Origin: Winogradskyella alexanderae
GTDB lineage: Bacteria > Bacteroidota > Bacteroidia > Flavobacteriales > Flavobacteriaceae
Reading direction: 5' to 3'
NCBI RefSeq assembly: GCF_020166335.1
Contig: NZ_JAIUJR010000004.1
Location: forward strand, 1 to 64,000
DNA length: 64,000 nucleotides
The translations under genes were made by a program, and so were the position numbers. Below the pieces are notes generated by a model. It searched no databases. It was not told where the DNA came from and saw only the letters and a list, made by a program, of their open reading frames with translations. This document shows, piece by piece, positions 1 through 64,000 of this stretch. Numbering within the stretch: position 1 is the stretch's first letter; every line of letters begins with the position of its first letter.

Positions 1-708
1 ACAGGCGCCGTTACGGTAACGGACGACGGCAACGGCAACTATACCGTCAACTCGACCGATCCGGACGAGTCCGTGACCAACGAGGTCAACACGGCATTCG
101 CCGTGGTGGGTGGAAATTTGACAATTACAGACAGTGATGGTACTCTCAATGTTCCGCTTACGGATTTAGATTCTGAAGTTACTCAAGTTGTAACTACAGG
201 AAATACTATTGCAGCTCACGATAGTGCGAGTGGTACATCAACAGATATATTAGAAACCGTTACAACAATATCTCAAGCGACCACAACCGGTATTATTACG
301 TATAGCAATGAGGCTGGAGCGAATCAAACAGCAAATGTAATTAGTTCAGATACAAATAATAATATTAGCGCTGGAACAGATGGTGGTGCATATTACAACA
401 GTTTTGTTAAGGCTATGGGTAAAGTGAATGCAAATGGAACAACAAATAAAGCACCATTGAACGCTACGGTTACTAAATTAGGAACTGGTCAATACCAAAT
501 TAATCTGACTCCTGCAATGGCTGATGCAAATTACATTATTCAGTTGACTGTTTTAGACTCTAACGGTGCTGGTAATGATGATTATGACATATCGTATAGT
601 ACACAATTGCCAGGGAGTTTTATTGTTGAAATAGGCGATAATGATAACGGTGGAAGCAACCGAGCCAACCGAGATTTTGAATTTATGTTTACTGTTTTTA
701 ATTATTAG
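1..708 (+). CDS. C-terminal part of a repeat-containing surface protein (5' end outside window)
   Basis: The frame is open from base 1 to the TAG at 706-708, so this is the last 235 residues of a longer protein. The first ~37 codons read like one unit of an acidic Thr/Asp/Asn-rich repeat (DDGNGNYTVN, DPDESVTNEVNT) of the kind found in long flavobacterial adhesins. The following ITDSDGTLNVPLTDL stretch leads into a ~100-residue C-terminal domain from about residue 125 (YYNSFVKAMGKVNANG ... FMFTVFNY). I recall similar C-terminal domains at the ends of other repeat and collagen-like Bacteroidota proteins, but give no family name. Bases 1-110 are ~62% G+C, the rest of the gene is AT-rich. It is followed after 3 bases by the collagen-like gene, so the two are probably co-transcribed. 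An ATG at 73 lies inside the repeat and is not the real start. Function unknown; surface exposure is inferred. Confidence 0.75.
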   Translation, partial: TGAVTVTDDGNGNYTVNSTDPDESVTNEVNTAFAVVGGNLTITDSDGTLNVPLTDLDSEVTQVVTTGNTIAAHDSASGTSTDILETVTTISQATTTGIITYSNEAGANQTANVISSDTNNNISAGTDGGAYYNSFVKAMGKVNANGTTNKAPLNATVTKLGTGQYQINLTPAMADANYIIQLTVLDSNGAGNDDYDISYSTQLPGSFIVEIGDNDNGGSNRANRDFEFMFTVFNY

Positions 709-711
709 ATA

Positions 712-1545
712 ATGAAAAAATTAATTTTTCTTTTATTACTATTTGGTTCATTCTATTTAGAAGCGCAAGTACCAAATGGTGACGAATTAGTTGCAATACA
801 TGTAGTGACCGAAGCAGAAATGTTGACCATTACCAATGCTCCAGAAGGTGCATTAATATATAATTCTACAGATAAAACTATATATAGGTATACTGACACG
901 GCATGGGAAAGCTTAGAAAAAGCATCATCACTTGTTGACAATGGCGATGGAACAGTTACATATACAAATGAAGACGGACATATAGTAACCGTTGGAATTA
1001 TTGGCCCACAAGGACCTGCTGGACCACAAGGGCCTCCAGGTGCGGATGGTGCCGACGGTGCAATAGGGCCACAAGGACCGGCTGGACCACAGGGACCAGC
1101 AGGGCCTTCAAATGTTTATTTGGGTTCATTTATTATAACCAGCACTGGAAATCAAACTATCACTGGCCTGCCATTTCAACCATCACAAATAACGTTTGTT
1201 GCACATGCGAATGTGGAAAATTTCGGAATCGATGCGGACAATCAAGTTGGCAACAACAACAGTGGAATTGCAAATGCCTACGGATCAATGAATGGTTTTG
1301 CAAGAGACGATGGAGGATCGATAACACAAGGCGTAATTTATGTTGGAGGTAGCGGTAATTCTATTAATGATATATCACGTTATTCTTCAAATGCCAGATG
1401 TATTGGTATAAGATATAGTAACCAAAATGGTGATGCTGTAGGTAGAACCCTGGCACAATTTACATCATTTAATGCTAATGGATTTACCATTAATGTTACT
1501 AATCAATCTGACAATCTACTTGTATTTTATACTGCTTACCAATAA
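712..1545 (+). CDS. Exported collagen-like (Gly-X-Y) repeat protein
   Basis: The 277-residue protein starts with a typical signal peptide ([19 protein letters not shown]) and is therefore exported. Residues 20-97 are a non-repetitive N-terminal part ending in [14 protein letters not shown], a motif also common in long flavobacterial repeat proteins. Residues 98-133 are 12 uninterrupted Gly-X-Y triplets rich in GPQ and GPA, followed by a ~144-residue Gly/Asn-rich C-terminal domain. Bacterial collagen-like proteins form trimeric stalks, with the terminal domain acting as trimerisation or binding head; that role here is inference. The gene lies 3 bases after the upstream repeat-protein gene and 7 bases before a T9SS-type protein gene, so the three look like one transcription unit. 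No T9SS sorting domain is visible, so how it is anchored is unclear. Confidence 0.8.
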
Positions 1546-1552
1546 ATAAAAA

Positions 1553-2692
1553 ATGAAAAGAATTTTTTCAATACTAATTATAATGTCAGTTGGCCATAGT
1601 TGGTCACAATCTGAGTTTCATAATTTTGGAAATCTTCAGATTCATGATGAAGGACAAATAGGGTTTCATGTAAATCTTCAGAATGATGGTGCATTTAATC
1701 AAAATTTAGGATTGGCAGGATTTTATAATTCAACTGAATCTTTATTTATTTACGGTACTGAAATCCCTAAATTCTTTGATATGGAAGTTGAAGTTCCCAA
1801 TCATCTGAATTTATTAATAAATACAGAAGTCGAAAATAGTCTTAGTTATATTTCGGGCGATATTGTTACACCAAGATTAAGCCCAAGTATCTCATTAGAT
1901 TTTTTGGGTGACTCATTTTACGTACTTGAAAGTGATTTTCAAAATACAGACGGTTACGCCTCTTATGATGGGTCTAATGAGTTTAGCTTTCCTATTGGTG
2001 CAGATAATAAACTGAGACCACTCATTACGCCTGTTCGAACTTCAAATTTAAAATTTTCTGCAGCCTATTTTAATGAAGACCCAAATTTCCCATCAACATT
2101 TACCGAAGGATTTAACACAAATAACTTTGAAGGCATATTAAATGTGATTAGTGATTTTGAATTTTGGGATTTTGATGGGTCTAACGAAACTATCGTCACC
2201 TTAACATGGGAACAATCAAGTGGAATAGATGATTTAGTTTCAAATTTAGACGAACTCAGGGTAGTTGGCTGGCATATTGCTGACCAAGAATGGAAGGATT
2301 TAGGAAACTCATCTGTGAGCGGTAGCTTCCTTTCAGGTCAGATTTCGTCTTTTATTTTTAATCCAAACGAATATGAGGTCATAACCTTTGGCTCATTGAA
2401 AACAAGTGATGAACTTGAAGTCTATAATTTAATTTCGCCCAATGGTGATGGCCTGAATGATGTCTTTGTAATTGATGGAATTACGCTTTTTGATAATGAA
2501 GTTAAAATTTTTAATCGCTGGGGAAATAAGGTCTTTGAGACCAGAAACTATCAAAATGACTGGAATGGCTTTGCAAATACTGGACGAATCTTTGGTAAGG
2601 GCGAAGCATTACCAGTAGGTACTTATTTCTATACTGTGGAGCTGAAAGATGAGAATTTAAACTTTGCTGGCTGGCTATATATTAATTATTGA
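1553..2692 (+). CDS. Secreted protein with gliding motility-associated (CHU_C, type B) C-terminal domain
   Basis: This 379-residue protein has an N-terminal signal peptide (cleavage probably after SWSQ) and a C-terminal domain of about 85 residues that starts at LISPNGDGLNDVF and continues with KIFNRWGNKVFE, NDWNG and PVGTYFYTVEL. This is the hallmark of the CHU_C/T9SS type B sorting domain, which directs cargo across the outer membrane through the type IX system. The central ~270 residues are not recognised; they contain FSFPIGADNKLRPL, a motif I associate with similar flavobacterial secreted proteins. It is the third gene of the apparent surface-protein unit starting before base 1. Downstream there is no clear hairpin before the next gene. 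Assignment of the sorting domain is firm; the function of the rest is unknown. Confidence 0.85.
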   Translation: MKRIFSILIIMSVGHSWSQSEFHNFGNLQIHDEGQIGFHVNLQNDGAFNQNLGLAGFYNSTESLFIYGTEIPKFFDMEVEVPNHLNLLINTEVENSLSYISGDIVTPRLSPSISLDFLGDSFYVLESDFQNTDGYASYDGSNEFSFPIGADNKLRPLITPVRTSNLKFSAAYFNEDPNFPSTFTEGFNTNNFEGILNVISDFEFWDFDGSNETIVTLTWEQSSGIDDLVSNLDELRVVGWHIADQEWKDLGNSSVSGSFLSGQISSFIFNPNEYEVITFGSLKTSDELEVYNLISPNGDGLNDVFVIDGITLFDNEVKIFNRWGNKVFETRNYQNDWNGFANTGRIFGKGEALPVGTYFYTVELKDENLNFAGWLYINY

Positions 2693-2787
2693 TATATACA
2701 AATTCTAATTTCTTGATGGTCAAAAAAAAGTTTTTTTATGTTTTTTGCGTCATACTTTTATAACTTAAACACATTAATTTAATCCCA

Positions 2788-3555
2788 ATGAGAAGAGGAG
2801 CCTTTAAAACCAGACTGATTATTGGACTCGCTATTGTGGCTTTTGCTTTTATAAGAAGGTGTAGCCAACAAGAGACCAATCCATATACAGGTAGAACACA
2901 GGCAATATCATTATCTCCCGAACAAGAAATAGCAATTGGTTTACAAAGTGCACCAGGTATGGCCCAACAACACGGTGGTCTGCATCCTGACAATAGATAT
3001 CAAGCATTGGTTGATAATGTTGGTAAGAAATTGATTGAAAGCAGTATCGCTAAAAATACACCTTACAGATATGAATTTCATCTGTTATCTGACCAACGTA
3101 CCATAAATGCTTTTGCACTTCCAGGAGGACAAATATTTATAACCTATGCTCTATTTTCTAAACTAGAAAATGAAGATCAACTAGCAGGTGTTTTAGGACA
3201 TGAGATAGGTCATGTGTTGGGGAAGCACTCTAACGAACGTATAACAGAATCGAAATATTGGCAAACTTTAATTATGGGAGCAGGAGCAATTGATATGGGT
3301 GCTGTTGCACAGCAAATTGGTCAAGGCACTCTACTTAAAAATGGTAGAGATGATGAACTCGAAAGCGATGAACTCGGCGTTCATTTTATGATTGATGCTG
3401 GATATAATCCCGAAGAAATGATTGGTGTCATGAAAATATTAAAGCAAGCGGCAGGACCAAACAGGGTACCTGAATTCCAAAGTACACACCCAGATCCTGA
3501 AAACAGGATAGAACATATTAGAGATGCAATTAGAAAATATAAAAATGCGTCTTAG
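2788..3555 (+). CDS. M48 family zinc metalloprotease
   Basis: A 255-residue peptidase with the zinc motif HEIGH at residues 138-142, extended to HEIGHVLGKH, and the downstream glutamate motif ESDELG supplying the third ligand. The region before it (NAFALPGGQIFITYALF) and the final THPDPENRIEHI are typical of the M48 (Ste24/HtpX/BepA-like) family. The N-terminus has one hydrophobic stretch (residues 9-22) followed by RRCSQQE, so it is either membrane-anchored or a lipoprotein with a weak lipobox. The likely site of action is the periplasm, in envelope protein quality control; the exact substrate is unknown. It appears to be a single-gene unit. The stop codon is embedded in a strong hairpin. 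Confidence 0.88.
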   Translation: MRRGAFKTRLIIGLAIVAFAFIRRCSQQETNPYTGRTQAISLSPEQEIAIGLQSAPGMAQQHGGLHPDNRYQALVDNVGKKLIESSIAKNTPYRYEFHLLSDQRTINAFALPGGQIFITYALFSKLENEDQLAGVLGHEIGHVLGKHSNERITESKYWQTLIMGAGAIDMGAVAQQIGQGTLLKNGRDDELESDELGVHFMIDAGYNPEEMIGVMKILKQAAGPNRVPEFQSTHPDPENRIEHIRDAIRKYKNAS

Positions 3556-3570
3556 GTAAGACGCATTTTT
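3541..3570 (+). terminator. Intrinsic terminator overlapping the end of the M48 protease gene
   Basis: Perfect inverted repeat: the 14-base arm 3541-3554 (AAAAATGCGTCTTA) pairs with 3557-3570, with GG between. The right arm ends in a run of five T. The left arm includes the last four codons and most of the stop codon of the protease gene. Confidence 0.85.
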
Positions 3571-3783
3571 ACTAACTAACTAACTCAAATAATTGCCTGT
3601 AATAGACATTAAACTTTTATTTTCCAAATATCATGCCGTATTTTGATCGATTTTTCACTTTTTGAATTTATGTCGATTCATAAATATTCCTCCAAACGAA
3701 ATGAAATGCTCTTCTTTCTTGCTTTTATAAATAGACGATAAATTCTTCAATGTATTACGCTAAAAACATTAAATAACACTTTC

Positions 3784-3810
3784 TTAACGATTTGAAAACA
3801 AATTTGTTAA
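3784..3810. repeat. Interrupted inverted repeat (hairpin)
   Basis: TTAAC (3784-3788) and ATTTG (3790-3794) pair with CAAAT (3799-3803) and GTTAA (3806-3810) around a four-A loop. The two arms have small internal bulges (one base on the left, two on the right). It lacks a U-tract, so it is not a standard terminator; an operator or decayed element is possible. Confidence 0.4.
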
Positions 3811-3900
3811 AGCATTCATAATAATGAAAACTGCATCAAAAAATATCTTCTAATGAAAGCTAATAGATTGTAATCTGCCAAATTTTTTCTGTCTCGCAAT

Positions 3901-3929
3901 TTGTTATCAAGCACGATATAGTATCTTTG
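3901..3929 (+). promoter_or_regulatory. Bacteroidota promoter for gpmI
   Basis: TTG at 3901-3903, 18 bases, then TATCTTTG at 3922-3929. This matches the flavobacterial -33/-7 consensus TTG-N17-19-TAnnTTTG exactly. The gpmI ATG follows 20 bases after the -7 box. Confidence 0.75.
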
Positions 3930-3949
3930 ATATCCTTAAGATTTAGACC

Positions 3950-5467
3950 ATGAATAAAAAGGTTATTTTAATGATTTTAGATGGTTGGGGGAAATCTCCC
4001 GATCCAAAGGTATCTGCAATTGATAATGCCAAAACCCCATTTATCGATTCACTTTACACAAAATACCCAAATGCGAGTTTAAGAACAGATGGTTTACATG
4101 TTGGACTACCAGAAGGACAGATGGGCAACAGTGAAGTTGGGCATATGAATATAGGTGCTGGCCGTATTGTATATCAAGATTTAGTTAAAATAAATCTCGC
4201 TGTTGAAAACAAAACTCTTAAAGAGGAAAAAGTTTTAACCGATGCATTCAAATATGCAAAAGACAATAACAAAAATGTTCATTTATTAGGTTTAGTAAGT
4301 GATGGAGGGGTACATTCTCATATCAATCATTTATTTGGTTTAATTGATGCTACCAATGACTACGATTTAAAAAATGTTTATGTTCATGCTTTTACGGATG
4401 GTAGAGATGTAGATCCAAAATCTGGTTACGGTTTTATTTCGGATCTGGTAGACCATATGGAAAAATCTACTGGCAAGCTGGCGACCGTCACAGGACGATA
4501 TTATGCAATGGACAGGGACAAACGTTGGGAGCGCGTAAAACTTGCTTACGATGCAATGGTCAATGGAATTGGTACACATACTACAAATGTCTTAGCAACA
4601 ATAAAAAATAGCTATGAGGAAAATATTACGGATGAGTTTATTAAACCGATAGTAATAACGGATAAGCAAGGTAATCCAACAACCAACATCAAGGAGGACG
4701 ATGTCGTGATATTTTTTAATTTTAGAACAGACAGAGGTAGACAGTTAACACAAGTTCTCTCCCAAGAGGATTTTCACGAATATGGCATGCATAAATTAAA
4801 TCTTCATTATGTAACACTTACTAACTATGATGATACTTTCAGAGGTATTAATGTTGTTTTTGAAAAAGATAATCTGAGTGATACATTAGGTGAGATTCTC
4901 GAAAAAAACAACAAATCGCAAATAAGAATTGCCGAAACCGAAAAATATCCGCATGTAACCTTTTTCTTTTCTGGAGGACGTGAAGAACCGTTTAAGAATG
5001 AAACAAGAATATTAAGAAATTCTCCAAAAGTTGCAACTTATGATTTAATGCCAGAAATGAGTGCCTATGAACTAAGGGATGCACTTGTACCAGAATTAGA
5101 AAAGGGCAAGGTGGATTTTGTATGCTTAAATTTCGCTAATGGTGATATGGTAGGTCATACTGGTGTAATGGAAGCCGCTATTAAAGCTTGTGAAGCTGTT
5201 GATGCGTGTGTTAAAGATGTAGTCACCGCAGCACTTGACAACAATTATACTACAATTTTAATTGCCGATCATGGTAATTGTGAAACTATGATTAATCCGG
5301 ACGGTACACCTCATACAGCACATACCACAAATCCCGTACCTGTTATTTTAATAGATAAAGATTTAAAAGAAATAAAGGATGGGATATTAGGAGACATAGC
5401 ACCAACAGTTTTAAAATTGATGGGATTATCCCAACCAGAAGCAATGACCAGACATAGCCTTGTGTAA
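3950..5467 (+). CDS. gpmI: 2,3-bisphosphoglycerate-independent phosphoglycerate mutase
   Basis: Interconverts 3-phosphoglycerate and 2-phosphoglycerate in glycolysis and gluconeogenesis through a phosphoserine intermediate, with two Mn ions in the active site. The 505 residues match the usual ~510 of the family. Visible signatures: DGWG at residues 11-14, the nucleophile Ser61 in GNSEVGHMNIGAGR, then TDGRDVDPKSG, GRYYAMDRDKRWER, FFNFRTDRGRQ, FSGGREEPF and the C-terminal metal motifs NGDMVGHTG and ADHGNCETM. It has its own consensus promoter and is followed after 26 bases by a small HAD-type phosphatase gene, with which it may be co-transcribed. The enzyme is the cofactor-independent type, unrelated to the dPGM family. 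Confidence 0.97.
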   Translation: MNKKVILMILDGWGKSPDPKVSAIDNAKTPFIDSLYTKYPNASLRTDGLHVGLPEGQMGNSEVGHMNIGAGRIVYQDLVKINLAVENKTLKEEKVLTDAFKYAKDNNKNVHLLGLVSDGGVHSHINHLFGLIDATNDYDLKNVYVHAFTDGRDVDPKSGYGFISDLVDHMEKSTGKLATVTGRYYAMDRDKRWERVKLAYDAMVNGIGTHTTNVLATIKNSYEENITDEFIKPIVITDKQGNPTTNIKEDDVVIFFNFRTDRGRQLTQVLSQEDFHEYGMHKLNLHYVTLTNYDDTFRGINVVFEKDNLSDTLGEILEKNNKSQIRIAETEKYPHVTFFFSGGREEPFKNETRILRNSPKVATYDLMPEMSAYELRDALVPELEKGKVDFVCLNFANGDMVGHTGVMEAAIKACEAVDACVKDVVTAALDNNYTTILIADHGNCETMINPDGTPHTAHTTNPVPVILIDKDLKEIKDGILGDIAPTVLKLMGLSQPEAMTRHSLV

Positions 5468-5493
5468 TACTAAAAAACCACAAAAAATAAGAA

Positions 5494-5904
5494 ATGAATT
5501 TCAAGGATAGAATGATAATTGCAGTAGATTTTGATGGTACCATTGTAGAGGATGCCTATCCTAAAATAGGTAAAACCAGAATTTTTGCATTTGAAACATT
5601 AAAACGGCTTCAAGAAGATGGACACCGTCTAATTCTTTGGACATATAGATGCGGAAACAGACTCACGGAAGCAGTAGAGTTTTGTAAAGAAAATGGCATA
5701 GAATTCTATGCCGTTAATGCAAGTTTTCCAGAAGAAAAATTTGATTACAGCCGAAGCCGAAAAATACATGCAGATCTTTTCATTGACGATCGTAATATTG
5801 GAGGTATTTTAGGTTGGGGAGAAATTTATCAAATGATAACCAACGAAACTCCAGATATTAAGTCTGCCCAACGAAAAGGTGGTTTATTTGGTTGGTTTAA
5901 ATAA
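5494..5904 (+). CDS. Small HAD-superfamily hydrolase (BT0820-like)
   Basis: A 136-residue protein with the HAD nucleophile motif DFDGT near residue 12 (IIAVDFDGTIVEDAYP), the LILWTYRCGNRL segment corresponding to motif II, and the DLFIDDRN acidic motif near the C-terminus. There is no room for a large cap domain, so it is a minimal core-type phosphatase acting on an unknown, possibly phosphorylated, substrate. Related small HAD proteins are common in Bacteroidota. It lies 26 bases after gpmI on the same strand and ends one base before the stop codon of the convergent CoA-transferase gene. The ATG at 5494 was chosen; a second Met six residues on is also possible. Confidence 0.82.
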   Translation: MNFKDRMIIAVDFDGTIVEDAYPKIGKTRIFAFETLKRLQEDGHRLILWTYRCGNRLTEAVEFCKENGIEFYAVNASFPEEKFDYSRSRKIHADLFIDDRNIGGILGWGEIYQMITNETPDIKSAQRKGGLFGWFK

Positions 5905-7170
5905 TTATACCAATTCAAAATAAGCTCTATCTATTTCTTCCCTGTGATCTGGGTGAGCAATTTCGACAAGTGATTTGACACGTTGCTTAATGGTTTTACC
6001 ATAAAGATTTGCAACACCGTACTCTGTAACCACATAATTAACATGAGCTCGCGTTGTAACGACACCAGCTCCTGGTTTTAAAGTTGGTACAATTCTACTT
6101 ATACCATGTTTAGTAACAGACGGGAGGGCAATAATTGCTTTACCACCTTCACTCAATGAGGCACCACGGATAAAATCCATCTGACCACCAACGCCAGAAT
6201 ACATCTTAGAACCTATAGAATCTGCACAAACCTGTCCCGTAACATCAACCTCTACGGCAGAGTTAATTGCCACCATTCTTGGGTTTTGTTTAATAACTGA
6301 TACGTCATTTACATAATCTGACGAACGTAGTTCTACAAATGGATTATCATTTACATAATCGTACAATCGTTGAGAACCCATTAAAAATGTTGCCAGAGCT
6401 CTTCCTGGGTTTATTGCTTTATAATTTCCATTAATTACATCCTCAAGAATAAGATCAATTACACCATCAGAGAACATTTCGGTATGTAGTCCTAAATCCT
6501 TATGGTTATGTAAACGGGTTAAAACCGCATTAGGAATATTACCTATACCCATTTGAAGCGTACTACGATCGTCAATCAATTCGGCAATGTAGTCACCAAT
6601 TTTAGTTTCAACTGCGGTGGGTTTAGACAATGGAAATGCAGGCAATGGAACATCTACCTCAACAAATGCATCAATTTCAGTTACATGGATTATTCCGTCA
6701 CCAAATGTTCTTGGCATTTTTTTGTTAACCTGAGCTATGACGTAATCAGCATTATCAATTGCTGCCAAGGTTGCTTCGACTGAGACCCCTAAGGAGCAAT
6801 ACCCATGTTTGTCTGGTACAGAAACATGAATAAGTGCAACATTAATATCCACGATATTACGTTTGAATAGTAGCGGAAGTTCACTTAAAAAGACTGGTGT
6901 ATAGGAACCATTTCCAGCGTGAAGTGTATGACGGACATTTCGTCCTATAAAAAAAGAATTAACATGAAAACTCTCCGATAATTCAGGATTAGCGTAGGGC
7001 GCCTCTCCTTCGGTATGCAGTTGGCATATTTCAACATTTCTTAATTCCTCATATCTATCTGTTAATGCCTTGATCAAGACAGAAGGCACTGCTGCAGCGG
7101 CCTGTAAATAAACCTTATCGTTAGATTTTACAACTTTTAGCGCTTCCTCCGCACTTACTGTTTTGTACAT
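5905..7170 (-). CDS. Acetyl-CoA hydrolase/CoA-transferase family protein
   Basis: A 421-residue member of the acetyl-CoA hydrolase/4-hydroxybutyrate CoA-transferase family, which moves or removes CoA on short acyl-CoAs such as acetyl-CoA. Typical segments are GIGNIPNAVL, HTEMFSDGV (the family places the catalytic glutamate here), AINSAVEVDVTGQV, GVGGQMDF and RAHVNYVVTEYGVANL. The frame can be extended upstream to 7233, but the extension crosses a likely -7 box at 7190-7197 and carries unrelated residues; MYKTVSAEEAL at 7170 fits the family start. Substrate cannot be fixed from sequence. It is transcribed alone, convergent with the HAD gene and divergent from map. Confidence 0.88.
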   Translation of the reverse strand: MYKTVSAEEALKVVKSNDKVYLQAAAAVPSVLIKALTDRYEELRNVEICQLHTEGEAPYANPELSESFHVNSFFIGRNVRHTLHAGNGSYTPVFLSELPLLFKRNIVDINVALIHVSVPDKHGYCSLGVSVEATLAAIDNADYVIAQVNKKMPRTFGDGIIHVTEIDAFVEVDVPLPAFPLSKPTAVETKIGDYIAELIDDRSTLQMGIGNIPNAVLTRLHNHKDLGLHTEMFSDGVIDLILEDVINGNYKAINPGRALATFLMGSQRLYDYVNDNPFVELRSSDYVNDVSVIKQNPRMVAINSAVEVDVTGQVCADSIGSKMYSGVGGQMDFIRGASLSEGGKAIIALPSVTKHGISRIVPTLKPGAGVVTTRAHVNYVVTEYGVANLYGKTIKQRVKSLVEIAHPDHREEIDRAYFELV

Positions 7171-7189
7171 AATTTTTTTCTTAAGACTA

Positions 7190-7197
7190 CAAACATA
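7190..7197 (-). promoter_or_regulatory. Probable -7 box for the CoA-transferase gene
   Basis: On the minus strand this reads TATGTTTG (consensus TAnnTTTG), 19 bases before the ATG at 7170. No TTG is visible at the right distance upstream, so only half of the promoter is supported. Confidence 0.4.
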
Positions 7198-7267
7198 CCC
7201 CACAAATGGTATAAAAAAACTGTCATTTATCATGTTTTTCCAAAATTTAAAACTTGTTATAATTACC

Positions 7268-7275
7268 TATCTTTG
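7268..7275 (+). promoter_or_regulatory. Probable -7 box for map
   Basis: TATCTTTG (consensus TAnnTTTG) ends 18 bases before the map ATG at 7294. A TTG at 7255-7257 is too close to serve as the -33 element, so the upstream half is not convincing. The box covers the upstream TTG that could otherwise be read as a start codon. Confidence 0.5.
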
Positions 7276-7293
7276 CCACCTAATTGTAGCATT

Positions 7294-8112
7294 ATGATTA
7301 TTGTAAAAACTAGAGAAGAAATTGAATTAATGCGCCAAAGTGCTTTGGTTGTATCTAAAACCCTTGGCATGTTGGCAAAAGAGGTTAAAGAAGGTGTGAC
7401 AACCAATCATTTGGATAAAATTGCGGAGGAATTTATTAGAGATCATGGTGCCCTTCCAGGATTTAAAGGCCTATATGATTGCCCTTCGACATTACTTTGT
7501 AGTGTTAACGAAGCAGTTGTACATGGTTTACCTACGGACAGGCCTCTTGAAGATGGCGATATCGTTTCCATTGACTGTGGTGCATTAATGAACGATTTTT
7601 ACGGTGATCATGCCTATACTTTTGAAATTGGTAATGTAAATGTAGAGACCAAAAAACTCATTAGAGTTACTAAGGAGTCGCTATATGTTGGAATTAGAGA
7701 ATTAAAAGTTGGCAATAGAGTTGGGGACGTTGGTTATGCAATACAGCAATATTGCGAAGCAGAGGGTTACGGAGTGGTACGTGAGTTAGTAGGACATGGT
7801 TTAGGAAGAAAAATGCACGAAGACCCTGAAATGCCTAATTATGGTAAAAGAGGAAGAGGTAAAAAATTCATTGAAGGTATGGTTGTTGCGATAGAACCCA
7901 TGATAAATATGGGCACTCATAAAGTTAAACAACTAAAAGACGGATGGACTATTGTTACTCAAGACGGAAAACCAAGTGTACATTTTGAACACGACGTGGC
8001 CATTATTGATGGAAAACCTGAAATACTCTCCACATTTGCTTATGTTCATGAAGCTTTAGGAATTTCATCCAATAAAGAAGACGAATTTAGACAAAAAGCT
8101 TTGGTGTTATGA
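7294..8112 (+). CDS. map: Type I methionine aminopeptidase
   Basis: Removes the initiator methionine from nascent proteins in the cytoplasm. The 272-residue protein has the full metal-ligand set of the pita-bread fold: Asp in SIDCGAL and Asp in FYGDHAYTF, His in GHGLGRKMHEDP, Glu in AIEPMIN and Glu in HFEHDVAI. There is no N-terminal SH3 or zinc extension, as in bacterial type I enzymes. The ATG at 7294 begins MIIVKTREEIELM, the usual family start; an in-frame TTG at 7273 lies inside a -7 promoter box and is rejected. The stop overlaps the start of the following cupin gene by four bases (ATGA), which points to translational coupling. Confidence 0.95.
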   Translation: MIIVKTREEIELMRQSALVVSKTLGMLAKEVKEGVTTNHLDKIAEEFIRDHGALPGFKGLYDCPSTLLCSVNEAVVHGLPTDRPLEDGDIVSIDCGALMNDFYGDHAYTFEIGNVNVETKKLIRVTKESLYVGIRELKVGNRVGDVGYAIQQYCEAEGYGVVRELVGHGLGRKMHEDPEMPNYGKRGRGKKFIEGMVVAIEPMINMGTHKVKQLKDGWTIVTQDGKPSVHFEHDVAIIDGKPEILSTFAYVHEALGISSNKEDEFRQKALVL

Positions 8113-8432
8113 TATTTGAAAAACAACTTAATGAAATCGAGCCCAAAGAGATTGTAAAAGGCTTTAAAGCTAGATTTGTACACACCGATACAATGACTGT
8201 CTCATTCTGGGAAGTTGAGGCTGGAGCCTCATTACCTCTACACCATCATATAAACGAACAAGTTTCTCATATTGTAGAGGGAGAATTTGAAATGACTATT
8301 GACGGTAAAACAAAAATATATACAAGTGGCTCCATAATGGTTATTCCACCTAATATTGAACATTCTGGCAAAGCCATAACACCATGTAAAATTTTAGACA
8401 TTTTTAATCCAGCCAGGGAAGACTATAAATAG
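8109..8432 (+). CDS. Small cupin-domain protein
   Basis: A 107-residue single-domain cupin. Cupin motif 1 is visible as PLHHHINEQVSHIVEGEFE, with three consecutive His and a Glu as potential metal ligands, and motif 2 as VIPPNIEHSG with another His. Such proteins bind a divalent metal and may be enzymes, isomerases or small-molecule sensors; this one cannot be assigned more closely. Its start overlaps the map stop codon (ATGA at 8109-8112) and the methyltransferase gene follows after 8 bases, so the three form a tight operon. Confidence 0.83.
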   Translation: MIFEKQLNEIEPKEIVKGFKARFVHTDTMTVSFWEVEAGASLPLHHHINEQVSHIVEGEFEMTIDGKTKIYTSGSIMVIPPNIEHSGKAITPCKILDIFNPAREDYK

Positions 8433-8440
8433 TTTTAATT

Positions 8441-9205
8441 TTGAAATCAATTTTCAAATTTATTTTAAACAGTGTACCACGTCCTTTACTTATAAAACTA
8501 AGTTACGTTGCACGACCTATCTTGACTATTTTACTAAGGGGCAAAACTTTTACCGATCCTATAGACAATAAATCCTTTAGACAATTTTTATCCTATGGTT
8601 ATGGTCAACAAAGACCAAATGTTTTATCACCATCTACCCTATCCTTGGAAAGACACCGTCTACTTTGGTTATATCTCAAAAATGAAACACGTTTCTTTGA
8701 AGGCGGTAAAAAGGTGTTGCACTTTGCTCCAGAACAGTGTTTTTTAAAGCAGTTTAAAAAAATAAAGCACAAAAAATATACAACGACAGATCTAGAATCA
8801 CCAATAGCAGATGTCAAGGCAGACATTTGCGATCTACCGTTTAAGGACAACTACTATGATATTATTTTATGCAATCATGTTCTAGAACACATAGAAGACG
8901 ATACTAAAGCAATGTCAGAGCTCTATCGTGTAATGAAACCCGGAGGATGGGGAATCTTTCAAATTCCACAAGATCTGAAGAGAGAAACAACTTATGAGGA
9001 TAACACCATTACGAACAAAAAGGAACGTGCAAAACTTTTTGGTCAATACGACCACGTAAGAGTCTATGGTCTTGATTATTTTGACAAACTAAGATCAATA
9101 GGTTTTAAGGTTGAGGAAATAGATTATACATCCACTCTTTCTGAGGAAGAAATAAAACGATATTGCTTAGCCAAAGGTGAAATTATTCCTATTGTAAAGA
9201 AATAA
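8441..9205 (+). CDS. Class I SAM-dependent methyltransferase
   Basis: A 254-residue methyltransferase of the type-11 kind. The SAM-binding region includes KVLHFAPEQCF near residue 88, the acidic TTDLE end of strand 2, ADICDLPFKDNYYDIILCNHVLEHI and the post-motif MKPGGWGIFQ. The N-terminal ~75 residues (RPLLIKLSYVARPILTILL, LSPSTLSLERHRLLWLYL) look like a substrate-specific cap with a possible membrane-associated helix. No ATG is available near the 5' end; the TTG at 8441 gives the N-terminus expected for flavobacterial relatives. It is the last gene of the map operon and ends immediately before the stop of the convergent apbE gene. The methyl acceptor is unknown. Confidence 0.82.
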   Translation: MKSIFKFILNSVPRPLLIKLSYVARPILTILLRGKTFTDPIDNKSFRQFLSYGYGQQRPNVLSPSTLSLERHRLLWLYLKNETRFFEGGKKVLHFAPEQCFLKQFKKIKHKKYTTTDLESPIADVKADICDLPFKDNYYDIILCNHVLEHIEDDTKAMSELYRVMKPGGWGIFQIPQDLKRETTYEDNTITNKKERAKLFGQYDHVRVYGLDYFDKLRSIGFKVEEIDYTSTLSEEEIKRYCLAKGEIIPIVKK

Positions 9206-10186
9206 TTACTCTGGAAAACCATTAAGTGCAAGCGTTTCCAATTCATTATCTTGATTTAAGTAAATAAGGTAAGCCTTTAAATCTGGGTTAGATTTTAAAA
9301 ACAGTTTAACACCCTCTACTCCCATTGCCTGAAAAGCTGTCGCATATCCGTCCGCAGTCATGCAATCTTCTGCAATTACAGAACTACTTAGAATATTTGT
9401 TTTTGTTGGATAGCCTGTACTCGTATTAATTATGTGCGCATAACGATTGCCATTTTCATCTATCTTAAACTTTCTGTAGGTTCCTGAAGTTGCCATGGCT
9501 TCGTCCTTTAAGGCAATAACTTTTGAATACGATTGAGTACCATCAAAATTTGGGTCATCTATCCCTACTTGCCAAGGCATGTTACGCTCTTTATTGATGC
9601 CTGAAACTCTCATATCACCACCTATATCGACGAGGTAATTGTCTACACCTTCAGATTCAAAAAACGCTGCGATAACATCAATTCCATAACCCTTGGCAAT
9701 GGCATTAAATTCTAGATAAGTTTCTGCTGGTTTAATAATTGTAGAACCTGAAAGTGACAATTTCTCGAAACCTACAAAAGCCATTAAGCTATCAATGGTA
9801 GTACTGTCGGTTAAAAACTTATTCTCTTCAGCTCCAAAATTCCATGCGTTTACAACATTTCCAATAGTAGGGTCGAAAATACCATTTGTCGTTTTGTAAA
9901 TGTTCTTGGACGCTTCAAAAACCTTAATGAAATGCTCATCTACTTTGTTTAATTCATTCCTGTTTAACTTTGATATATCAGAGTCTTGAATATAGGTTGA
10001 AAGGGATTGATTTACCACATTAAACAAACTATCTATTTGGTTTATATAGTTAATCTGATTTTCAGACGAATATTGAATATTAAAGGCAGTACCAAAAACT
10101 GGTCCTGATAGTTTAATATTTTCTTTTTGTTTTTCAGCACATCCAAGTATAGAAAGTAGAACTAAGGCAAGAACACATTTTTTCAT
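9206..10186 (-). CDS. apbE: FAD:protein FMN transferase (ApbE), lipoprotein
   Basis: ApbE attaches FMN covalently through a phosphoester bond to threonine residues of periplasm-facing flavoproteins such as NqrB and NqrC. The 326-residue protein has a lipoprotein signal (lipobox LSILGC, Cys16) and the family motifs FGTAFNIQY, NAIAKGYGIDVIA, DIGGDMRVSG, MATSGTYR and the metal-binding HIINTSTGYP followed by DCMTADGYATA. The gene lies 2.1 kb from the complete nqr operon, with which it surely cooperates, although it is on a separate transcript. It follows a small conserved gene by 31 bases. Its stop is adjacent to the stop of the convergent methyltransferase gene. Confidence 0.95.
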   Translation of the reverse strand: MKKCVLALVLLSILGCAEKQKENIKLSGPVFGTAFNIQYSSENQINYINQIDSLFNVVNQSLSTYIQDSDISKLNRNELNKVDEHFIKVFEASKNIYKTTNGIFDPTIGNVVNAWNFGAEENKFLTDSTTIDSLMAFVGFEKLSLSGSTIIKPAETYLEFNAIAKGYGIDVIAAFFESEGVDNYLVDIGGDMRVSGINKERNMPWQVGIDDPNFDGTQSYSKVIALKDEAMATSGTYRKFKIDENGNRYAHIINTSTGYPTKTNILSSSVIAEDCMTADGYATAFQAMGVEGVKLFLKSNPDLKAYLIYLNQDNELETLALNGFPE

Positions 10187-10217
10187 TAAATAAGAAATCT
10201 TTTTTGGTAAAGTTTTT

Positions 10218-10592
10218 TCAATTGAGATTCATATCTATGACTTGAATACCATTGTACTCAATTAGATATTCCTCATTTAAATAAATTGGCAAATTTTCTC
10301 CATTTGGGTTACCCAGGCCTACTCCGGCGTAAAGCACTTTAGCATTCTTATCGTAAGCATGTTTTTTAAATGTTTCCATCCAAACGACATCATAATTATT
10401 TGGATTATCCGGCAGCATTACGGCCCTTACAATAACAAAAAACCAGTCTTTATTTTTATCAATACACACAAATTGCGGGTGCTTCTTTAACTTACTGTTA
10501 ATTGCAACAAATTCGAATCCACGAGACTCCAAGTCCTTCCCAACGTGGTTCATAGCCAAATTGTGCAATTCTTGTTTGGTAAGCGCTTTCAT
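10218..10592 (-). CDS. Small conserved protein upstream of apbE
   Basis: A 124-residue soluble protein (MKALTKQELHNLAMNHV...) with alternating charged and hydrophobic segments, WFFVIVRAV and KVLYAGVGL, consistent with an alpha/beta fold; no catalytic motif is evident. Flavobacterial relatives of this protein have, as far as I recall, often been labelled NADH-quinone reductase subunit F, but it has neither the ferredoxin cysteines nor the FAD/NADH domain of NqrF, so that name is not supported. It is 31 bases upstream of apbE on the same strand and probably co-transcribed, which suggests a role linked to flavinylation or Nqr. A TATCTTCG-like -7 element lies at 10596-10603 on the minus strand. 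Confidence 0.75.
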   Translation of the reverse strand: MKALTKQELHNLAMNHVGKDLESRGFEFVAINSKLKKHPQFVCIDKNKDWFFVIVRAVMLPDNPNNYDVVWMETFKKHAYDKNAKVLYAGVGLGNPNGENLPIYLNEEYLIEYNGIQVIDMNLN

Positions 10593-10616
10593 AATGCGAA
10601 GATACGAAGACTACTG

Positions 10617-10702
10617 CTTAATATTTTAATAAATATTAAGTATTGACCTAAATAGGTATTAGCACTATCTACGATGTCATAACAAAAATTATAACAAAAA
10701 TT
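10617..10702. repeat. Cluster of palindromes and a tandem repeat in a divergent promoter region
   Basis: The region between the divergent genes at 10592 (minus) and 10761 (plus) holds three ordered elements. A perfect inverted repeat has 10-base arms CTTAATATTT (10617-10626) and AAATATTAAG (10631-10640). A short palindrome ACCTA-AA-TAGGT sits at 10646-10657. A 12-base unit ATAACAAAAATT is repeated exactly twice in tandem at 10679-10702. They may be operator sites, but no regulator is identified. Confidence 0.6.
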
Positions 10703-10760
10703 GTTTACCTTTAAAATATGTATCAAAGTATTTATTGTTAACAAGCTAAATCGTTAAAAA

Positions 10761-11096
10761 ATGGCTACAGAACCAACCAGCTGGAGTAAAGAAGAATTAA
10801 AAATTTACATTTTGATATTTTGTGCTAGTGTAGATTCAAATCCCACAGAAGACGAAATGAATTTTATAAAGTCTAAAACTTCCCCTGACACTTTTCACAA
10901 AATGCAAAACGCCTTTTCTCTACATTCTGAACAAGAAAGCATTGATAAAATAGAAGACACGATACATAAGCATAATTTTACTTATATGGAGCTGGCTGAG
11001 TTCAGACAGGAAATACATAAATTATTTTTATCCGATAATGTATTTCACAAAAAAGAGCAAAGTCTTGATAGAATTCTGGACAACATTTTATATTAA
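10761..11096 (+). CDS. Hypothetical helical protein
   Basis: A 111-residue, mostly helical, acidic protein starting MATEPTSWSKEELKIY. Features such as SKEELKIYILIFCASVD, NPTEDEMNFIKSK and the spacing of helices recall tellurite-resistance TerB-like domains, but the resemblance is weak and I do not assign it. No signal peptide or membrane segment. It is a monocistronic gene divergent from the apbE pair, separated by a region with palindromes. An apparent degraded DUF6090-family gene begins 29 bases after its stop. Confidence 0.65.
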   Translation: MATEPTSWSKEELKIYILIFCASVDSNPTEDEMNFIKSKTSPDTFHKMQNAFSLHSEQESIDKIEDTIHKHNFTYMELAEFRQEIHKLFLSDNVFHKKEQSLDRILDNILY

Positions 11097-11125
11097 AAAT
11101 TAACTCATAATTTAACCAATTATGA

Positions 11126-11349
11126 ATGCTGGCTTTTTTTAAAAAAAAATCCGCAAGAATTTGTTGTTTAAGAACACTACGGGCAAATATCTCAAATATG
11201 TAATCGGAGAAATAATACTTGTTGTTGTTATTCTTATTGCATTTCAATTTAATAATTAGAACGAATCTAAAAAATACAAGGTCTTAAAAGTCAATTATCT
11301 TCAGAGACTATCAAACGAAATTAAGCAAGACACTATTAGTATCAACTAA
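11126..11349 (+). pseudogene. Degraded DUF6090-family membrane protein gene
   Basis: Read with one frame change, this stretch gives a recognisable but broken copy of the small flavobacterial membrane protein family whose conserved core is GEIILVVIGILIALQ. It starts ATG CTG GCT TTT TTT at 11126, runs into an A-run (11141-11149) where one base appears to be missing, then continues in frame 1 as KIRKNLLFKNTTGKYLKY and GEIILVVVILIAFQFNN. There a TAG at 11257-11259 replaces the tryptophan codon expected in NNWNE. After that NESKKYKVLKVNYLQRL and SNEIKQDTISIN follow, ending at TAA 11347-11349. The core also lacks one residue. Normal family members are longer, so the 3' end is lost as well. Three independent lesions argue for a true pseudogene rather than a sequencing error. 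Confidence 0.8.
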
Positions 11350-11350
11350 A

Positions 11351-11743
11351 ATGCTCAATTTAGGCTATAAAATCTATAAGGCATCAATAGGTCTGTTGAC
11401 TATTATTTGTATTGCTTTTGGGTGCAAAGAAAACAACAAACTACCCGATCCATTAGAAGCCGGTTGGAAAGGAAAAAAAGTCTGTGAAAAAGTTGAAGAA
11501 AATGAAAAGCTCCGAATTTTAAAATGTACTTTTCCTCCAAATATTGGACATGAAAAACACTATCATAAACCACATTTCGGTTATACCTTATCGGGTGGTA
11601 AGTTTAGAATAATTGATACCTCAGGATCTAGAGAGGTTAATATCCCAACAGGTTATTCTTTTAGTAATGATGCTATTATTGAACATGAAGTTTTAAATAT
11701 TGGAGAAACTACGGCTATCTTTTTAATTATGGAGTACAAATGA
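11351..11743 (+). CDS. Cupin-domain lipoprotein
   Basis: A 130-residue protein with a lipoprotein signal (IICIAFGC, Cys about 25) followed by one cupin domain. Motif 1 is HEKHYHKPHFGYTLSGGKF, with several potential metal-binding His; motif 2 is IIEHEVLNIG. It would sit in the cell envelope. The function is unknown. The gene begins one base after the stop of the degraded DUF6090 gene, an odd junction that suggests a deletion has fused the two; it may rely on a promoter within or before the pseudogene. Confidence 0.72.
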   Translation: MLNLGYKIYKASIGLLTIICIAFGCKENNKLPDPLEAGWKGKKVCEKVEENEKLRILKCTFPPNIGHEKHYHKPHFGYTLSGGKFRIIDTSGSREVNIPTGYSFSNDAIIEHEVLNIGETTAIFLIMEYK

Positions 11744-11805
11744 AAAAACCTTGATTTGATTCTAATTTCAAATTTTAGTATCTTCAATCTAGAAAAAGAA
11801 AAATT

Positions 11806-12261
11806 ATGATTACAACAACTCGATTTGATGCCGCAGTTAAAAAACTTTACGAAGCATTTCATAACAACTCACTCAATCCTGATGATTGTAAGCATTGTGC
11901 TGTTGGAAATATTTTAAACAATAATGATAGTTGGAAACATTTAACAGATAAGCACGGTTCAACACAGCTAAGTTATCTAGGAAAGTTGCATTTCAATTTA
12001 GGGAGACGTTTCAAGGGTTATAATCCTGAAGAATTGTTGATTATTGAAAGGTCGTTCCTCGAAGGTTGCGGCTACACTGGTTTTAAGAAGGGAACTAGAC
12101 TACTAAGGCCTGAAAATATAAGAGATAAAGATTTATTATTTAAAGGCTTAAGTAACGTAGTGTCTACGCTCTGTAGGTTAGATAAAATTGAAGATGTTAT
12201 GGATTGCTCACTCCTCTTCGACTTTAGAACTGAGCAACAAGAATTAGAAATACAACATTAG
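11806..12261 (+). CDS. Conserved small protein with CxxC motif, near nqrF
   Basis: A 151-residue soluble protein starting MITTTRFDAAVKKLYEAF. It has a CxxC pair in DDCKHCAVGN near residue 27, a SWKHLTDKHG segment and a further Cys-Gly-Tyr (EGCGYTG), so metal or redox chemistry is possible but not shown. Relatives in flavobacteria have, to my recollection, been labelled Na+-translocating NADH-quinone reductase subunit F; it has no NqrF domain, and the name probably reflects proximity to nqr. Here too it is convergent with nqrF, separated by a two-way terminator. A candidate promoter is TTG at 11756-11758 and TATCTTCA at 11779-11786, with a rather long spacer of 20. Confidence 0.75.
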   Translation: MITTTRFDAAVKKLYEAFHNNSLNPDDCKHCAVGNILNNNDSWKHLTDKHGSTQLSYLGKLHFNLGRRFKGYNPEELLIIERSFLEGCGYTGFKKGTRLLRPENIRDKDLLFKGLSNVVSTLCRLDKIEDVMDCSLLFDFRTEQQELEIQH

Positions 12262-12274
12262 GAAAATTTATTAT

Positions 12275-12306
12275 AAAAAAAGCCAGCTTTCTAAGCTGGC
12301 TTTTTT
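12275..12306. terminator. Bidirectional terminator between the CxxC gene and nqrF
   Basis: GCCAGCTT (12282-12289) pairs with AAGCTGGC (12293-12300) around a 3-base loop, flanked by an A-run on the left and a T-run on the right, so it can end transcripts from both convergent units. Confidence 0.88.
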
Positions 12307-12324
12307 ATTTTTTCGATTCAACTT

Positions 12325-13632
12325 CTATCCACCGAAGTCATCGAATCTAATATGTTCATCCGGGATACCAAAATCTTCACCCATCTTCTGAACGGCCTGA
12401 TTCATTAATGGTGGTCCACAGAAATACAATTCTATATCTTCTGGAGATTCATGATCATTTAGGTAGTTGTCGATTACACAATTATGGATAAATCCAATAA
12501 ATCCATCACCTTCTTTATCGTTTATATCTTTTTTAACCTTCCAGTTATCTTCTTCTAATGGCTCTGACAAGGCCATGTAGAACTTAAAATTAGGAAAATC
12601 CTTTTCTAAGGCTCTGAAGTGCTCAATGTAGAACAACTCACGCTTGGAACGACCTCCATACCAATACGTAACCTTGCGACCAGTTTTTAAAGTCTTAAAT
12701 AGATGGTATAAGTGAGAACGCATCGGCGCCATACCAGCTCCACCGCCAACATAAAGCATTTCGCTTTCTGACTCATTTATAAAGAATTCTCCATATGGTC
12801 CTGAGATTATTACTTTATCTCCAGGTTTCTGCGCAAAAATGTAAGACGATGCTATACCTGGATTTACATCCATCCATTGATTTTTTGCTCTATCCCATGG
12901 TGGAGTCGCAATACGCACATTAAGCATAATTTCTCTTCCTTCTGCTGGATATGAAGCCATAGAGTAAGCTCTTTCTACAGTTTCTGTATTTTTCATTACT
13001 AAAGGCCATAAGCCAAATTTATCCCATTCTGCTTGAAACTTATCTGGTGAATCGTGCTCTTCTGGGTGCGCTGTAATGTCAATATCTGAGTACTTAATCT
13101 CACATGGAGGTATTTCTATTTGAATATAACCACCAGCTTTGTAATTCATATCCTCTGGAATTTCAACTACAAACTCCTTAATAAACGACGCTACATTATA
13201 ATTTCTTACAACTACTGCTTCCCATTTTTTAATACCAAAAACCTCTTCCGGAATGGTAATCTCCATGTCCTGCTTAACCTTTACTTGGCAAGCTAAACGT
13301 GCACCCTCTTTTAATTCTTTTCTTGAGAAGTGTGGCGTTTCCGTTGGAAGTGCTTCACCACCTCCAGATAGGACATGACATTCGCACTGAATACAGGTCC
13401 CACCTCCACCACATGCCGATGGTAAAAAAACTTTATTGCTGCCTAATGTATTGAGTAAAGTTCCTCCAGAAGCAACCTCAATCTCCTTCTCTCCATTAAT
13501 GGTAATTTTTACAGGCCCAGATGGTGACAATTTTTGTTTTACAAATAAAAGTAATGCCACCAACAATAGTGTTACCAGTAAAAACGCTGCAACAGTAGTT
13601 GCAATTATTCCAAAATCAACTGCTAATATCAT
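12325..13632 (-). CDS. nqrF: Na+-translocating NADH:quinone reductase subunit F
   Basis: NqrF takes electrons from NADH and passes them via FAD and a 2Fe-2S cluster into the sodium pump. The 435-residue protein has one N-terminal membrane helix (residues 9-31), a ferredoxin domain with cluster cysteines C74, C80, C83 and C115, then a ferredoxin-reductase module with the FAD motif RAYSMASYP, GPYGEFF, the NADH motif GGGAGMAPMRSH and the C-terminal FDDFGG. A GTG nine bases upstream could extend the frame to 13641, but the ATG at 13632 directly follows the nqrE stop (TAG-T-ATG) and gives the usual N-terminus. Last gene of the nqr operon; a strong terminator follows. Confidence 0.97.
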   Translation of the reverse strand: MILAVDFGIIATTVAAFLLVTLLLVALLLFVKQKLSPSGPVKITINGEKEIEVASGGTLLNTLGSNKVFLPSACGGGGTCIQCECHVLSGGGEALPTETPHFSRKELKEGARLACQVKVKQDMEITIPEEVFGIKKWEAVVVRNYNVASFIKEFVVEIPEDMNYKAGGYIQIEIPPCEIKYSDIDITAHPEEHDSPDKFQAEWDKFGLWPLVMKNTETVERAYSMASYPAEGREIMLNVRIATPPWDRAKNQWMDVNPGIASSYIFAQKPGDKVIISGPYGEFFINESESEMLYVGGGAGMAPMRSHLYHLFKTLKTGRKVTYWYGGRSKRELFYIEHFRALEKDFPNFKFYMALSEPLEEDNWKVKKDINDKEGDGFIGFIHNCVIDNYLNDHESPEDIELYFCGPPLMNQAVQKMGEDFGIPDEHIRFDDFGG

Positions 13633-13633
13633 A

Positions 13634-14359
13634 CTATTCACTTACTTTGTTTAAGTTATCGGCTAAAACCTTCTCCTCCTCAGAGAGCTCTATTTTTTCT
13701 TCTACCTTTACTGTGGTATCTTCTTTCTTTGCAACTTCATCGCCACCAGTTAACATACCACCAAAACTCATAAATCCTATGGCCATTAAGCCTGTAATTA
13801 TAAAGGTAATTCCTAAACCTCTTAATGGTGCAGGCACACTGGAGTATCTTATTTTCTCCCTAATTGCTGCAATAGCTAATATTGCTAAGAACCAACCTAT
13901 GCCAGAAGATATACCATAGTTTAGTGCTAATCCTAGAGATGCAATTTCTCTGGACTGCATAAATAAAGACCCGCCTAAAATTGCACAGTTTACGGCAATT
14001 AGTGGCAAAAATATACCTAATGAGTTATATAAAGAAGGTGAGAATTTCTCAACAACAATTTCGACTAATTGCACCATGGTTGCTATTGTAGCAATGAACA
14101 TAATAAACGATAAGAAGCTTAAATCATATTCAGCAAATTCTGGTCCCAACCATGTCAATGCTCCTGGTTGTAAAATATATTGATCCAATAACCAGTTTAA
14201 AGGGACAGTAATTGCAAGTACAAAAATTACTGCGGCACCCAATCCCACAGCTGTACTTACTTTCTTTGAAACCGCAAGGTAAGAACACATTCCAAGGAAT
14301 GTAGCAAATACCATGTTGTCTATAAATATTGACTTAAAAAATAATTCTACGTGTTCCAT
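13634..14359 (-). CDS. nqrE: Na+-translocating NADH:quinone reductase subunit E
   Basis: An integral membrane subunit with six predicted helices that, together with NqrD, forms part of the sodium channel and holds an intramembrane iron site. Typical segments are [19 protein letters not shown] near the start, ILGGSLFMQ (in the [11 protein letters not shown] helix) and [15 protein letters not shown]. The 241 residues exceed the ~200 of the gammaproteobacterial protein: the last ~40 residues form a hydrophilic, charged tail ([24 protein letters not shown]). I believe an extension is usual in Bacteroidota. It is separated by 46 bases from nqrD upstream and nqrF starts one base after its stop. Confidence 0.95.
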
Positions 14360-14405
14360 ATTATATTTTTTGAGATCCTAATTATTGTTTAGGATGATAC
14401 TCCTT

Positions 14406-15050
14406 TTAATCTTCTATTAATGCTTTGTTTCTAGTTCTCTGTACCCAAATTATAATTCCAACTACGATTAAGGCCATAGGTGATAATAACATAAAACCGT
14501 TATTCTCGTATCCGATACTGTATAATCCTGTTTTAGCAATTGGATCTCCTAGTACAGGAATGCCTAATAAAGTACCTGAACCTAGTAACTCTCTAAAGAA
14601 TCCTACAATTATTAATATAACTCCATAGCCCAGTGCGTTGCCAATACCATCCAAAAACGAGCGCCATAAACCGTTACCCAATGCAAAGGCCTCAAAGCGT
14701 CCCATGATGATACAGTTTGTAATGATAAGACCTACAAAAACTGAAAGCTCTTTACTTAATTCATAAGCAAAGGCCTTTAATACTTGATCTACTATAATTA
14801 CAAGTGCTGCAACGACCGTTAACTGCACAATAATTCTAATCTTGGACGGAATAATGTTTCGAATTGCAGAAATTACAACATTACCAACACCCATAACAAA
14901 CAATACTGAAATAGCCATTACAATAGAGGCTTTTAATTGCGCCGTAATCGCTAGTGCAGAACAAATTCCAAGTACCTGAATAGTAATTGGGTTGTTATCC
15001 GCTAATGGATCTGTAATTAAAGCTGCGTCTTTTTTTGATAGTAAACCCAT
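14406..15050 (-). CDS. nqrD: Na+-translocating NADH:quinone reductase subunit D
   Basis: A 214-residue membrane subunit homologous to NqrE, with six hydrophobic segments. Characteristic stretches are DPLADNNPITIQVLGICSAL at the N-terminus (only the first part of a longer conserved block), NCIIMGRFEAFA, containing a cysteine that in the family helps bind the shared iron centre, and DGIGNALGYGVILI. It starts two bases after nqrC ends and belongs to the nqr operon. No anomalies. Confidence 0.96.
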   Translation of the reverse strand: MGLLSKKDAALITDPLADNNPITIQVLGICSALAITAQLKASIVMAISVLFVMGVGNVVISAIRNIIPSKIRIIVQLTVVAALVIIVDQVLKAFAYELSKELSVFVGLIITNCIIMGRFEAFALGNGLWRSFLDGIGNALGYGVILIIVGFFRELLGSGTLLGIPVLGDPIAKTGLYSIGYENNGFMLLSPMALIVVGIIIWVQRTRNKALIED

Positions 15051-15052
15051 AA

Positions 15053-15796
15053 TTAATTTAATGATTTAAAAAAAGGTACATACAATGCTAAATCTTTCTT
15101 AATCATAGCCGCAACACCATCTCCTGTGATAGTTGCACCTGCAATTGCATCAACCTCGTGATCTTTTTTATCGTTATTTGTCGGATCTGCATTACTCTTT
15201 GATACAGTAATACCCTTAAACTCACCATTTGACATCAAATGCTCACCAATAAAATCGTCCATAAAAAAACGTTCTTTAATATTGGCACCTAGTCCTGGTG
15301 TTTCAGCTTGATGGTCAAAATAAGCACCTTGTATCACCATATCCTCATCCATTGCCACATAAGCCCAAATGGCATCCCATAATCCTTTACCGCGTATAGG
15401 AGCTATGTAATAAGACTTACCTTCTTTTACTCCTACAAACAAAGGTAACTGTCTTTCACCTCCTTTTTTTGCTTTATCCTGTTCCTTTTTAACATCTATG
15501 AGGTAAGCATTTTCATCTTCCTTTATCTCATTTCCGTTGGTTATTACCAATTGTTGTTTGATGTACTGATTAAACAATTCAGGTGCCTTTTCAGTAGAAA
15601 CAAAAGATGCACTATTTTCAGTGTTTTCATTCACTCCCATTGCATAGAGAATATTCTGTTGCTTCTCTAGCCTTTTGTTTTCAGTAATTCTTTCCTTTAA
15701 AGATGAGGCGGTAAATGCAAGCAATGCTCCAACCACTATTACCATTCCAATGGCAAATATTACTGTATATATATTTGACTCTGTCTTATTACTCAT
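15053..15796 (-). CDS. nqrC: Na+-translocating NADH:quinone reductase subunit C (flavoprotein)
   Basis: A 247-residue subunit with one N-terminal membrane helix (residues 10-31) and a periplasmic FMN-binding domain. The flavinylation motif DAIAGATIT is at residues 216-224, so Thr224 is the expected site of covalent FMN attachment by ApbE; the Vibrio enzyme uses the equivalent Thr225. Other family blocks are GKGLWDAIWAYVA and DHQAETPGLGANI. Two bases separate it from nqrB upstream and two from nqrD downstream. Confidence 0.96.
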   Translation of the reverse strand: MSNKTESNIYTVIFAIGMVIVVGALLAFTASSLKERITENKRLEKQQNILYAMGVNENTENSASFVSTEKAPELFNQYIKQQLVITNGNEIKEDENAYLIDVKKEQDKAKKGGERQLPLFVGVKEGKSYYIAPIRGKGLWDAIWAYVAMDEDMVIQGAYFDHQAETPGLGANIKERFFMDDFIGEHLMSNGEFKGITVSKSNADPTNNDKKDHEVDAIAGATITGDGVAAMIKKDLALYVPFFKSLN

Positions 15797-15798
15797 AA

Positions 15799-17007
15799 CT
15801 AGGCTACTTTAGCTTTTAGACGTTTCATTCTTCGTTTAACATTTCCTTGAACTACATAGTGATCAATAGTTGGTGCAAATACATTCATTAATAAAATTGC
15901 AAGGAAAACACCTTCTGGGTAAGCTGGATTGAATACACGAATCATAATTGAAATAAATCCAATTAAGAAACCATATATCCATTTCCCTTTGTTTGTTTGT
16001 GAAGCCGTTACTGGATCCGTAGCCATGTAAACAGCACCAAATAGAATACTACCTATAATTAGATGTTGCCAGAAAGGAACACTCATTAATCCATAAAATT
16101 TACTCGTCTCACTAATCCAACCTGCATCTACAACACCGTTGAATATAAGTCCCATTACTAAGGCACCAATTACAGTACTAAGTATTATCCTCCAACTTCC
16201 TATTTTGGTGAAGATTAAGAAAAGTCCGCCAATAATAATAAGAAACTTTGATGTCTCACCAACCGAACCAGGTATTAATCCCCAAAACATATCCCAATAA
16301 TCTATACCAGCTAAAGTGTTATTTTGTGCATAAGCTCCTAAAAGTGTCTCTCCAGAAATCGCATCGGGCGTACCTGCTCTCTCAACAGCACCATGAACCC
16401 AAACCTTATCGCCAGACATCCATGTTGGATATGCGAAGAATAAAAATGCTCTTATGGTCAAAGCAGGATTCAAAATATTCATTCCTGTACCACCAAATAC
16501 CTCTTTACCGATTACAACACCAAAAATAACCGCAACAGCAAGCATCCATAATGGAATATCGATTGGTACAATCAATGGTACTAACATTCCAGTTACAAGA
16601 TAACCCTCTTCTACTTCATGTCCCTTAATTATGGCAAATAAGAACTCGACACCTAAACCAACACCATAAGAAACAATTACTAATGGTAACACTTTTATTA
16701 TACCAATAACCAAATTATCCCAAGTCCAGAAGGAAGCACCTAAAAATCCTTTCGCAGATTCTATATCGCCCAGTGCCAAATAATGTTGGTAACCTGCATT
16801 AAACATACCAAAGATTAAACAAGGAACGAGTGCTATAATAACCGTATTCATTGTACGTTTTAAATCATCTGCCGCCTTTACATGCGTACCTCCATGAGTA
16901 GTTTCATTTGGCATGTACAAAAAGGTAAAAAGTGCATTAAATGCCGGTATCCACTTTTTATCCTTATTTTTTACTTTAAAATTGTGTAAATTTTGTTTTA
17001 AACCCAT
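15799..17007 (-). CDS. nqrB: Na+-translocating NADH:quinone reductase subunit B (flavoprotein)
   Basis: A 402-residue polytopic membrane subunit of the RnfD/NqrB family that carries covalent FMN and riboflavin and takes part in sodium transport. The flavinylation motif DAISGET is at residues 215-221, making Thr221 the probable FMN site. Conserved blocks include FGGTGMNILNPAL, and YMATDPVTASQTNKGKWIYG near the C-terminus. The start chosen is the ATG at 17007, giving MGLKQNLHNF; its A is also the last base of the nqrA stop codon (TAATG). An upstream extension to 17079 would read through the 3' end of nqrA and is rejected. Confidence 0.96.
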   Translation of the reverse strand: MGLKQNLHNFKVKNKDKKWIPAFNALFTFLYMPNETTHGGTHVKAADDLKRTMNTVIIALVPCLIFGMFNAGYQHYLALGDIESAKGFLGASFWTWDNLVIGIIKVLPLVIVSYGVGLGVEFLFAIIKGHEVEEGYLVTGMLVPLIVPIDIPLWMLAVAVIFGVVIGKEVFGGTGMNILNPALTIRAFLFFAYPTWMSGDKVWVHGAVERAGTPDAISGETLLGAYAQNNTLAGIDYWDMFWGLIPGSVGETSKFLIIIGGLFLIFTKIGSWRIILSTVIGALVMGLIFNGVVDAGWISETSKFYGLMSVPFWQHLIIGSILFGAVYMATDPVTASQTNKGKWIYGFLIGFISIMIRVFNPAYPEGVFLAILLMNVFAPTIDHYVVQGNVKRRMKRLKAKVA

Positions 17008-18359
17008 TATCCTATCTCTTTTAGCATTAAGTCTAATCCTTCTCTTATTATTTTTTGATGTGGCTGTTTTGAAACACAAATGAATTCTGTCAGCGCAAAA
17101 TCTTCAGGGGCAACCTCATACATTCCTAAAGCCTCCATTTCATCTAGATCCTTGTACATACAAGCTTTTAATATTTGCATCGGGTAGATATCCAATGGAA
17201 ATACTTCCTCGTAATTACCCGTCACCACAAAAGCACGATGTTCACCATTCGTGTTTGTATTTAAATCGTACTTCTTCTTAGGGTTTAACCATGAAAATGT
17301 AAAAGCTCTAGAAGTTGAAATCTTGTCGAAAACAGGTTTATTCCATCCAAAAAATTCATAATCGTCACCTTCTGGAATAACAGTGATTACGTTATTGTAA
17401 TAATCTAAATGCCCATCTGGAGCAACTTGCTTACCAGTAAGTACATTACCTGATATGATACGGTCATTACCATCCTTTTCTACACCGTTGTCATAAATCA
17501 TGGTAGCAACTTCAGCTCCAATTTTTGTCTTAAAATATCTGGGTTTCTTTACTGAAGAACCTGCAAATGCAATTATACGTTCCGCATTAAACTTACCGGT
17601 TAACAATAACTCTCCGATGATTACAAGGTCTTGAGCATTGACTGTCCAAACCACCTCTCCTTTGTTAACAGGATCTATCTTATTTATTAAGGTACCGACA
17701 TTCCCTGAAGGATGTGGCCCTGAAACCTTATGAATTTTAATATTATCTAAACCTGAAAAAGGGGAATTACCATTTTGACCAACCGAAATATGAAGATCTC
17801 CTTCAGTTAATTTAGCCAATGCATTTACAGCTGTCTGTAATTCTTTTTCCTTACCCTGCAAAGTGTAGTCTAAATCTGCTGCGAGAGGCGCACTAGCATA
17901 ACCTGATATAAATATGGCTTTTGGGGAGTTCTCAGGATTTGCTATTATGTCATACGGTCGCTGTTTAATAAAAGGCCAACAACCCGAAGCCAAAAGATGT
18001 TCTTTAACCTTTTCTCCACTAGCAGATGCATCAAACGTACCATGATCTAAAAAATCTTGTTCCTTATCAGCTGTAATTTTAATAGCATCAATCCGTCTTC
18101 TTGGTCCACGTTGTATTTCTGTAACCTCACCAGAAACTGGGGAAACAAATTTCATATCTTCATAATCCTTATTATAAAATAGCGTTTCGCCTGCTTTAAC
18201 ACGCGTTCCTTCTTTTGCTACAAGTTTTGGGATTATACTGTGGAAATCTTCAGGCCTAACAGAGTAAAAGTTGCTTCTTATCGCATTTTCAGTGGTTTTT
18301 TCGGCTTCACCTACTAACTTTATGTCTAAACCTTTCTTAATTCTGATGTCTTTTGACAT
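17007..18359 (-). CDS. nqrA: Na+-translocating NADH:quinone reductase subunit A
   Basis: The 450-residue cytoplasmic subunit NqrA, which has been linked to quinone binding. Matching features are the N-terminal IKKGLDIKLVGEAEK, GTRVKAGETLFYNK and VSPVSGEVTEIQRGPRR, a lipoyl/barrel-sandwich-like domain, then GPHPSGNVGTLINKIDPVN and the C-terminal PFDIYPMQ-like segment FPLDIYPMQILKA. It is the first gene of the six-gene operon nqrABCDEF, whose genes are overlapping or a few bases apart except for 46 bases between D and E. A -7 box (TAAATTTG) lies 33 bases upstream. Confidence 0.97.
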   Translation of the reverse strand: MSKDIRIKKGLDIKLVGEAEKTTENAIRSNFYSVRPEDFHSIIPKLVAKEGTRVKAGETLFYNKDYEDMKFVSPVSGEVTEIQRGPRRRIDAIKITADKEQDFLDHGTFDASASGEKVKEHLLASGCWPFIKQRPYDIIANPENSPKAIFISGYASAPLAADLDYTLQGKEKELQTAVNALAKLTEGDLHISVGQNGNSPFSGLDNIKIHKVSGPHPSGNVGTLINKIDPVNKGEVVWTVNAQDLVIIGELLLTGKFNAERIIAFAGSSVKKPRYFKTKIGAEVATMIYDNGVEKDGNDRIISGNVLTGKQVAPDGHLDYYNNVITVIPEGDDYEFFGWNKPVFDKISTSRAFTFSWLNPKKKYDLNTNTNGEHRAFVVTGNYEEVFPLDIYPMQILKACMYKDLDEMEALGMYEVAPEDFALTEFICVSKQPHQKIIREGLDLMLKEIG

Positions 18360-18392
18360 ATGTATTAACGATTAGTTATCTAAAAATCGGGG

Positions 18393-18400
18393 CAAATTTA
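18393..18400 (-). promoter_or_regulatory. Probable -7 box for the nqr operon
   Basis: The minus strand reads TAAATTTG followed by CC, matching TAnnTTTG, 33 bases before the nqrA ATG. A clear TTG at -33 is not found. Confidence 0.5.
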
Positions 18401-18522
18401 CGAATTAATGATTAAAAATATTTCATTATAAAACATCTTTTTTATTTATAGTGATTATAAATAAACTTAATATCGCATAGGCACAGAATTTGATTATCTT
18501 TAAGCGTTTAATTGATTTTCAC

Positions 18523-19773
18523 ATGAACAAGAAGACAATTTATCTTCTATTATTAATAATTATTCCAATAAGCGCACTAGGTCAGGCTGTAGAAGTTAGC
18601 CCACCTGATTTTATAAAAACCATAAAATTTAAAAGCAATACGACTCAAGGACAATTGCCTATTTTAAAATTAGGAGAACCATTAGTACTTGAATTTGACG
18701 CATTAAATGCTAATGAAGAAGATTTCTATTACGTTATTGAGCACTTTAACTACGATTGGACACCTTCCGTATTAGCCAAAGCAGAATATCTTCGTGGTTT
18801 GGATAATCAAAGAATCCTGGAGTACTACAATTCATTCAACACCTATCAAGTTTATTCGCATTACAAATTACAAATACCTAATATTCAAACACGTGCAATT
18901 TTAAAGACGGGTAATTATATGATTTCAATTTACGATGATTATGACGAGCTAATGTTTAGTCGCAAATTTATGGTTTATGAAGATCTAGTTAATGTGGGTG
19001 TCAACATTAAACGTTCTCGAGACGTTAAATTTGTTGCTGAAAAGCAATCTGTAGATATGGTAATTGCGACAAACAGTTTCAATTTTAATAACCCGTTGGA
19101 AACTATTAATACAGTAATTATACAAAATAATAATCTGAATACTTCAATTTCGGGATTACGGCCACAATATACACTTGGTAACCAGCTTATTTATAGATAT
19201 GTTGAAGAATCAGCATTTTGGGGTGGCAATGAATACCTGTTTTTTGAAAACAAAGACGTTAGAGCGGCAAATGTGGGAGTGCAGTTTATAGATTTAAAGG
19301 ATATTTACCACAGTTACTTGTTTACTAACATTCCAAGATGGGATAGGCCATATACGTACAATCCTGATATCAATGGTAATTTTCAAATAACGGCCATTGA
19401 CAGAACTGACCTCGACGTGGAAGCCGATTATACTATGGTACATTTTTCTTTGCTTCACGAAGAATTAAAAGATAAAAATATCCACATATATGGAAATTTT
19501 AATGCTTTTGCTATTGAACCCATTACACAACTGTTCTATAATACTGAAAATGGTAAATATGAGGGTATGATTAGGCTCAAACAAGGGTTCTATAACTATA
19601 AATTTGTTGCCATAGATAAGTATACGGGAACTTTAGATGAGGGATTTATAAGTGGAAATTTTTGGCAAACTGAAAATAATTACAAGGTACTGGTCTATTA
19701 TAGGGATTTGGGTGCGCGTTACGATAGGTTAATTGGATATGGAGAGGCAAATTCAGTAGACATTTCTAATTAA
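18523..19773 (+). CDS. DUF5103 protein, type IX secretion system plug protein
   Basis: A 416-residue exported protein with a signal peptide (MNKKTIYLLLLIIIPISALG). The mature part begins VEVSPPDFIKTIKF and contains LGEPLVLEFDALN, YYVIEHFNYDW, NSFNTYQVYSHY and the C-terminal QTENNYKVLVYYRDLG, the pattern of the DUF5103 family. A member of this family was found plugging the periplasmic side of the SprA translocon of the type IX system, so this is probably the plug, acting in the periplasm at the outer membrane. A TTG 33 bases upstream in frame is not a better start; the ATG at 18523 begins the signal peptide. Monocistronic, divergent from nqrA. Confidence 0.85.
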   Translation: MNKKTIYLLLLIIIPISALGQAVEVSPPDFIKTIKFKSNTTQGQLPILKLGEPLVLEFDALNANEEDFYYVIEHFNYDWTPSVLAKAEYLRGLDNQRILEYYNSFNTYQVYSHYKLQIPNIQTRAILKTGNYMISIYDDYDELMFSRKFMVYEDLVNVGVNIKRSRDVKFVAEKQSVDMVIATNSFNFNNPLETINTVIIQNNNLNTSISGLRPQYTLGNQLIYRYVEESAFWGGNEYLFFENKDVRAANVGVQFIDLKDIYHSYLFTNIPRWDRPYTYNPDINGNFQITAIDRTDLDVEADYTMVHFSLLHEELKDKNIHIYGNFNAFAIEPITQLFYNTENGKYEGMIRLKQGFYNYKFVAIDKYTGTLDEGFISGNFWQTENNYKVLVYYRDLGARYDRLIGYGEANSVDISN

Positions 19774-19915
19774 AACGAATTGCGAAATGTATCTTTTTTG
19801 GATGTAAGATGAAGCGTTTTTCAAAAAAACTGTTAAATATAACGCCCTCTTTACCTAATTTAAGGGTAATCAATGAAAAAATATCTTATTTTAGCCTTTA
19901 TTATTCTTCCAATTA

Positions 19916-20302
19916 ATGGTACAGCAAGTTACAAGTGGCATAAAAATTTCAGTCGAAACTAATTTCGAAGGCACATTTTATAAAAATTATAAAGTGCACT
20001 TTGCATTTGGCTACAAAGTTACCATAGAGAATCAGAGTAAAGATTCTGTTCAATTAAACTCTAGACATTGGAAAATTCTTGATGCCCTTAACAATGTAGA
20101 AATTATTGAAGGCGAAGGTGTTATTGGCAAAAAACCCGTGTTAAAACCTGGCGAATCACATACCTATAATTCCGGCTGTCTTTTAACATCACCTTTTGGA
20201 GCAATGCAAGGTCATTATAATATGGTCAATTTGACAAAAGCGAGTAAGTTTAAAGTCTACATACCTTCCTTTAAATTGAGCGCACCGTTCGCCTTGAATT
20301 AA
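19916..20302 (+). CDS. apaG: ApaG domain protein
   Basis: A 128-residue single-domain ApaG protein with a fibronectin-III-like beta fold. It shows the family blocks GIKISVETNF near the start, FGYKVTIENQS, VQLNSRHWKILDA, GEGVIGKKPVLKPGE and GAMQGHYNMV. ApaG has been linked to cobalt/magnesium phenotypes in enterobacteria and its biochemical role is not settled. The ATG at 19916 gives the usual MVQQ start. A 29-codon open frame (19873-19962) with a signal-peptide-like sequence overlaps the start in another frame. The stop codon overlaps that of the convergent gene by four bases. Confidence 0.93.
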   Translation: MVQQVTSGIKISVETNFEGTFYKNYKVHFAFGYKVTIENQSKDSVQLNSRHWKILDALNNVEIIEGEGVIGKKPVLKPGESHTYNSGCLLTSPFGAMQGHYNMVNLTKASKFKVYIPSFKLSAPFALN

Positions 20303-21306
20303 AAAGCATAGTTTTTTAGATAGTGAAACTTATATAGATTGTCATCTTGCTCTATATGAAAGAACTTGCAATTGGAATAATGTACAAATTGATAGTGGGA
20401 ATTTATATCAAAAGCTAGTTGATCAACTTCATAGACTCCATCACAATCTATATTTCCATAAGGTGAAATCCTCCTGAAACGATAATGATTTTCAATTTTT
20501 AAATCATAAATCTCAAACCACGCTCCAGCTGCGATACCGCCTAACCATTGGGCATGATGAGCTTTATTTTGATTATGCTGAGGAAGCATTGTACCAACCA
20601 AACTTGGTTTATAACCTTTCAAAGTATCGAGAAACAAGCGTTTATTTTCCTTACTAATGGAAGATTCAAAATTTTTAAAATTGCCCTCAGAATCTAGCAA
20701 ATAAATCTTGCTTTCTGCAGCAGCAATAACCACATTCCCAATTGTACTAGGCGTAAACCATTTAGATCTTATAAGTCTGTTTTTTATTTTTAAACTATTT
20801 ACTGATGCAATTAGAGTATCCGTAACGAAACGGGCACAATTGCAACCGTCTTTTACAAATGCCGCATATCTAATTAGTTCTTTTTGTTGCATCATTTTTA
20901 TATGCTCACGAGCGCGATCATAATCTACAGCGTTACAAACGGATGCATAAAGATGTCCGTCTCCATGCGTAAGTTTTGGATTTGTAGCTAAGAACTTTAG
21001 AATTGCTTCAAGGTTAACAATCTTGTTATTTTCTAATTGAGCTTTTAAAGGAAAGTCTAGCTCAAAGTCGGTTTGTTTACCACGAACTCTTCCGTTTGGT
21101 TCGGAGGTAATATATCTTCCAAAATCATGATATTCTAATATACCTGTGTATTTATTAACTAAAACAAGAGCTGCATGCCCTGCTCTAACATGATTTCTAT
21201 TACCAATAAAAGTGAATCTCAAAAATTTTGAATACCATTCATCAGCATGTGATACAATGGTTTCTGGATAGGCTAAGGTTAGAATTATGGCATTGTTTTT
21301 TGACAT
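20299..21306 (-). CDS. DUF6695-like protein, possible permuted papain-like enzyme
   Basis: A 335-residue cytoplasmic-looking protein. The N-terminal half has a His-first, Cys-later arrangement: GHAALVLV around His44, then DFGRY, and NCARFVTDTL with Cys157 (DGCNCARF, Cys155 and Cys157). That order is typical of circularly permuted NlpC/P60 and DUF4105-like folds, where these residues form the catalytic pair; this is inference. The C-terminal half (residues ~230-335) is distinct, beginning around VGTMLPQHNQNKAHHAQWLG. I recall the family as DUF6695, common in flavobacteria, with moderate certainty. It is convergent with apaG, with overlapping stop codons. Confidence 0.7.
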   Translation of the reverse strand: MSKNNAIILTLAYPETIVSHADEWYSKFLRFTFIGNRNHVRAGHAALVLVNKYTGILEYHDFGRYITSEPNGRVRGKQTDFELDFPLKAQLENNKIVNLEAILKFLATNPKLTHGDGHLYASVCNAVDYDRAREHIKMMQQKELIRYAAFVKDGCNCARFVTDTLIASVNSLKIKNRLIRSKWFTPSTIGNVVIAAAESKIYLLDSEGNFKNFESSISKENKRLFLDTLKGYKPSLVGTMLPQHNQNKAHHAQWLGGIAAGAWFEIYDLKIENHYRFRRISPYGNIDCDGVYEVDQLAFDINSHYQFVHYSNCKFFHIEQDDNLYKFHYLKNYAF

Positions 21307-21405
21307 GATTCAAATTAAGTTAAAAAGCTAAGAATCTACAAAATTTATATTTCATCATTACGATTTCTATAAAGTTTCTAACCCTAAATCCTGATAGAAA
21401 TATTG

Positions 21406-21413
21406 TACCTTTG
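21406..21413 (+). promoter_or_regulatory. Probable -7 box for the P5C dehydrogenase gene
   Basis: TACCTTTG followed by C, a strong match to TAnnTTTG, 39 bases before the ATG at 21453. No good TTG at -33. It covers an in-frame TTG that might be mistaken for a start. Confidence 0.5.
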
Positions 21414-21452
21414 CACTTTCAAAATTCTAATCATTCTAAAATCATAAAAATC

Positions 21453-23081
21453 ATGGCAAAAGGTTTCTTTAATGTTCCTATAGCAGTTAACGAACCCGTT
21501 AAGTCTTATGCTCCTGGAACACCTGAGCGCGAAGCTGTTTTAAAAACATACAAACGCATGTTTAACAGTAAGGTTGAAGTTCCGTTATATATAAACGGTA
21601 AAGACGTAAAAACAGGGAATACCAGGACCATGTCTCCTCCGCACGATCACAAGCATATTGTTGGCGAGTATCATCTTGCAGCACAAAATCATGTGGAAGA
21701 TGCCATTGCTACAGCTTTAGAAGCACGAAAGACTTGGTCGCAATTGCCTTGGGAACAGAGAGCTGGTATATTCTTGAAGGCCGCAGAACTTATTGCTGGA
21801 CCCTACAGAGCAAAAATCAATGCTGCAACAATGATTGCACAATCCAAAACAATTCACCAGGCAGAAATTGATTCTGCTTGTGAATTAATAGATTTCTTAA
21901 GGTTTAATGTTCAGTTTATGACTGATATTTATATGGAACAACCTGAGAGTACGAGTGATGCTTGGAATAGAGTTGAATATAGACCATTAGAAGGGTTCAC
22001 TTACGCCGTTACACCGTTTAACTTCACGGCAATTGCCGGGAATTTGCCAGCTTGTATGGCACTAATGGGTAACGTTGTTGTTTGGAAACCAAGCGATAGC
22101 CAAATCTATTCGGCAAAAGTAATCATGGATGTATTCAAAGAAGCAGGCGTGCCAGATGGTGTAATAAATGTTGTATTTGGAGACCCTGTTATGATTACAA
22201 ACACAGTTTTATCTAGTCCTGATTTCTCAGGACTGCATTTCACAGGCTCTACTTTTATTTTTAAGGAACTCTGGAAACAAATTGGCGAAAATATTCATAG
22301 TTACAAAACTTATCCTCGAATAGTTGGTGAAACCGGTGGTAAAGACTTTATTATTGCACATAAATCTGCAAACTCTAAACAAGTAGCAACTGCTATTTCC
22401 AGAGGTGCATTTGAATTTCAAGGACAAAAATGTAGCGCCGCTTCTAGAGCATACATACCAAAGAGCCTATGGAGTGATGTAAAAAACTTTTTGCTTGAAG
22501 ACATTAATTCATTCAAAATGGGCTCACCTGAAGACATGAGTAATTTTATCACAGCCGTTATACATGAGGGCTCGTTTGATAAATTAGCAAAATATATTGA
22601 CCAAGCAAAAGCAGATTCTGACGCAGAAATAATTGCAGGTGGTGGGTACGATAAATCTAAGGGCTATTTTATTGAGCCTACTGTTATTGTTACTACAAAT
22701 CCAAAATATACAACAATGTGTACAGAATTGTTTGGTCCGGTAATTACGATATACGTTTACGAGGATAGTGATTATTCTGACACCTTGAAATTAGTGGACG
22801 AAACAAGCGAGTATGCGTTGACCGGAGCAGTACTAGCGAAGGAACGCTATGCTATTGACGAAGCCACGAAAGCTCTTCAAAATTCTGCAGGTAATTTTTA
22901 TATTAACGATAAACCTACTGGAGCAGTTGTGGGTCAGCAACCATTTGGTGGTGCGAGAGCGTCCGGGACAAATGACAAAGCTGGTAGTGCTCAAAATTTG
23001 CTTCGATGGGTTTCACCAAGATTAATTAAGGAAACCTTTGTTACACCAACAGATTACAGGTATCCATTTTTAGGAGAATAA
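21453..23081 (+). CDS. pruA: 1-pyrroline-5-carboxylate dehydrogenase (L-glutamate gamma-semialdehyde dehydrogenase)
   Basis: Oxidises L-glutamate gamma-semialdehyde to glutamate, the second step of proline degradation. The 542-residue protein is of the stand-alone P5CDH type, with the aldehyde dehydrogenase motifs TPFNFTAIAGNLP, the catalytic Glu in VGETGGKDF and the catalytic Cys in FQGQKCSAASRAY, and the C-terminal GQQPFGGARASGTNDKAG. The ATG at 21453 starts MAKGFFNVPIAVNEPV; a longer frame from 21411 would start inside the -7 box. No proline dehydrogenase gene is adjacent, so it is presumably encoded elsewhere. A two-way terminator follows. Confidence 0.95.
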   Translation: MAKGFFNVPIAVNEPVKSYAPGTPEREAVLKTYKRMFNSKVEVPLYINGKDVKTGNTRTMSPPHDHKHIVGEYHLAAQNHVEDAIATALEARKTWSQLPWEQRAGIFLKAAELIAGPYRAKINAATMIAQSKTIHQAEIDSACELIDFLRFNVQFMTDIYMEQPESTSDAWNRVEYRPLEGFTYAVTPFNFTAIAGNLPACMALMGNVVVWKPSDSQIYSAKVIMDVFKEAGVPDGVINVVFGDPVMITNTVLSSPDFSGLHFTGSTFIFKELWKQIGENIHSYKTYPRIVGETGGKDFIIAHKSANSKQVATAISRGAFEFQGQKCSAASRAYIPKSLWSDVKNFLLEDINSFKMGSPEDMSNFITAVIHEGSFDKLAKYIDQAKADSDAEIIAGGGYDKSKGYFIEPTVIVTTNPKYTTMCTELFGPVITIYVYEDSDYSDTLKLVDETSEYALTGAVLAKERYAIDEATKALQNSAGNFYINDKPTGAVVGQQPFGGARASGTNDKAGSAQNLLRWVSPRLIKETFVTPTDYRYPFLGE

Positions 23082-23100
23082 AAATTATTCAACAAAGAAA

Positions 23101-23127
23101 AAATCCTTAGAAAAACCCTAAGGATTT
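23101..23127. terminator. Bidirectional terminator between pruA and rsmG
   Basis: AAATCCTTAG (23101-23110) pairs perfectly with CTAAGGATTT (23118-23127) around a 7-base loop, with A-runs before and T-runs after, serving both convergent genes. Confidence 0.88.
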
Positions 23128-23130
23128 TTT

Positions 23131-23760
23131 TTATGGCTTATACTTTAGAGGCAAATAAATTACCTTTTTAGTTTCAAAAAAGGATTCTTCAAAGTAATCA
23201 GAGAGCAAATACGCTTTAACGGCTTTAAAGTCTTTAAGCTCTTTACTTAAATCGCCACCTTTTAGATATAGTATGCCGTTCTTTAACGTATTTCGTTGTT
23301 TTTTAGCTATTTTTCCTCGCACCCATTTATTAAATTCTGGCATGGCTGTAACAGCTCTACTCACTATGAAATCAAACTTCTCATCAATCGCCTCAACCCT
23401 GCTATGAGTAGTCTTTACATTTTTTAACCCAATGGTTGCGCTAATAGCATTAATCACCTTTAGTTTTTTATTAATGCTATCTACAAGATGAAAACTACAA
23501 TTTGGGTATAAAATTGCCAGAGGTACTCCGGGAAATCCACCACCTGTACCGACATCTAGTATAGAAGTACCATCTTTAAACTGTATTACTTTAGCAATTC
23601 CCAATGAATGCAACACATGTTTTAAATAAAGTTCATCTATATCCTTTCTGGAAATTACATTTATCTTAGAATTCCAATCTCTGTATAGTCCTTCCAGTGC
23701 CTCAAACTGTTTAATTTGTTCTTCCGTTAATTGAGGGAAATATTTAAGTATTAATTCCAC
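23131..23760 (-). CDS. rsmG: 16S rRNA (guanine-527-N7)-methyltransferase
   Basis: RsmG (GidB) methylates G527 of 16S rRNA in the decoding region. The 209-residue protein shows the family start (LKYFPQLTEEQ, LYRDWNSKINVISRKD), the SAM-binding ILDVGTGGGFPGVPLAILYP and the FDFIVSRAVTAM motif. Length is normal for the family. It is monocistronic, convergent with pruA and divergent from the desaturase gene. Confidence 0.96.
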   Translation of the reverse strand: MELILKYFPQLTEEQIKQFEALEGLYRDWNSKINVISRKDIDELYLKHVLHSLGIAKVIQFKDGTSILDVGTGGGFPGVPLAILYPNCSFHLVDSINKKLKVINAISATIGLKNVKTTHSRVEAIDEKFDFIVSRAVTAMPEFNKWVRGKIAKKQRNTLKNGILYLKGGDLSKELKDFKAVKAYLLSDYFEESFFETKKVIYLPLKYKP

Positions 23761-23844
23761 TTTATTTACTTTTTGCTAAAAATACAGTATTTTGCTTAGG
23801 TTAAAATTAACGTTTTAAGGCAGTGAATCGAGTTATTAATTAAT

Positions 23845-23852
23845 TATCTTTG
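23845..23852 (+). promoter_or_regulatory. Probable -7 box for the desaturase gene
   Basis: TATCTTTG followed by GC, matching TAnnTTTG, 53 bases before the ATG at 23906. The -33 TTG is not recognisable. Confidence 0.5.
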
Positions 23853-23905
23853 GCCCTTTACAATGTAGAAGAGCCCTCTGCGTTATAATAAAAATAGAAG
23901 ATTTT

Positions 23906-25006
23906 ATGGCACAACAGACTCTATCTTTTTCTAGAACAGATTCAGCAAAATTCTTTAGAACCCTAAACAAACGCGTCAATAATTATTTTAAAGAAAATAA
24001 TATAAAGCGAACAGGAAATTGGCAACTTTGGGTGAAAACCATAGTAATGTTTGCAATTTTCCTAACGCCTTATTTTTTACTCTTAACATTGGATATTCCA
24101 ACTTGGGCACAGCTTCTGCTCACTGTAGTAATGGGTATAGGTATGGCAGGTGTAGGTATGAATGTTATGCATGACGGTAATCATGGCTCATTTTCTAATA
24201 AAGAATGGATTAATCGATTAATGGGAAGTAGTATTTACATCCTTGCTGGTAACGTGTACAATTGGAAGGTACAACATAATGTGTTGCACCACACTTATAC
24301 AAACATCCACGGTCATGATGAAGATTTGGAAGCCGGTCGGATATTGCGCTTTTCAAAGCATACCAAATGGAGAAAGCATCATAAATTTCAGCACTATTAT
24401 TCTATCTTTTTATATGGTTTACTGACAATTAATTGGGCCATAACCACTGATTTTCAACAAATGTACCGTTACATGAAGCGAAAATTGTCTTATGGAAAAT
24501 TTCCAAATCCAGTGGCCAATTGGAGTAAGCTAGTTGTTTCGAAACTAATTTATATAAGTATGTGGATAGTTATTCCAATAGCGGTTACTGATTTAGCTTG
24601 GTATGAAGTTTTAGTAGGCTTCCTTATAATGCATTACGTAGCAGGACTTATTTTAAGTGTGGTATTTCAATTAGCTCATGTAATGGATGAAGCTGAGATG
24701 CCACTTCCAGAAAAAGATGGTACAATGAAAAACACATGGGCCATTCACCAGTTAAAAACAACCGTAAATTTTGGTGCCAAGAATTGGTTAATTAATTGGT
24801 ATACTGGTGGATTAAATCATCAGGTAGAACATCATATCTTTCCGCATATAAGCCATATTCACTACGGTAAAATTGCCAAAATAGTAAAGGATACTGCAAA
24901 AGAATTTAATTTACCCTACAAAGAATATAAAACTACAAGAAAAGCAATCGCAGCACATTTCAAGTTCTTAAAGGAAATGGGTATGCAACCTGCAATGCAA
25001 GCATAA
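23906..25006 (+). CDS. Membrane fatty acid desaturase (acyl-CoA desaturase type)
   Basis: A 366-residue diiron membrane desaturase that introduces double bonds into membrane lipid acyl chains. The three histidine boxes are present: HDGNH (in MHDGNHGSF), HNVLHH and HQVEHH, the last in GLNHQVEHHIFPHISH as in front-end and linoleoyl-CoA-type enzymes. Four hydrophobic helices surround them. No cytochrome b5 domain is fused. Position of the double bond cannot be told from sequence. It is followed after 18 bases by an aminotransferase gene, probably in the same transcript but functionally unrelated. Confidence 0.9.
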   Translation: MAQQTLSFSRTDSAKFFRTLNKRVNNYFKENNIKRTGNWQLWVKTIVMFAIFLTPYFLLLTLDIPTWAQLLLTVVMGIGMAGVGMNVMHDGNHGSFSNKEWINRLMGSSIYILAGNVYNWKVQHNVLHHTYTNIHGHDEDLEAGRILRFSKHTKWRKHHKFQHYYSIFLYGLLTINWAITTDFQQMYRYMKRKLSYGKFPNPVANWSKLVVSKLIYISMWIVIPIAVTDLAWYEVLVGFLIMHYVAGLILSVVFQLAHVMDEAEMPLPEKDGTMKNTWAIHQLKTTVNFGAKNWLINWYTGGLNHQVEHHIFPHISHIHYGKIAKIVKDTAKEFNLPYKEYKTTRKAIAAHFKFLKEMGMQPAMQA

Positions 25007-25024
25007 TTCTATTACAACACTAAC

Positions 25025-26209
25025 ATGAACCAACTTTCGGATAGAATTAATAATCTATCGACATCAGCAACCCTTGCAATGGCTGCAAAGGCACGAGAAC
25101 TAAGAGCAGAGGGAAAAGATATAATTGGACTGAGTTTGGGCGAGCCTGATTTTAATACACCTGATTTTATTAAAGAAGCAGCGATTGAAGCTATAAACCA
25201 GAATTATAATAGTTATACTCCTGTTGATGGATATGTTGAATTAAAGGATGCTATTATTACAAAATTTAAACGGGATAACAATTTAGTTTACAACCATAAG
25301 CAAATTGTCGTTTCTACAGGAGCTAAGCAATCTTTATCAAATGTTGCGGCAGTATTACTTAATGAAGGGGATGAAGTGATCTTACCATGCCCATATTGGG
25401 TGAGCTATTCTGATATAGTAAAGCTTAACGGAGGTGTTCCAGTGGAAGTCAACACTTCTATTGAAAATGATTTTAAAATGACGGCCCAACAACTTGAAAA
25501 TGCCATAACACCCAAAACTAAAATGTTATGGTATAGCTCACCTTGCAACCCTAGTGGTTCGGTATACAGTAAAGAAGAATTGAGGTCTCTCGCTGATGTT
25601 TTACAAAGGCATCCGAACGTATTTGTGGTTTCCGATGAAATATATGAGCACATTAATTTTAAAGGCGAACACTTTAGTATGGCAAGTTTTGAAGATATGT
25701 ATGATAGGACAATAACCGTCAATGGCGTATCAAAGGCTTTTGCCATGACTGGTTGGAGAATTGGCTATATTGGTGCACCAGAATGGATTGCAAGAGCTTG
25801 CAATAAAATGCAGGGCCAAGTTACTAGCGGTGCCAATTGTATTGCACAACGTGCTGTAATAACAGCATTAAATGCCGATCCATCTAGAATTTCTTATATG
25901 GTGGACAAGTTTAAAGAAAGACGCAAGTTAATTTTGGGTTTGCTTCATGAAATTGATGGTTTTAAAACCAACGAACCAGAAGGTGCGTTTTACGTATTTC
26001 CGGATATTTCCTCTTATTTTGGAAAGACAATTAGAGGGAAAAAAATAAATAATGCTACTGATATGTCTATGTATCTACTACAAGAAGCACTAGTAGCTAC
26101 TGTTACAGGAGAGGCATTTGGTAGTCCCAATTGCATTAGAATTTCTTATGCTGCTTCAGAAGAAAACATTAAAGAAGCAATTAAACGTATAAAAAAAGCG
26201 TTAAGCTAG
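25025..26209 (+). CDS. Class I/II pyridoxal-phosphate aminotransferase (aspartate aminotransferase type)
   Basis: A 394-residue fold-type I aminotransferase. Signatures: SLGEPDFNTPDF near the N-terminus, YTPVDGYVELKDAI, SPCNPSGSVYS, VVSDEIYEHI and the PLP-lysine block VNGVSKAFAMTGWRIGY, followed by the substrate-binding Arg in CIRISYAASEE. The pattern is that of the subgroup I-gamma aspartate or aspartate/prephenate aminotransferases widespread in Bacteroidota; the exact amino-acid specificity is not determined. It follows the desaturase gene by 18 bases and ends before a hairpin terminator. Confidence 0.92.
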   Translation: MNQLSDRINNLSTSATLAMAAKARELRAEGKDIIGLSLGEPDFNTPDFIKEAAIEAINQNYNSYTPVDGYVELKDAIITKFKRDNNLVYNHKQIVVSTGAKQSLSNVAAVLLNEGDEVILPCPYWVSYSDIVKLNGGVPVEVNTSIENDFKMTAQQLENAITPKTKMLWYSSPCNPSGSVYSKEELRSLADVLQRHPNVFVVSDEIYEHINFKGEHFSMASFEDMYDRTITVNGVSKAFAMTGWRIGYIGAPEWIARACNKMQGQVTSGANCIAQRAVITALNADPSRISYMVDKFKERRKLILGLLHEIDGFKTNEPEGAFYVFPDISSYFGKTIRGKKINNATDMSMYLLQEALVATVTGEAFGSPNCIRISYAASEENIKEAIKRIKKALS

Positions 26210-26243
26210 TATATAGTTTCATCAATCGCCTTTTTAAATGAGG

Positions 26244-26275
26244 AAAGCCATAACATTAAATTATGTCATGGCTTT
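26244..26275. terminator. Terminator after the aminotransferase gene
   Basis: AAAGCCAT (26244-26251) pairs with ATGGCTTT (26268-26275); the inner bases allow partial further pairing. Seven T in a row follow from the right arm. The left side is less A-rich, so it serves mainly the plus strand. Confidence 0.75.
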
Positions 26276-26294
26276 TTTTATGTGTTATTAAGTT

Positions 26295-26543
26295 TTAAAA
26301 TATAGCTATGAGTACTAAGGCAAATACTGAAATCTTCAATATTACCTCTGCATGATTTACCACATTAAACTGTGATGCTCTTAGTCGTTGCCTGATTCCA
26401 AAAATTGATTTTGAGTTTGATTTTCTAAAGTTGTTTTTAACTAAAGATTTGTAGTTAGAATTAAGTATGCCATGAGTTGTAAAATGAGGCACCTCAATGG
26501 GCTCTGGAACACTTTCTAATTCTTTATGTAATACTAATTCCAT
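26295..26543 (-). CDS. Small protein with C-terminal membrane helix
   Basis: An 82-residue open frame with an ATG start (MELVLHKELESVPEPIEV), a basic central part (VKNNFRKSNSKSIFGIRQRLR) and one hydrophobic C-terminal segment (ILKISVFALVLIAIF) that ends the protein, a tail-anchored layout. The gene stands alone between the aminotransferase and trkH. Not recognised; it is accepted because composition is protein-like and nothing else explains the stretch. Confidence 0.5.
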   Translation of the reverse strand: MELVLHKELESVPEPIEVPHFTTHGILNSNYKSLVKNNFRKSNSKSIFGIRQRLRASQFNVVNHAEVILKISVFALVLIAIF

Positions 26544-26703
26544 GATTTATTTTTTAATTGGTTACATAGATATGACGGATAAACTAAAAAAATGTTACAT
26601 CCAGTATCTCAACTATAGCCTAGCTTAGAGACATAAACATCGAAAACATCAGTAAAAATATAGTCTAGAAAAAAATCAAGTATTTTAAAAAATGTTTGGA
26701 TTT

Positions 26704-28206
26704 CTATCGGTTTCTCCAGAAAAATGGTGTCAATAAAATTAGAATTGTGAAGAGTTCTAAACGGCCCAAAAGCATTAAAAATGATGCCCACCATTTTCCT
26801 AAAGGAGGTAATCCTGAGTAATTATTTACTGGTCCAAAATCACCAAGTGCAGGTCCAACATTTCCTAAACTTGAAGCAGAAAGACCAATAGCAGACTCAA
26901 AATCTAGTTGGAACATTGAGAATATTCCTGCGCCAATAATAAATGAGAGCATATACAAAATGAAAAAACCAAGTATATTAAATACAATATCACCTGAAAT
27001 TGATTTCTTATTATAACGAACAGGCAAAATAGCATTGGGATGTAAAGCACGTCTAAATTCAAGGAACCCATTTTTTATAAGAATTAAATGTCTCACTACT
27101 TTTACACCTCCAGCAGTACTACCTGCTGAACCACCGAGAAACATTAATCCAAAGAAAAATACAGTCAGAAATGGTGTCCACATTGTATAATCGGCCGTTA
27201 CAAATCCTGTCGTTGTCACAACAGCCAATACTTGAAAAAGGGCATGTCGTATTGCGCTTTCTTCTTCTCCCAAAACCATTGGGTGCATTACTGAAGATTG
27301 GGAGACATCTGCTCTAAAATAAATTAACAATGCCGCCACAAGGGTAAAGACTAAAACAAATCTAAAGTAAAGTTTAAATTCATCGTCCTTTGCAATTTTA
27401 GAAACTTTACCTTTAAACAAATAATAGCTAAGGACAAAATTCGTTCCTGCTAAAAACATAAAGAACATAATGATATACTGTATGGCAGGATTATCATTCC
27501 AATGTGCAATGCTTTCGTTCTTTGTAGAAAATCCTCCAGTTGAAAGTGTACTTAATGCATGATTTATCGCATCAAAGAAAGACATACCTGCTATTTGAAG
27601 TAAAATAGTTTCAGCAGCAGTGTATCCTACATAAATTAGCCATAAGCGTTTAGCTGTATCTGTTATTCTGGGATGTAATTTATCACCACCTGGACCAGGC
27701 GCTTCTGCTGCAAAGAGCTGCATACCTCCAACACCAAGTAAAGGTAAGATGGCTATAGCCAATACTATTATACCCATACCGCCAATCCAGTGTGTTGTGC
27801 TTCGCCAAAACAAAACCCCTTCTGGTAAAATTTCTATATCATTTAATATACTCGCTCCTGTAGTAGTATAACCGGACATGGTTTCGAAAAAAGCATCGGT
27901 AAATGTTGGTATAGCTTCTGTTACTAAATACGGTAAAGTTCCTGTTAGCGACATAACAATCCAACCAAAGGCAACCACAATGTAACCTTCTCGTTTATTC
28001 ATTTCCTTACGGTGATTTCTAGTACCAACCATTGCAAATGAACCAATAAGTAAAGTAACTAGTCCTGCTAACAATAGCTGAAAGGTCACACCGTCTTGAT
28101 AAATAAGGCTTATCAATGTGGCAATCATCATGAAACCACCATTAAAAAGCAACAATAGCCCCAAAAAGTGAAAAATGATTTTATAATTTAAATGCAGTCG
28201 CGACAT
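26704..28206 (-). CDS. trkH: Potassium uptake protein, TrkH family
   Basis: The 500-residue membrane subunit of the Trk potassium uptake system. It has the fourfold membrane-pore-membrane layout, with pore loops visible as SGYTTTGASIL, STLSTGGFSTKN, TTTGFVTADYTMW and SSLGNVGPALGDFGP, and the GGSAGSTAGGVKV block. It starts two bases after trkA ends, so the channel and its regulatory gating subunit are made from one transcript. The C-terminus (LLTPFFWRNR) is normal for the family. Confidence 0.95.
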   Translation of the reverse strand: MSRLHLNYKIIFHFLGLLLLFNGGFMMIATLISLIYQDGVTFQLLLAGLVTLLIGSFAMVGTRNHRKEMNKREGYIVVAFGWIVMSLTGTLPYLVTEAIPTFTDAFFETMSGYTTTGASILNDIEILPEGVLFWRSTTHWIGGMGIIVLAIAILPLLGVGGMQLFAAEAPGPGGDKLHPRITDTAKRLWLIYVGYTAAETILLQIAGMSFFDAINHALSTLSTGGFSTKNESIAHWNDNPAIQYIIMFFMFLAGTNFVLSYYLFKGKVSKIAKDDEFKLYFRFVLVFTLVAALLIYFRADVSQSSVMHPMVLGEEESAIRHALFQVLAVVTTTGFVTADYTMWTPFLTVFFFGLMFLGGSAGSTAGGVKVVRHLILIKNGFLEFRRALHPNAILPVRYNKKSISGDIVFNILGFFILYMLSFIIGAGIFSMFQLDFESAIGLSASSLGNVGPALGDFGPVNNYSGLPPLGKWWASFLMLLGRLELFTILILLTPFFWRNR

Positions 28207-28208
28207 AA

Positions 28209-29558
28209 TTAAGAGAAAAACGCTTCGACCTCAGAAATTGAGCGTGGCAAACAACAAACAACTACCCTGTCTCCGGCTTCAATAGTAAAGCTTCCAAGTG
28301 GAATTAATCCTTCTTCATTTCGTATTATGCCACCAAATATAGCTGATCTTGGAAAATCTAGATCTTTAATCTTCTTGTTGGTTATTTTAGATTCTGGTTT
28401 AACAACAAATTCGAGGAGCTCGGCGTTCATATTAGTCAACTTAGTCATTGCCACTACCTCTCCTTTTCTGATAAATCTAAAAATATTATTTGCCGCAAGT
28501 AGCTTTTTGTTTATTAAGGTATCTATCCCTATAGATTGCGATAATTGGTAATAATCCATGTTCTCTACAAGAGCGATTGTTTTTTTAACACCTTTGGATT
28601 TTGCAAGCAAACATGACATAATATTTGTTTCGGAATTTCCGGTAACAGCTATAAATGCATCCATCTCAGAAATACTTTCTTCTTGTAAAATTTCAACATT
28701 TCTACCATCGCCATAAATTACCAGTGCATTTGGCAAAAGGTCTGCTAAATCTTCTGCCACAGTTTTTTTATTTTCTATTAGTTTAACATTGAATTTACTT
28801 GCACAAAGATCTCTCGCTGTTTTAAAACCAATTTTACTCCCGCCGAGAATCATCACATTTTTAATACCAACCTTTACTTTTCCCGATAATTGAAATAATT
28901 CATCATCACCCCCTTTTGAAGTCATAAATACAACATTATCGCCTTCTTTAAATTGGGTATCGCCTCTAGGAATAATGGTGTATTGGGTACCAAAACGTTG
29001 AATGGCAATAGGTATAAAATGAAGTTCCGAGTAAAACTCTGCCGCTTCTTTTACGGTTTTACCAACAAAATTTGCAGTTCTTGACAACCTTAAACTAAGC
29101 ATGGTTAGTGCACCACCTTCAAATTCATAAGAATCATTAAACCCATATTGATCTAACAGCAATTGAATCTCAGCAGCGGCTAAAGACTCTGGTGAGATAA
29201 GTTCGTCAATACCAAATTTTGAAAATCCAATTGTATCCTTATCATCAATAAATTCTGTATTAGATATCCTTGCAATTGTACGTTGCGCACCAAGTTGTTT
29301 AGCTAAAACACTCGCTGTAATATTAGTGGTTTCTGAAGAAGTAACTGCAATAAATAGAGCCGTATTTTCAATACGTGCCTCCCTTAATATTGAAATAGAA
29401 GTCGCATCACCTTTAATAGTTCTTATATCTAAATGCTCCCCCGCATAAGCCAGGCAATCTTTTCTCGTATCAATTAATGTTATCTCTTGCGACTCGTAGG
29501 ACAATAATTTTGCTAAATGAAATCCTACCTCTCCAGCACCTGCGATAATTATTTTCAT
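28209..29558 (-). CDS. trkA: Trk potassium uptake regulatory subunit TrkA
   Basis: A 449-residue cytoplasmic protein with two KTN (RCK) halves. Each has an NAD-binding motif: GAGEVGFHLAK at residue ~6 and GGSKIGFKTARDL around residue 235. Each is followed by a TrkA_C domain. It binds nucleotides and gates TrkH, whose gene follows after two bases. A -7 box on the minus strand lies 23 bases upstream, in the divergent region shared with ubiE. Confidence 0.95.
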   Translation of the reverse strand: MKIIIAGAGEVGFHLAKLLSYESQEITLIDTRKDCLAYAGEHLDIRTIKGDATSISILREARIENTALFIAVTSSETTNITASVLAKQLGAQRTIARISNTEFIDDKDTIGFSKFGIDELISPESLAAAEIQLLLDQYGFNDSYEFEGGALTMLSLRLSRTANFVGKTVKEAAEFYSELHFIPIAIQRFGTQYTIIPRGDTQFKEGDNVVFMTSKGGDDELFQLSGKVKVGIKNVMILGGSKIGFKTARDLCASKFNVKLIENKKTVAEDLADLLPNALVIYGDGRNVEILQEESISEMDAFIAVTGNSETNIMSCLLAKSKGVKKTIALVENMDYYQLSQSIGIDTLINKKLLAANNIFRFIRKGEVVAMTKLTNMNAELLEFVVKPESKITNKKIKDLDFPRSAIFGGIIRNEEGLIPLGSFTIEAGDRVVVCCLPRSISEVEAFFS

Positions 29559-29581
29559 CTAATTTGTTTCAAATAGGCGTA

Positions 29582-29589
29582 CAAATATA
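29582..29589 (-). promoter_or_regulatory. Probable -7 box for trkA-trkH
   Basis: The minus strand reads TATATTTG, a full match to TAnnTTTG, 23 bases before the trkA ATG. No clear TTG at -33. Confidence 0.5.
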
Positions 29590-29647
29590 CATATTATTTA
29601 ACGCGAGTATCGCTTTTGGAAAATGAGATAATAACAATTTCAAATTA

Positions 29648-29676
29648 TTGATAACCCCATTATTAACGTATATTTG
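29648..29676 (+). promoter_or_regulatory. Bacteroidota promoter for ubiE-porT
   Basis: TTG (29648-29650), 18 bases, TATATTTG (29669-29676): an exact consensus promoter 13 bases before the ubiE ATG at 29690. It shows that a longer frame beginning with the TTG at 29648 is not translated from there. Confidence 0.75.
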
Positions 29677-29689
29677 CAAAAAATTTTGC

Positions 29690-30421
29690 ATGGCCAAAAA
29701 AGTTAAACCATATAAAGATAGTGAGGCTTCAAAGAAAGCGCAAGTAACACAAATGTTTGACACCATTTCTAAGGAATATGATGGTCTCAATCGTATAATA
29801 TCTTTTGGCATTGATGTAAAGTGGCGCGACAAGGTCGTTAATCTGGTTGCTGAAACCAATCCCGATAATATTCTTGACATTGCAACTGGTACTGGTGATT
29901 TAGCCATTAGCTTAACCAGGACTAGTGCTAAAGAAATTATTGGCCTAGATATTAGCGATGGTATGTTAGAAGTTGGTAGAAAAAAAATTGCAACTAAAAA
30001 ACTGGATAGCACCATATCAATGGTTATTGGAGATTCTGAGGATTTGCCATTTGACGACAATACCTTTGATGCCGTTACCGTGGCCTTTGGAATAAGAAAT
30101 TTCGAAAATTTGGAAAAAGGTCTTTCCGAAATCTTGAGAGTGTTAAAACCAAATGGCGTATTTGTAATATTAGAAACATCTGTACCAACAAATCCTGTTT
30201 ATAAATTTGGCTACAATACTTATTCGAGATATATTTTGCCTACCATAGGAAAATTGTTTTCTAAGGACAGAGTGGCATATAGATATTTAAGTGAATCTGC
30301 ATCCGTTTTCCCATATGGTGAGAAATTAAACAATATTTTGAGGAAAATTGGGTTTATTAATGTCATGGATAGACCACAAACTATGGGTGTGGCAACAATT
30401 TACACTTCATCCAAAGCATAG
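29690..30421 (+). CDS. ubiE: Demethylmenaquinone C-methyltransferase (UbiE/MenG)
   Basis: Catalyses the last step of menaquinone synthesis, methylating demethylmenaquinone with SAM. The 243-residue protein has the family blocks [37 protein letters not shown] (SAM motif I), [33 protein letters not shown] and [12 protein letters not shown]. Flavobacteria use menaquinone only, so MenG activity is the sensible assignment. porT begins two bases after the stop; the pair shares the promoter at 29648-29676. Confidence 0.95.
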
Positions 30422-30422
30422 T

Positions 30423-31139
30423 ATGAAGCGATTTTTTTTCATTTTAGGATTAATAATTATTAGCCAAAACGTTAATGCACAACTTTTTACAAAGGAAAAA
30501 GTAGCAAATAACATCAATAACATTGACCAAAAGTTACTTACTTGGGGATATTTTCTAGGCTTTAATCAATATGACTTTAAGTTTGAGTACAATCAAGACC
30601 TTGAAGATATTTTGGTTGATAAATCTTTTGGTTTTCATCTTGGTCTAATCGGTGATTTGAGAATAAATGACTATATGAACCTAAGATTGGAGCCAGGTGT
30701 TTTTTTTACAACCAGAAACTTACAATATGACGAAAGTTATTTTGATGGCCAAACGTTCTCTGATGCCGATTTATTAAGAGAGGTAAAATCTACATACGTG
30801 CATTTACCATTATTGCTTAAAATTTCTACCAAGCGCATAAATAATTTTAAACCATTTATAATAGGTGGTTTCTCAACGGCATTAAACCTTTCTAGCAATC
30901 AGGATAATCCAGACGACAATAGTGCTGGGCAATTTAGAATGAAAAAGGGAACTTACTTTTATGAAATTGGTTTTGGTATAGACTTATATCTTCTATATTT
31001 TAAATTTACCCCTTCAATTCGAGGTATATTTTCTTTTAACGATGAAATTGTTAGGGATTCAGATCCCAATAGTCCTTGGACCGGAAATGTAGCTTCGATG
31101 CAGACCAGAGGAATTTTTATCAATTTTACATTTCAATAG
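30423..31139 (+). CDS. porT: PorT-family outer membrane beta-barrel protein (type IX secretion)
   Basis: A 238-residue exported protein with a signal peptide (MKRFFFILGLIIISQNVNA) and an outer-membrane-protein-like barrel: alternating strands such as GFHLGLIGDLRIN, NLRLEPGVFFTTRN, YVHLPLLLKISTK, YEIGFGIDLYLLYFKF and the aromatic C-terminal INFTFQ. PorT/SprT is needed for the type IX system and gliding, and is often encoded next to ubiE in flavobacteria; size matches (~240). The ATG at 30423 follows the ubiE stop by one base. The 3' end overlaps the convergent methyltransferase gene by 14 bases. A generic porin-family label is the alternative. Confidence 0.82.
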   Translation: MKRFFFILGLIIISQNVNAQLFTKEKVANNINNIDQKLLTWGYFLGFNQYDFKFEYNQDLEDILVDKSFGFHLGLIGDLRINDYMNLRLEPGVFFTTRNLQYDESYFDGQTFSDADLLREVKSTYVHLPLLLKISTKRINNFKPFIIGGFSTALNLSSNQDNPDDNSAGQFRMKKGTYFYEIGFGIDLYLLYFKFTPSIRGIFSFNDEIVRDSDPNSPWTGNVASMQTRGIFINFTFQ

Positions 31140-31860
31140 AGCGACGTTTGAGTTCGCTCAAAATAATTGCCGCAGCATTGGCAACATTTAAACTTTCTGT
31201 TGCCTTCAGTTTTCCAAACTTAGGAATTCCAATCTTTGCGTCAACAATAGCTTCAACCTCTGGCGATATACCGTTGGCCTCATTACCAAGAACTATCAAG
31301 ACATTATTTGAAATGTTTGATGTGTAAACATTATTACCTTCCATGAATGTTCCTATAACTTGAAGATTTGATTTTTTAATAAATTCTAACAAATCATGGT
31401 AATATATTTTAACGCGAGCTAAAGAACCCATTGAAGCCTGAACAACCTTAGGATTAAAACAATCTACTGTATTGGTACTACAAATTAGCTGTTCTATACC
31501 AAACCAATCACAAAGTCTAATTATAGTTCCAAGATTTCCAGGATCTCTAATATCGTCAAGTAAGATAGACGTAGTATTAAAATTCGGGTTGGTATTAATT
31601 GGAATTTTGAATAAAGCTAATACGGTATTCGGATTTTTTAAAGAAGATATACGTTTTAGTTCGTTGAATGATATAATTGTCATTTCATCTTCTAGGACCT
31701 CAAAATTAGATTGTGTAGAATACAATTGTACGAGTTCGAAATCTGAAGTTAAAAATTCTTTGACTCCTTTAATACCTTCAACTATAAATAGTCCTTCTTG
31801 ATTTCTGTATTTTTTTTGGCTTAAACTTTTAATTAACTTTATTTGATGCTTTGTAACCAT
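31126..31860 (-). CDS. TrmH/SpoU-family RNA 2'-O-methyltransferase
   Basis: A 244-residue SPOUT methyltransferase. The N-terminal part (KHQIKLIKSLSQKKYR, LFIVEGIKGVKE) is the L30e-like substrate-binding domain; the C-terminal knotted domain has DDIRDPGNLGTIIRLCDWFG, VVQASMGSLARV and VLGNEANGIS, the three SpoU motifs. It methylates a ribose in rRNA or tRNA; the target nucleotide is unknown. Its 3' end overlaps porT by 14 bases on the other strand. Confidence 0.92.
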   Translation of the reverse strand: MVTKHQIKLIKSLSQKKYRNQEGLFIVEGIKGVKEFLTSDFELVQLYSTQSNFEVLEDEMTIISFNELKRISSLKNPNTVLALFKIPINTNPNFNTTSILLDDIRDPGNLGTIIRLCDWFGIEQLICSTNTVDCFNPKVVQASMGSLARVKIYYHDLLEFIKKSNLQVIGTFMEGNNVYTSNISNNVLIVLGNEANGISPEVEAIVDAKIGIPKFGKLKATESLNVANAAAIILSELKRRSIEM

Positions 31861-31959
31861 TAAAATGTCTTTACATTTGTTAGGAAAAGTACAAAGTAAA
31901 CCTTTTTTGGACTAATTTTTGAACAACAAAACTCATATCTAAATTAACGTAGAGAACTA

Positions 31960-34563
31960 TTGAGACGAGCAAATAACCTTGCTTACCAGAAAATTAAAAT
32001 TGAAGCTATATTTAAAACTATAGTCTTATTTTTTGTTTTGTTAGTTTTTAGTTCGTGTAGCATAGTTAAACGTGTAAAGGCGGGTGAACATCTCATTACC
32101 GAAAACACAATTCTTGAAGACGGAAAGAAAAATAAAAAAGAACGTGTTAACAATATAGTAATTCAAAAGGTTAACTCTGGTATGGACGGAATAATAACAT
32201 TTCCGTTTAAAGTAAGGGCACCGTTAAAACTTCAAATTTATAATCTTGCTAGACCCAACATTGATTCTATAATTGATGCAAAAATTCTAAGCAAGCCTAA
32301 AAAAGTTAAAAGAAAAACCAATCTGTTATCAAAGAAACAATTCGATAGATACATACAATCAAAACGGGATTTTAATAGCTGGCTTAAACGCACAGGTGAG
32401 GCTCCTGTAATTTTTGACGAAGCTAAAACTGAAAAAACGGCAAGTAACTTGAATAAATATTTTGCCAAGCGAGGGTGGTTTAATAATACCGTTGACTATG
32501 AAGTAGACAAAGACAGCAATAAGACTGCTAAAGTTACATACAAAGTAGTTAAGAACAGACCATACCTAATAGACTCCATAAAACCTTTAATTAGCACCCC
32601 TGCAATTGATGCTCTATACAGTAATCTTAGCAAGGATTCTTTTTTGAAAAAAGGTGAACAATTTGATGAAGACAATTATGAACGCGAACGCGAACGGATC
32701 ACAACCTATATAAGAAACTCTGGCTTCTTTTATTTTGGACAAGATTATGTCAGAATGGTAATAGACACCATTGGAACAAACCACAAAGTCAACACTGAAT
32801 TAATTATAACAGACCGAACAATCCGAGGAGGTGATTCCACAATTATTAGGCCATTTAAAAAATATACCATTAAGGAAATAAACATATTCACAGATGAAAA
32901 TTTTGACAACCGATTTATGGCTATTTCTGATACTACAAAATATAAAGATTATACACTATACAGTAAGAACAAATTAAAATTTAGACCTAAGGCATTAACC
33001 GATGCTGTATTTATTCAGAAGGGCGATACATATAGTGATTTGGCAAGAAGCAGAACCTCTAGATATTTAAACGATCTTCAAATGTTTAGGTATCCCAGTA
33101 TTGATTATGTCGAAAATGAAGAAGACACAACATTAACTGCAAATATCTATTTAGAACCTCGAAAAAAATATTCATTAAGTTTTGATCCTGAGATCAATCA
33201 AAGTAATATTCAAACAATAGGATTTTCCTTCAGTACAGGATTAAAAATTAGAAATATATTTAGAGGAGCAGAAACATTGGAAGTTACAGGAATAGCTGCT
33301 ATTGGTGCTTCAAAGGACAGATCTGACGATACTTCAGCATTTTTTGATATTAATGAGTTTGGTGGAAATATACGTTTAACATTACCAAGATTATTTACAC
33401 CATTCAATACAGATAAGATTATACCAAAGTACATGTCCCCAAACACAATAATAAACTTATCTGCTACGAGTCAACAAAATATTGGTTTAGATAAACAAAC
33501 CCTTGCCGGAATTTTGGGATATAACTGGTCTCCAAAAAGTACGGTGACTAATACATTAGAATTATTTAATGTTCAGTTTGTAAAAAACCTTAATACCAGT
33601 AATTATTTTGGTGTGTATAGCAACTCTTTCAACAGACTTGATAATATAGCTAGAGATATTGATTATATAAATCAAAATGAGAGCTTAGAGAATCCTGCCA
33701 ATAATTTTGATCCTGCCGATGTATTTATTAATGATGTGCTAGATGGTAATACGGTTTTAAATCAAAACGACGAGGATTTTATTATAGTAAACAACATAGA
33801 CGAACGAAAACAACGTCTCACAGAGAACAACCTTATTTTTTCATCGAGTTTTGACTATAAAAAAGACAAACGTCAAAATATTTTTGATAATGATTTTTCA
33901 ATTTTTAAATGGCGCATTGAGTTAGCAGGAAATTTGCTCTCCAATGTCTCAGAGCTAATTGGTGCTCCAAAAAATGATAATGGCAATTATGAGGTTTTTG
34001 GTGTTGCTTTTTCACAATATTTTAAAACCGAAATTGACTATATAAAATACATCGATTTTGGTCGCAATGCCACTTTCGCATTTAGGAGTTATGCCGGTAT
34101 AGCAATACCATACGGTAATTCTAACAGTATACCATTTGCTGAAAGTTTCTTTGGAGGCGGGCCGAATGACAATAGGGCTTGGACTGCATATAATTTAGGA
34201 CCTGGCAGCTCAAATACAACTAACGAGTTTAACGAAGCAAACTTCAAAATTCATTTAAGTGCAGAACAACGTTTCAGTCTGTTTGGTGATTTAAGAGGTG
34301 CAATATTTGTTGATATTGGGAATATTTGGAACGTGCTGGATAATGTAACAGATGAAGATGCCACTTTCACTGGATTTGATTCCTTAAGAGATATTGCCAT
34401 AGGCTCTGGATTTGGTTTAAGATATGATTTTGACTTCTTTGTGCTGAGATTCGATGTTGGTTTTAAAACTTATGATCCTGCTCAAGAATTAGAAAATAGA
34501 TGGTTTAGAAACTACAATTTTAAGAATGCAGTTTATAACATAGGTATAAATTACCCCTTCTGA
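31960..34563 (+). CDS. tamL: Lipidated BamA/TamA (Omp85) family outer membrane protein, TamL type
   Basis: An 867-residue Omp85 protein. The N-terminus is a lipoprotein signal (IVLFFVLLVFSSC), as in the Bacteroidota TamL proteins. Then come POTRA-like repeats (residues ~50-420) and a C-terminal 16-strand barrel ending in AVYNIGINYPF, with the lid-lock type motif region around FGLRYDFDFFVLRFDVGFK. No ATG is available before the signal peptide; the TTG at 31960 is the only start that retains it. Probable role: insertion of outer membrane proteins or, with TamB, lipid/protein transport. No tamB gene is adjacent here. Divergent from the SpoU methyltransferase gene. Confidence 0.85.
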   Translation: MRRANNLAYQKIKIEAIFKTIVLFFVLLVFSSCSIVKRVKAGEHLITENTILEDGKKNKKERVNNIVIQKVNSGMDGIITFPFKVRAPLKLQIYNLARPNIDSIIDAKILSKPKKVKRKTNLLSKKQFDRYIQSKRDFNSWLKRTGEAPVIFDEAKTEKTASNLNKYFAKRGWFNNTVDYEVDKDSNKTAKVTYKVVKNRPYLIDSIKPLISTPAIDALYSNLSKDSFLKKGEQFDEDNYERERERITTYIRNSGFFYFGQDYVRMVIDTIGTNHKVNTELIITDRTIRGGDSTIIRPFKKYTIKEINIFTDENFDNRFMAISDTTKYKDYTLYSKNKLKFRPKALTDAVFIQKGDTYSDLARSRTSRYLNDLQMFRYPSIDYVENEEDTTLTANIYLEPRKKYSLSFDPEINQSNIQTIGFSFSTGLKIRNIFRGAETLEVTGIAAIGASKDRSDDTSAFFDINEFGGNIRLTLPRLFTPFNTDKIIPKYMSPNTIINLSATSQQNIGLDKQTLAGILGYNWSPKSTVTNTLELFNVQFVKNLNTSNYFGVYSNSFNRLDNIARDIDYINQNESLENPANNFDPADVFINDVLDGNTVLNQNDEDFIIVNNIDERKQRLTENNLIFSSSFDYKKDKRQNIFDNDFSIFKWRIELAGNLLSNVSELIGAPKNDNGNYEVFGVAFSQYFKTEIDYIKYIDFGRNATFAFRSYAGIAIPYGNSNSIPFAESFFGGGPNDNRAWTAYNLGPGSSNTTNEFNEANFKIHLSAEQRFSLFGDLRGAIFVDIGNIWNVLDNVTDEDATFTGFDSLRDIAIGSGFGLRYDFDFFVLRFDVGFKTYDPAQELENRWFRNYNFKNAVYNIGINYPF

Positions 34564-34647
34564 TTTAAGTTAAAACCTCCGACATCGTTTTCACGTTTTA
34601 TTCCCTTATTATCAGCAAAATCTAATGTCATAATTTTCAAAATTGTG

Positions 34648-34655
34648 TATTTTTG
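34648..34655 (+). promoter_or_regulatory. Probable -7 box for fbaA
   Basis: TATTTTTG matches TAnnTTTG and lies 26 bases before the fbaA ATG. No convincing TTG at -33. Confidence 0.45.
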
Positions 34656-34681
34656 ATAACTATTAATTCAATCATAATAAA

Positions 34682-35749
34682 ATGAGTCACAATATTAAAC
34701 CTGGCGTTGCCACCGGAAGAGAAGTTCAGGAAATTTTCAAATTAGCAAAACAAAAAGGTTTCGCCCTACCAGCTGTAAATGTAATTGGTTCAAACTCCAT
34801 AAACGGTGTTTTAGAAACTGCAAAGGTGCTTAATGCACCTGTTATTATTCAGTTTTCAAATGGAGGAGCACAATTTAATGCTGGAAAAGGTTTAGGGAAC
34901 GACGGTCAAAAAAGTGCCATTGCTGGTGCCATTGCTGGTGCAAAACATGTTCACCATATGGCCGAAGCATATGGAGTGCCAGTAATTTTGCATACAGACC
35001 ACTGTGCCAAAAAATTACTACCATGGATAGATGGATTGTTGGATGCTAGCGAACAGCATTATAAAGAAACAGGGAAACCATTGTATAGCTCACATATGAT
35101 TGACTTGTCAGAGGAGCCTATTGAAGAAAACATAGAAATATGTAAGAAATACCTTGAACGTATGAGTAAAATGGGTATGACTTTAGAAATTGAGCTGGGT
35201 ATTACAGGTGGTGAGGAAGATGGTGTTGATAACACAGACGTAGATGACTCAAAATTATACACTCAACCAGAAGAAGTAGCTTATGCCTATGAAGAATTGA
35301 GTAAAGTTAGTGACCAATTTACCGTTGCGGCTGCATTTGGAAATGTACACGGTGTCTACAAACCTGGAAACGTAAAACTCACTCCTAAAATCTTAAAAAA
35401 TTCACAGGAATATATTACTAAAAAGTACGGTGTTGGCCATAATCATATAGATTTTGTTTTTCATGGTGGCTCTGGTTCTACAGTGGAAGAAATTAGAGAG
35501 GCAATTGGATACGGTGTCATAAAAATGAATATTGATACAGATATGCAATGGGCGTTTTTAAGTGGTGTAAGAGACTATATTGAAGAAAAAACTCATTATC
35601 TACAGACACAAATAGGCAATCCAGATGGTGATGATGTACCAAATAAAAAATACTACGATCCGCGTGTTTGGTTGCGTAAAGGAGAACAAGCTTTTGTAGA
35701 ACGACTCAAGAAAGCATTTGAGGACCTCAATAATGTAAACACTTTATAA
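34682..35749 (+). CDS. fbaA: Class II fructose-bisphosphate aldolase
   Basis: Zinc-dependent aldolase that cleaves fructose-1,6-bisphosphate in glycolysis and forms it in gluconeogenesis. The 355-residue protein is of the FbaA (class IIA) type: FALPAVNVIGSNSINGVLE, QFSNGGAQF, HTDHCAKKLLPW (metal His and catalytic Asp), LEIELGITGGEEDGVDN, FGNVHGVYKPGNVKL, FHGGSGSTVEEI and MNIDTDMQWA. Length equals the family norm. It is monocistronic with a strong terminator after it. Confidence 0.97.
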   Translation: MSHNIKPGVATGREVQEIFKLAKQKGFALPAVNVIGSNSINGVLETAKVLNAPVIIQFSNGGAQFNAGKGLGNDGQKSAIAGAIAGAKHVHHMAEAYGVPVILHTDHCAKKLLPWIDGLLDASEQHYKETGKPLYSSHMIDLSEEPIEENIEICKKYLERMSKMGMTLEIELGITGGEEDGVDNTDVDDSKLYTQPEEVAYAYEELSKVSDQFTVAAAFGNVHGVYKPGNVKLTPKILKNSQEYITKKYGVGHNHIDFVFHGGSGSTVEEIREAIGYGVIKMNIDTDMQWAFLSGVRDYIEEKTHYLQTQIGNPDGDDVPNKKYYDPRVWLRKGEQAFVERLKKAFEDLNNVNTL

Positions 35750-35767
35750 TTTACATATCTGTTTTCA

Positions 35768-35810
35768 AAAACCCATTGTATTTTGTTTACTTAGATATAC
35801 AATGGGTTTT
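35768..35810 (+). terminator. Terminator after fbaA
   Basis: Fourteen-base arms AAAACCCATTGTAT (35768-35781) and ATACAATGGGTTTT (35797-35810) pair perfectly around a 15-base loop; the right arm continues into more T. Confidence 0.85.
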
Positions 35811-35843
35811 TTGATTGACTTTTTTATGTTAACACACATTTTT

Positions 35844-35872
35844 TTGCCATTAACAATAATATGGTAATTTTG
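35844..35872 (+). promoter_or_regulatory. Bacteroidota promoter for accD
   Basis: TTG (35844-35846), 18 bases, TAATTTTG (35865-35872): exact consensus. The transcript would have a leader of roughly 80 bases that includes a small inverted repeat AGTGATT/AATCACT near 35920-35936. Confidence 0.7.
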
Positions 35873-35961
35873 TATGTACGTTTTTTGTGAATATTACTAA
35901 CTAACTAATATCTTAGATTAGTGATTTAAAATCACTGATTTCAACCTCAACGCATTAATAT

Positions 35962-36819
35962 ATGGCTTGGTTTAAAAGAAAAGACAAAGGAATACAAACC
36001 TCTACAGAACAAAAAAAAGATACTCCTAAAGGACTTTGGTACAAATCTCCAACAGGAAAAATTATAGATACTAAAGAACTAGAGCAAAATTTTTATGTAA
36101 GCCCAGAAGATGGCTACCATGTAAGAATTGGCAGCCAGGAATATTTTGAAATTCTTTTTGACGACAATAAATTCAAAGAATTAGATGCCAATTTAACATC
36201 GAAAGACCCACTGAAATTTGTGGATACAAAAAAATACCCTGAACGATTAAAAGCGGCGCAGGCCAAAACAAAACTTAAGGACGCTGTGAGAACTGCTGTC
36301 GGCAAATCTATGGGGCAGGATTTAGTCATTGCCTGCATGGACTTTGGCTTTATTGGAGGTTCAATGGGTAGCGTCGTGGGAGAAAAAATTGCAAGAGCAG
36401 CAGACTACGCACTTAAAAAGAAAATCCCATTTATGATTATCAGTAAATCTGGTGGTGCACGTATGATGGAAGCGGCCTATTCCCTAATGCAACTTGCAAA
36501 AACGTCTGCAAAATTAGCACAACTGGCGGAAGCTAAAATTCCGTATATCTCATTGTGTACTGACCCAACAACCGGTGGTACAACTGCTTCTTTTGCAATG
36601 TTAGGAGATATAAACATTGCAGAACCAGGAGCTCTAATAGGTTTTGCTGGACCACGTGTGGTAAGGGATACAACAGGTCAAGAATTGCCAGAAGGTTTTC
36701 AGACTTCTGAGTTTTTACTAGAGCATGGTTTCTTGGATTTTATTTCCCACAGAAAAGATTTAAAACGAAAAATAAACCTTTACATAGATTTAATAAAGAA
36801 TCAACCCTTAAGAAATTAA
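35962..36819 (+). CDS. accD: Acetyl-CoA carboxylase carboxyltransferase subunit beta
   Basis: The beta half of the carboxyltransferase that makes malonyl-CoA for fatty acid synthesis. The 285-residue protein carries the crotonase-like core: [59 protein letters not shown] and GFAGPRVV. In E. coli AccD four N-terminal cysteines bind zinc; at the aligned places here the residues are Ser29, Gly32, Ser47 and Asp50, so the zinc ribbon cysteines are all missing. From memory this is normal in flavobacteria. Monocistronic, own consensus promoter, terminator immediately downstream. accA is not in the window. Confidence 0.95.
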
Positions 36820-36823
36820 TTAG

Positions 36824-36843
36824 AAGACCTCATCTGAGGTCTT
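36824..36843 (+). terminator. Terminator after accD
   Basis: AAGACCTCA (36824-36832) pairs with TGAGGTCTT (36835-36843), two bases between, followed by a run of T. Confidence 0.82.
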
Positions 36844-36901
36844 TTTTTTGTTGAATATTTTCCATTAACTTCGTAACTAGCAATTAATCAACCCAATAAA
36901 C

Positions 36902-37936
36902 ATGAAACAAAAACTACACTTTATTTTTTTTATTTCCCCTTTTTTAGTTTTTACGCAATCTCCTATTAATCAATTTGTAAATAACATTGAAACGGAATAT
37001 GCAATTGTAAGTTCGTCAATTCCCTTAGACGAGAGCGCCACAGGCTCTGATTTAGTATGGAATTTCACGACACTTTCGCAAATAGGAACCAACACAGATA
37101 CAAATGCTGCACCAACACCTGTTGAACTTAGTTTTTATCCTAACACAACTGAAGTATTAACTATTACTACAGATGGGATGCCTCCAATTGACAGTAAGAT
37201 TTTTATAAGAAACAACTCTGGTGAAATATCATTAACTGGTGCAGAACAAGGTAGTGACTTGACATTGACATTTAGTAATAATGCAACATTAGGTACATTT
37301 CCTCTAAGTTTTAGTTTTTCGAATTCTGATGCAACAAGTGGCGAATTTACAGGAAACGCTAATGGAAGTAATGTTGCTGGAACATTCTCTGGGGTTTTTG
37401 ATACGGATGTTGATGCCTTTGGAACTTTAAATCTAAATGATTTTGGGTTAGGTGCCTATAGTGGTGGTGTAACCAGACTTAAAACAGACTTAAGTATTTC
37501 TTTAGTTGTAGCAGGTATTTTTAATATTGGCACTGTAGACCAAACCAATTATTACTACTATGATAATACCAATGGAAGTTTGGTTTTTAGAACATCAACA
37601 AATATTATTGATATTGACTTTTTAGGCAATGTTGTTAACGAGACCGTTATTCTCTATGAAGCTTTGGACCAAAGTGTTTTAGGTATTGACGAATTTAACG
37701 TAGATAAAAATACAATAAGATTATATCCAAATCCTACTTCGGAGATTTTGCATTTTGAGTTAGATAATAGTACAGAATTAGAAAAAATAACAATTTTTAA
37801 ATTGAATGGGCAACAGATTGATTTTAAGCCAAACAGATTGAACACAATAGACGTATCAGTTCTGGAATCAGGTCTATACTTTGTTCAATTTTACACCAAA
37901 TCAAAAATATACACCAAAAAGTTTTTCAAAAAGTAA
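36902..37936 (+). CDS. Secreted protein with T9SS type A C-terminal sorting domain
   Basis: A 344-residue exported protein with a signal peptide (MKQKLHFIFFISPFLVFTQ) and a C-terminal type A sorting domain of ~75 residues: IRLYPNPTSEILHFEL, KITIFKLNGQQI, ISV-like IDVSVLESGLYFVQF and the basic end KKFFKK. The rest (residues 20-260) is a Thr/Asn/Gly-rich beta-type region of unknown function with many repeated S-N-N and T-N motifs. It should be transported across the outer membrane by the type IX system and be attached to the surface or released. Monocistronic, between two terminators. Confidence 0.85.
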   Translation: MKQKLHFIFFISPFLVFTQSPINQFVNNIETEYAIVSSSIPLDESATGSDLVWNFTTLSQIGTNTDTNAAPTPVELSFYPNTTEVLTITTDGMPPIDSKIFIRNNSGEISLTGAEQGSDLTLTFSNNATLGTFPLSFSFSNSDATSGEFTGNANGSNVAGTFSGVFDTDVDAFGTLNLNDFGLGAYSGGVTRLKTDLSISLVVAGIFNIGTVDQTNYYYYDNTNGSLVFRTSTNIIDIDFLGNVVNETVILYEALDQSVLGIDEFNVDKNTIRLYPNPTSEILHFELDNSTELEKITIFKLNGQQIDFKPNRLNTIDVSVLESGLYFVQFYTKSKIYTKKFFKK

Positions 37937-37944
37937 AATAAAAA

Positions 37945-37967
37945 AGAGCTACAGGAATTGTAGCTCT
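37945..37967. terminator. Terminator between the T9SS cargo gene and the lipoprotein gene
   Basis: AGAGCTACA (37945-37953) pairs with TGTAGCTCT (37959-37967) around a 5-base loop; A-rich before, five-T run after, so it could work in both directions. Confidence 0.82.
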
Positions 37968-37991
37968 CTTTTTACCTAAATAAATATACCT

Positions 37992-38837
37992 CTAATTCAG
38001 GGTAATTTCAATTTCTACGCCATTATTAAACGTAAAGGTTGCTTGATTATCGCAATCACCTTCACCATAATCAAATATACCTCCAAAGTTTGTACGTTGC
38101 ACATCAAAGGAACCGCTCACAAAATACGCACATATAACTTCTCTGCGCAATGGGATAATAACCTCGTAGGTGTGTGTATTTCCATTTACAAAGGTTGCCG
38201 TCCAATTCCCTGTAATTTCAAATACATTATCACTAAATACTCCAGTACCAAATCCTTCTACCCATTCTCTAACTCTCGTTCCTTCTCGTGTGGCTTGCAC
38301 ACCATTAGGCCAAATAACGGTTATATCTAGAGTGTGCGTAAACTGTGGGTTACCATTTTCATTAGATAATTCCTTTAATATAGAACGGCTTCCTATGACG
38401 TTCTTATTATCGAAATAAAAATCTACTAAATTATAGTTAATGGCAATTTGTTGGGCTTCAGGATCTCTGGTGTAATCAAAAATTATCTGACCCTTTAAAA
38501 CATGACCGTTAACAAGACAGCCTTCGCTTCCAAAATCTAGTGTGACTTGTCTATAACCCTGCTGAGCAACTAGTGTAATTGTAACACATTCTGGGATACT
38601 ACCTGTGTAATTTCCTCTTCCGGTTTCACTAACCTCTTGTTCTTCATAAGCATCTATAATCAGATCACCTAAAATGTTGTCAATTTGATCGATTTCTGCA
38701 GATTGTTGTACTTCCGTTGTATCCTCCACCACATTAATCGAGTTTTCAACATCTTCATTTTTACTACAGGAGGTAAAGATTAAACCTAATACCACAAGGC
38801 TTAAAACCCCTTTTTTGATTTCTCGTAAATTTTTCAT
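37992..38837 (-). CDS. Hypothetical lipoprotein
   Basis: A 281-residue protein with a lipoprotein signal (VLGLIFTSC, Cys24) followed by an acidic linker and a beta-rich domain with repeated motifs such as VTITLVAQQGYRQVTLDFG, KGQIIFDYTRD, TATREGTRVREW-like QATREGTRVREWVEG and EITGNWTATFVNGNTHTYEV. Cys residues in PECVT, SEGCLV, REVICAYF and GDCDNQ may form disulfides in the periplasm or on the surface. I recall similar flavobacterial lipoproteins but no function. Monocistronic; convergent with the T9SS cargo gene. Confidence 0.75.
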   Translation of the reverse strand: MKNLREIKKGVLSLVVLGLIFTSCSKNEDVENSINVVEDTTEVQQSAEIDQIDNILGDLIIDAYEEQEVSETGRGNYTGSIPECVTITLVAQQGYRQVTLDFGSEGCLVNGHVLKGQIIFDYTRDPEAQQIAINYNLVDFYFDNKNVIGSRSILKELSNENGNPQFTHTLDITVIWPNGVQATREGTRVREWVEGFGTGVFSDNVFEITGNWTATFVNGNTHTYEVIIPLRREVICAYFVSGSFDVQRTNFGGIFDYGEGDCDNQATFTFNNGVEIEITLN

Positions 38838-38908
38838 GATTACTTTTTTATTGTTAATATAGTGTTAAGACCGCAACAAATAAAAAAGGTTTAATGGAAA
38901 ATTAAAAA

Positions 38909-40015
38909 TTATGCTTTTTGAAAGTATATAAAGAACTCCGTTCCTTCGCCAACTTTGCTTTTTACTTCAACTTTACCACCCATAGATTCTATATGGTTTT
39001 TAGTAATAAATAGTCCTATTCCAATGGAGTCTTCATTGTTATGAAAGGTTCTGTACATCTGAAAAATCTTATTGCCAAATTTTTCCATGTCTATACCCAA
39101 TCCATTATCCTTAATGGTTAGTACTGCATAATTATCAAGAATATACGAACTTAGTTCTACAATTGGTGTACGCTCTAGTGATCTATATTTTATTGCATTG
39201 GTCAAAAAGTTTAGAATAATACTTTCTAAATAAGCTGGAACCGCTTTTACTTCCAATGCTTCATCAATCTCATTATAGATAATTGCACCTGCATTTTGTG
39301 CCATCGCAATAATACTATACATAGCGGTTTGTACATAATTGTACAAATTGAGGGATTCCATTTCTGTTTCATCAGTCTTTTTAATTCTGGCAACTTCGGT
39401 TAAGTGAGCTACTGTTTCTTCTAGACTATGAATAGCATTTTTCAACAGTTTAAAATTTTCATTACCCTTGATGTCTTCTAATTCATCTTCTAAAAAACCA
39501 GAAATTGCAGAAAGATTTCCAGAATGTGATCTCAAATTATGTGTAACTATGCGTGCAAAAGATGTGAGTCTTTCATTTTGTTCTTTTGCAACGCTTAGCA
39601 TGGCTCTAAGCTTTTCCTTATTTTTTTCTTGTTTTGTTATGTCATTAAACTGCCATATCATATGTGGCCTGCCTGCCTTAAAATAGACCAAAGACACATA
39701 GATTAAAACCCAAATTAATGATCCATCCTTATGAAAATAGCGTTGTTTTACTTTGTATTTGTCAATTTCACCTAGTATTAGTTTTTCATACTTTTCTTCA
39801 TGGACACCTAAGTCCTCAATAAAAACGATATTATCTATATCTAGATTAAACAATTCGGATCTTGAATAACCAAATAAATGACAGACACTATCATTTACTT
39901 TAAGCCAATGTCCCGACAAACTAACTAAGGCGATACCATTGTATGTATTATTAAAAATGCGTTCTAAGAAGTCGTTGCTTGCTTCGAAACTTTTTTGAAG
40001 TTGTGGTGCTTTCAT
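38909..40015 (-). CDS. PAS-domain sensor histidine kinase, no transmembrane segment
   Basis: A 368-residue soluble kinase. Residues ~15-130 are a PAS domain (NGIALVSLSGHWLKVNDSVC, FGYSRSELF, PHMIWQFNDITKQE with the PAC part). Residues ~150-215 form the dimerisation domain with the phospho-accepting His159 in THNLRSH. The C-terminal ATPase domain has the N-box FLTNAIKY, G1-type DNGLGIDM and the G2-type GIGLFITKN. There is no adjacent response regulator and no membrane helix, so it is a cytoplasmic orphan; ligand unknown. Confidence 0.88.
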   Translation of the reverse strand: MKAPQLQKSFEASNDFLERIFNNTYNGIALVSLSGHWLKVNDSVCHLFGYSRSELFNLDIDNIVFIEDLGVHEEKYEKLILGEIDKYKVKQRYFHKDGSLIWVLIYVSLVYFKAGRPHMIWQFNDITKQEKNKEKLRAMLSVAKEQNERLTSFARIVTHNLRSHSGNLSAISGFLEDELEDIKGNENFKLLKNAIHSLEETVAHLTEVARIKKTDETEMESLNLYNYVQTAMYSIIAMAQNAGAIIYNEIDEALEVKAVPAYLESIILNFLTNAIKYRSLERTPIVELSSYILDNYAVLTIKDNGLGIDMEKFGNKIFQMYRTFHNNEDSIGIGLFITKNHIESMGGKVEVKSKVGEGTEFFIYFQKA

Positions 40016-40135
40016 CCAATGAATAAAAAAGGATTAATATTGAAAGCGCTATTCAGTTATTATGGGGAGAGATAATTAAGTAATTAATTATCAACTTAAA
40101 AGTTACGAAAAAATCCACAAATCACAAAAAAACAT

Positions 40136-40143
40136 TATATTTG
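40136..40143 (+). promoter_or_regulatory. Probable -7 box for rpsO
   Basis: TATATTTG followed by C, an exact match to TAnnTTTG, 55 bases before the rpsO ATG. No TTG at -33. Confidence 0.5.
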
Positions 40144-40198
40144 CGCCCTGAAAGAAAATCTTTCACAGTACATAACAATCATTTACAATAATATTAGA

Positions 40199-40468
40199 AT
40201 GTATTTAACAAAAGAAAAAAAAGAAGAAATCTTCACTAAGTACGGTAAAGGAAAAAATGATACCGGATCAGCAGAAGGACAAATTGCGTTATTTACGCAC
40301 AGAATTAATCACCTAACGGAGCATTTAAAAAATAATCGTAAAGATTATAACACGGAGCGCTCGTTGGTTAAATTAGTAGGTAAAAGAAGAGCACTACTTG
40401 ATTACCTAACCAAAAAAGATATCTTAAGGTATCGTGCAATAGTAAAAGAACTAGGCTTAAGAAAATAA
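40199..40468 (+). CDS. rpsO: 30S ribosomal protein S15
   Basis: An 89-residue ribosomal protein that binds the central domain of 16S rRNA. It has the canonical KYGKGKNDTGSAEGQIALFT block, HRINHLTEHLK, DYNTERSLVKLVGKRRALLDYL and the C-terminal RYRAIVKELGLRK. Length is exactly that of the family. It has its own -7 box and is followed by a terminator; pnp comes next, the usual rpsO-pnp neighbourhood, but with a 210-base gap. Confidence 0.98.
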   Translation: MYLTKEKKEEIFTKYGKGKNDTGSAEGQIALFTHRINHLTEHLKNNRKDYNTERSLVKLVGKRRALLDYLTKKDILRYRAIVKELGLRK

Positions 40469-40477
40469 TCATAAAAA

Positions 40478-40500
40478 AAGTCCACGCATTAGCGTGGCTT
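40478..40500 (+). terminator. Terminator after rpsO
   Basis: CCACGC (40482-40487) pairs with GCGTGG (40492-40497) around ATTA, with further A-T pairs outside one bulged T; a T-run follows. Confidence 0.82.
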
Positions 40501-40678
40501 TTTTATTTTTACCATAATACTCAATCGAAAGAGTCTAAAAATCGAATTGAAGAAGCTACTTATAGTTTTTCATTGGTCACAACAATTACTACACACAACA
40601 ACACAACGACCATTGTTTAACGAGGACAAGGCTAATTAAAACAGCTTTTGTTCCCATTATTATTAAGAATTAAATTTT

Positions 40679-42910
40679 ATGATTCCACAAACTTACAAGG
40701 AGGTCATTGACCTAGGTGACGGTAGGGAAATTTCTATCGAAACCGGAAAACTAGCAAAACAAGCGCACGGAAGCGTTGTTGTACAATCGGGAAATTGTAT
40801 GTTATTATGTACAGTTGTTTCCAATTACCATCAAGCAGATGTAGATTTTTTACCTTTAACGGTAGATTACAGAGAAAAATTTGCTGCAGCAGGTCGTTAT
40901 CCTGGCGGTTTCTTTAAAAGAGAAGCTAGACCAAGTGACGGTGAAGTATTAACAATGCGTTTGGTTGATCGCGTATTGCGCCCATTATTCCCAAAGGACT
41001 ATCATGCAGAAACTCAGGTAATGATTCAATTAATGTCTCATGATGCTGATGTTATGCCAGACGCTATGGCAGGCTTGGCCGCTTCAGCAGCTATACAGCT
41101 ATCAGATATTCCATTTGAAACTGCAATTTCGGAGGTTAGAGTAGGCCGTATAAATGGTGAATTTATCATAAACCCAACACAATCGCAATTATTGGAGTCT
41201 GACATAGATATGATGATTGGTGCATCTGCTGATTCTGTTATGATGGTAGAAGGCGAAATGGATGAAATTTCTGAAGAAGAAATGGTTGAAGCCATCAAAG
41301 TAGCGCACGATGCCATTAAAAAGCAATGCGAAGCACAGCTAAAGTTAGCTGAAGCTTTCGGCAAAAAAGAAACGCGTGAGTATGAACCAGAAATTGAGAA
41401 TGAAGACTTAGAAAAGAAGATCCATGAGATGGTTTATGACAAAACTTATGCCATCGCAAAGGCCGGTTCTTCCAAACATGAAAGAGGTGCTGCCTTTAGT
41501 GAAATAAAAGAAGCCGTATTTGAATCATTTTCAGAGGAAGAGCAAGACGAACTAGGTAAACTTATTCATAAATATGTTGCTAAGGCACAGAAAGAAGCTA
41601 TCAGAAATTTAACCCTTAATGAGGGCTTACGCTTAGATGGACGCAAGACAGATGAAATTAGGCCAATATGGTGTGAAATAGATTACCTACCCTCAACACA
41701 TGGTTCAGCAATTTTTACAAGAGGGGAAACACAAGCACTAGCCACAGTAACTTTAGGTACCAGTAGAGAAGCTAATGTTATAGATATGCCTTCTTTTGAG
41801 GGTGAAGAACGGTTCTACTTGCATTATAATTTCCCTCCATTTTCCACAGGTGAGGCAAGACCAATTAGAGGTACCTCAAGACGAGAAGTCGGTCATGGTA
41901 ATTTAGCGCAACGTGCTTTAAAAGGTATGGTTCCCGACGATTGTCCTTACACAGTACGTGTGGTTTCTGAAGTATTGGAATCTAATGGTTCTTCTTCTAT
42001 GGCAACCGTTTGCTCTGGTACAATGGCCTTGATGGATGCAGGTGTTCAATTAAAGAAACCTGTTTCTGGAATAGCGATGGGACTTATTTCAGATGGTGAC
42101 CGCTATGCAGTGTTATCTGATATTTTGGGTGATGAAGACCACCTAGGTGATATGGATTTTAAAGTAACTGGTACCGCAGATGGTATTACAGCTACTCAAA
42201 TGGATATTAAAATAAAGGGACTTTCTTATGAAATCTTAGTAAAAGCTCTGATGCAGGCAAGAGATGGCCGTTTACATATTTTAGAAAAATTAACAGATAC
42301 CATTGCAGAGCCAAATGCAGACGTTAAACCTCATGCACCAAAAATGGTAACTAAGATTATTCCTGGAGAATACATAGGTGCTGTTATTGGATCTGGAGGT
42401 AAAGTAATTCAAGAGTTGCAAAAAGAAACAAATACTACTATAGTAATTAATGAGGATCCTGTAACGGAAGAAGGAATTGTAGAAATTTTGGGTACAGATC
42501 AAGAAGGTATCGACAAGGTTATTGCGACCATTGAAGCTTTGATGTTCAAGCCAGAAGTTGGTAGCATTTACGAAGTAAAGGTTATTAAGATGTTAGACTT
42601 TGGTGCTGTTGTAGAATATACAGAAGCGCCTGGTAATGAAGTTTTACTGCACGTAAGTGAACTAGCATGGGAACGCACGGAAAACGTATCCGATGTTGTT
42701 AACATGGGAGACGTATTTGACGTTAAGTATTTTGGTATAGATCCTAAAACACGAAAAGAAAAAGTTTCACGAAAGGCAATATTACCAAAACCAGAAGGAT
42801 GGCAACCACGACCAAAACGAGATAACAATAATAATCGCGGAAGGGACAACAGAGGCCGCAACAATCGCAGGGACGATCGCAGGCCAAGAGACAATAAGAG
42901 AGATGAATAG
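40679..42910 (+). CDS. pnp: Polyribonucleotide nucleotidyltransferase (PNPase)
   Basis: Phosphorolytic 3'-5' exoribonuclease central to mRNA turnover. The 743-residue protein has two RNase PH domains ([19 protein letters not shown] near residue 62; [20 protein letters not shown] near residue 390), the helical linker between them, a KH domain ([15 protein letters not shown], around residue 565) and an S1 domain ([17 protein letters not shown] ... LLHVSEL). The C-terminal ~30 residues are a Arg/Asn/Asp-rich low-complexity tail ([19 protein letters not shown]) which may bind RNA. Monocistronic with a strong terminator. Confidence 0.97.
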
Positions 42911-42926
42911 ATTTTTCTAAAACAAT

Positions 42927-42954
42927 AAAACCGCTTCAAAACTGAAGCGGTTTT
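42927..42954. terminator. Bidirectional terminator between pnp and the lipoprotein gene
   Basis: AAAACCGCTTCA (42927-42938) pairs perfectly with TGAAGCGGTTTT (42943-42954) around AAAC; A-rich before and T-rich after. Confidence 0.9.
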
Positions 42955-42977
42955 TATTTATAAATAGTGTTACGTGG

Positions 42978-43505
42978 TTATAGTACGTCTGCAGTTATGT
43001 CTAATTCAATGGTAACTACAATTGTGAAAGTCATAGCTTCTTCACAAGTTGAAGTTCCTGAAAGACCAAGAGAAACATTGTTTCCGCTTTTAAGTTTAGA
43101 CGCAATAGAATTTAATAAGGATACATCTGAAACTTCAAAAATAGTTCCGGCATCAACCTCACTCTTTACAACCATGTTATTATGGCTAACCAAAGTAACA
43201 CCATCTGCTTCAAAATTACCTGTAACCGTACCATTGACATCACCTGTAAAATTAACCAACTGGTAAGTGAAAGAGGTAATTCTAACATTCTGCAATAAAT
43301 CCATATAGTCTTGAGTATCACTGTTGACCATATTAATTAGCATTGTTTCATTTAATACCAAATCCTCCCCAGCTGGAATAGTTACCATCAAGTCATCACT
43401 TAGAGTTGTATCAAAATCAATTTCAGTAAGTTCATCTAGCTCATCGCAAGATATAAATCCTAGTGCGAGTATTACTACTACGGCAAATCTCATAAAAGTT
43501 TTCAT
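42978..43505 (-). CDS. Hypothetical lipoprotein
   Basis: A 175-residue lipoprotein: signal MKTFMRFAVVVILALGFISC with Cys20, followed by a very acidic segment (DELDELTEIDFD) and a beta-type domain (LMVTIPAGEDLVLNETM, ITSFTYQLVNFTGDVN, GLSGTSTCEEAMTFTIVVTI). The ATG at 43505 is preferred because it gives a lipoprotein signal; a start at 43571 adds an unrelated hydrophobic stretch. Function unknown. Convergent with pnp. Confidence 0.75.
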   Translation of the reverse strand: MKTFMRFAVVVILALGFISCDELDELTEIDFDTTLSDDLMVTIPAGEDLVLNETMLINMVNSDTQDYMDLLQNVRITSFTYQLVNFTGDVNGTVTGNFEADGVTLVSHNNMVVKSEVDAGTIFEVSDVSLLNSIASKLKSGNNVSLGLSGTSTCEEAMTFTIVVTIELDITADVL

Positions 43506-43699
43506 GACAAAATATTTTAGTATGTTATTAATAGCAATCCTAAATGTAAGTATCAGAATACAAACGAACACTGATAATTATCATTTATTTCAAATAAAAA
43601 TACCAAAATAGGTCTAACCAAATATCAAAACATTGGATTGAAATCAATGATTAAAAGCCTAACTTGACATTTCCCTTATAAATGCTTATATTCTCTGCT

Positions 43700-44074
43700 A
43701 TGATTACACAAGATAAAAGCAAATACGAAGAAGAATTAAATCAATCAATTACCTATCTCGAAAACCTGGGATACTCAAACATTAAAGCAGATATCGAAGG
43801 TTATGAAACACCTAAGTCTTACTTAAAAAAGGGAAGTAAAATTGCCGTAACACCTGATATCGTCGCTGAAAAGGAAGGCAGAAAACACATTTTTGATTTA
43901 AGCTTAAAGTCTCAGAAGCCAAGATTATTAAAATCGAAATGGTTGTTTTTAAATACGCTAAGTCAAATTAAATCCTACAGGTTTAGAATAATTACAAAAA
44001 AAGGGCACTATAAATTTACTAATGAGACTATTGGCGATATTAACTTAGATACTGTGAAACTTATTAAAATTTAA
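43700..44074 (+). CDS. Conserved small protein upstream of rpoD
   Basis: A 124-residue soluble protein. After two helices (KYEEELNQSITYLENLGYSN) it has TPDIVAEKEGRKHIFDLSLKS followed by a long amphipathic helix (LLKSKWLFLNTLSQI) and RIITKKGHYKFT. The arrangement of PD (residues 52-53), Asp66 and Lys70 loosely resembles the PD-(D/E)xK nuclease fold, but the spacing is not canonical and I do not claim activity. An in-frame ATG at 43682 gives six more residues; the MITQDKSKY start is preferred. It is 163 bases upstream of rpoD on the same strand. Confidence 0.7.
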   Translation: MITQDKSKYEEELNQSITYLENLGYSNIKADIEGYETPKSYLKKGSKIAVTPDIVAEKEGRKHIFDLSLKSQKPRLLKSKWLFLNTLSQIKSYRFRIITKKGHYKFTNETIGDINLDTVKLIKI

Positions 44075-44237
44075 GCTATTTTCTATTACCTGAAACCCTG
44101 TCTTTAAGTGACCAAGCAACCATTAATTGTGTCTCATAATTAAATAATTTATAAATTTTGTAACATTTTGTGAAGTTATTACGTATAATATAAAGCAACC
44201 TATTGTTGTGAACAAATTGCACAAATCAGAAAACTAA

Positions 44238-45101
44238 ATGAGACAACTTAAGATTACTAAACAGGTTACCAATAGGGAAACCGCTTCATTAGACAAATAT
44301 TTACAAGAAATTGGTAAGGTAGATCTTATTACTGCAGACGAAGAAGTAGAATTGGCACAGCGCATTAAAGCTGGAGATCAAATTGCTTTGGAAAAATTGA
44401 CAAAGGCTAACCTTCGATTTGTAGTATCGGTAGCAAAACAATACCAAAACCAAGGTTTAACATTACCAGATTTAATTAATGAAGGTAATTTAGGTCTTAT
44501 TAAAGCAGCGCAACGTTTTGATGAAACCCGTGGTTTTAAATTTATATCTTACGCTGTTTGGTGGATTAGACAATCCATTTTGCAGGCGCTGGCAGAGCAG
44601 TCTCGTATTGTGCGATTGCCTCTTAATAAAATTGGTTCTATCAACAAGATAAATAAGACGTTTGCATTTTTAGAGCAAAGTCATGAACGTCCGCCTTCTG
44701 CAGAGGAAATCGCAAAAGAACTGGATATGACTATTAATGATGTTAAGGAATCTATGAAAAATTCTGGGCGTCATGTATCAATGGATGCCCCTTTGGTAGA
44801 GGGTGAAGACTCTAATTTATACGATGTATTGAGAAGTGGAGAATCACCAAATCCTGATAAGGAATTATTACATGAATCCTTGAGAACTGAGATTGAGCGT
44901 GCACTTGAAACCTTAACACCAAGAGAAGCCGATGTAATTCGTTTATATTTTGGTTTAGGAAATCAGCACCCAATGACGCTTGAGGAAATTGGAGAAACTT
45001 TTGATTTAACTCGTGAACGTGTTAGACAGATAAAAGAAAAAGCAATTAGAAGATTAAAACATACTTCGAGAAGTAAAATATTAAAGACGTATTTAGGTTA
45101 G
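44238..45101 (+). CDS. rpoD: Primary RNA polymerase sigma factor (RpoD/SigA)
   Basis: The housekeeping sigma-70 factor, here 287 residues, the short form without region 1.1 that is typical of Bacteroidota. Region 1.2 ([16 protein letters not shown]), region 2 ([45 protein letters not shown]), region 3 ([14 protein letters not shown]) and region 4 ([35 protein letters not shown]) are complete. It is expected to recognise the TTG/TAnnTTTG promoters seen in this window. A strong terminator follows. Confidence 0.97.
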
Positions 45102-45181
45102 TATTTTGTATCTTTAACGACCAACCTAATAAAGGTAACAACAGTTACAAAACATAACTGTTCGTTTTTTGATTGATGAAA

Positions 45182-45208
45182 GAACCCACGGCTGATTACC
45201 GTGGGTTC
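45182..45208 (+). terminator. Terminator after rpoD
   Basis: GAACCCACGG (45182-45191) pairs perfectly with CCGTGGGTTC (45199-45208) around a 7-base loop; AC then a seven-T run follow. It sits upstream of the BLUF start, which rules out a start of that gene at 45173. Confidence 0.9.
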
Positions 45209-45250
45209 ACTTTTTTTATTAATTTAGAATTCCCTAGTCATAGAATAGAT

Positions 45251-45661
45251 ATGAAAGCCATTTGCTACATAAGTAACTTTGCTAGAGATTTAAATAAGCA
45301 TCAAATATCTGAACTAATTGAAACTGTCAATTGTAATAATATTAGAGAAAATATTACGGGCATTTTAATAATTAGAAATAAGCAGTTTTTTCAGATTCTA
45401 GAAGGTGAGAATCGAGTTATTAATCAGATGTATAAAAAAATACGTTCAGACAAACGGCATTCTACAATTATAAAACTTTTGGACATAACTATTGACGGCA
45501 GAATATTCAGCGATTACAATAGTGGTAAATTTGAAGTTTTTCAAAAATATGCCAACCTGAAAAAACTATATTTGTACTTCAATTGGATAAAAGAGGCAGA
45601 ATATCTGCCAGCCGATGGAATTATTAAATTAACCACAAATTTTCTAAAACAAAGCAAATGA
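45251..45661 (+). CDS. BLUF-domain blue-light sensor protein
   Basis: A 136-residue protein with an N-terminal BLUF (FAD-binding blue-light) domain. The flavin-pocket residues align at exact spacing with AppA: Tyr6 (CYIS), Asn30 (NNIRENITG), Gln48 (FFQILEG); Y-N-Q spacings of 24 and 18 match AppA Tyr21, Asn45 and Gln63. The DKRHSTI and DGRIFSDYNSGKFEVF segments correspond to the later strand; the semi-conserved Trp appears replaced by Tyr and the nearby Met by Ser. No output domain follows, only a ~40-residue tail, so it is a short single-domain type. Its stop overlaps the rpe start (ATGA). The ATG at 45251 is used; a longer frame would run through the rpoD terminator. Confidence 0.85.
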   Translation: MKAICYISNFARDLNKHQISELIETVNCNNIRENITGILIIRNKQFFQILEGENRVINQMYKKIRSDKRHSTIIKLLDITIDGRIFSDYNSGKFEVFQKYANLKKLYLYFNWIKEAEYLPADGIIKLTTNFLKQSK

Positions 45662-46320
45662 GCAAATGCCTTATTGCACCGTCAATGTTAGCCGCAGATT
45701 TTGGCAACCTACAACGTGACACCGAAATGGTAAACCAAAGTGAAGCGGATTGGTTTCACATTGATGTAATGGACGGCCATTTTGTACCGAATATTTCTTA
45801 TGGAATGCCAGTAATTCAGGCCATAAAGAAACATGCTACCAAACCACTTGACGTTCATTTAATGATAGAAAAACCAGAACGTTATATCGAAGAATTTGCC
45901 AAGGTAGGTGCAGATATTATTACAGTTCATTACGAATCTACCGTTCATTTACATAGAACCTTAAGACAGATAAAGGATGCTGGTTGTAAGGCTGGAATCG
46001 TTCTCAATATTACAACTCCTGTATCGGTTTTAGAAGATATATTGCCAGAATGTTACATGATACTTCTTATGTCTATTAATCCTGGTTTTGGTGGTCAAAA
46101 ATTTGAAGATGTAACCTATAACCGAATTCGGAAACTTAGAAATATGATTGACCGACAAGGTTTGAATACACGCATAGAAATTGATGGTGGTGTTACCGAT
46201 AAGAATATCGAAAAACTTGTGGAAGCAGGTGCAGATACGTTTGTGGCTGGAAGTCATGTTTTTAAGAGCGAAAATCCTACAGCGACAATCAAACGATTAA
46301 AATCCTTATCTAACGCATAA
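45658..46320 (+). CDS. rpe: Ribulose-phosphate 3-epimerase
   Basis: Interconverts ribulose-5-phosphate and xylulose-5-phosphate in the pentose phosphate pathway. The 220-residue TIM barrel has IAPSMLAADFGNLQRD, WFHIDVMDGHFVPNISYG, DVHLMIEKPERYI, MSINPGFGGQKF and EIDGGVTDKNI with the phosphate-binding AGSHVFKSEN. The catalytic Asp residues and metal His are in place. Its start overlaps the BLUF stop by four bases, so it is translationally coupled to a light sensor gene. A compact terminator follows. Confidence 0.97.
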   Translation: MSKCLIAPSMLAADFGNLQRDTEMVNQSEADWFHIDVMDGHFVPNISYGMPVIQAIKKHATKPLDVHLMIEKPERYIEEFAKVGADIITVHYESTVHLHRTLRQIKDAGCKAGIVLNITTPVSVLEDILPECYMILLMSINPGFGGQKFEDVTYNRIRKLRNMIDRQGLNTRIEIDGGVTDKNIEKLVEAGADTFVAGSHVFKSENPTATIKRLKSLSNA

Positions 46321-46322
46321 AA

Positions 46323-46341
46323 AAAGCGCCAATGGCGCTTT
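46323..46341. terminator. Bidirectional terminator between rpe and the CBS gene
   Basis: AAAGCGCC (46323-46330) pairs with GGCGCTTT (46334-46341) around AAT, with A-run and T-run on either side. Confidence 0.88.
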
Positions 46342-46346
46342 TTTAT

Positions 46347-46766
46347 TTATAATTGTTTCAAGAGATAGTTTATTAAATCTGTAGTGGTAACGATACCAAC
46401 CAAACGTCCGTCATCCACAACTGGCAACGCATGAAATTCATTTTCAGCCAATATTTTGGCAACTTCTTTAATAGTCGCTGTCGATGGTACGGTTACTACA
46501 TTTTTAACCATCACCTGTTCAATCGTAAACATATTATAAACTAAGGTGTCAACTTCGTCCTCTGTTTCATATACAGCGTCTGCAAAGCTAATTCTTAAAA
46601 GGTCCGTGTAGCTGAGCATACCTATAATAACCTCTTCTTGTACTACAGGAATATGTCTAATTTTATTTCGCTTAAAAAGCATCTCAGCTGTTTCCAGATC
46701 ATCATCTCTATTGAGTGCAATGATATTTCTGGTCATTATCTCGGAAATGGGTGGTACATATCTCAT
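46347..46766 (-). CDS. CBS-domain pair protein
   Basis: A 139-residue protein made of two CBS domains: first PISEIMTRNIIALNRDDDLE ... HIPVVQEEVIIGMLSYTDLLR (two parts of one domain), second MFTIEQVMVKNVVTV ... EFHALPVVDDGRLVGIVTTTDLI. Such pairs bind adenosyl nucleotides and act as energy or redox sensors. It stands alone between the rpe terminator and the wzc end of the polysaccharide locus. Its partner is unknown. Confidence 0.9.
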   Translation of the reverse strand: MRYVPPISEIMTRNIIALNRDDDLETAEMLFKRNKIRHIPVVQEEVIIGMLSYTDLLRISFADAVYETEDEVDTLVYNMFTIEQVMVKNVVTVPSTATIKEVAKILAENEFHALPVVDDGRLVGIVTTTDLINYLLKQL

Positions 46767-46865
46767 GACTATTGGTTTTATAATTCACTATTAAAAGTAC
46801 CCTATAAAACCCACAAAATTTATGATAAATATCATGTGCTAAGACAGTTAGATTACAGTATATTA

Positions 46866-49202
46866 TTATGCCTTATTACCATAGCCGTAGTTATAGCCAT
46901 AATTGTAGCCATAACCATAAGACTTGCTTGCACCAACGCTGTTAACCACGTAAGCCATATTCTTTAACTTGCCGCCCTCGTGCAATTCTTTAGAGAACTC
47001 CAATAAACGCTTTTCGGTATAGTTAGCTCTGGCAATATAAATAGTAGCATCTGCCAATGGAGAAATAAGCATGGTGTCCGTAACCAATATGGTAGGCGCT
47101 GTATCTACGATAATATAATCATACAGAGCCTTAGCCTCTTCAATAAGCATCTTAAAACGCCCATTAGTAAGTAAATTGGCCGGATTTGGGGGAATACTAC
47201 CCGATAGGATAATATTGTGGTTAGGATGCTTGTCAAAGCCCTTAATTAAAGAGGTCTTCCAATCGAAATCGCTCTCATGTAAAAAGTTAGACAAACCTGG
47301 TTTATGCTTATCCTCTGCAATATGTGCATGGATTTGTGGATTCCTTAAATCGGCACCGATCAATAACACCTTTTTATTAATACTAGACAAAGCTAGGGAT
47401 AGGTTTAAACTCACTAAGGTTTTCCCCTCTCCCTTTATGGTAGACGTACAAAAAATTACACGCCCTGTTGACTCCTTTTGCACGGGTAATATAAAATCTA
47501 CATTAGCGCTCAATATCCTAAAGGATTCTGCTAATGGCGAACGATCATTAGGATCTGTAAATACAATGTCATTAGTTTTCTTTAAATCTGGAATCTCAGC
47601 AAGTACCGGAATATTTGAGGTTAGGTTTAAAATATCCTCCTTGCTATGCAGTTTGGTATCTAACATAAAGATGATATACAATATGCCAAAAGGCAATAAG
47701 AGCCCTGCTAACAGGGCACCTGCATAAATAATACTAGTCTTAGGCGATATAGGCTTAACTCCTGTTAAAGCATTTTCTACCACTTTTATGGAAGGTTCGG
47801 TAATGGCCAGATTAATGGCGGCCTCTTCGCGCTTTTGGAGCAAAAGCAAGTACAAGCTTTCTTTTATCTTTTGTTGGCGTTCTATGGCTCGCAGGAGCTT
47901 TTCTTTTTCAGGTATACGCGACACCTGTCCTACAAATGCCGAATTACGGCCTTCTAATTGCTTTAAAGAGACCTTTAATTGATTGACATAAGAGGCCAAC
48001 GACCGTTTTATATTCAATCCCAGATCCGCAATCGTTCCATTGGCCAATTGTACCGCAGGGTTGTTCTCACCAGCGCCACTCGCCAGTTTATCGCGCTCTA
48101 AAACCGTCGTATTATAATCATTAATTAAATCATTAATTCCGCCGTTATCCAAACCAATATTAGCAGGTAAGAGGTTTGATGCGGACTCCGAGCTCAGTGC
48201 CTCTTCTAGAAGCTCAGCCAAGGCCAACTGGTTTTCTAATTGAAAGACCTCTTCATCAGACTTAGTGCGCTGCTCCAGACCCATTTGCGCATCTGCCACC
48301 AAATCCACTAAATTATTGTCTTGTTTAAAATCTTGGCGACTCATCTCTATAGAATCTAGTTCTTGAGCTAAATATAAAAAACGGCCGTCTATAAAGTCTA
48401 TAGTGCGCTCTGACACCAACTGCCGATCTTGAATGCCATCTTTATTAAAAACCTTAACTAAGGTATTGAGCACAGCCTCCGATAGCTCTTTGCTCTCACC
48501 CTTTAATGTCAATTTTAAGAGGTCGCTCTGTTCTCCAATGGCCTCCACCTCTATTTGAGACTTAAGACCTAATGCTGTTTGTTTAATGGTGTTAAAGGCA
48601 ATAATGTACCTTTTGCCCACAAGGTCTTGTTCTGCCGTTTCTGGGTTATAAAAAATATCAAAAGGTAAGCGATGCGCTTTGGTGTAAGTGCTATACTCTG
48701 AAAAACTAAAACTTTGCTCCGTTTTAAGATTGGTAATGACCAAACCTTGAGCTTCAATATCAATTTGATAAGGTCGCGATTCTACAATACTATCGGGTTG
48801 TATATGTTGTTCAAATTCAAAGGGTAAGGCATATAGCGGTGAGGTTTGTATAGTGCCTTCCTCATAGAATTTAGTCGTTAAATTGAGTTCATCAACGACC
48901 TGCTCTAAAATAATGTAGGAGGTTAATATCTCTATCTCATTCTCCAGGTTGATATTGCTTCGGTTAAATACAAATGCAGAACTTGGGAGTTCCAGGCCTT
49001 CCGACTCATCTAAAATTTTAATTTTAGCGGTAGTTTCATAGATTTTTGGCGCATAGCGCAAATAGCTGTAAGCGGCAATAAGCGCCACAACAACAGCGAC
49101 TATAAACCAGGGCCAATAATTGAGGTAGCGCCGCACCTCTTGTTTAATATCAATGCTATCGTCCTCTATAAAATTGTTCAGGTTAAATTTTGAGTGTTCC
49201 AT
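46866..49202 (-). CDS. Polysaccharide co-polymerase/tyrosine autokinase (Wzc type)
   Basis: A 778-residue bacterial tyrosine kinase that controls chain length and export of exopolysaccharide. N-terminal Wzz domain with a first membrane helix (about residues 30-50, YWPWFIVAVVVALIAAYSYL), a long coiled-coil periplasmic part, a second helix (~500, IIYAGALLAGLLLPFGILYI) and a C-terminal kinase with Walker A (STIKGEGKT, from about residue 587), Walker A' (LLIGADLR) and Walker B (YIIVDTAPT). The end is a tyrosine cluster, Y at 762, 764, 766, 768, 770, 772 and 774 (YGYGYNYGYNYGYG), the expected phosphorylation target. Last gene of the locus; wza is 3 bases upstream. Confidence 0.93.
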   Translation of the reverse strand: MEHSKFNLNNFIEDDSIDIKQEVRRYLNYWPWFIVAVVVALIAAYSYLRYAPKIYETTAKIKILDESEGLELPSSAFVFNRSNINLENEIEILTSYIILEQVVDELNLTTKFYEEGTIQTSPLYALPFEFEQHIQPDSIVESRPYQIDIEAQGLVITNLKTEQSFSFSEYSTYTKAHRLPFDIFYNPETAEQDLVGKRYIIAFNTIKQTALGLKSQIEVEAIGEQSDLLKLTLKGESKELSEAVLNTLVKVFNKDGIQDRQLVSERTIDFIDGRFLYLAQELDSIEMSRQDFKQDNNLVDLVADAQMGLEQRTKSDEEVFQLENQLALAELLEEALSSESASNLLPANIGLDNGGINDLINDYNTTVLERDKLASGAGENNPAVQLANGTIADLGLNIKRSLASYVNQLKVSLKQLEGRNSAFVGQVSRIPEKEKLLRAIERQQKIKESLYLLLLQKREEAAINLAITEPSIKVVENALTGVKPISPKTSIIYAGALLAGLLLPFGILYIIFMLDTKLHSKEDILNLTSNIPVLAEIPDLKKTNDIVFTDPNDRSPLAESFRILSANVDFILPVQKESTGRVIFCTSTIKGEGKTLVSLNLSLALSSINKKVLLIGADLRNPQIHAHIAEDKHKPGLSNFLHESDFDWKTSLIKGFDKHPNHNIILSGSIPPNPANLLTNGRFKMLIEEAKALYDYIIVDTAPTILVTDTMLISPLADATIYIARANYTEKRLLEFSKELHEGGKLKNMAYVVNSVGASKSYGYGYNYGYNYGYGNKA

Positions 49203-49205
49203 AGC

Positions 49206-49967
49206 TTATCTCGATAGTAATACGGCCACACTAAGCGCTAATGAGGCTATGGTTAATATAACACCAAAATCACTAATATAGCCTGAGCTGGTGACCTTAG
49301 GTTTATTTTGGTTCACTACAATGACATCATTGGGCTTTATAAAATAAAACTCACCATTCATAAACTCAGCTGAGGTCAAGTCTAAATGCGTGACACGGCG
49401 ATTGCCACCAACTTCACGGGTCAACAACACATCGTCTCGCCTACCATTAATTGTTAAATCGCCTGCATAACCTAAGGCTTGTAATACCGTAATATTTTGC
49501 TCGGTAAAATTATAAGTCCCTGGTTTATTTACTTCTCCCAAAATCGTTACTTTGGCATTAAGCAAACGCACATTGACCGTGGGTTGGTTGAGATGCCCTC
49601 CAGAGACCAAAAGCTCCTCAATATGTCCCTCCAGTTCCTCGGTAGTTTTATTAGCTGTTGTTATTGTGCCTAAAACGGGAAAACTTATAGTACTTTCAGT
49701 AGACACTAAATACCCGTCGAGCTGTAAGATCTGAATATTATTTACGATTTGGCCTTGACTTGAGACTCGATTGTAGGGAAGCGCAGCCTCTGGAAAGGTA
49801 CTCTCTACCGTAATTTTTAAAATATCATTGGGTTGAATTTTGGAGGACACATAAGTCACCGTTTGTTCGGCCACATCAGCGGCATCCTGCATATAAAAGA
49901 TATCTTTTTTAGAGGCGCAAGAGTTTATAATTATGGCTACAAGCACCATTAAAAGAAGGTTTTTCAT
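49206..49967 (-). CDS. Polysaccharide export lipoprotein (Wza/SLBB type)
   Basis: A 253-residue outer membrane export protein with a lipoprotein signal (LVAIIINSC, Cys17). Poly_export domain (KIQPNDILKITVEST, LQLDGYLVSTESTISFPVLG) then an SLBB domain (KVTILGEVNKPGTYNFTEQ, NITVLQALGYAGDLTI, DVLLTREVGGNRR, FYFIKPNDVIVV). The C-terminus is hydrophobic (GVILTIASLALSVAVLL), an apparent membrane segment. It forms the outer membrane channel partner of the Wzc-like kinase encoded next, 3 bases away. A consensus promoter lies directly upstream. Confidence 0.93.
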   Translation of the reverse strand: MKNLLLMVLVAIIINSCASKKDIFYMQDAADVAEQTVTYVSSKIQPNDILKITVESTFPEAALPYNRVSSQGQIVNNIQILQLDGYLVSTESTISFPVLGTITTANKTTEELEGHIEELLVSGGHLNQPTVNVRLLNAKVTILGEVNKPGTYNFTEQNITVLQALGYAGDLTINGRRDDVLLTREVGGNRRVTHLDLTSAEFMNGEFYFIKPNDVIVVNQNKPKVTSSGYISDFGVILTIASLALSVAVLLSR

Positions 49968-49985
49968 TTAAAACTAATTGTTCAA

Positions 49986-50015
49986 CAAATATAAGAGATA
50001 TATAAAGATTGACAA
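49986..50015 (-). promoter_or_regulatory. Internal promoter for wza-wzc
   Basis: On the minus strand TTG (50015-50013) is followed by 19 bases and TATATTTG (49993-49986), 18 bases before the wza ATG. This is a full consensus promoter inside the polysaccharide locus. Confidence 0.65.
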
Positions 50016-50041
50016 TTTATCCCTTTCCAAATCTCAATATA

Positions 50042-51154
50042 TCATGCAACTTCTTTATGGCGATTTCTACCTCTATAACGCCCTATCATAAATGGTAAGA
50101 TATAAGACATACTTCCTACGGCACAAATAATACCAAGCTGGGTGCTTAAAGGTTGACTCTTTAGAGCAAAAGATAGTCCAATGAGTAGCGTATTTATAAT
50201 AACAAGAATTAAAGACGTCTTTGCATGGGAATAGCCCATATTTAAGAACTGATGGTGAATGTGGTTTTTATCTGCTACAAAGGGGCTTTTCTTATGAATA
50301 AAAATTCTAATGATAAAAATGCGTAAGGTATCTAACAAGGGCAGAAAAATAGCTGCTAAGGCTAAGGCAGGAGCCGATCTATAAAATAAAGTGGCTTTCT
50401 CTAATTCTGACACCGAAATCAATCTTACAGTAAAAACCGCCATAACCAGACCAATAAGCATAGAGCCTGTATCGCCCATAAACATTTTATTTCTCTTAGA
50501 TAAATTTTTCCTTAAAAATGGCATCAATGTGCCCACCATGGCCGCTGCAACAACCACCATGGTCATGTCTTTAGACATCAAAAAATAGATACCAAAGGCA
50601 ACAGAACCAACCAAAGCGAGTCCTCCAGCTAGACCGTCAATACCATCTATTAAATTATAAGCGTTAATAATGAGTAGGTATAAAAACAATGTAAATGCCA
50701 CTGAAAGCCAATAGGGCATAACATTAATTTCAAATAAACCCGAAAGACCTTTTATACGCATATCTACAAACAGAATAAATAAGCCTGCCGCTAAAACCTG
50801 CCCAATAAACTTTTTCCGCGGTGATAATAAATACAAATCATCTTTAAGGCCTAAGAAAAACAAGATGGTCATGCCGCCCAATAATAACAATAACAACGTT
50901 GTATCTAAGACAGCACCTATTGTGGTAATAACCAATACTAAACCCAAATATATTCCTACACCTCCTAACTGCGTCACTTTGCCCTTATGGCTGCTACGTT
51001 TGTTTTCCCCATCAACTAAATTTCTTGAACTCGCCACATTTATTATTGCAGGATAACTCAATAAAGCCGTAAAAAAGGAAACAAGAAAAGCAATTGTAAT
51101 AACAAATCCTGGATGAAAGCGAGGGTCAAAAGCTTCCAGAAAATCTTGAATCAT
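50042..51154 (-). CDS. Undecaprenyl-phosphate sugar-1-phosphate transferase (WecA/MraY-like)
   Basis: A 370-residue polytopic enzyme that starts glycan assembly by linking a sugar phosphate to undecaprenyl phosphate. Family motifs: GVGIYLG, FLGLKDDLYLLSPRKKF with the DD pair, NAYNLIDGIDGLAGGLAL, MFMGDTGSMLIGLV and HKKSPFVADKNHIHHQFL with the HIHH motif. About ten membrane helices. It is most like WecA and may initiate with GlcNAc-phosphate or a related sugar; no PglC/WbaP-type gene is present in the locus. It is separated by 74 bases from wza downstream. Confidence 0.92.
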   Translation of the reverse strand: MIQDFLEAFDPRFHPGFVITIAFLVSFFTALLSYPAIINVASSRNLVDGENKRSSHKGKVTQLGGVGIYLGLVLVITTIGAVLDTTLLLLLLGGMTILFFLGLKDDLYLLSPRKKFIGQVLAAGLFILFVDMRIKGLSGLFEINVMPYWLSVAFTLFLYLLIINAYNLIDGIDGLAGGLALVGSVAFGIYFLMSKDMTMVVVAAAMVGTLMPFLRKNLSKRNKMFMGDTGSMLIGLVMAVFTVRLISVSELEKATLFYRSAPALALAAIFLPLLDTLRIFIIRIFIHKKSPFVADKNHIHHQFLNMGYSHAKTSLILVIINTLLIGLSFALKSQPLSTQLGIICAVGSMSYILPFMIGRYRGRNRHKEVA

Positions 51155-51248
51155 AGCAGCGTAATTCTTTTAAGTGAAGATATTAAATTTTTTATGGCAA
51201 CAAAAATTCACGGACACTAAATAGCAACCTAAAGCTATGATAAACTCA

Positions 51249-52019
51249 TCAAAATTTCTCATCCCGTTTCCAAAATTGAGACAACTTTGAACTGTTTTTT
51301 AACAGAAGGGCTCCCAGACCACCCACTTTATTTTTCTTTAGTGCCCTATAGTCTTCTTTTGATTTATTTAAAATACTCTTTAAACTTCGGTTACTAACTC
51401 CACCCAGACGCATCAAAGTAATAGTTTTAGGGATATAATGGATACTGAAGGATGACGTTAAAAACAAACGCAGTAGGAAGTCATAATCCGCAGCAATTTT
51501 AAATGTAGTGTCAAAACCACCTAACCGTTCATAAACCGAACGACCCAAAAATACAGTGGGATGAGGCGGCATCCATCCTTTTTTTAATAACCCTGACTTA
51601 AAAGCCTGGCTCTTCCAAAACCTCACTACTCTTTCAGGATCATTAAACTGCACATATTTTAAATCGCCATAGACACCATCGCAATTTTCAGTTTCAAAAA
51701 TATTCACCATGTTTTGTAGGATATCGGGCGAAGCCAACAAATCATCAGAATGTACAAAACCAATGACATCACCACTGGCCATATTTATACCTTTGTTAAG
51801 CGCATCATAAATACCATCATCTTGCTCTGAATGCCATCGAATTGAACGACTAGGATACTGTGTTATTAAGTGCTTTACTATAACCTCAGTTTCATCTCTA
51901 CTTTGGCCGTCTACAATAATGGATTCAATATTATCGTGCGTTTGGTTTAGGACAGACCTTAGCGCCTTTTCTATGGTCTTTTCACTATTATACGTTGCTG
52001 TTATAATCGATACCTTCAT
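51249..52019 (-). CDS. Glycosyltransferase family 2
   Basis: A 256-residue GT-A enzyme: KVSIITATYNSEKTIEKALR, SIIVDGQSRDETEV, SEQDDGIYDALNKGINMASGD (DxD-like part HSDDLL follows), then MPPHPTVFLGRSVYERLGGF and IAADYDFLLRL. This profile is typical of single-sugar transferases in capsule loci. No membrane helix. It lies 94 bases before the WecA-like gene and 38 bases after the next GT2. Confidence 0.88.
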   Translation of the reverse strand: MKVSIITATYNSEKTIEKALRSVLNQTHDNIESIIVDGQSRDETEVIVKHLITQYPSRSIRWHSEQDDGIYDALNKGINMASGDVIGFVHSDDLLASPDILQNMVNIFETENCDGVYGDLKYVQFNDPERVVRFWKSQAFKSGLLKKGWMPPHPTVFLGRSVYERLGGFDTTFKIAADYDFLLRLFLTSSFSIHYIPKTITLMRLGGVSNRSLKSILNKSKEDYRALKKNKVGGLGALLLKNSSKLSQFWKRDEKF

Positions 52020-52057
52020 TACATAGTTTTCACAAAATTGAATGGGAGCATCTGTAG

Positions 52058-52873
52058 CTAATGACCTAACTCTTTAATTTTTGTCTGAATCTGAAAAAAA
52101 TAATAGGCCTTATATTTAGCCAAATAGTACCCTTGTTTTCCGTCTAAAAAGCCTAACTTTAATATATAGGTCCCTATAAAATAAAACAACGGCAAAACTC
52201 CCCATTGCATTAATTTGTATTTCAGTTTTTGTCGTTTCGTTAGACCCTTAAACCCTTTTTTGTTCAATTGTTTAAAACGATTGGCCTCCCAACTAGAATA
52301 GGCATTATGGCGTTGTATATAGTGTTCTAGGCCTTTATAGTCTTTGTGTATTATTGGGTTTTTTAACTTACCAACTTTACCATCAATAATAGGATGCTCA
52401 TGCACTTCCATGTCCAGGTGGCTCCAACTATCTTCTTCAATATACTCATAGGCTCCAGAATTCTTTTTAAACAGGGCGAGCTTACGCATTTTGTCCCCGT
52501 ATTTAATCTGCTTGCCCATAAAAAAATTATCGTAACATAGCCAAAACCCAGTATAGGATGGTCTGGTTATGGCATTTCTTACTTCTGAAATAAATTCTGG
52601 TGTTACATACTCATCTGCATCCAAAAAAAGGATCCAATCATTTTTTAAGGTCACATTTTGTAATACCCAGTTTCGTTTTTTTGGGAATTTCCCATCCCAA
52701 TTAAAATTGACAAGCTTATAATTGTAGTCTTTCACTATACGTGAGGTGCTATCTGTACTGTTGGAATCTACTACAATTACCTCTGAAAAGGGTTTTAGCT
52801 TATCTAAACAAGCAGGCAGGTTTTTGGCCTCATTTTTTACGGGTACAACTACGGTGACAGAAATTCTAACCAT
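52058..52873 (-). CDS. Glycosyltransferase family 2 (WaaE/KdtX-like)
   Basis: A 271-residue enzyme with TVVVPVKNEAKNLPACL, EVIVVDSNSTDSTSRI, KKRNWVLQNVTLKNDWILFL, DADEY as the acidic metal motif, GFWLCYDNFFMGKQIKYGD and EVHEHPI. The arrangement is that of the LPS-core WaaE family, often a late transferase in exopolysaccharide loci. It has one C-terminal hydrophobic stretch (LPLFYFIGTYILKLGFL). It overlaps the WcaF-like gene by 8 bases. Confidence 0.87.
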   Translation of the reverse strand: MVRISVTVVVPVKNEAKNLPACLDKLKPFSEVIVVDSNSTDSTSRIVKDYNYKLVNFNWDGKFPKKRNWVLQNVTLKNDWILFLDADEYVTPEFISEVRNAITRPSYTGFWLCYDNFFMGKQIKYGDKMRKLALFKKNSGAYEYIEEDSWSHLDMEVHEHPIIDGKVGKLKNPIIHKDYKGLEHYIQRHNAYSSWEANRFKQLNKKGFKGLTKRQKLKYKLMQWGVLPLFYFIGTYILKLGFLDGKQGYYLAKYKAYYFFQIQTKIKELGH

Positions 52874-53420
52874 TGCTTAGAACGCGCTTTTTAATAATCT
52901 TTGCAGGGTTACCTCCAACAATGGTCCAAGGGGCTACGTCCTTAAACACCGCCGCTCTAGCACCTACTACAGCACCTTGCCCAAGCGTAACGCCCATACC
53001 AATAAAGGCATTGGCACCTACCCAAACCTGATCGTCAATAATTATGGGTTTATGAATTAAAGGCTGATCAGTTTTAGTTATATCATGCGACGCTGAGCAT
53101 AAATAGGTCTTTTGAGACACCGTGCTGTGCGCTCCAATAGTAATTTTAGCGACATTATAACAATCTACCTCTGGTGCTAAACATGAGTATTCGGCCATTT
53201 CTAGGTTCCAAGGCATATAGATACGCACCGAGGAATACACATGGGCAGTTTTATGAATTTTGGCGCCAAACAGGCGAAGCAAAAACCGTTTCCAACCCTT
53301 ACCTAAGCTTCGTGGCAGTGGTCGGGCCAATAGTGTCCATACTAGTGTCCAAAGCAAGCGTGCCATCTGGTTACGACGGCTTAACGTATTTTGATATGTA
53401 GATAAATCAACTTGATTCAC
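52866..53420 (-). CDS. WcaF-like acetyltransferase
   Basis: A 184-residue left-handed beta-helix (hexapeptide repeat) acyltransferase. Features: IHKTAHVYSSVRIYMPWNLE, MAEYSCLAPEVDCYNVAKI, ITIGAHSTVSQKTYLCSASHD, then IIIDDQVWVGANAFIGMGV, LGQGAVVGARAAVFKDV and PWTIVGGNPAKII. The N-terminal part (RLLWTLVWTLLARPLPR) resembles WcaF of colanic acid synthesis, which acetylates fucose; given gmd and fcl in the locus this role is plausible. Overlaps the following GT2 by 8 bases; 2 bases after the methyltransferase gene. Confidence 0.88.
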   Translation of the reverse strand: MNQVDLSTYQNTLSRRNQMARLLWTLVWTLLARPLPRSLGKGWKRFLLRLFGAKIHKTAHVYSSVRIYMPWNLEMAEYSCLAPEVDCYNVAKITIGAHSTVSQKTYLCSASHDITKTDQPLIHKPIIIDDQVWVGANAFIGMGVTLGQGAVVGARAAVFKDVAPWTIVGGNPAKIIKKRVLSNG

Positions 53421-53422
53421 GC

Positions 53423-54043
53423 TTAAATTTCAGCTTTTATTATCATGGATTTCCAAAGGTATGGCAAACGGCCGCAGCCTTTAAATGCTAGTGACTTAAA
53501 ATCGTATTCACGCAATAGAACCCCTAATGTTTTATATGACCAAAATTTAATATGGCCTCCATCCCAAAGCACTGTGAAATGAGAATCCCACGCATTAAAA
53601 ATGGAAAGAGCTAAATTCTTTAAAAACCCATGATAGGGTGTAGAGATAATTAATGCGCCACCGCCAGATTGTATAAGGATATCACTACAGAATTGGATAT
53701 ACTTTCTAGGACTATATAAATGTTCTATGACTTCTGTAGAAATTATGGTTTTAAAGGGAATCTCTTGTAATGGCTCTGGTAAAGCATCTGTTGATACGTC
53801 ATGTATAAAAAAACGTTCAGGGTGTTTTGTCTTGGCTAATGCTATACCCGTTTCTGAAGCATCGATGCCGTATACATCAAAACCTTGATCCAAAAGATAA
53901 TTGGCTATAGCGCCATTGCCACAGCCTAAATCCAAAATGGGCGAACCGTCATTTGGCAACATGTCAATTAGAGCAGGAATTAGATAGCTATGGGCGTGAG
54001 AGAAGCCATCATTTCGCCAATTGTAATCTTTATATTCTGACAT
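53423..54043 (-). CDS. Class I SAM-dependent methyltransferase
   Basis: A 206-residue methyltransferase with PILDLGCGNGAIANYLL (SAM motif I), VYGIDASETGIALAK, FKTIISTEVIEHLYSPRKY and GGGALIISTPYHG. It would methylate a sugar or a lipid-linked intermediate in the locus. Located between a GT4 gene and the WcaF-like gene, nearly abutting both; no fused domain. Confidence 0.87.
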   Translation of the reverse strand: MSEYKDYNWRNDGFSHAHSYLIPALIDMLPNDGSPILDLGCGNGAIANYLLDQGFDVYGIDASETGIALAKTKHPERFFIHDVSTDALPEPLQEIPFKTIISTEVIEHLYSPRKYIQFCSDILIQSGGGALIISTPYHGFLKNLALSIFNAWDSHFTVLWDGGHIKFWSYKTLGVLLREYDFKSLAFKGCGRLPYLWKSMIIKAEI

Positions 54044-54057
54044 ATTTCTATTTAATT

Positions 54058-55203
54058 TTAGGGTTTAAATGTAACGAATTCTGGTGGTTCAGTATCATTT
54101 AAAATCCATTGATATAATTGTAGCATTTGTTCAGCGACGGCTTCCATGCTATACTTTTGTTCCACCAATTGCCTACCCCTTAAACCCATTTGGTGGAGGG
54201 TAGCATTAGGCAATTGCAAGGCAGACTGCAAGGTTTGCTTCAGGGGCTCAACACCTATGGGAATCCACCAGCCACAGTCATTTTCTTTCAAATCGGCCCA
54301 AGGTGTGCCCTGTGTGGTGATAACTGGTGTGCCACAAGCTAAGGCCTCGGCCACCACAATTCCAAAATTTTCACTGTAAGTAGGCAACACAAACAAACTA
54401 GCCTCTTGATAGGCTTTGACTTTATCAGCTCCAAACAAAGACTCCTTTATTTTTACTGTCTCGGACAGACCTTTGGCGTTAATAATTTGTTTTAACTGCT
54501 CTATATACTTTGGCTCGCCATTACCTACAATATTAACAGACCAACCTACCCTTATAGCACTATCTAATTGAGCCCAACCCTCAATGAGCATTTCAAGGCC
54601 TTTTTTGGGATGGATACGGGACAGGAATAACAGGGTTTTGGTTTGGGACGGTTTTGTTTTGAGGAGCAACTCTTTTAAAGGTACTCCGTTAGGGATAACC
54701 GCTATTGGGTTGGTAAAACCCAAGTCACGAATATGCTGGGCTTCCATTTTAGCCGTTGCGTGTATACACGAGGCTTTATTGAGATCCTTGTACTGGTAAA
54801 GTTTTAAGGCCAATTGCTTTTTAAACCTACCTTGTTGTAGCGACCAGGGTTCCAGCATACCTCTTGGTGTTATGATGTATGGAATATGGTGGTTTCTGGC
54901 GTAAATTGCCATTTGATGTACTGGCATTTCCCATATGCCATGACCATGAAAAATATTAGCATCACTTTGTATTAGGGCCTGATGTAGTGTTTTAGAATAG
55001 CCTATAAGGTTGGCGCGGTTAAAAACTAGTTTTGCCTTAGGATTATTAAACTTTGTTATAATAGGAGCAGGGCTTGATAAGGTAAGTAAGCTAACGGTAC
55101 TAACCTCCTTTTTACGCACAATACCTCGCACCAATTGTGTGGCACTGCGTGCTGGACCGCCTGTTGTCTCATCGATGGATGCTATTGTATGTACTATTCT
55201 CAT
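54058..55203 (-). CDS. Glycosyltransferase family 4
   Basis: A 381-residue GT-B enzyme with an N-terminal part starting RIVHTIASIDETTGGPARSA, the HGHGIWE segment, ITPRGMLEPWSL and a C-terminal GT1-domain with LLFLSRIHPKKGLEML and SLFVLPTYSENFGIVVAEAL, including the E-x7-E motif. It is retaining and transfers a sugar from a nucleotide donor. The start overlaps the stop of the upstream GT4 gene by four bases. Base composition here is much richer in G+C than in the wzx part of the locus. Confidence 0.9.
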   Translation of the reverse strand: MRIVHTIASIDETTGGPARSATQLVRGIVRKKEVSTVSLLTLSSPAPIITKFNNPKAKLVFNRANLIGYSKTLHQALIQSDANIFHGHGIWEMPVHQMAIYARNHHIPYIITPRGMLEPWSLQQGRFKKQLALKLYQYKDLNKASCIHATAKMEAQHIRDLGFTNPIAVIPNGVPLKELLLKTKPSQTKTLLFLSRIHPKKGLEMLIEGWAQLDSAIRVGWSVNIVGNGEPKYIEQLKQIINAKGLSETVKIKESLFGADKVKAYQEASLFVLPTYSENFGIVVAEALACGTPVITTQGTPWADLKENDCGWWIPIGVEPLKQTLQSALQLPNATLHQMGLRGRQLVEQKYSMEAVAEQMLQLYQWILNDTEPPEFVTFKP

Positions 55204-56228
55204 TTAATAACACTCAATAATTGTGCTGCACCTAGCTCGGGTGTAATGGAGCTTGAAAGCTTTCGACTGTTTTTAGAAAATTCTAAAAGTTGCTCTGTAG
55301 TTAGTGCCATGATGTTTTCCATCGCAGTTTTAATGTCTTCTACAGATGGCTGAACTTTATACCCATTGTAGCCAGTTATAATAAAATGTGGTGCTGCACC
55401 ACATACATTAGTTGCAATTATTGGCAAACCAGCAACTGCAGCTTCATGAATAACTAAAGCCCAAGGCTCATATATTGAAGGTAAAATAAAACAACCGGCT
55501 TGCTCGAACTCTTCCCTAATCTCTTTTTGCGTCATGTAATTCTTTAAGATAACATCCTCTAAATTATAGATTTTATTTTTTTGCGGTCCGTCGCCTACCA
55601 AGGTAAGCGTCCAACCTTTCTTATCGGAGATTTGATTCCAAGCTTTTATTAAAAGATTTAAACCTTTTACTGGCACAAAGCGCCCAATAAACAAAAAGTT
55701 TTTAGGATAAGTTTTCCTCTTTGTCTTAATTGAGACTTCGCTAAACAATTGTACATCACAACTTAAAGCGTTTGTTATAATTTTCGGTTTGGCAAAACCT
55801 AATTTTCTAGCATATTCATATTGGTAAATTCCTGCCGCCCAAATATGTGAAAATGCTTTTTTTAGGTGCCAGGGACTAATCAAACAATTTATTTTTTGTT
55901 TAATAGTCCCTTGCCATTGTGTGTCTGAATATGATACAATTGGTATATTAAGCTTTTTACGAACCTTTTTTGCAACCCACACAAAATCACTTACTGCCCA
56001 ACCGGCTACAACAATCAGTTCAGGGTTTATTTTCATTAATTTCTTTAAAAATTGTTGCCGAGATAAATCTTTAAGCCTATAAGTTTTTAAATTTTTCAGA
56101 CGATAAGGTGTTGTATGTGGTTCTTTATAACTAAAAGAATGTACAGTTACTCCTTCAGTAGTTAAAATTTCCTTTATGGATATCAATTGATGGGGCATGT
56201 AATTTATGACTAGAAAGACTACGTCCAT
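55200..56228 (-). CDS. Glycosyltransferase family 4
   Basis: A 342-residue GT-B enzyme: VVFLVINYMPHQLISI at the N-terminus, VVAGWAVSDFVWVAKK, PIVSYSDTQWQG, NFLFIGRFVPVKGLNLLIKA and CFILPSIYEPWALVIHEA with the E-x7-E motif. The start overlaps the end of the wzy-like gene by 10 bases and its own stop overlaps the following GT4 by four, showing tight coupling. Sugar specificity unknown. Confidence 0.9.
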   Translation of the reverse strand: MDVVFLVINYMPHQLISIKEILTTEGVTVHSFSYKEPHTTPYRLKNLKTYRLKDLSRQQFLKKLMKINPELIVVAGWAVSDFVWVAKKVRKKLNIPIVSYSDTQWQGTIKQKINCLISPWHLKKAFSHIWAAGIYQYEYARKLGFAKPKIITNALSCDVQLFSEVSIKTKRKTYPKNFLFIGRFVPVKGLNLLIKAWNQISDKKGWTLTLVGDGPQKNKIYNLEDVILKNYMTQKEIREEFEQAGCFILPSIYEPWALVIHEAAVAGLPIIATNVCGAAPHFIITGYNGYKVQPSVEDIKTAMENIMALTTEQLLEFSKNSRKLSSSITPELGAAQLLSVIK

Positions 56229-57409
56229 TGAACTACCGCTATTTTAGAGGTTAATTTTTTAGAATAAAATTCAATATTACCTAGCAATAACCAAAAAATT
56301 AAGAACATTCCTGAACCAGCAGAAAGGACATAGCCTTCTGCTGCCATATGGATTATAAAAAAGAAGAGCATAGCACCTAAAAATGCTGAGTCTTTATGCA
56401 TTAATTTATCTCTATATAAAAATTTAGTATATCTAAAAATGAGAAATGCTAAAAGTAAAAAACCTAATAACCCAATCATAGATAGCAATGCCAACCAAGA
56501 AGAGCCAGGCTCTATTTGGCCTCCTGATTTATCAAATTTAGGTGTGAGCGAAGTATCAACTGATGCGAAACCAATACCATATACTGGAGATTTTTTAAAC
56601 TCTGAAATTCTGGCAGACCAAAGTTCATCCCTTGTTACTAAGACGTCTCCTTGTTTCTCTGCATAAGCCATTTTACCCATGATTCTTTGAGTGTAACCTT
56701 CCCAAAGCGGTAAACTCATAATACCAATTGAGGTTAACAATAGAATCACACGAACGTAACGAGCTAGTTTACCCATATAAACTTTGTAATAATAAAATAA
56801 TCCCCCAACAAGTCCAGCCAATAGAGCTGATCGGGAACCAGCAGCTACACAAATAACAAAAGATATAGCGCCTATTGAAAGAAAAATGAAACGGTTTTTC
56901 TTTTTATCTGCTGTATTTGCCCAATGAACGCATGCCAACAAGGAAATAGCAGCCATGGGGCCTAACATCATAGAATGATTAAATAAACCTACAAAACCAC
57001 CACGACCAATCATTATAGGCAGACCCGCTGTAATACCAAAAAAGGAAATTGTCACCATAGCCACAGTCAAAACTGTTATTAGTTTAAGCAGATAGAATCT
57101 AAATTGTTGCAAAGCAGAACTCCTTATTAAAGGCCCGACTAAACCCATAACAATAATAAATGCCGCAAAGCGCTCATAAGGTTTGAAAAAAGTTGGAATT
57201 TCATTGAAAACAATACTTAATAAACAAGATAATACTAGTAAAATCATAAGTTTATTTACTCTATAATTCAGATTCTGTAGAAGGAGAATAACTAAAACAA
57301 AAAAAAGTGTTAAATAATAGGCAATACCCAAATTAAGTTTAAGAAACGAAACCTGTGCTAGTAGTAGTATAGCGGTTATTAATGCTAGTATCTTATTAAG
57401 ATTTTTCAA
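56219..57409 (-). CDS. O-antigen polymerase/ligase-like membrane protein (Wzy type)
   Basis: A 396-residue protein with about ten membrane helices and a large periplasmic loop (from about residue 235, KMAYAEKQGDVLVTRDELWSA in two parts, then SPVYGIGFASVD and PGSSWLALLSMIGLLGFLL). The GSRSALLAGLVGG segment and the pattern G-x-G-F-A are typical of the Wzy_C/O-antigen ligase superfamily. In a locus with a Wzx flippase it is most probably the repeat-unit polymerase. Overlaps the next GT4 by 10 bases. Confidence 0.85.
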   Translation of the reverse strand: MKNLNKILALITAILLLAQVSFLKLNLGIAYYLTLFFVLVILLLQNLNYRVNKLMILLVLSCLLSIVFNEIPTFFKPYERFAAFIIVMGLVGPLIRSSALQQFRFYLLKLITVLTVAMVTISFFGITAGLPIMIGRGGFVGLFNHSMMLGPMAAISLLACVHWANTADKKKNRFIFLSIGAISFVICVAAGSRSALLAGLVGGLFYYYKVYMGKLARYVRVILLLTSIGIMSLPLWEGYTQRIMGKMAYAEKQGDVLVTRDELWSARISEFKKSPVYGIGFASVDTSLTPKFDKSGGQIEPGSSWLALLSMIGLLGFLLLAFLIFRYTKFLYRDKLMHKDSAFLGAMLFFFIIHMAAEGYVLSAGSGMFLIFWLLLGNIEFYSKKLTSKIAVVQWT

Positions 57410-57415
57410 GAAGTA

Positions 57416-58480
57416 TTAATTGTTTAAAACGAATCTGAATTTTAAATATACTATCTCAAATTTATTTCGTAGATAAAATAATAGTCTAAAGAAACTATCC
57501 GTTATAAGTGCATTAGTATTAATAATTAAAAATTTAGAAAGGCGATTATTAAACCCCTTCAATTTAATTCTTTTTAATTTTTGATCCAATTCATGGTTGT
57601 TTTTAAAAATTTCGTTTCCAATTAGGGATATCCTTTGTTTAGCATCCAAAGGGGAATTTCTTTTATAAAGATTTAATATGAACCCTATATATGTACTGAT
57701 ATAAAAACAATCTAAAAAAAGTATATGCTCATCTCTATTCATTGAAAAATGATTAAAAAATTCATTGTATGCCTTCAATTGTACTTTTCTAGAATATAAA
57801 TAATTAGAATTATAACATGAAGTTAAAGTGGAATTTTCTCTTTTCATATAATGGTATAAGGCAGAATTCGTAATTGCAACGAGTGAAGAGTGTTTAAACG
57901 CTTGTAAATTGAAAACTAAATCTTCTCCGACAGACAAATCATTGTTAAATTTAATTTTATTTTTTTTTATTAGTGCGTTTTTATAAAGCCGAGTAACCGG
58001 GTAATTAGAAAGTTTTCTTTTATGAAGTTCCCAAAAAAAATCACCTATTTGTTCTTTTTTTTCGCAATATTTATTTTCGGGGTATTTAAGTTTAACAAAT
58101 TTTTTCTCTTTAACATAATCTACATTAATGCCTGAACTAACAATATCCGCATCATACCGTGTTGCAGCTAAATACATTTCTTTTAAGAAATCTGACTCAA
58201 CCCAATCATCAGAATCAATAAAGGAAATATAATCACCTTGTGCATAATACAATCCTAGATTACGTGCTGAGCTGGGTCCTTCATTTAATTTATGAAATAC
58301 CTTAATACGGTTATCCTTTTTGGCAAGCTCCTGCAATATATAGCCGCTATCATCAGTACTACCATCATTAACTAATAGTATTTCAATATTTGAGATACTC
58401 TGGTTAGTAATGCTATTAACGCATTGCTCAATATATTCTTCAGCATTATAAATTGGAATAATTACTGTAACTTCTGGCAT
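57416..58480 (-). CDS. Glycosyltransferase family 2 (EpsJ/capsular type)
   Basis: A 354-residue GT-A enzyme: VTVIIPIYNAEEYIEQCVNS, IEILLVNDGSTDDSGYIL, NEGPSSARNLGLYYAQGDYI and SFIDSDDWVESDFLK, the DSDDW metal motif, then NDLSVGEDLVFNLQAF. The C-terminal ~120 residues are a helical extension without recognised domain. The gene is very AT-rich (20-23% G+C in sampled 60-base lines), unlike neighbours on the left. The start overlaps the pyruvyltransferase-like gene by 19 bases. Confidence 0.88.
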   Translation of the reverse strand: MPEVTVIIPIYNAEEYIEQCVNSITNQSISNIEILLVNDGSTDDSGYILQELAKKDNRIKVFHKLNEGPSSARNLGLYYAQGDYISFIDSDDWVESDFLKEMYLAATRYDADIVSSGINVDYVKEKKFVKLKYPENKYCEKKEQIGDFFWELHKRKLSNYPVTRLYKNALIKKNKIKFNNDLSVGEDLVFNLQAFKHSSLVAITNSALYHYMKRENSTLTSCYNSNYLYSRKVQLKAYNEFFNHFSMNRDEHILFLDCFYISTYIGFILNLYKRNSPLDAKQRISLIGNEIFKNNHELDQKLKRIKLKGFNNRLSKFLIINTNALITDSFFRLLFYLRNKFEIVYLKFRFVLNN

Positions 58481-59379
58481 TTATATTTTTCTAAAACCTT
58501 AAATGGAGCTACTAATAAAAGACTTTTTTGAAGAACTGCTATGTCACAATTAATTTTGGAAAGTGAGGTATGTTGTTCAAAAATTTCTTTAATATCCTTT
58601 ACCGACAAATTCACAATATCATAATCAATTGCTTTATACTCAGGTATATTTACAGATGAAAAATAGTCAGCAAATTTAATATTATCACCAAATAAAGGCC
58701 TTTGCTTAAAGTCAAACCATAAGCTAGGTATTCCGTAAACGTGCGAAACAATCAAACCGTGTAGTGAAGTAGTAATGGTAATTTCACATGAATTGATTTG
58801 ACAAATAACATCCTCAATATTCTCTGTTAAATTAATTATTTTAATTTTATCACTTTTAATTATTTCAAAAACTTCTTGAAAATGAATATGATGTGGGATA
58901 ATCCCTAACTTATATTTTTTTTTTGATTCATGTAGATTGTAAACTAAAGGTAGAAGTATCGCTGGATCACCTATAACTTTTGGTGGTTTAAAACCAAGCT
59001 CTAATAATCTTTGTTGTGTATATTTTCCTCTTACCGCAATAAATTGAGCATTATGTATTTTTTCATCTTTTTTAATAATTCCACTACCCCAGATTTTTGC
59101 TTTTTTATTTTTTGGTACACCAATTACACTTCCAACAGCGACCACAATATTATTGATAAAAAATTGATGAATTAATTTTTTGTAATCCTTGAAATTAACA
59201 ACACCATGATAAATATAACTTAATGATTTGTAGATGTAATGAATACCTCTTGATGGGATTATTATATGTCTAACTTTTGCGTCACTAAGCTTTTTAACTA
59301 AGTAATAGTTTAATTCATCACCGAAATTACCATTTCCTTCTTTTAACTTGTACCAATATAAGTTTACAACCTCTTTCAT
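58462..59379 (-). CDS. Polysaccharide pyruvyltransferase family protein
   Basis: A 305-residue protein of the PS_pyruv_trans family (CsaB/WcaK-like fold). Visible blocks: GNFGDELNYYLVKKL near the N-terminus, IWGSGIIKKDEKI, FIAVRGKYTQQRLLELG, VIGDPAILLPLVY and the C-terminal TTSLHGLIVSHVYGIPSLWF. Members add pyruvate ketals to sugars from phosphoenolpyruvate; some family members instead transfer sugars. The gene shares the AT-rich composition of its neighbours and overlaps the GT2 gene by 19 bases. Confidence 0.85.
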   Translation of the reverse strand: MKEVVNLYWYKLKEGNGNFGDELNYYLVKKLSDAKVRHIIIPSRGIHYIYKSLSYIYHGVVNFKDYKKLIHQFFINNIVVAVGSVIGVPKNKKAKIWGSGIIKKDEKIHNAQFIAVRGKYTQQRLLELGFKPPKVIGDPAILLPLVYNLHESKKKYKLGIIPHHIHFQEVFEIIKSDKIKIINLTENIEDVICQINSCEITITTSLHGLIVSHVYGIPSLWFDFKQRPLFGDNIKFADYFSSVNIPEYKAIDYDIVNLSVKDIKEIFEQHTSLSKINCDIAVLQKSLLLVAPFKVLEKYKCQKLQ

Positions 59380-59413
59380 TTTAACATATCTTATAGCTGT
59401 TTTCGTTAATTTT

Positions 59414-60718
59414 TTAGTGAACTTTTAACTTATATATTAAGCTCAAAATGAAAAAAAAGAAAGCCGTTATGATTAAATTGCTTATGACCAAAATGTATGA
59501 CCCAGTTTTTAAATCTTGAAATTCCAAAAATAAAAGATAAAATAATAAGATAATGGAAATATTTCTAAATAGAATTATTATAAACATTAACCAGTTTTTT
59601 CCTTTAGACATAAAAGCTTGCGCATATACATTACTCATACTTGAAAATATAGCAGTAAATACCGCAATAGAAATAATATCTGCCAATCCAACAAATGAAT
59701 CCCCATAAAAATTAGCAATAAAATCTGATAAAAAATACACAATTAAAAAAGGGATAAATGTCATTAGAAAATTTATAATTAGTGTCAATTTAAGCACTCT
59801 ATCATGGCGTTTGGGGATGTTTGTTACTTCTGACAGATGTGATAATATAACGTTCCTCAATATTCCGGGGACAAATAATATGATGGTGTTCCATTGCATT
59901 GCTGCAGCATATAAACCCAGTTCGCCAAAACTCGCAAGCTTTATTAAAATAAGACTTATTAGCCAAGACGTTAATGAATATAAGGCTTCCTGCAATGCTA
60001 CAGGAAGTGAAAACTTAAGAATGTCCTTGAGTAAAGGTTTATCTATTTCAACAGAGTCGCTTCGTTGGGGTAAATTACTCTTAACCAACCTATAGTTTAA
60101 CCAACAATTAACTATTTGCGATATCAGCAGTGCTACTAAAGCTCCATTTAATCCAAAATAATATGTTAAGCTTAAACTAAAAATAAAGGTAATTATACCA
60201 ACTATAGTATTAATCCGTGACATACCTTTGAAATCACCAAAACCGGCTAAAACACCTATTTGAGTTGTAGTTACCGCATTAAACACAATCCAAAGTGCAA
60301 CCAAACGCAAAGGATTGGCTAAGTGCGATGATTCTAAAACAATTTCCGAAAAATAATTCGCAGATATTAAAAGGGCAGCCGCCATGGTTCCACTTACGAA
60401 CAGTGTAATATTCCGTGAGTACTTTAATATTACTCTTAAAAAAGCAGGATTACTATTTTTATATTCAGCAACATATTTTGTTGCGGTATAGCCTAGACCA
60501 AAAGTGGAAAAAACAGCTATTGACATTAACGTGTTACGTATTATTCCATACTCACCAAAAGTGTCCTTCCCTAAAAAGCGAGCAACAATGATTCCAGCGA
60601 CAAGTGCCAATCCTTTGGCTATAATATTACCAAATAAGGCCCAAAAAGAATCGTTTATTAAACGGCTATTTAATGCACGTGATTTTAATTCTGAAATATT
60701 TATAATTGGAAAATTCAA
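59414..60718 (-). CDS. Oligosaccharide flippase (Wzx type)
   Basis: A 434-residue membrane protein with about 12-14 helices of the polysaccharide transport/MATE-like superfamily. N-terminal block DSFWALFGNIIAKGLALVAG and IIVARFLGKDTFGEYGII are characteristic; the region ~225-270 (KFSLPVALQEALYSLTSWL) begins the second half. It flips the lipid-linked repeat unit to the periplasm for the polymerase. Separated by 77 bases from fcl upstream and 34 from the pyruvyltransferase-like gene. Confidence 0.92.
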   Translation of the reverse strand: MNFPIINISELKSRALNSRLINDSFWALFGNIIAKGLALVAGIIVARFLGKDTFGEYGIIRNTLMSIAVFSTFGLGYTATKYVAEYKNSNPAFLRVILKYSRNITLFVSGTMAAALLISANYFSEIVLESSHLANPLRLVALWIVFNAVTTTQIGVLAGFGDFKGMSRINTIVGIITFIFSLSLTYYFGLNGALVALLISQIVNCWLNYRLVKSNLPQRSDSVEIDKPLLKDILKFSLPVALQEALYSLTSWLISLILIKLASFGELGLYAAAMQWNTIILFVPGILRNVILSHLSEVTNIPKRHDRVLKLTLIINFLMTFIPFLIVYFLSDFIANFYGDSFVGLADIISIAVFTAIFSSMSNVYAQAFMSKGKNWLMFIIILFRNISIILLFYLLFLEFQDLKTGSYILVISNLIITAFFFFILSLIYKLKVH

Positions 60719-60795
60719 TACTTTTAATGTAATTGTTTTTTATTATTTAGGATTAAAGGCCAATACAATAAAGTATAGGTTCATTGCGTAAATAA

Positions 60796-61755
60796 CTAAT
60801 CTTTGTATTCCAAATACCACTTATAGGTCTGTCGGATACCCTCCTCCAAGGAATTAAGAGGTTCCCACCCCAACGCCTGCATCTTACTACTATCCATCAA
60901 CTTCCGTGGTGTTCCGTCGGGCTTGGAACTGTCCCAGATAATTTCGCCCCTATGCCCTACAATGGCCTGTATGGTTTCTGCCAAGGCCTTTATAGTCACA
61001 TCGCTCCCAGTGCCAACATTGTACAAATACTCCGGCAATACATGTTCTACGGCAAATACTACCGCTTGGGCCAGATCATCTACATGCAAAAACTCGCGCA
61101 TCGGAGTCCCAGAGCCCCAGAGGGTTACTGGCGCATGGTTATTTTCTTTGGCTTCGTGAAACTTGCGAATCATGGCTGGCAGTACGTGGCTACTTTGTAA
61201 ATCGAAATTATCGTTAGGGCCGTATAAATTGGTAGGCATCAAACTCACAAAATCCTTACCATATTGTTTCCGTATGGCCTCACAGGCTTTAACTCCCGCA
61301 ATCTTCGCTATGGCATACCATTGATTCGTAGGCTCTAAACTGCCCGTTAAGAGGTATTCTTCTTTTAAAGGCTGCGACGCCAGTTTAGGGTAAATACAAG
61401 AGCTTCCTAAAAAAATGAACTTGGCTACATCATATTTGTGTGCCGCATCAATTAAGTTATTCTGTATTTGCAGGTTTTCCATTAAAAATGGATAGGGATT
61501 TTGATCATTAGCTAAGATTCCTCCTACTTTTGCGGCTGCATCAATGATAATATCTGGTCGATATGAACTGATAAAATCCATAACGAGTCTTTGATCTCTC
61601 AAATCGAGCTGCCGACTGGTTTTACCGATAAGATTTGTGTAGCCCTCTGCTTCTAGTGACCTCCAAACCGCAGAACCAACCATACCCATATGGCCAGCGA
61701 TGTAAATTCGTGAATCGTAATTTGTTGTAAGTGATTCGATTTGTTCGTTATTCAT
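60796..61755 (-). CDS. fcl: GDP-L-fucose synthase
   Basis: Epimerises and reduces GDP-4-keto-6-deoxy-mannose to GDP-L-fucose. The 319-residue SDR enzyme has the NADP motif AGHMGMVGSAVWRSLE near residue 18, DLRDQRLVMDF, FLGSSCIYP (catalytic Ser), WYAIAKIAG with Tyr and Lys of the YxxxK motif, LMPTNLYGPNDNFD and the C-terminal GTPRKLMDSSKMQALGW. It acts after Gmd, encoded two genes upstream in transcription order. The 3' half is unusually G+C-rich (34 of 60 in bases 60901-60960). A short extra N-terminal stretch (MNNEQIESLTTNYDSR) precedes the motif. Confidence 0.96.
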   Translation of the reverse strand: MNNEQIESLTTNYDSRIYIAGHMGMVGSAVWRSLEAEGYTNLIGKTSRQLDLRDQRLVMDFISSYRPDIIIDAAAKVGGILANDQNPYPFLMENLQIQNNLIDAAHKYDVAKFIFLGSSCIYPKLASQPLKEEYLLTGSLEPTNQWYAIAKIAGVKACEAIRKQYGKDFVSLMPTNLYGPNDNFDLQSSHVLPAMIRKFHEAKENNHAPVTLWGSGTPMREFLHVDDLAQAVVFAVEHVLPEYLYNVGTGSDVTIKALAETIQAIVGHRGEIIWDSSKPDGTPRKLMDSSKMQALGWEPLNSLEEGIRQTYKWYLEYKD

Positions 61756-61764
61756 TTATATTTC

Positions 61765-62114
61765 CTATTTGGACTTCACATATCTTATGAGTCCATATAT
61801 AAGCTTAGTCAAACTTTCAACTTTAGCATTCATTTCATTTAAATTATCAATATATCCTAACCTTTCTGCCAAAATCAATTGTGTTTCAACTTCAGATAAA
61901 GATGCTAAAGCAATATATAAAAATTGAATAAACTCCTTATTTCCTTGTCTTCCTGCACCTTCGGCTATATTGCTTGGTATAGATATCGCAGCACGTCTCA
62001 TTTGTGATATTAAACCATATAGTTCTTCTTTAGGAAAATTTGTGTAAGGTGGTAGATAACTTCAACCAAATCTATGGCTTTCTTCCAGGCATCTAAATCT
62101 TTATGTGTTTTCAT
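61765..62114 (-). pseudogene. Frameshifted four-helix-bundle protein gene
   Basis: The family commonly starts MKTHKDLDAWKKAIDLVEVI and continues QMRRAAISIPSNIAEGAGRQ. Both parts are here on the minus strand but in different frames. The ATG at 62114 reads MKTHKDLDAW..YHLTQ and then hits a stop in that frame, while the rest (FPKEELYGLISQMRRAA to the TAA at 61765) is in the next. The two segments join around bases 62035-62046 in an A/T-run; 350 bases are present where 351 are needed, so a single missing base explains it. If repaired the product has 116 residues, the family length. A 78-residue fragment starting at 62001 could still be made. Family members often lie in polysaccharide loci. Confidence 0.85.
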
Positions 62115-62172
62115 GTGAAATAAAAAATTTGGAACAGGATCATCTAATTACCAATCACGAGTAACAAAATCC

Positions 62173-63288
62173 TTACTCAAAATAGTTCAAAGTTGAATAA
62201 CCGCCATCTTCAAGATACTGTTGCTTGGTCATTAGCTTTAAATCACTTTCCATCATCTCGTGAATTAAATCCTTCAATGAATATTTGCATTCCCAACCTA
62301 ATTTTTGCTTGGCTTTGGTGGCATCACCAACTAATTGATCTACTTCGGTTGGTCTAAAATATCTTGGGTCTACAGATAATACTTCCTTACCGATTTCTAA
62401 CTGGTATTTTGGATTGTTACATTCTGTGACAAAGGCTTTTTCATCCGCACCTTTACCTTTAAATTCAAGCTCAATACCTACTTCTGCAAAACTCATTTTT
62501 ACAAAATCCCTAACCCTAGTCGTTTTACCAGTAGCAATAACCCAATCCTCTGCCTTATCTGCTTGCAGTATCATCCACATCATCCGTACATAATCCTTCG
62601 CATGTCCCCAATCTCGCTGTGCTTCGAGATTACCTAAATAAAATTTATCCTGTAATCCCAATGCTATACGAGATACTGCTCGCGTAATCTTTCTTGTCAC
62701 AAAGGTTTCCCCACGTATTGGTGATTCATGATTAAACAGTATTCCATTACAAGCAAACATATCATAGGCCTCACGATAGTTTACGGTGATCCAAAAGGCA
62801 TACATCTTAGCCACGGCATAAGGTGATCTTGGATAAAACGGTGTAGTCTCCGATTGTGGCACTTCCTGTACCTTACCATAAAGCTCAGATGTTGAAGCTT
62901 GGTATATTTTAGTCTTTTTTTCTAAACCCAATAAACGTACGGCATCAAGAATACGAAGTGCACCCAAGGCATCGGTATTACCTGTATACTCTGGTATTTC
63001 AAAAGAAACTGCAACATGGCTCATGGCGGCCAGATTATAGATTTCATCAGGTTGAATTTCCTTAATTAATCTAATAAGGTTAGTGCTATCTGTCATATCA
63101 CCATAATGCAGATAAAAATTTTGATGGTCTACATGCGGATCTTGGTACAAGTGATCAATTCTGTCAGTATTAAAAAGTGAAGAACGTCTTTTTAGGCCAT
63201 GTACTATGTATCCGTTTTTAAGAAGAAACTCACTTAAATAGGCCCCATCTTGACCAGTTATACCTGTAATAAATGCGACTTTATTCAT
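62173..63288 (-). CDS. gmd: GDP-mannose 4,6-dehydratase
   Basis: Converts GDP-D-mannose to GDP-4-keto-6-deoxy-D-mannose, the precursor used by Fcl. The 371-residue SDR enzyme has [15 protein letters not shown] at the N-terminus, [47 protein letters not shown] and [15 protein letters not shown] (YxxxK), then [19 protein letters not shown], and [17 protein letters not shown]. Length and motifs are normal. It is the first gene of the minus-strand polysaccharide locus, with a -7 box 39 bases upstream. Confidence 0.97.
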
Positions 63289-63327
63289 TCTATTTCATTG
63301 ATTAAAACACCATAAATAGATGCTTTA

Positions 63328-63335
63328 CAAATCTA
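63328..63335 (-). promoter_or_regulatory. Probable -7 box for the gmd-led polysaccharide locus
   Basis: Minus strand TAGATTTG matches TAnnTTTG, 39 bases before the gmd ATG. No TTG at -33. Confidence 0.45.
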
Positions 63336-63428
63336 AGCTATTTTGAAGGACTAACCTTCTAGTGATTTGTAAACTAATTAACAGTTCGATAAAATCTGAA
63401 AAAGATCAATTGAATTTTGTTTTGATTT

Positions 63429-63457
63429 TTGAAAGTAGCAAAACAATTCTATCTTTG
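63429..63457 (+). promoter_or_regulatory. Bacteroidota promoter for the right-edge secreted protein gene
   Basis: TTG (63429-63431), 18 bases, TATCTTTG (63450-63457): exact consensus, 35 bases before the ATG at 63493. Confidence 0.72.
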
Positions 63458-63492
63458 AGTATATTGAATTACAATCTAATCCTTAATTCTGA

Positions 63493-64000
63493 ATGAGACA
63501 TATCTACATATTTTATTTTTTTCTGCTGAGTATCGTATTTGGAGTTAATGCTCAAAATACTCCTAATACCATTTCGATGAATTCAGCAGATAACAATGCT
63601 ACTGCATTTGGAACAAATGGAACAATAGCAACTTCAGTTACAACATTTTATACACATTGGGATAACACCTATATTTATATAGGATGGTCTGAAGGGAATA
63701 CTAATTATAGTTCCGACATGTATTATGTTGCATTTGATACAGATCCAAATACGGCGACAGGCAGCAGCAATTCTGTCGAAAATGTGAGTTTTGAAACAGG
63801 TGGTAATCTTCCAGATTATTATATCGTATATGAAAACAATGATGACTTCTACGGTGCTCCTGTGTCCAATGGCAATGCTATTGAATTATATAACGGTACG
63901 TCAGGGTCTTGGACTTTTGTTAGCAGAACAGCAGGTGATGATGGAACAAATTCGCAAATTGATTTTCAAAATGCGCCTAATGGTGAGGTTAGAATTCGAA
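63493..64000 (+). CDS. N-terminal part of a secreted protein (3' end outside window)
   Basis: The frame is open from the ATG at 63493 to the end of the window, 169 codons. It begins with a signal peptide (MRHIYIFYFFLLSIVFGVNA, cleavage near AQ). The mature part (NTYIYIGWSEGNTNYSSD, MYYVAFDTDPNTATGSSNSV, PDYYIVYENNDDF) resembles the carbohydrate-binding, DOMON/CBM9-like modules that carry YVAFDTD motifs, but the match is by eye. A C-terminal T9SS sorting domain would be expected beyond the edge but cannot be seen. It has its own consensus promoter and is divergent from gmd. Confidence 0.78.
   Translation, partial: MRHIYIFYFFLLSIVFGVNAQNTPNTISMNSADNNATAFGTNGTIATSVTTFYTHWDNTYIYIGWSEGNTNYSSDMYYVAFDTDPNTATGSSNSVENVSFETGGNLPDYYIVYENNDDFYGAPVSNGNAIELYNGTSGSWTFVSRTAGDDGTNSQIDFQNAPNGEVRIR

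Follow-up and report, generated by a model that had tools for sequence, protein, structure and literature searches.

Three closely spaced open reading frames (ORFs) at the start of the Winogradskyella alexanderae window, i.e. the whole stretch of 64,000 nucleotides analysed here, raise the question of whether their products act together at the cell surface and, if so, how they would be held there. A preliminary description had read them as a repeat protein, a collagen-like protein and a T9SS type B protein that could assemble a surface fibre. In the following, the three ORFs are called A, B and C, and C also stands for the relatives of the third protein.

Architecture of the locus

The window begins at base 1 of its contig (C44, one of 51 in the genome), and ORF A (1–708, forward strand) is therefore open at its 5′ end. 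It is followed by ORF B (712–1545, forward strand), encoding a collagen-like fibre protein of 277 residues, and by ORF C (1553–2692, forward strand), encoding a partner protein of 379 residues as the last gene of the unit; these coordinates agree with the spacings of 3 and 7 bases first reported. A gene for an M48 peptidase (2788–3555, forward strand) lies outside the unit and marks its border. Scans for promoters and terminators gave signals no more than in shuffled sequences.

The part of A that is visible ends in a head (approximately residues 120–235, 358–705 on the forward strand; the borders are approximate) with the ending FEFMFTV, a type also found in the giant proteins of two related loci (L018 and L102). 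B consists of three parts, all on the forward strand. The first (residues 26–91, 787–984), hereafter the N-domain, is common to giant fibre proteins and possibly serves as a trimerization domain. The second comprises 12 Gly-X-Y triplets, as originally counted (residues 98–133, 1003–1110), and is matched by Pfam Collagen (E 7e-7, 29.4 bits against a cut-off of 27.2). The third is a head of a conserved INDISRY...YTAY type (residues 135–277, 1114–1542), defined by an alignment of 15 sequences and further described below by a structure model and its fold leads. The proposed likeness of a B motif to units of flavobacterial repeat proteins was borne out by the organism's own giant protein, e.g. DNNDGTFTYTDEDG near the end of contig C48. 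In C, the CHU_C sorting domain seen earlier was recovered at residues 289–377 (2417–2683, forward strand) by both Pfam CHU_C (E 3.2e-28) and TIGR04131 (E 1.1e-12; 47.9 bits, cut-off 35), i.e. as a type B T9SS sorting domain, and the N-terminus of the protein resembles a Sec signal peptide when read by eye.

ORF A as the probable tail of a giant gene

When the N-terminal part of a relative's giant protein was used as query against the same genome, a counterpart was found at the very end of contig C48 (233,239 bases). This N-terminal end of a giant fibre gene (L091 6471–7240) starts with MKKIFLLFVAISSCLISYGQVKIGNNP, which by eye resembles a Sec signal peptide, and then runs off the contig; the gene preceding it is presumably pepE-like. 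In four related loci (L008, L009, L010 and L023) the unit is flanked by a pepE-like gene on its upstream side and, immediately downstream, by the M48 peptidase, and C48 thus appears to adjoin C44. The peptidase follows the unit in L017, L022 and L102 as well. ORF A is very probably the tail of the giant repeat gene beginning at the end of C48, the middle of which is absent from the assembly.

The GC content of the repeat-coding DNA is raised at both sides of the gap. On the C44 side it is 0.61 in window positions 1–115, compared to 0.37 in 116–708 and 0.35 in the whole window, and a value as high occurs in 3 of 6389 segments of 110 bases; on the C48 side it is 0.51 in L091 7030–7240, compared to 0.33. 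Four non-collagen giants compared had no such jump, and the collagen-type giant of L015 reaches 0.575.

Conservation of the gene order

Named genomes were scanned with C as the query, and the best 80 of 190 loci were kept. A match to nearly the whole of C (51–63% identity) was found in 21 of these 80 (L008–L028), labelled mostly Winogradskyella, Lacinutrix, Olleya, Bizionia, Oceanihabitans, Flaviramulus and uncultured Flavobacteriaceae. The other 59 are relatives by the C-terminal part of C alone and were excluded from all counts; in these sorting-domain-only loci (45 of the 59 inspected) the match forms the end of a larger ORF in which no other part of C is present. Directly upstream of C, a same-strand ORF is present in 20 of the 21 loci, the remaining one (L028) being at a contig end, and in nine of the 21 a contig ends 0.3–2.3 kb upstream of C, as repeats would cause.

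For a walk upstream from C, the window, L008–L028 and L124–L161 (covering L136–L152, which also entered the N-domain/C distance analysis) were combined, and the N-domain was recognized by a profile (A4). The added neighbourhoods were hand-chosen, and the two sets of loci were pooled without mutual de-duplication, both here and in the co-variation and fibre/C tests below. The gene directly upstream of C (n = 76) carries an N-domain in 52 cases; the others are 13 cut ORFs, nine other ORFs and two C genes with no upstream ORF (L028, at its contig end, and L151), where ORFs truncated at a contig end or at the limit of the retrieved sequence were counted as open and may hide an N-domain or a stalk type. 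The gap between the upstream ORF and C ranges from −8 to 137 nt, with a median of 4 nt (n = 74).

Conservation of the gene order, on which the three-gene proposal depended in part, was thus upheld. The window's order of heads recurs in L018, where a giant of 1942 residues precedes a 212-residue protein with the B head and no collagen, and then C, and again in L102, where the same heads in order are followed by C and the peptidase. A fixed set of three genes was not found: the unit consists of at least one fibre gene, with the common N-terminal domain, a variable stalk and head and no T9SS domain, followed by C. Up to three such units stand in tandem (three in L131; two in L129, L130, L134, L135, L137–L139, L144–L147 and L150).

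Among the very large members are a fibre protein of 3270 residues (L130 6969–16781) and an open frame of 5385 residues (G373:C1:2645065). One C orthologue (L177 7883–8914, minus strand) carries a type A sorting domain (TIGR04183, 23.2 bits against a cut-off of 23) and has a collagen-rich giant gene downstream; L151 is from the same genome, with the giant located after C.

Co-occurrence of the N-domain and C in the family and beyond

A co-occurrence search, as recommended at the outset, was carried out with a profile of C minus its sorting domain (A1). At E 1e-10 the profile matches 107 of 397 sampled genomes of the family (70 of 237 genera), and 93 of these 107, i.e. 93 of the 397, match at E 1e-40 or better. 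Using this stricter threshold for C and E 1e-15 or better for the N-domain, both were found in 90 of the 397 genomes, C alone in three, the N-domain alone in six and neither in 298, so that the arrangement recurs across the family. The nominal Fisher p is 1e-77, for genomes that are not independent of one another. The three genomes with C alone (G103, G106 and G271) have less than 2.6 kb of contig upstream of C. Of those with the N-domain alone, two have genes running to the contig end (G037, L195; G082, L194) and one (G006) has a short ORF (266 residues) whose surroundings lack C; the remaining ones are G173, G305 and G343. Chance adjacency was rejected on the conserved order and the co-occurrence in the 397 genomes.

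The whole unit is missing between the same neighbours in one congener (G338, L162), where a single small reverse gene lies between the pepE-like gene and the M48 peptidase. Both this genome and a second congener (G157) are without C; the former has no N-domain match and the latter one weak match (4e-6). N-domain genes without an adjacent C were also found, two in L174 and one each in L175 and L176, those of L174 and L175 in genomes that do have C. The two N-domain fibre genes of L174 (1523–3007 and 13427–16123) stand in a surface-polysaccharide-like cluster.

Over the class, the C profile at 1e-10 matches 99 of 395 genomes drawn (family included). The best E outside the family is 5.1e-42, and among the matches listed most lie within larger ORFs. 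In eight hand-chosen C-module loci from outside the family, the N-domain matches are weak (2e-3 to 3e-9) and the type B profile detected no type B sorting domain. In one genome (G681) an N-domain gene with a C-module gene after it occurs four times, in another (G408) once, and in a third (G774) one gene separates the N-domain gene from the C-module gene; an N-domain neighbour is absent in five of the eight loci. Four tandem N-domain/C-module pairs were observed in L197 (1824–19901), from a 7-Mb genome of another family, with C-module proteins that are larger.

Co-variation of the N-domain and C, and exchange of stalks and heads

The N-domain of B is 25% identical to that of the giant. In 13 multi-unit loci (27 of 53 units) the distances between N-domains correlate with those between the C proteins (r 0.68), compared to a mean r of 0.16 and a maximum of 0.54 in 2000 trials in which partners were swapped within a locus; over all 53 units r is 0.45. 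By this pattern the N-domain and C are inherited as a pair, which supports docking between them but is no proof of it, as linkage alone could suffice.

An explanation in which C, as a T9SS adhesin in its own right, has no tie to the fibre genes beyond the common operon, while the fibres reach the surface by a signal of their own or stay periplasmic, was weighed against these observations. Unrelated surface proteins are often co-transcribed, and both the N-domain genes without an adjacent C and the C modules without an N-domain neighbour outside the family would fit it. On the other hand, the near-perfect co-occurrence in 397 genomes makes it hard to see C and the fibres as mere neighbours, C ends each tandem unit in the multi-unit loci, and the co-variation is specific to the unit. 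We consider this explanation improbable.

The stalks fall into beta-type repeats, other repeats and collagen. The collagen stalk noted in B at first sight is present, but it is an optional component of the unit, as 16 of 75 fibre genes beside C are collagen-rich. Among unit pairs with C proteins 70–85% identical (n = 39), the stalk type differs in 19 and the head cluster in six; among those at 85% or above (n = 6), these differ in two and one, respectively. Cut genes may blur the stalk comparison, and the head clusters were formed by single linkage, the largest (45 members) looking chained; exchange of heads is thus less certain than exchange of stalks.

Distribution of the sorting signal and the export machinery

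A profile of the T9SS domain of C, built from 22 proteins (A2) that are mostly among those tested, was matched by all 75 C genes and by none of the 75 fibre genes beside them (E <1). Pfam and NCBIfam likewise gave no T9SS domain in B or in the visible part of A, and no sorting domain in 10 hand-picked fibre proteins. Among seven C proteins compared with TIGR04131, two distant ones fell just under the cut-off and one other has a type A domain. The original assignment of C as an exported base with the other proteins as stalk is in agreement with a T9SS domain in C alone and with the N-domain common to the fibres, and needs correction for A, which it had not placed at the end of a giant gene.

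The host genome encodes SprA (2771.8 bits) and eight PorP/SprF-like proteins over the cut-off, none of the eight genes being on C44 or C48. Lipid anchoring is unlikely, as a lipobox pattern is missing from all 77 C genes and present in just one of 74 N-domain genes. According to two studies (PMC9143113, PMC12618676), PorP-like proteins collect type B proteins and keep them at the surface; in Flavobacterium johnsoniae three orphan type B proteins use one common distant carrier (PMC12618676).

The distribution of the signal also bears on whether C might be a secretion carrier and not just an anchor, binding the fibre in the periplasm so that the complex leaves through SprA on a signal supplied in trans. 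The fibres have no T9SS signal, yet a signal-bearing C almost always accompanies them; C is tightly coupled to them in the operon, as the median gap given above indicates; and the type A domain in one C orthologue looks as though the kind of T9SS signal did not matter. However, an anchor catching the fibre outside the cell accounts equally well for the genomic pattern, the pore may be too small for a very long trimer, and no case of a signal acting in trans was found in the open-licence PMC literature. Such a role, which overlaps with that of a tether, is conceivable but doubtful.

Structure models and the question of a phage origin

The predicted structure of C has a mean pLDDT of 52.9 and that of B 65.5, with about 80 in the N-domain and 74–90 in parts of the head. 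The N-domain model of B resembles collagen XVIII/XV trimerization domains (Foldseek probability 0.99, TM 0.68 by target, E 0.19; superposition of 50 of 55 residues at 2.8 Å, Z 5.0), and its head model resembles both the C-terminal part of T4 gp9 (Z 6.1, 105 residues, 4.1 Å) and Helix pomatia agglutinin (2ccv; Z 4.6, 73 of 99 residues, 2.8 Å), with galectins and many others close behind; all of these lie below the scores that are safe for the tool and may mean merely a common arrangement. The agglutinin is the founding member of the H-type lectins, the fold of which is one candidate for the head. Further hits of comparable Z, such as galectins and spike proteins, were set aside, as were 20 viral Foldseek matches of B (E <0.001), the TM-scores of which are at most 0.27. 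Foldseek gave no match of B in the PDB at E 0.001. By sequence, the PDB search returned no match for the N-domain at E up to 10 and nothing meaningful for B, and no Pfam family was found for the N-domain (four stray matches of one member each, best 0.0011). The modelled folds of B are taken as leads, the N-domain for a trimer and the head for a binding function; the collagen triplets likewise suggest a trimer.

Similarity to tail fibres is also seen at the sequence level, as expected if the genes were remains of a phage or a contractile injection system. B is matched by numerous PHROG tail-fibre profiles (best 5e-13), for the most part in its collagen stretch, one matches residues 155–192 of A (0.0012), and residues 1–65 of B match Cellulophaga phage structural proteins (E 1e-4). 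The genes are nevertheless flanked on both sides by chromosomal genes, with no phage tail or virion gene recognized, and neither the head of A, the C module nor the giant's N-terminal part has a match in the phage collection. Furthermore, C carries a T9SS domain, and the unit has been kept in different genera. Based on the chromosomal neighbours and the missing phage matches, such an origin of the locus was rejected as very improbable. In the Cellulophaga phage Nekkels_1 (L191 2501–3967), a structural protein encoded beside a pectate lyase gene has a Sec-signal-like start and an N-domain-like region matching residues 1–65 of B.

Proposed working of the unit

On balance, we slightly favour a reading in which the unit builds trimeric modular surface fibres that are tethered by C, an anchor delivered by the T9SS. 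Both B and the giant that ends in A would pass through Sec into the periplasm and form trimers, each chain contributing a stalk of repeats together with the N-terminal domain before it and the binding head at its C-terminus, and the fibres would come to lie outside the cell, head first. C would reach the surface by its type B signal, where a PorP/SprF-like barrel protein would retain it, and would bind the N-domain, thereby tethering the fibre. In the course of evolution, stalks and heads would change while the N-domain/C pair was kept. Trimer formation, binding between N-domain and C, surface display, adhesion and the passage of the fibre across the outer membrane are features that we infer.

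Counted in favour of tethered fibres were the adjacency, co-occurrence and co-variation of the N-domain and C, the T9SS domains in 0/75 fibre versus 75/75 C genes, the absence of the unit from G338, the N-domain genes followed by C neighbours in three of the eight loci outside the family, and the holding of type B proteins by PorP-like proteins, as stated in PMC9143113. Counted against it were the N-domain genes without an adjacent C (L174–L176) and the giant placed after C (L177), the lack of a PorP-like gene on C44 and C48, the weak N-domain matches and missing type B domain outside the family, and the poor model of C together with the weak fold matches of B. More tentatively, the unit may constitute a split T9SS adhesin, in which giant trimeric fibres without a signal would be both exported and anchored by a partner supplying the T9SS signal in trans, through a fixed N-domain/C interface and with exchangeable stalks and heads.

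Comparison with known systems

The sorting domain of C matches that of GhpA (7.9e-13), the grappling hook protein of Aureispira, which acts as a hook; the match is confined to that domain. GhpA, with 5898 residues, bears the signal on its own single giant chain, whereas here the signal is on the separate C. In the proteins Scl1/Scl2 and Lcl, as in B, the collagen stalk is followed by a globular part at the C-terminal end. NCBIfam profiles of bacterial collagen-like proteins reach the collagen-rich fibres of the unit, and B weakly, matching the collagen region alone; against the cut-offs of a collagen-like adhesin family B scores 35 bits vs 325, and collagen is optional in the unit. Phage tail fibres similarly have modular heads and stalks with collagen, and the N-domain is common to a Cellulophaga phage structural protein, but here there are no surrounding phage genes and the unit ends with a T9SS protein. 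The collagen XVIII/XV trimerization domain superposes on the N-domain model of B, which in contrast is N-terminal and has no sequence match in the PDB. Trimeric autotransporter adhesins have a C-terminal membrane-anchor barrel, for which no Pfam match was found in A, B or 10 fibre proteins.

A further close system is SprB/SprF of F. johnsoniae, in which, according to PMC9143113 and PMC12618676, a giant repetitive surface protein is likewise linked to a T9SS signal of type B and to a carrier of the PorP/SprF kind. SprB has its signal on its own chain and an adjacent carrier gene, whereas in our unit the fibres are without a signal, C has it, and C44 and C48 hold no PorP-like gene; a sorting domain of its own, as in an SprB-like adhesin, is absent from B, the visible part of A and the fibre genes tested. 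The orphan type B proteins of F. johnsoniae resemble C in being without a neighbouring carrier gene, and the accessible sections of PMC12618676 describe no fibre paired with them. In SprB and RemA, as far as the available descriptions go, sorting signal and adhesin are on one chain; in the unit described here they are separated. A search of open-licence PMC found no publication in which fibre genes are coupled to a distinct protein bearing the T9SS domain; in the parts available, PMC9950754 deals with polysaccharide genes and PMC5742166 has the collagen triple helix solely in a reference title. Giant adhesins displayed by the T9SS are known; what is new, as far as could be seen, is the division between a fibre that lacks the signal and a partner that carries it.

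Present with C in 93 of the 397 family genomes, the unit offers a testable claim on how Bacteroidota display very long proteins. It provides a T9SS-linked home for collagen and repeat proteins at whose genes assemblies break off, and the plug-and-socket-like exchange of stalks and heads is a likely source of quick change in adhesion targets.
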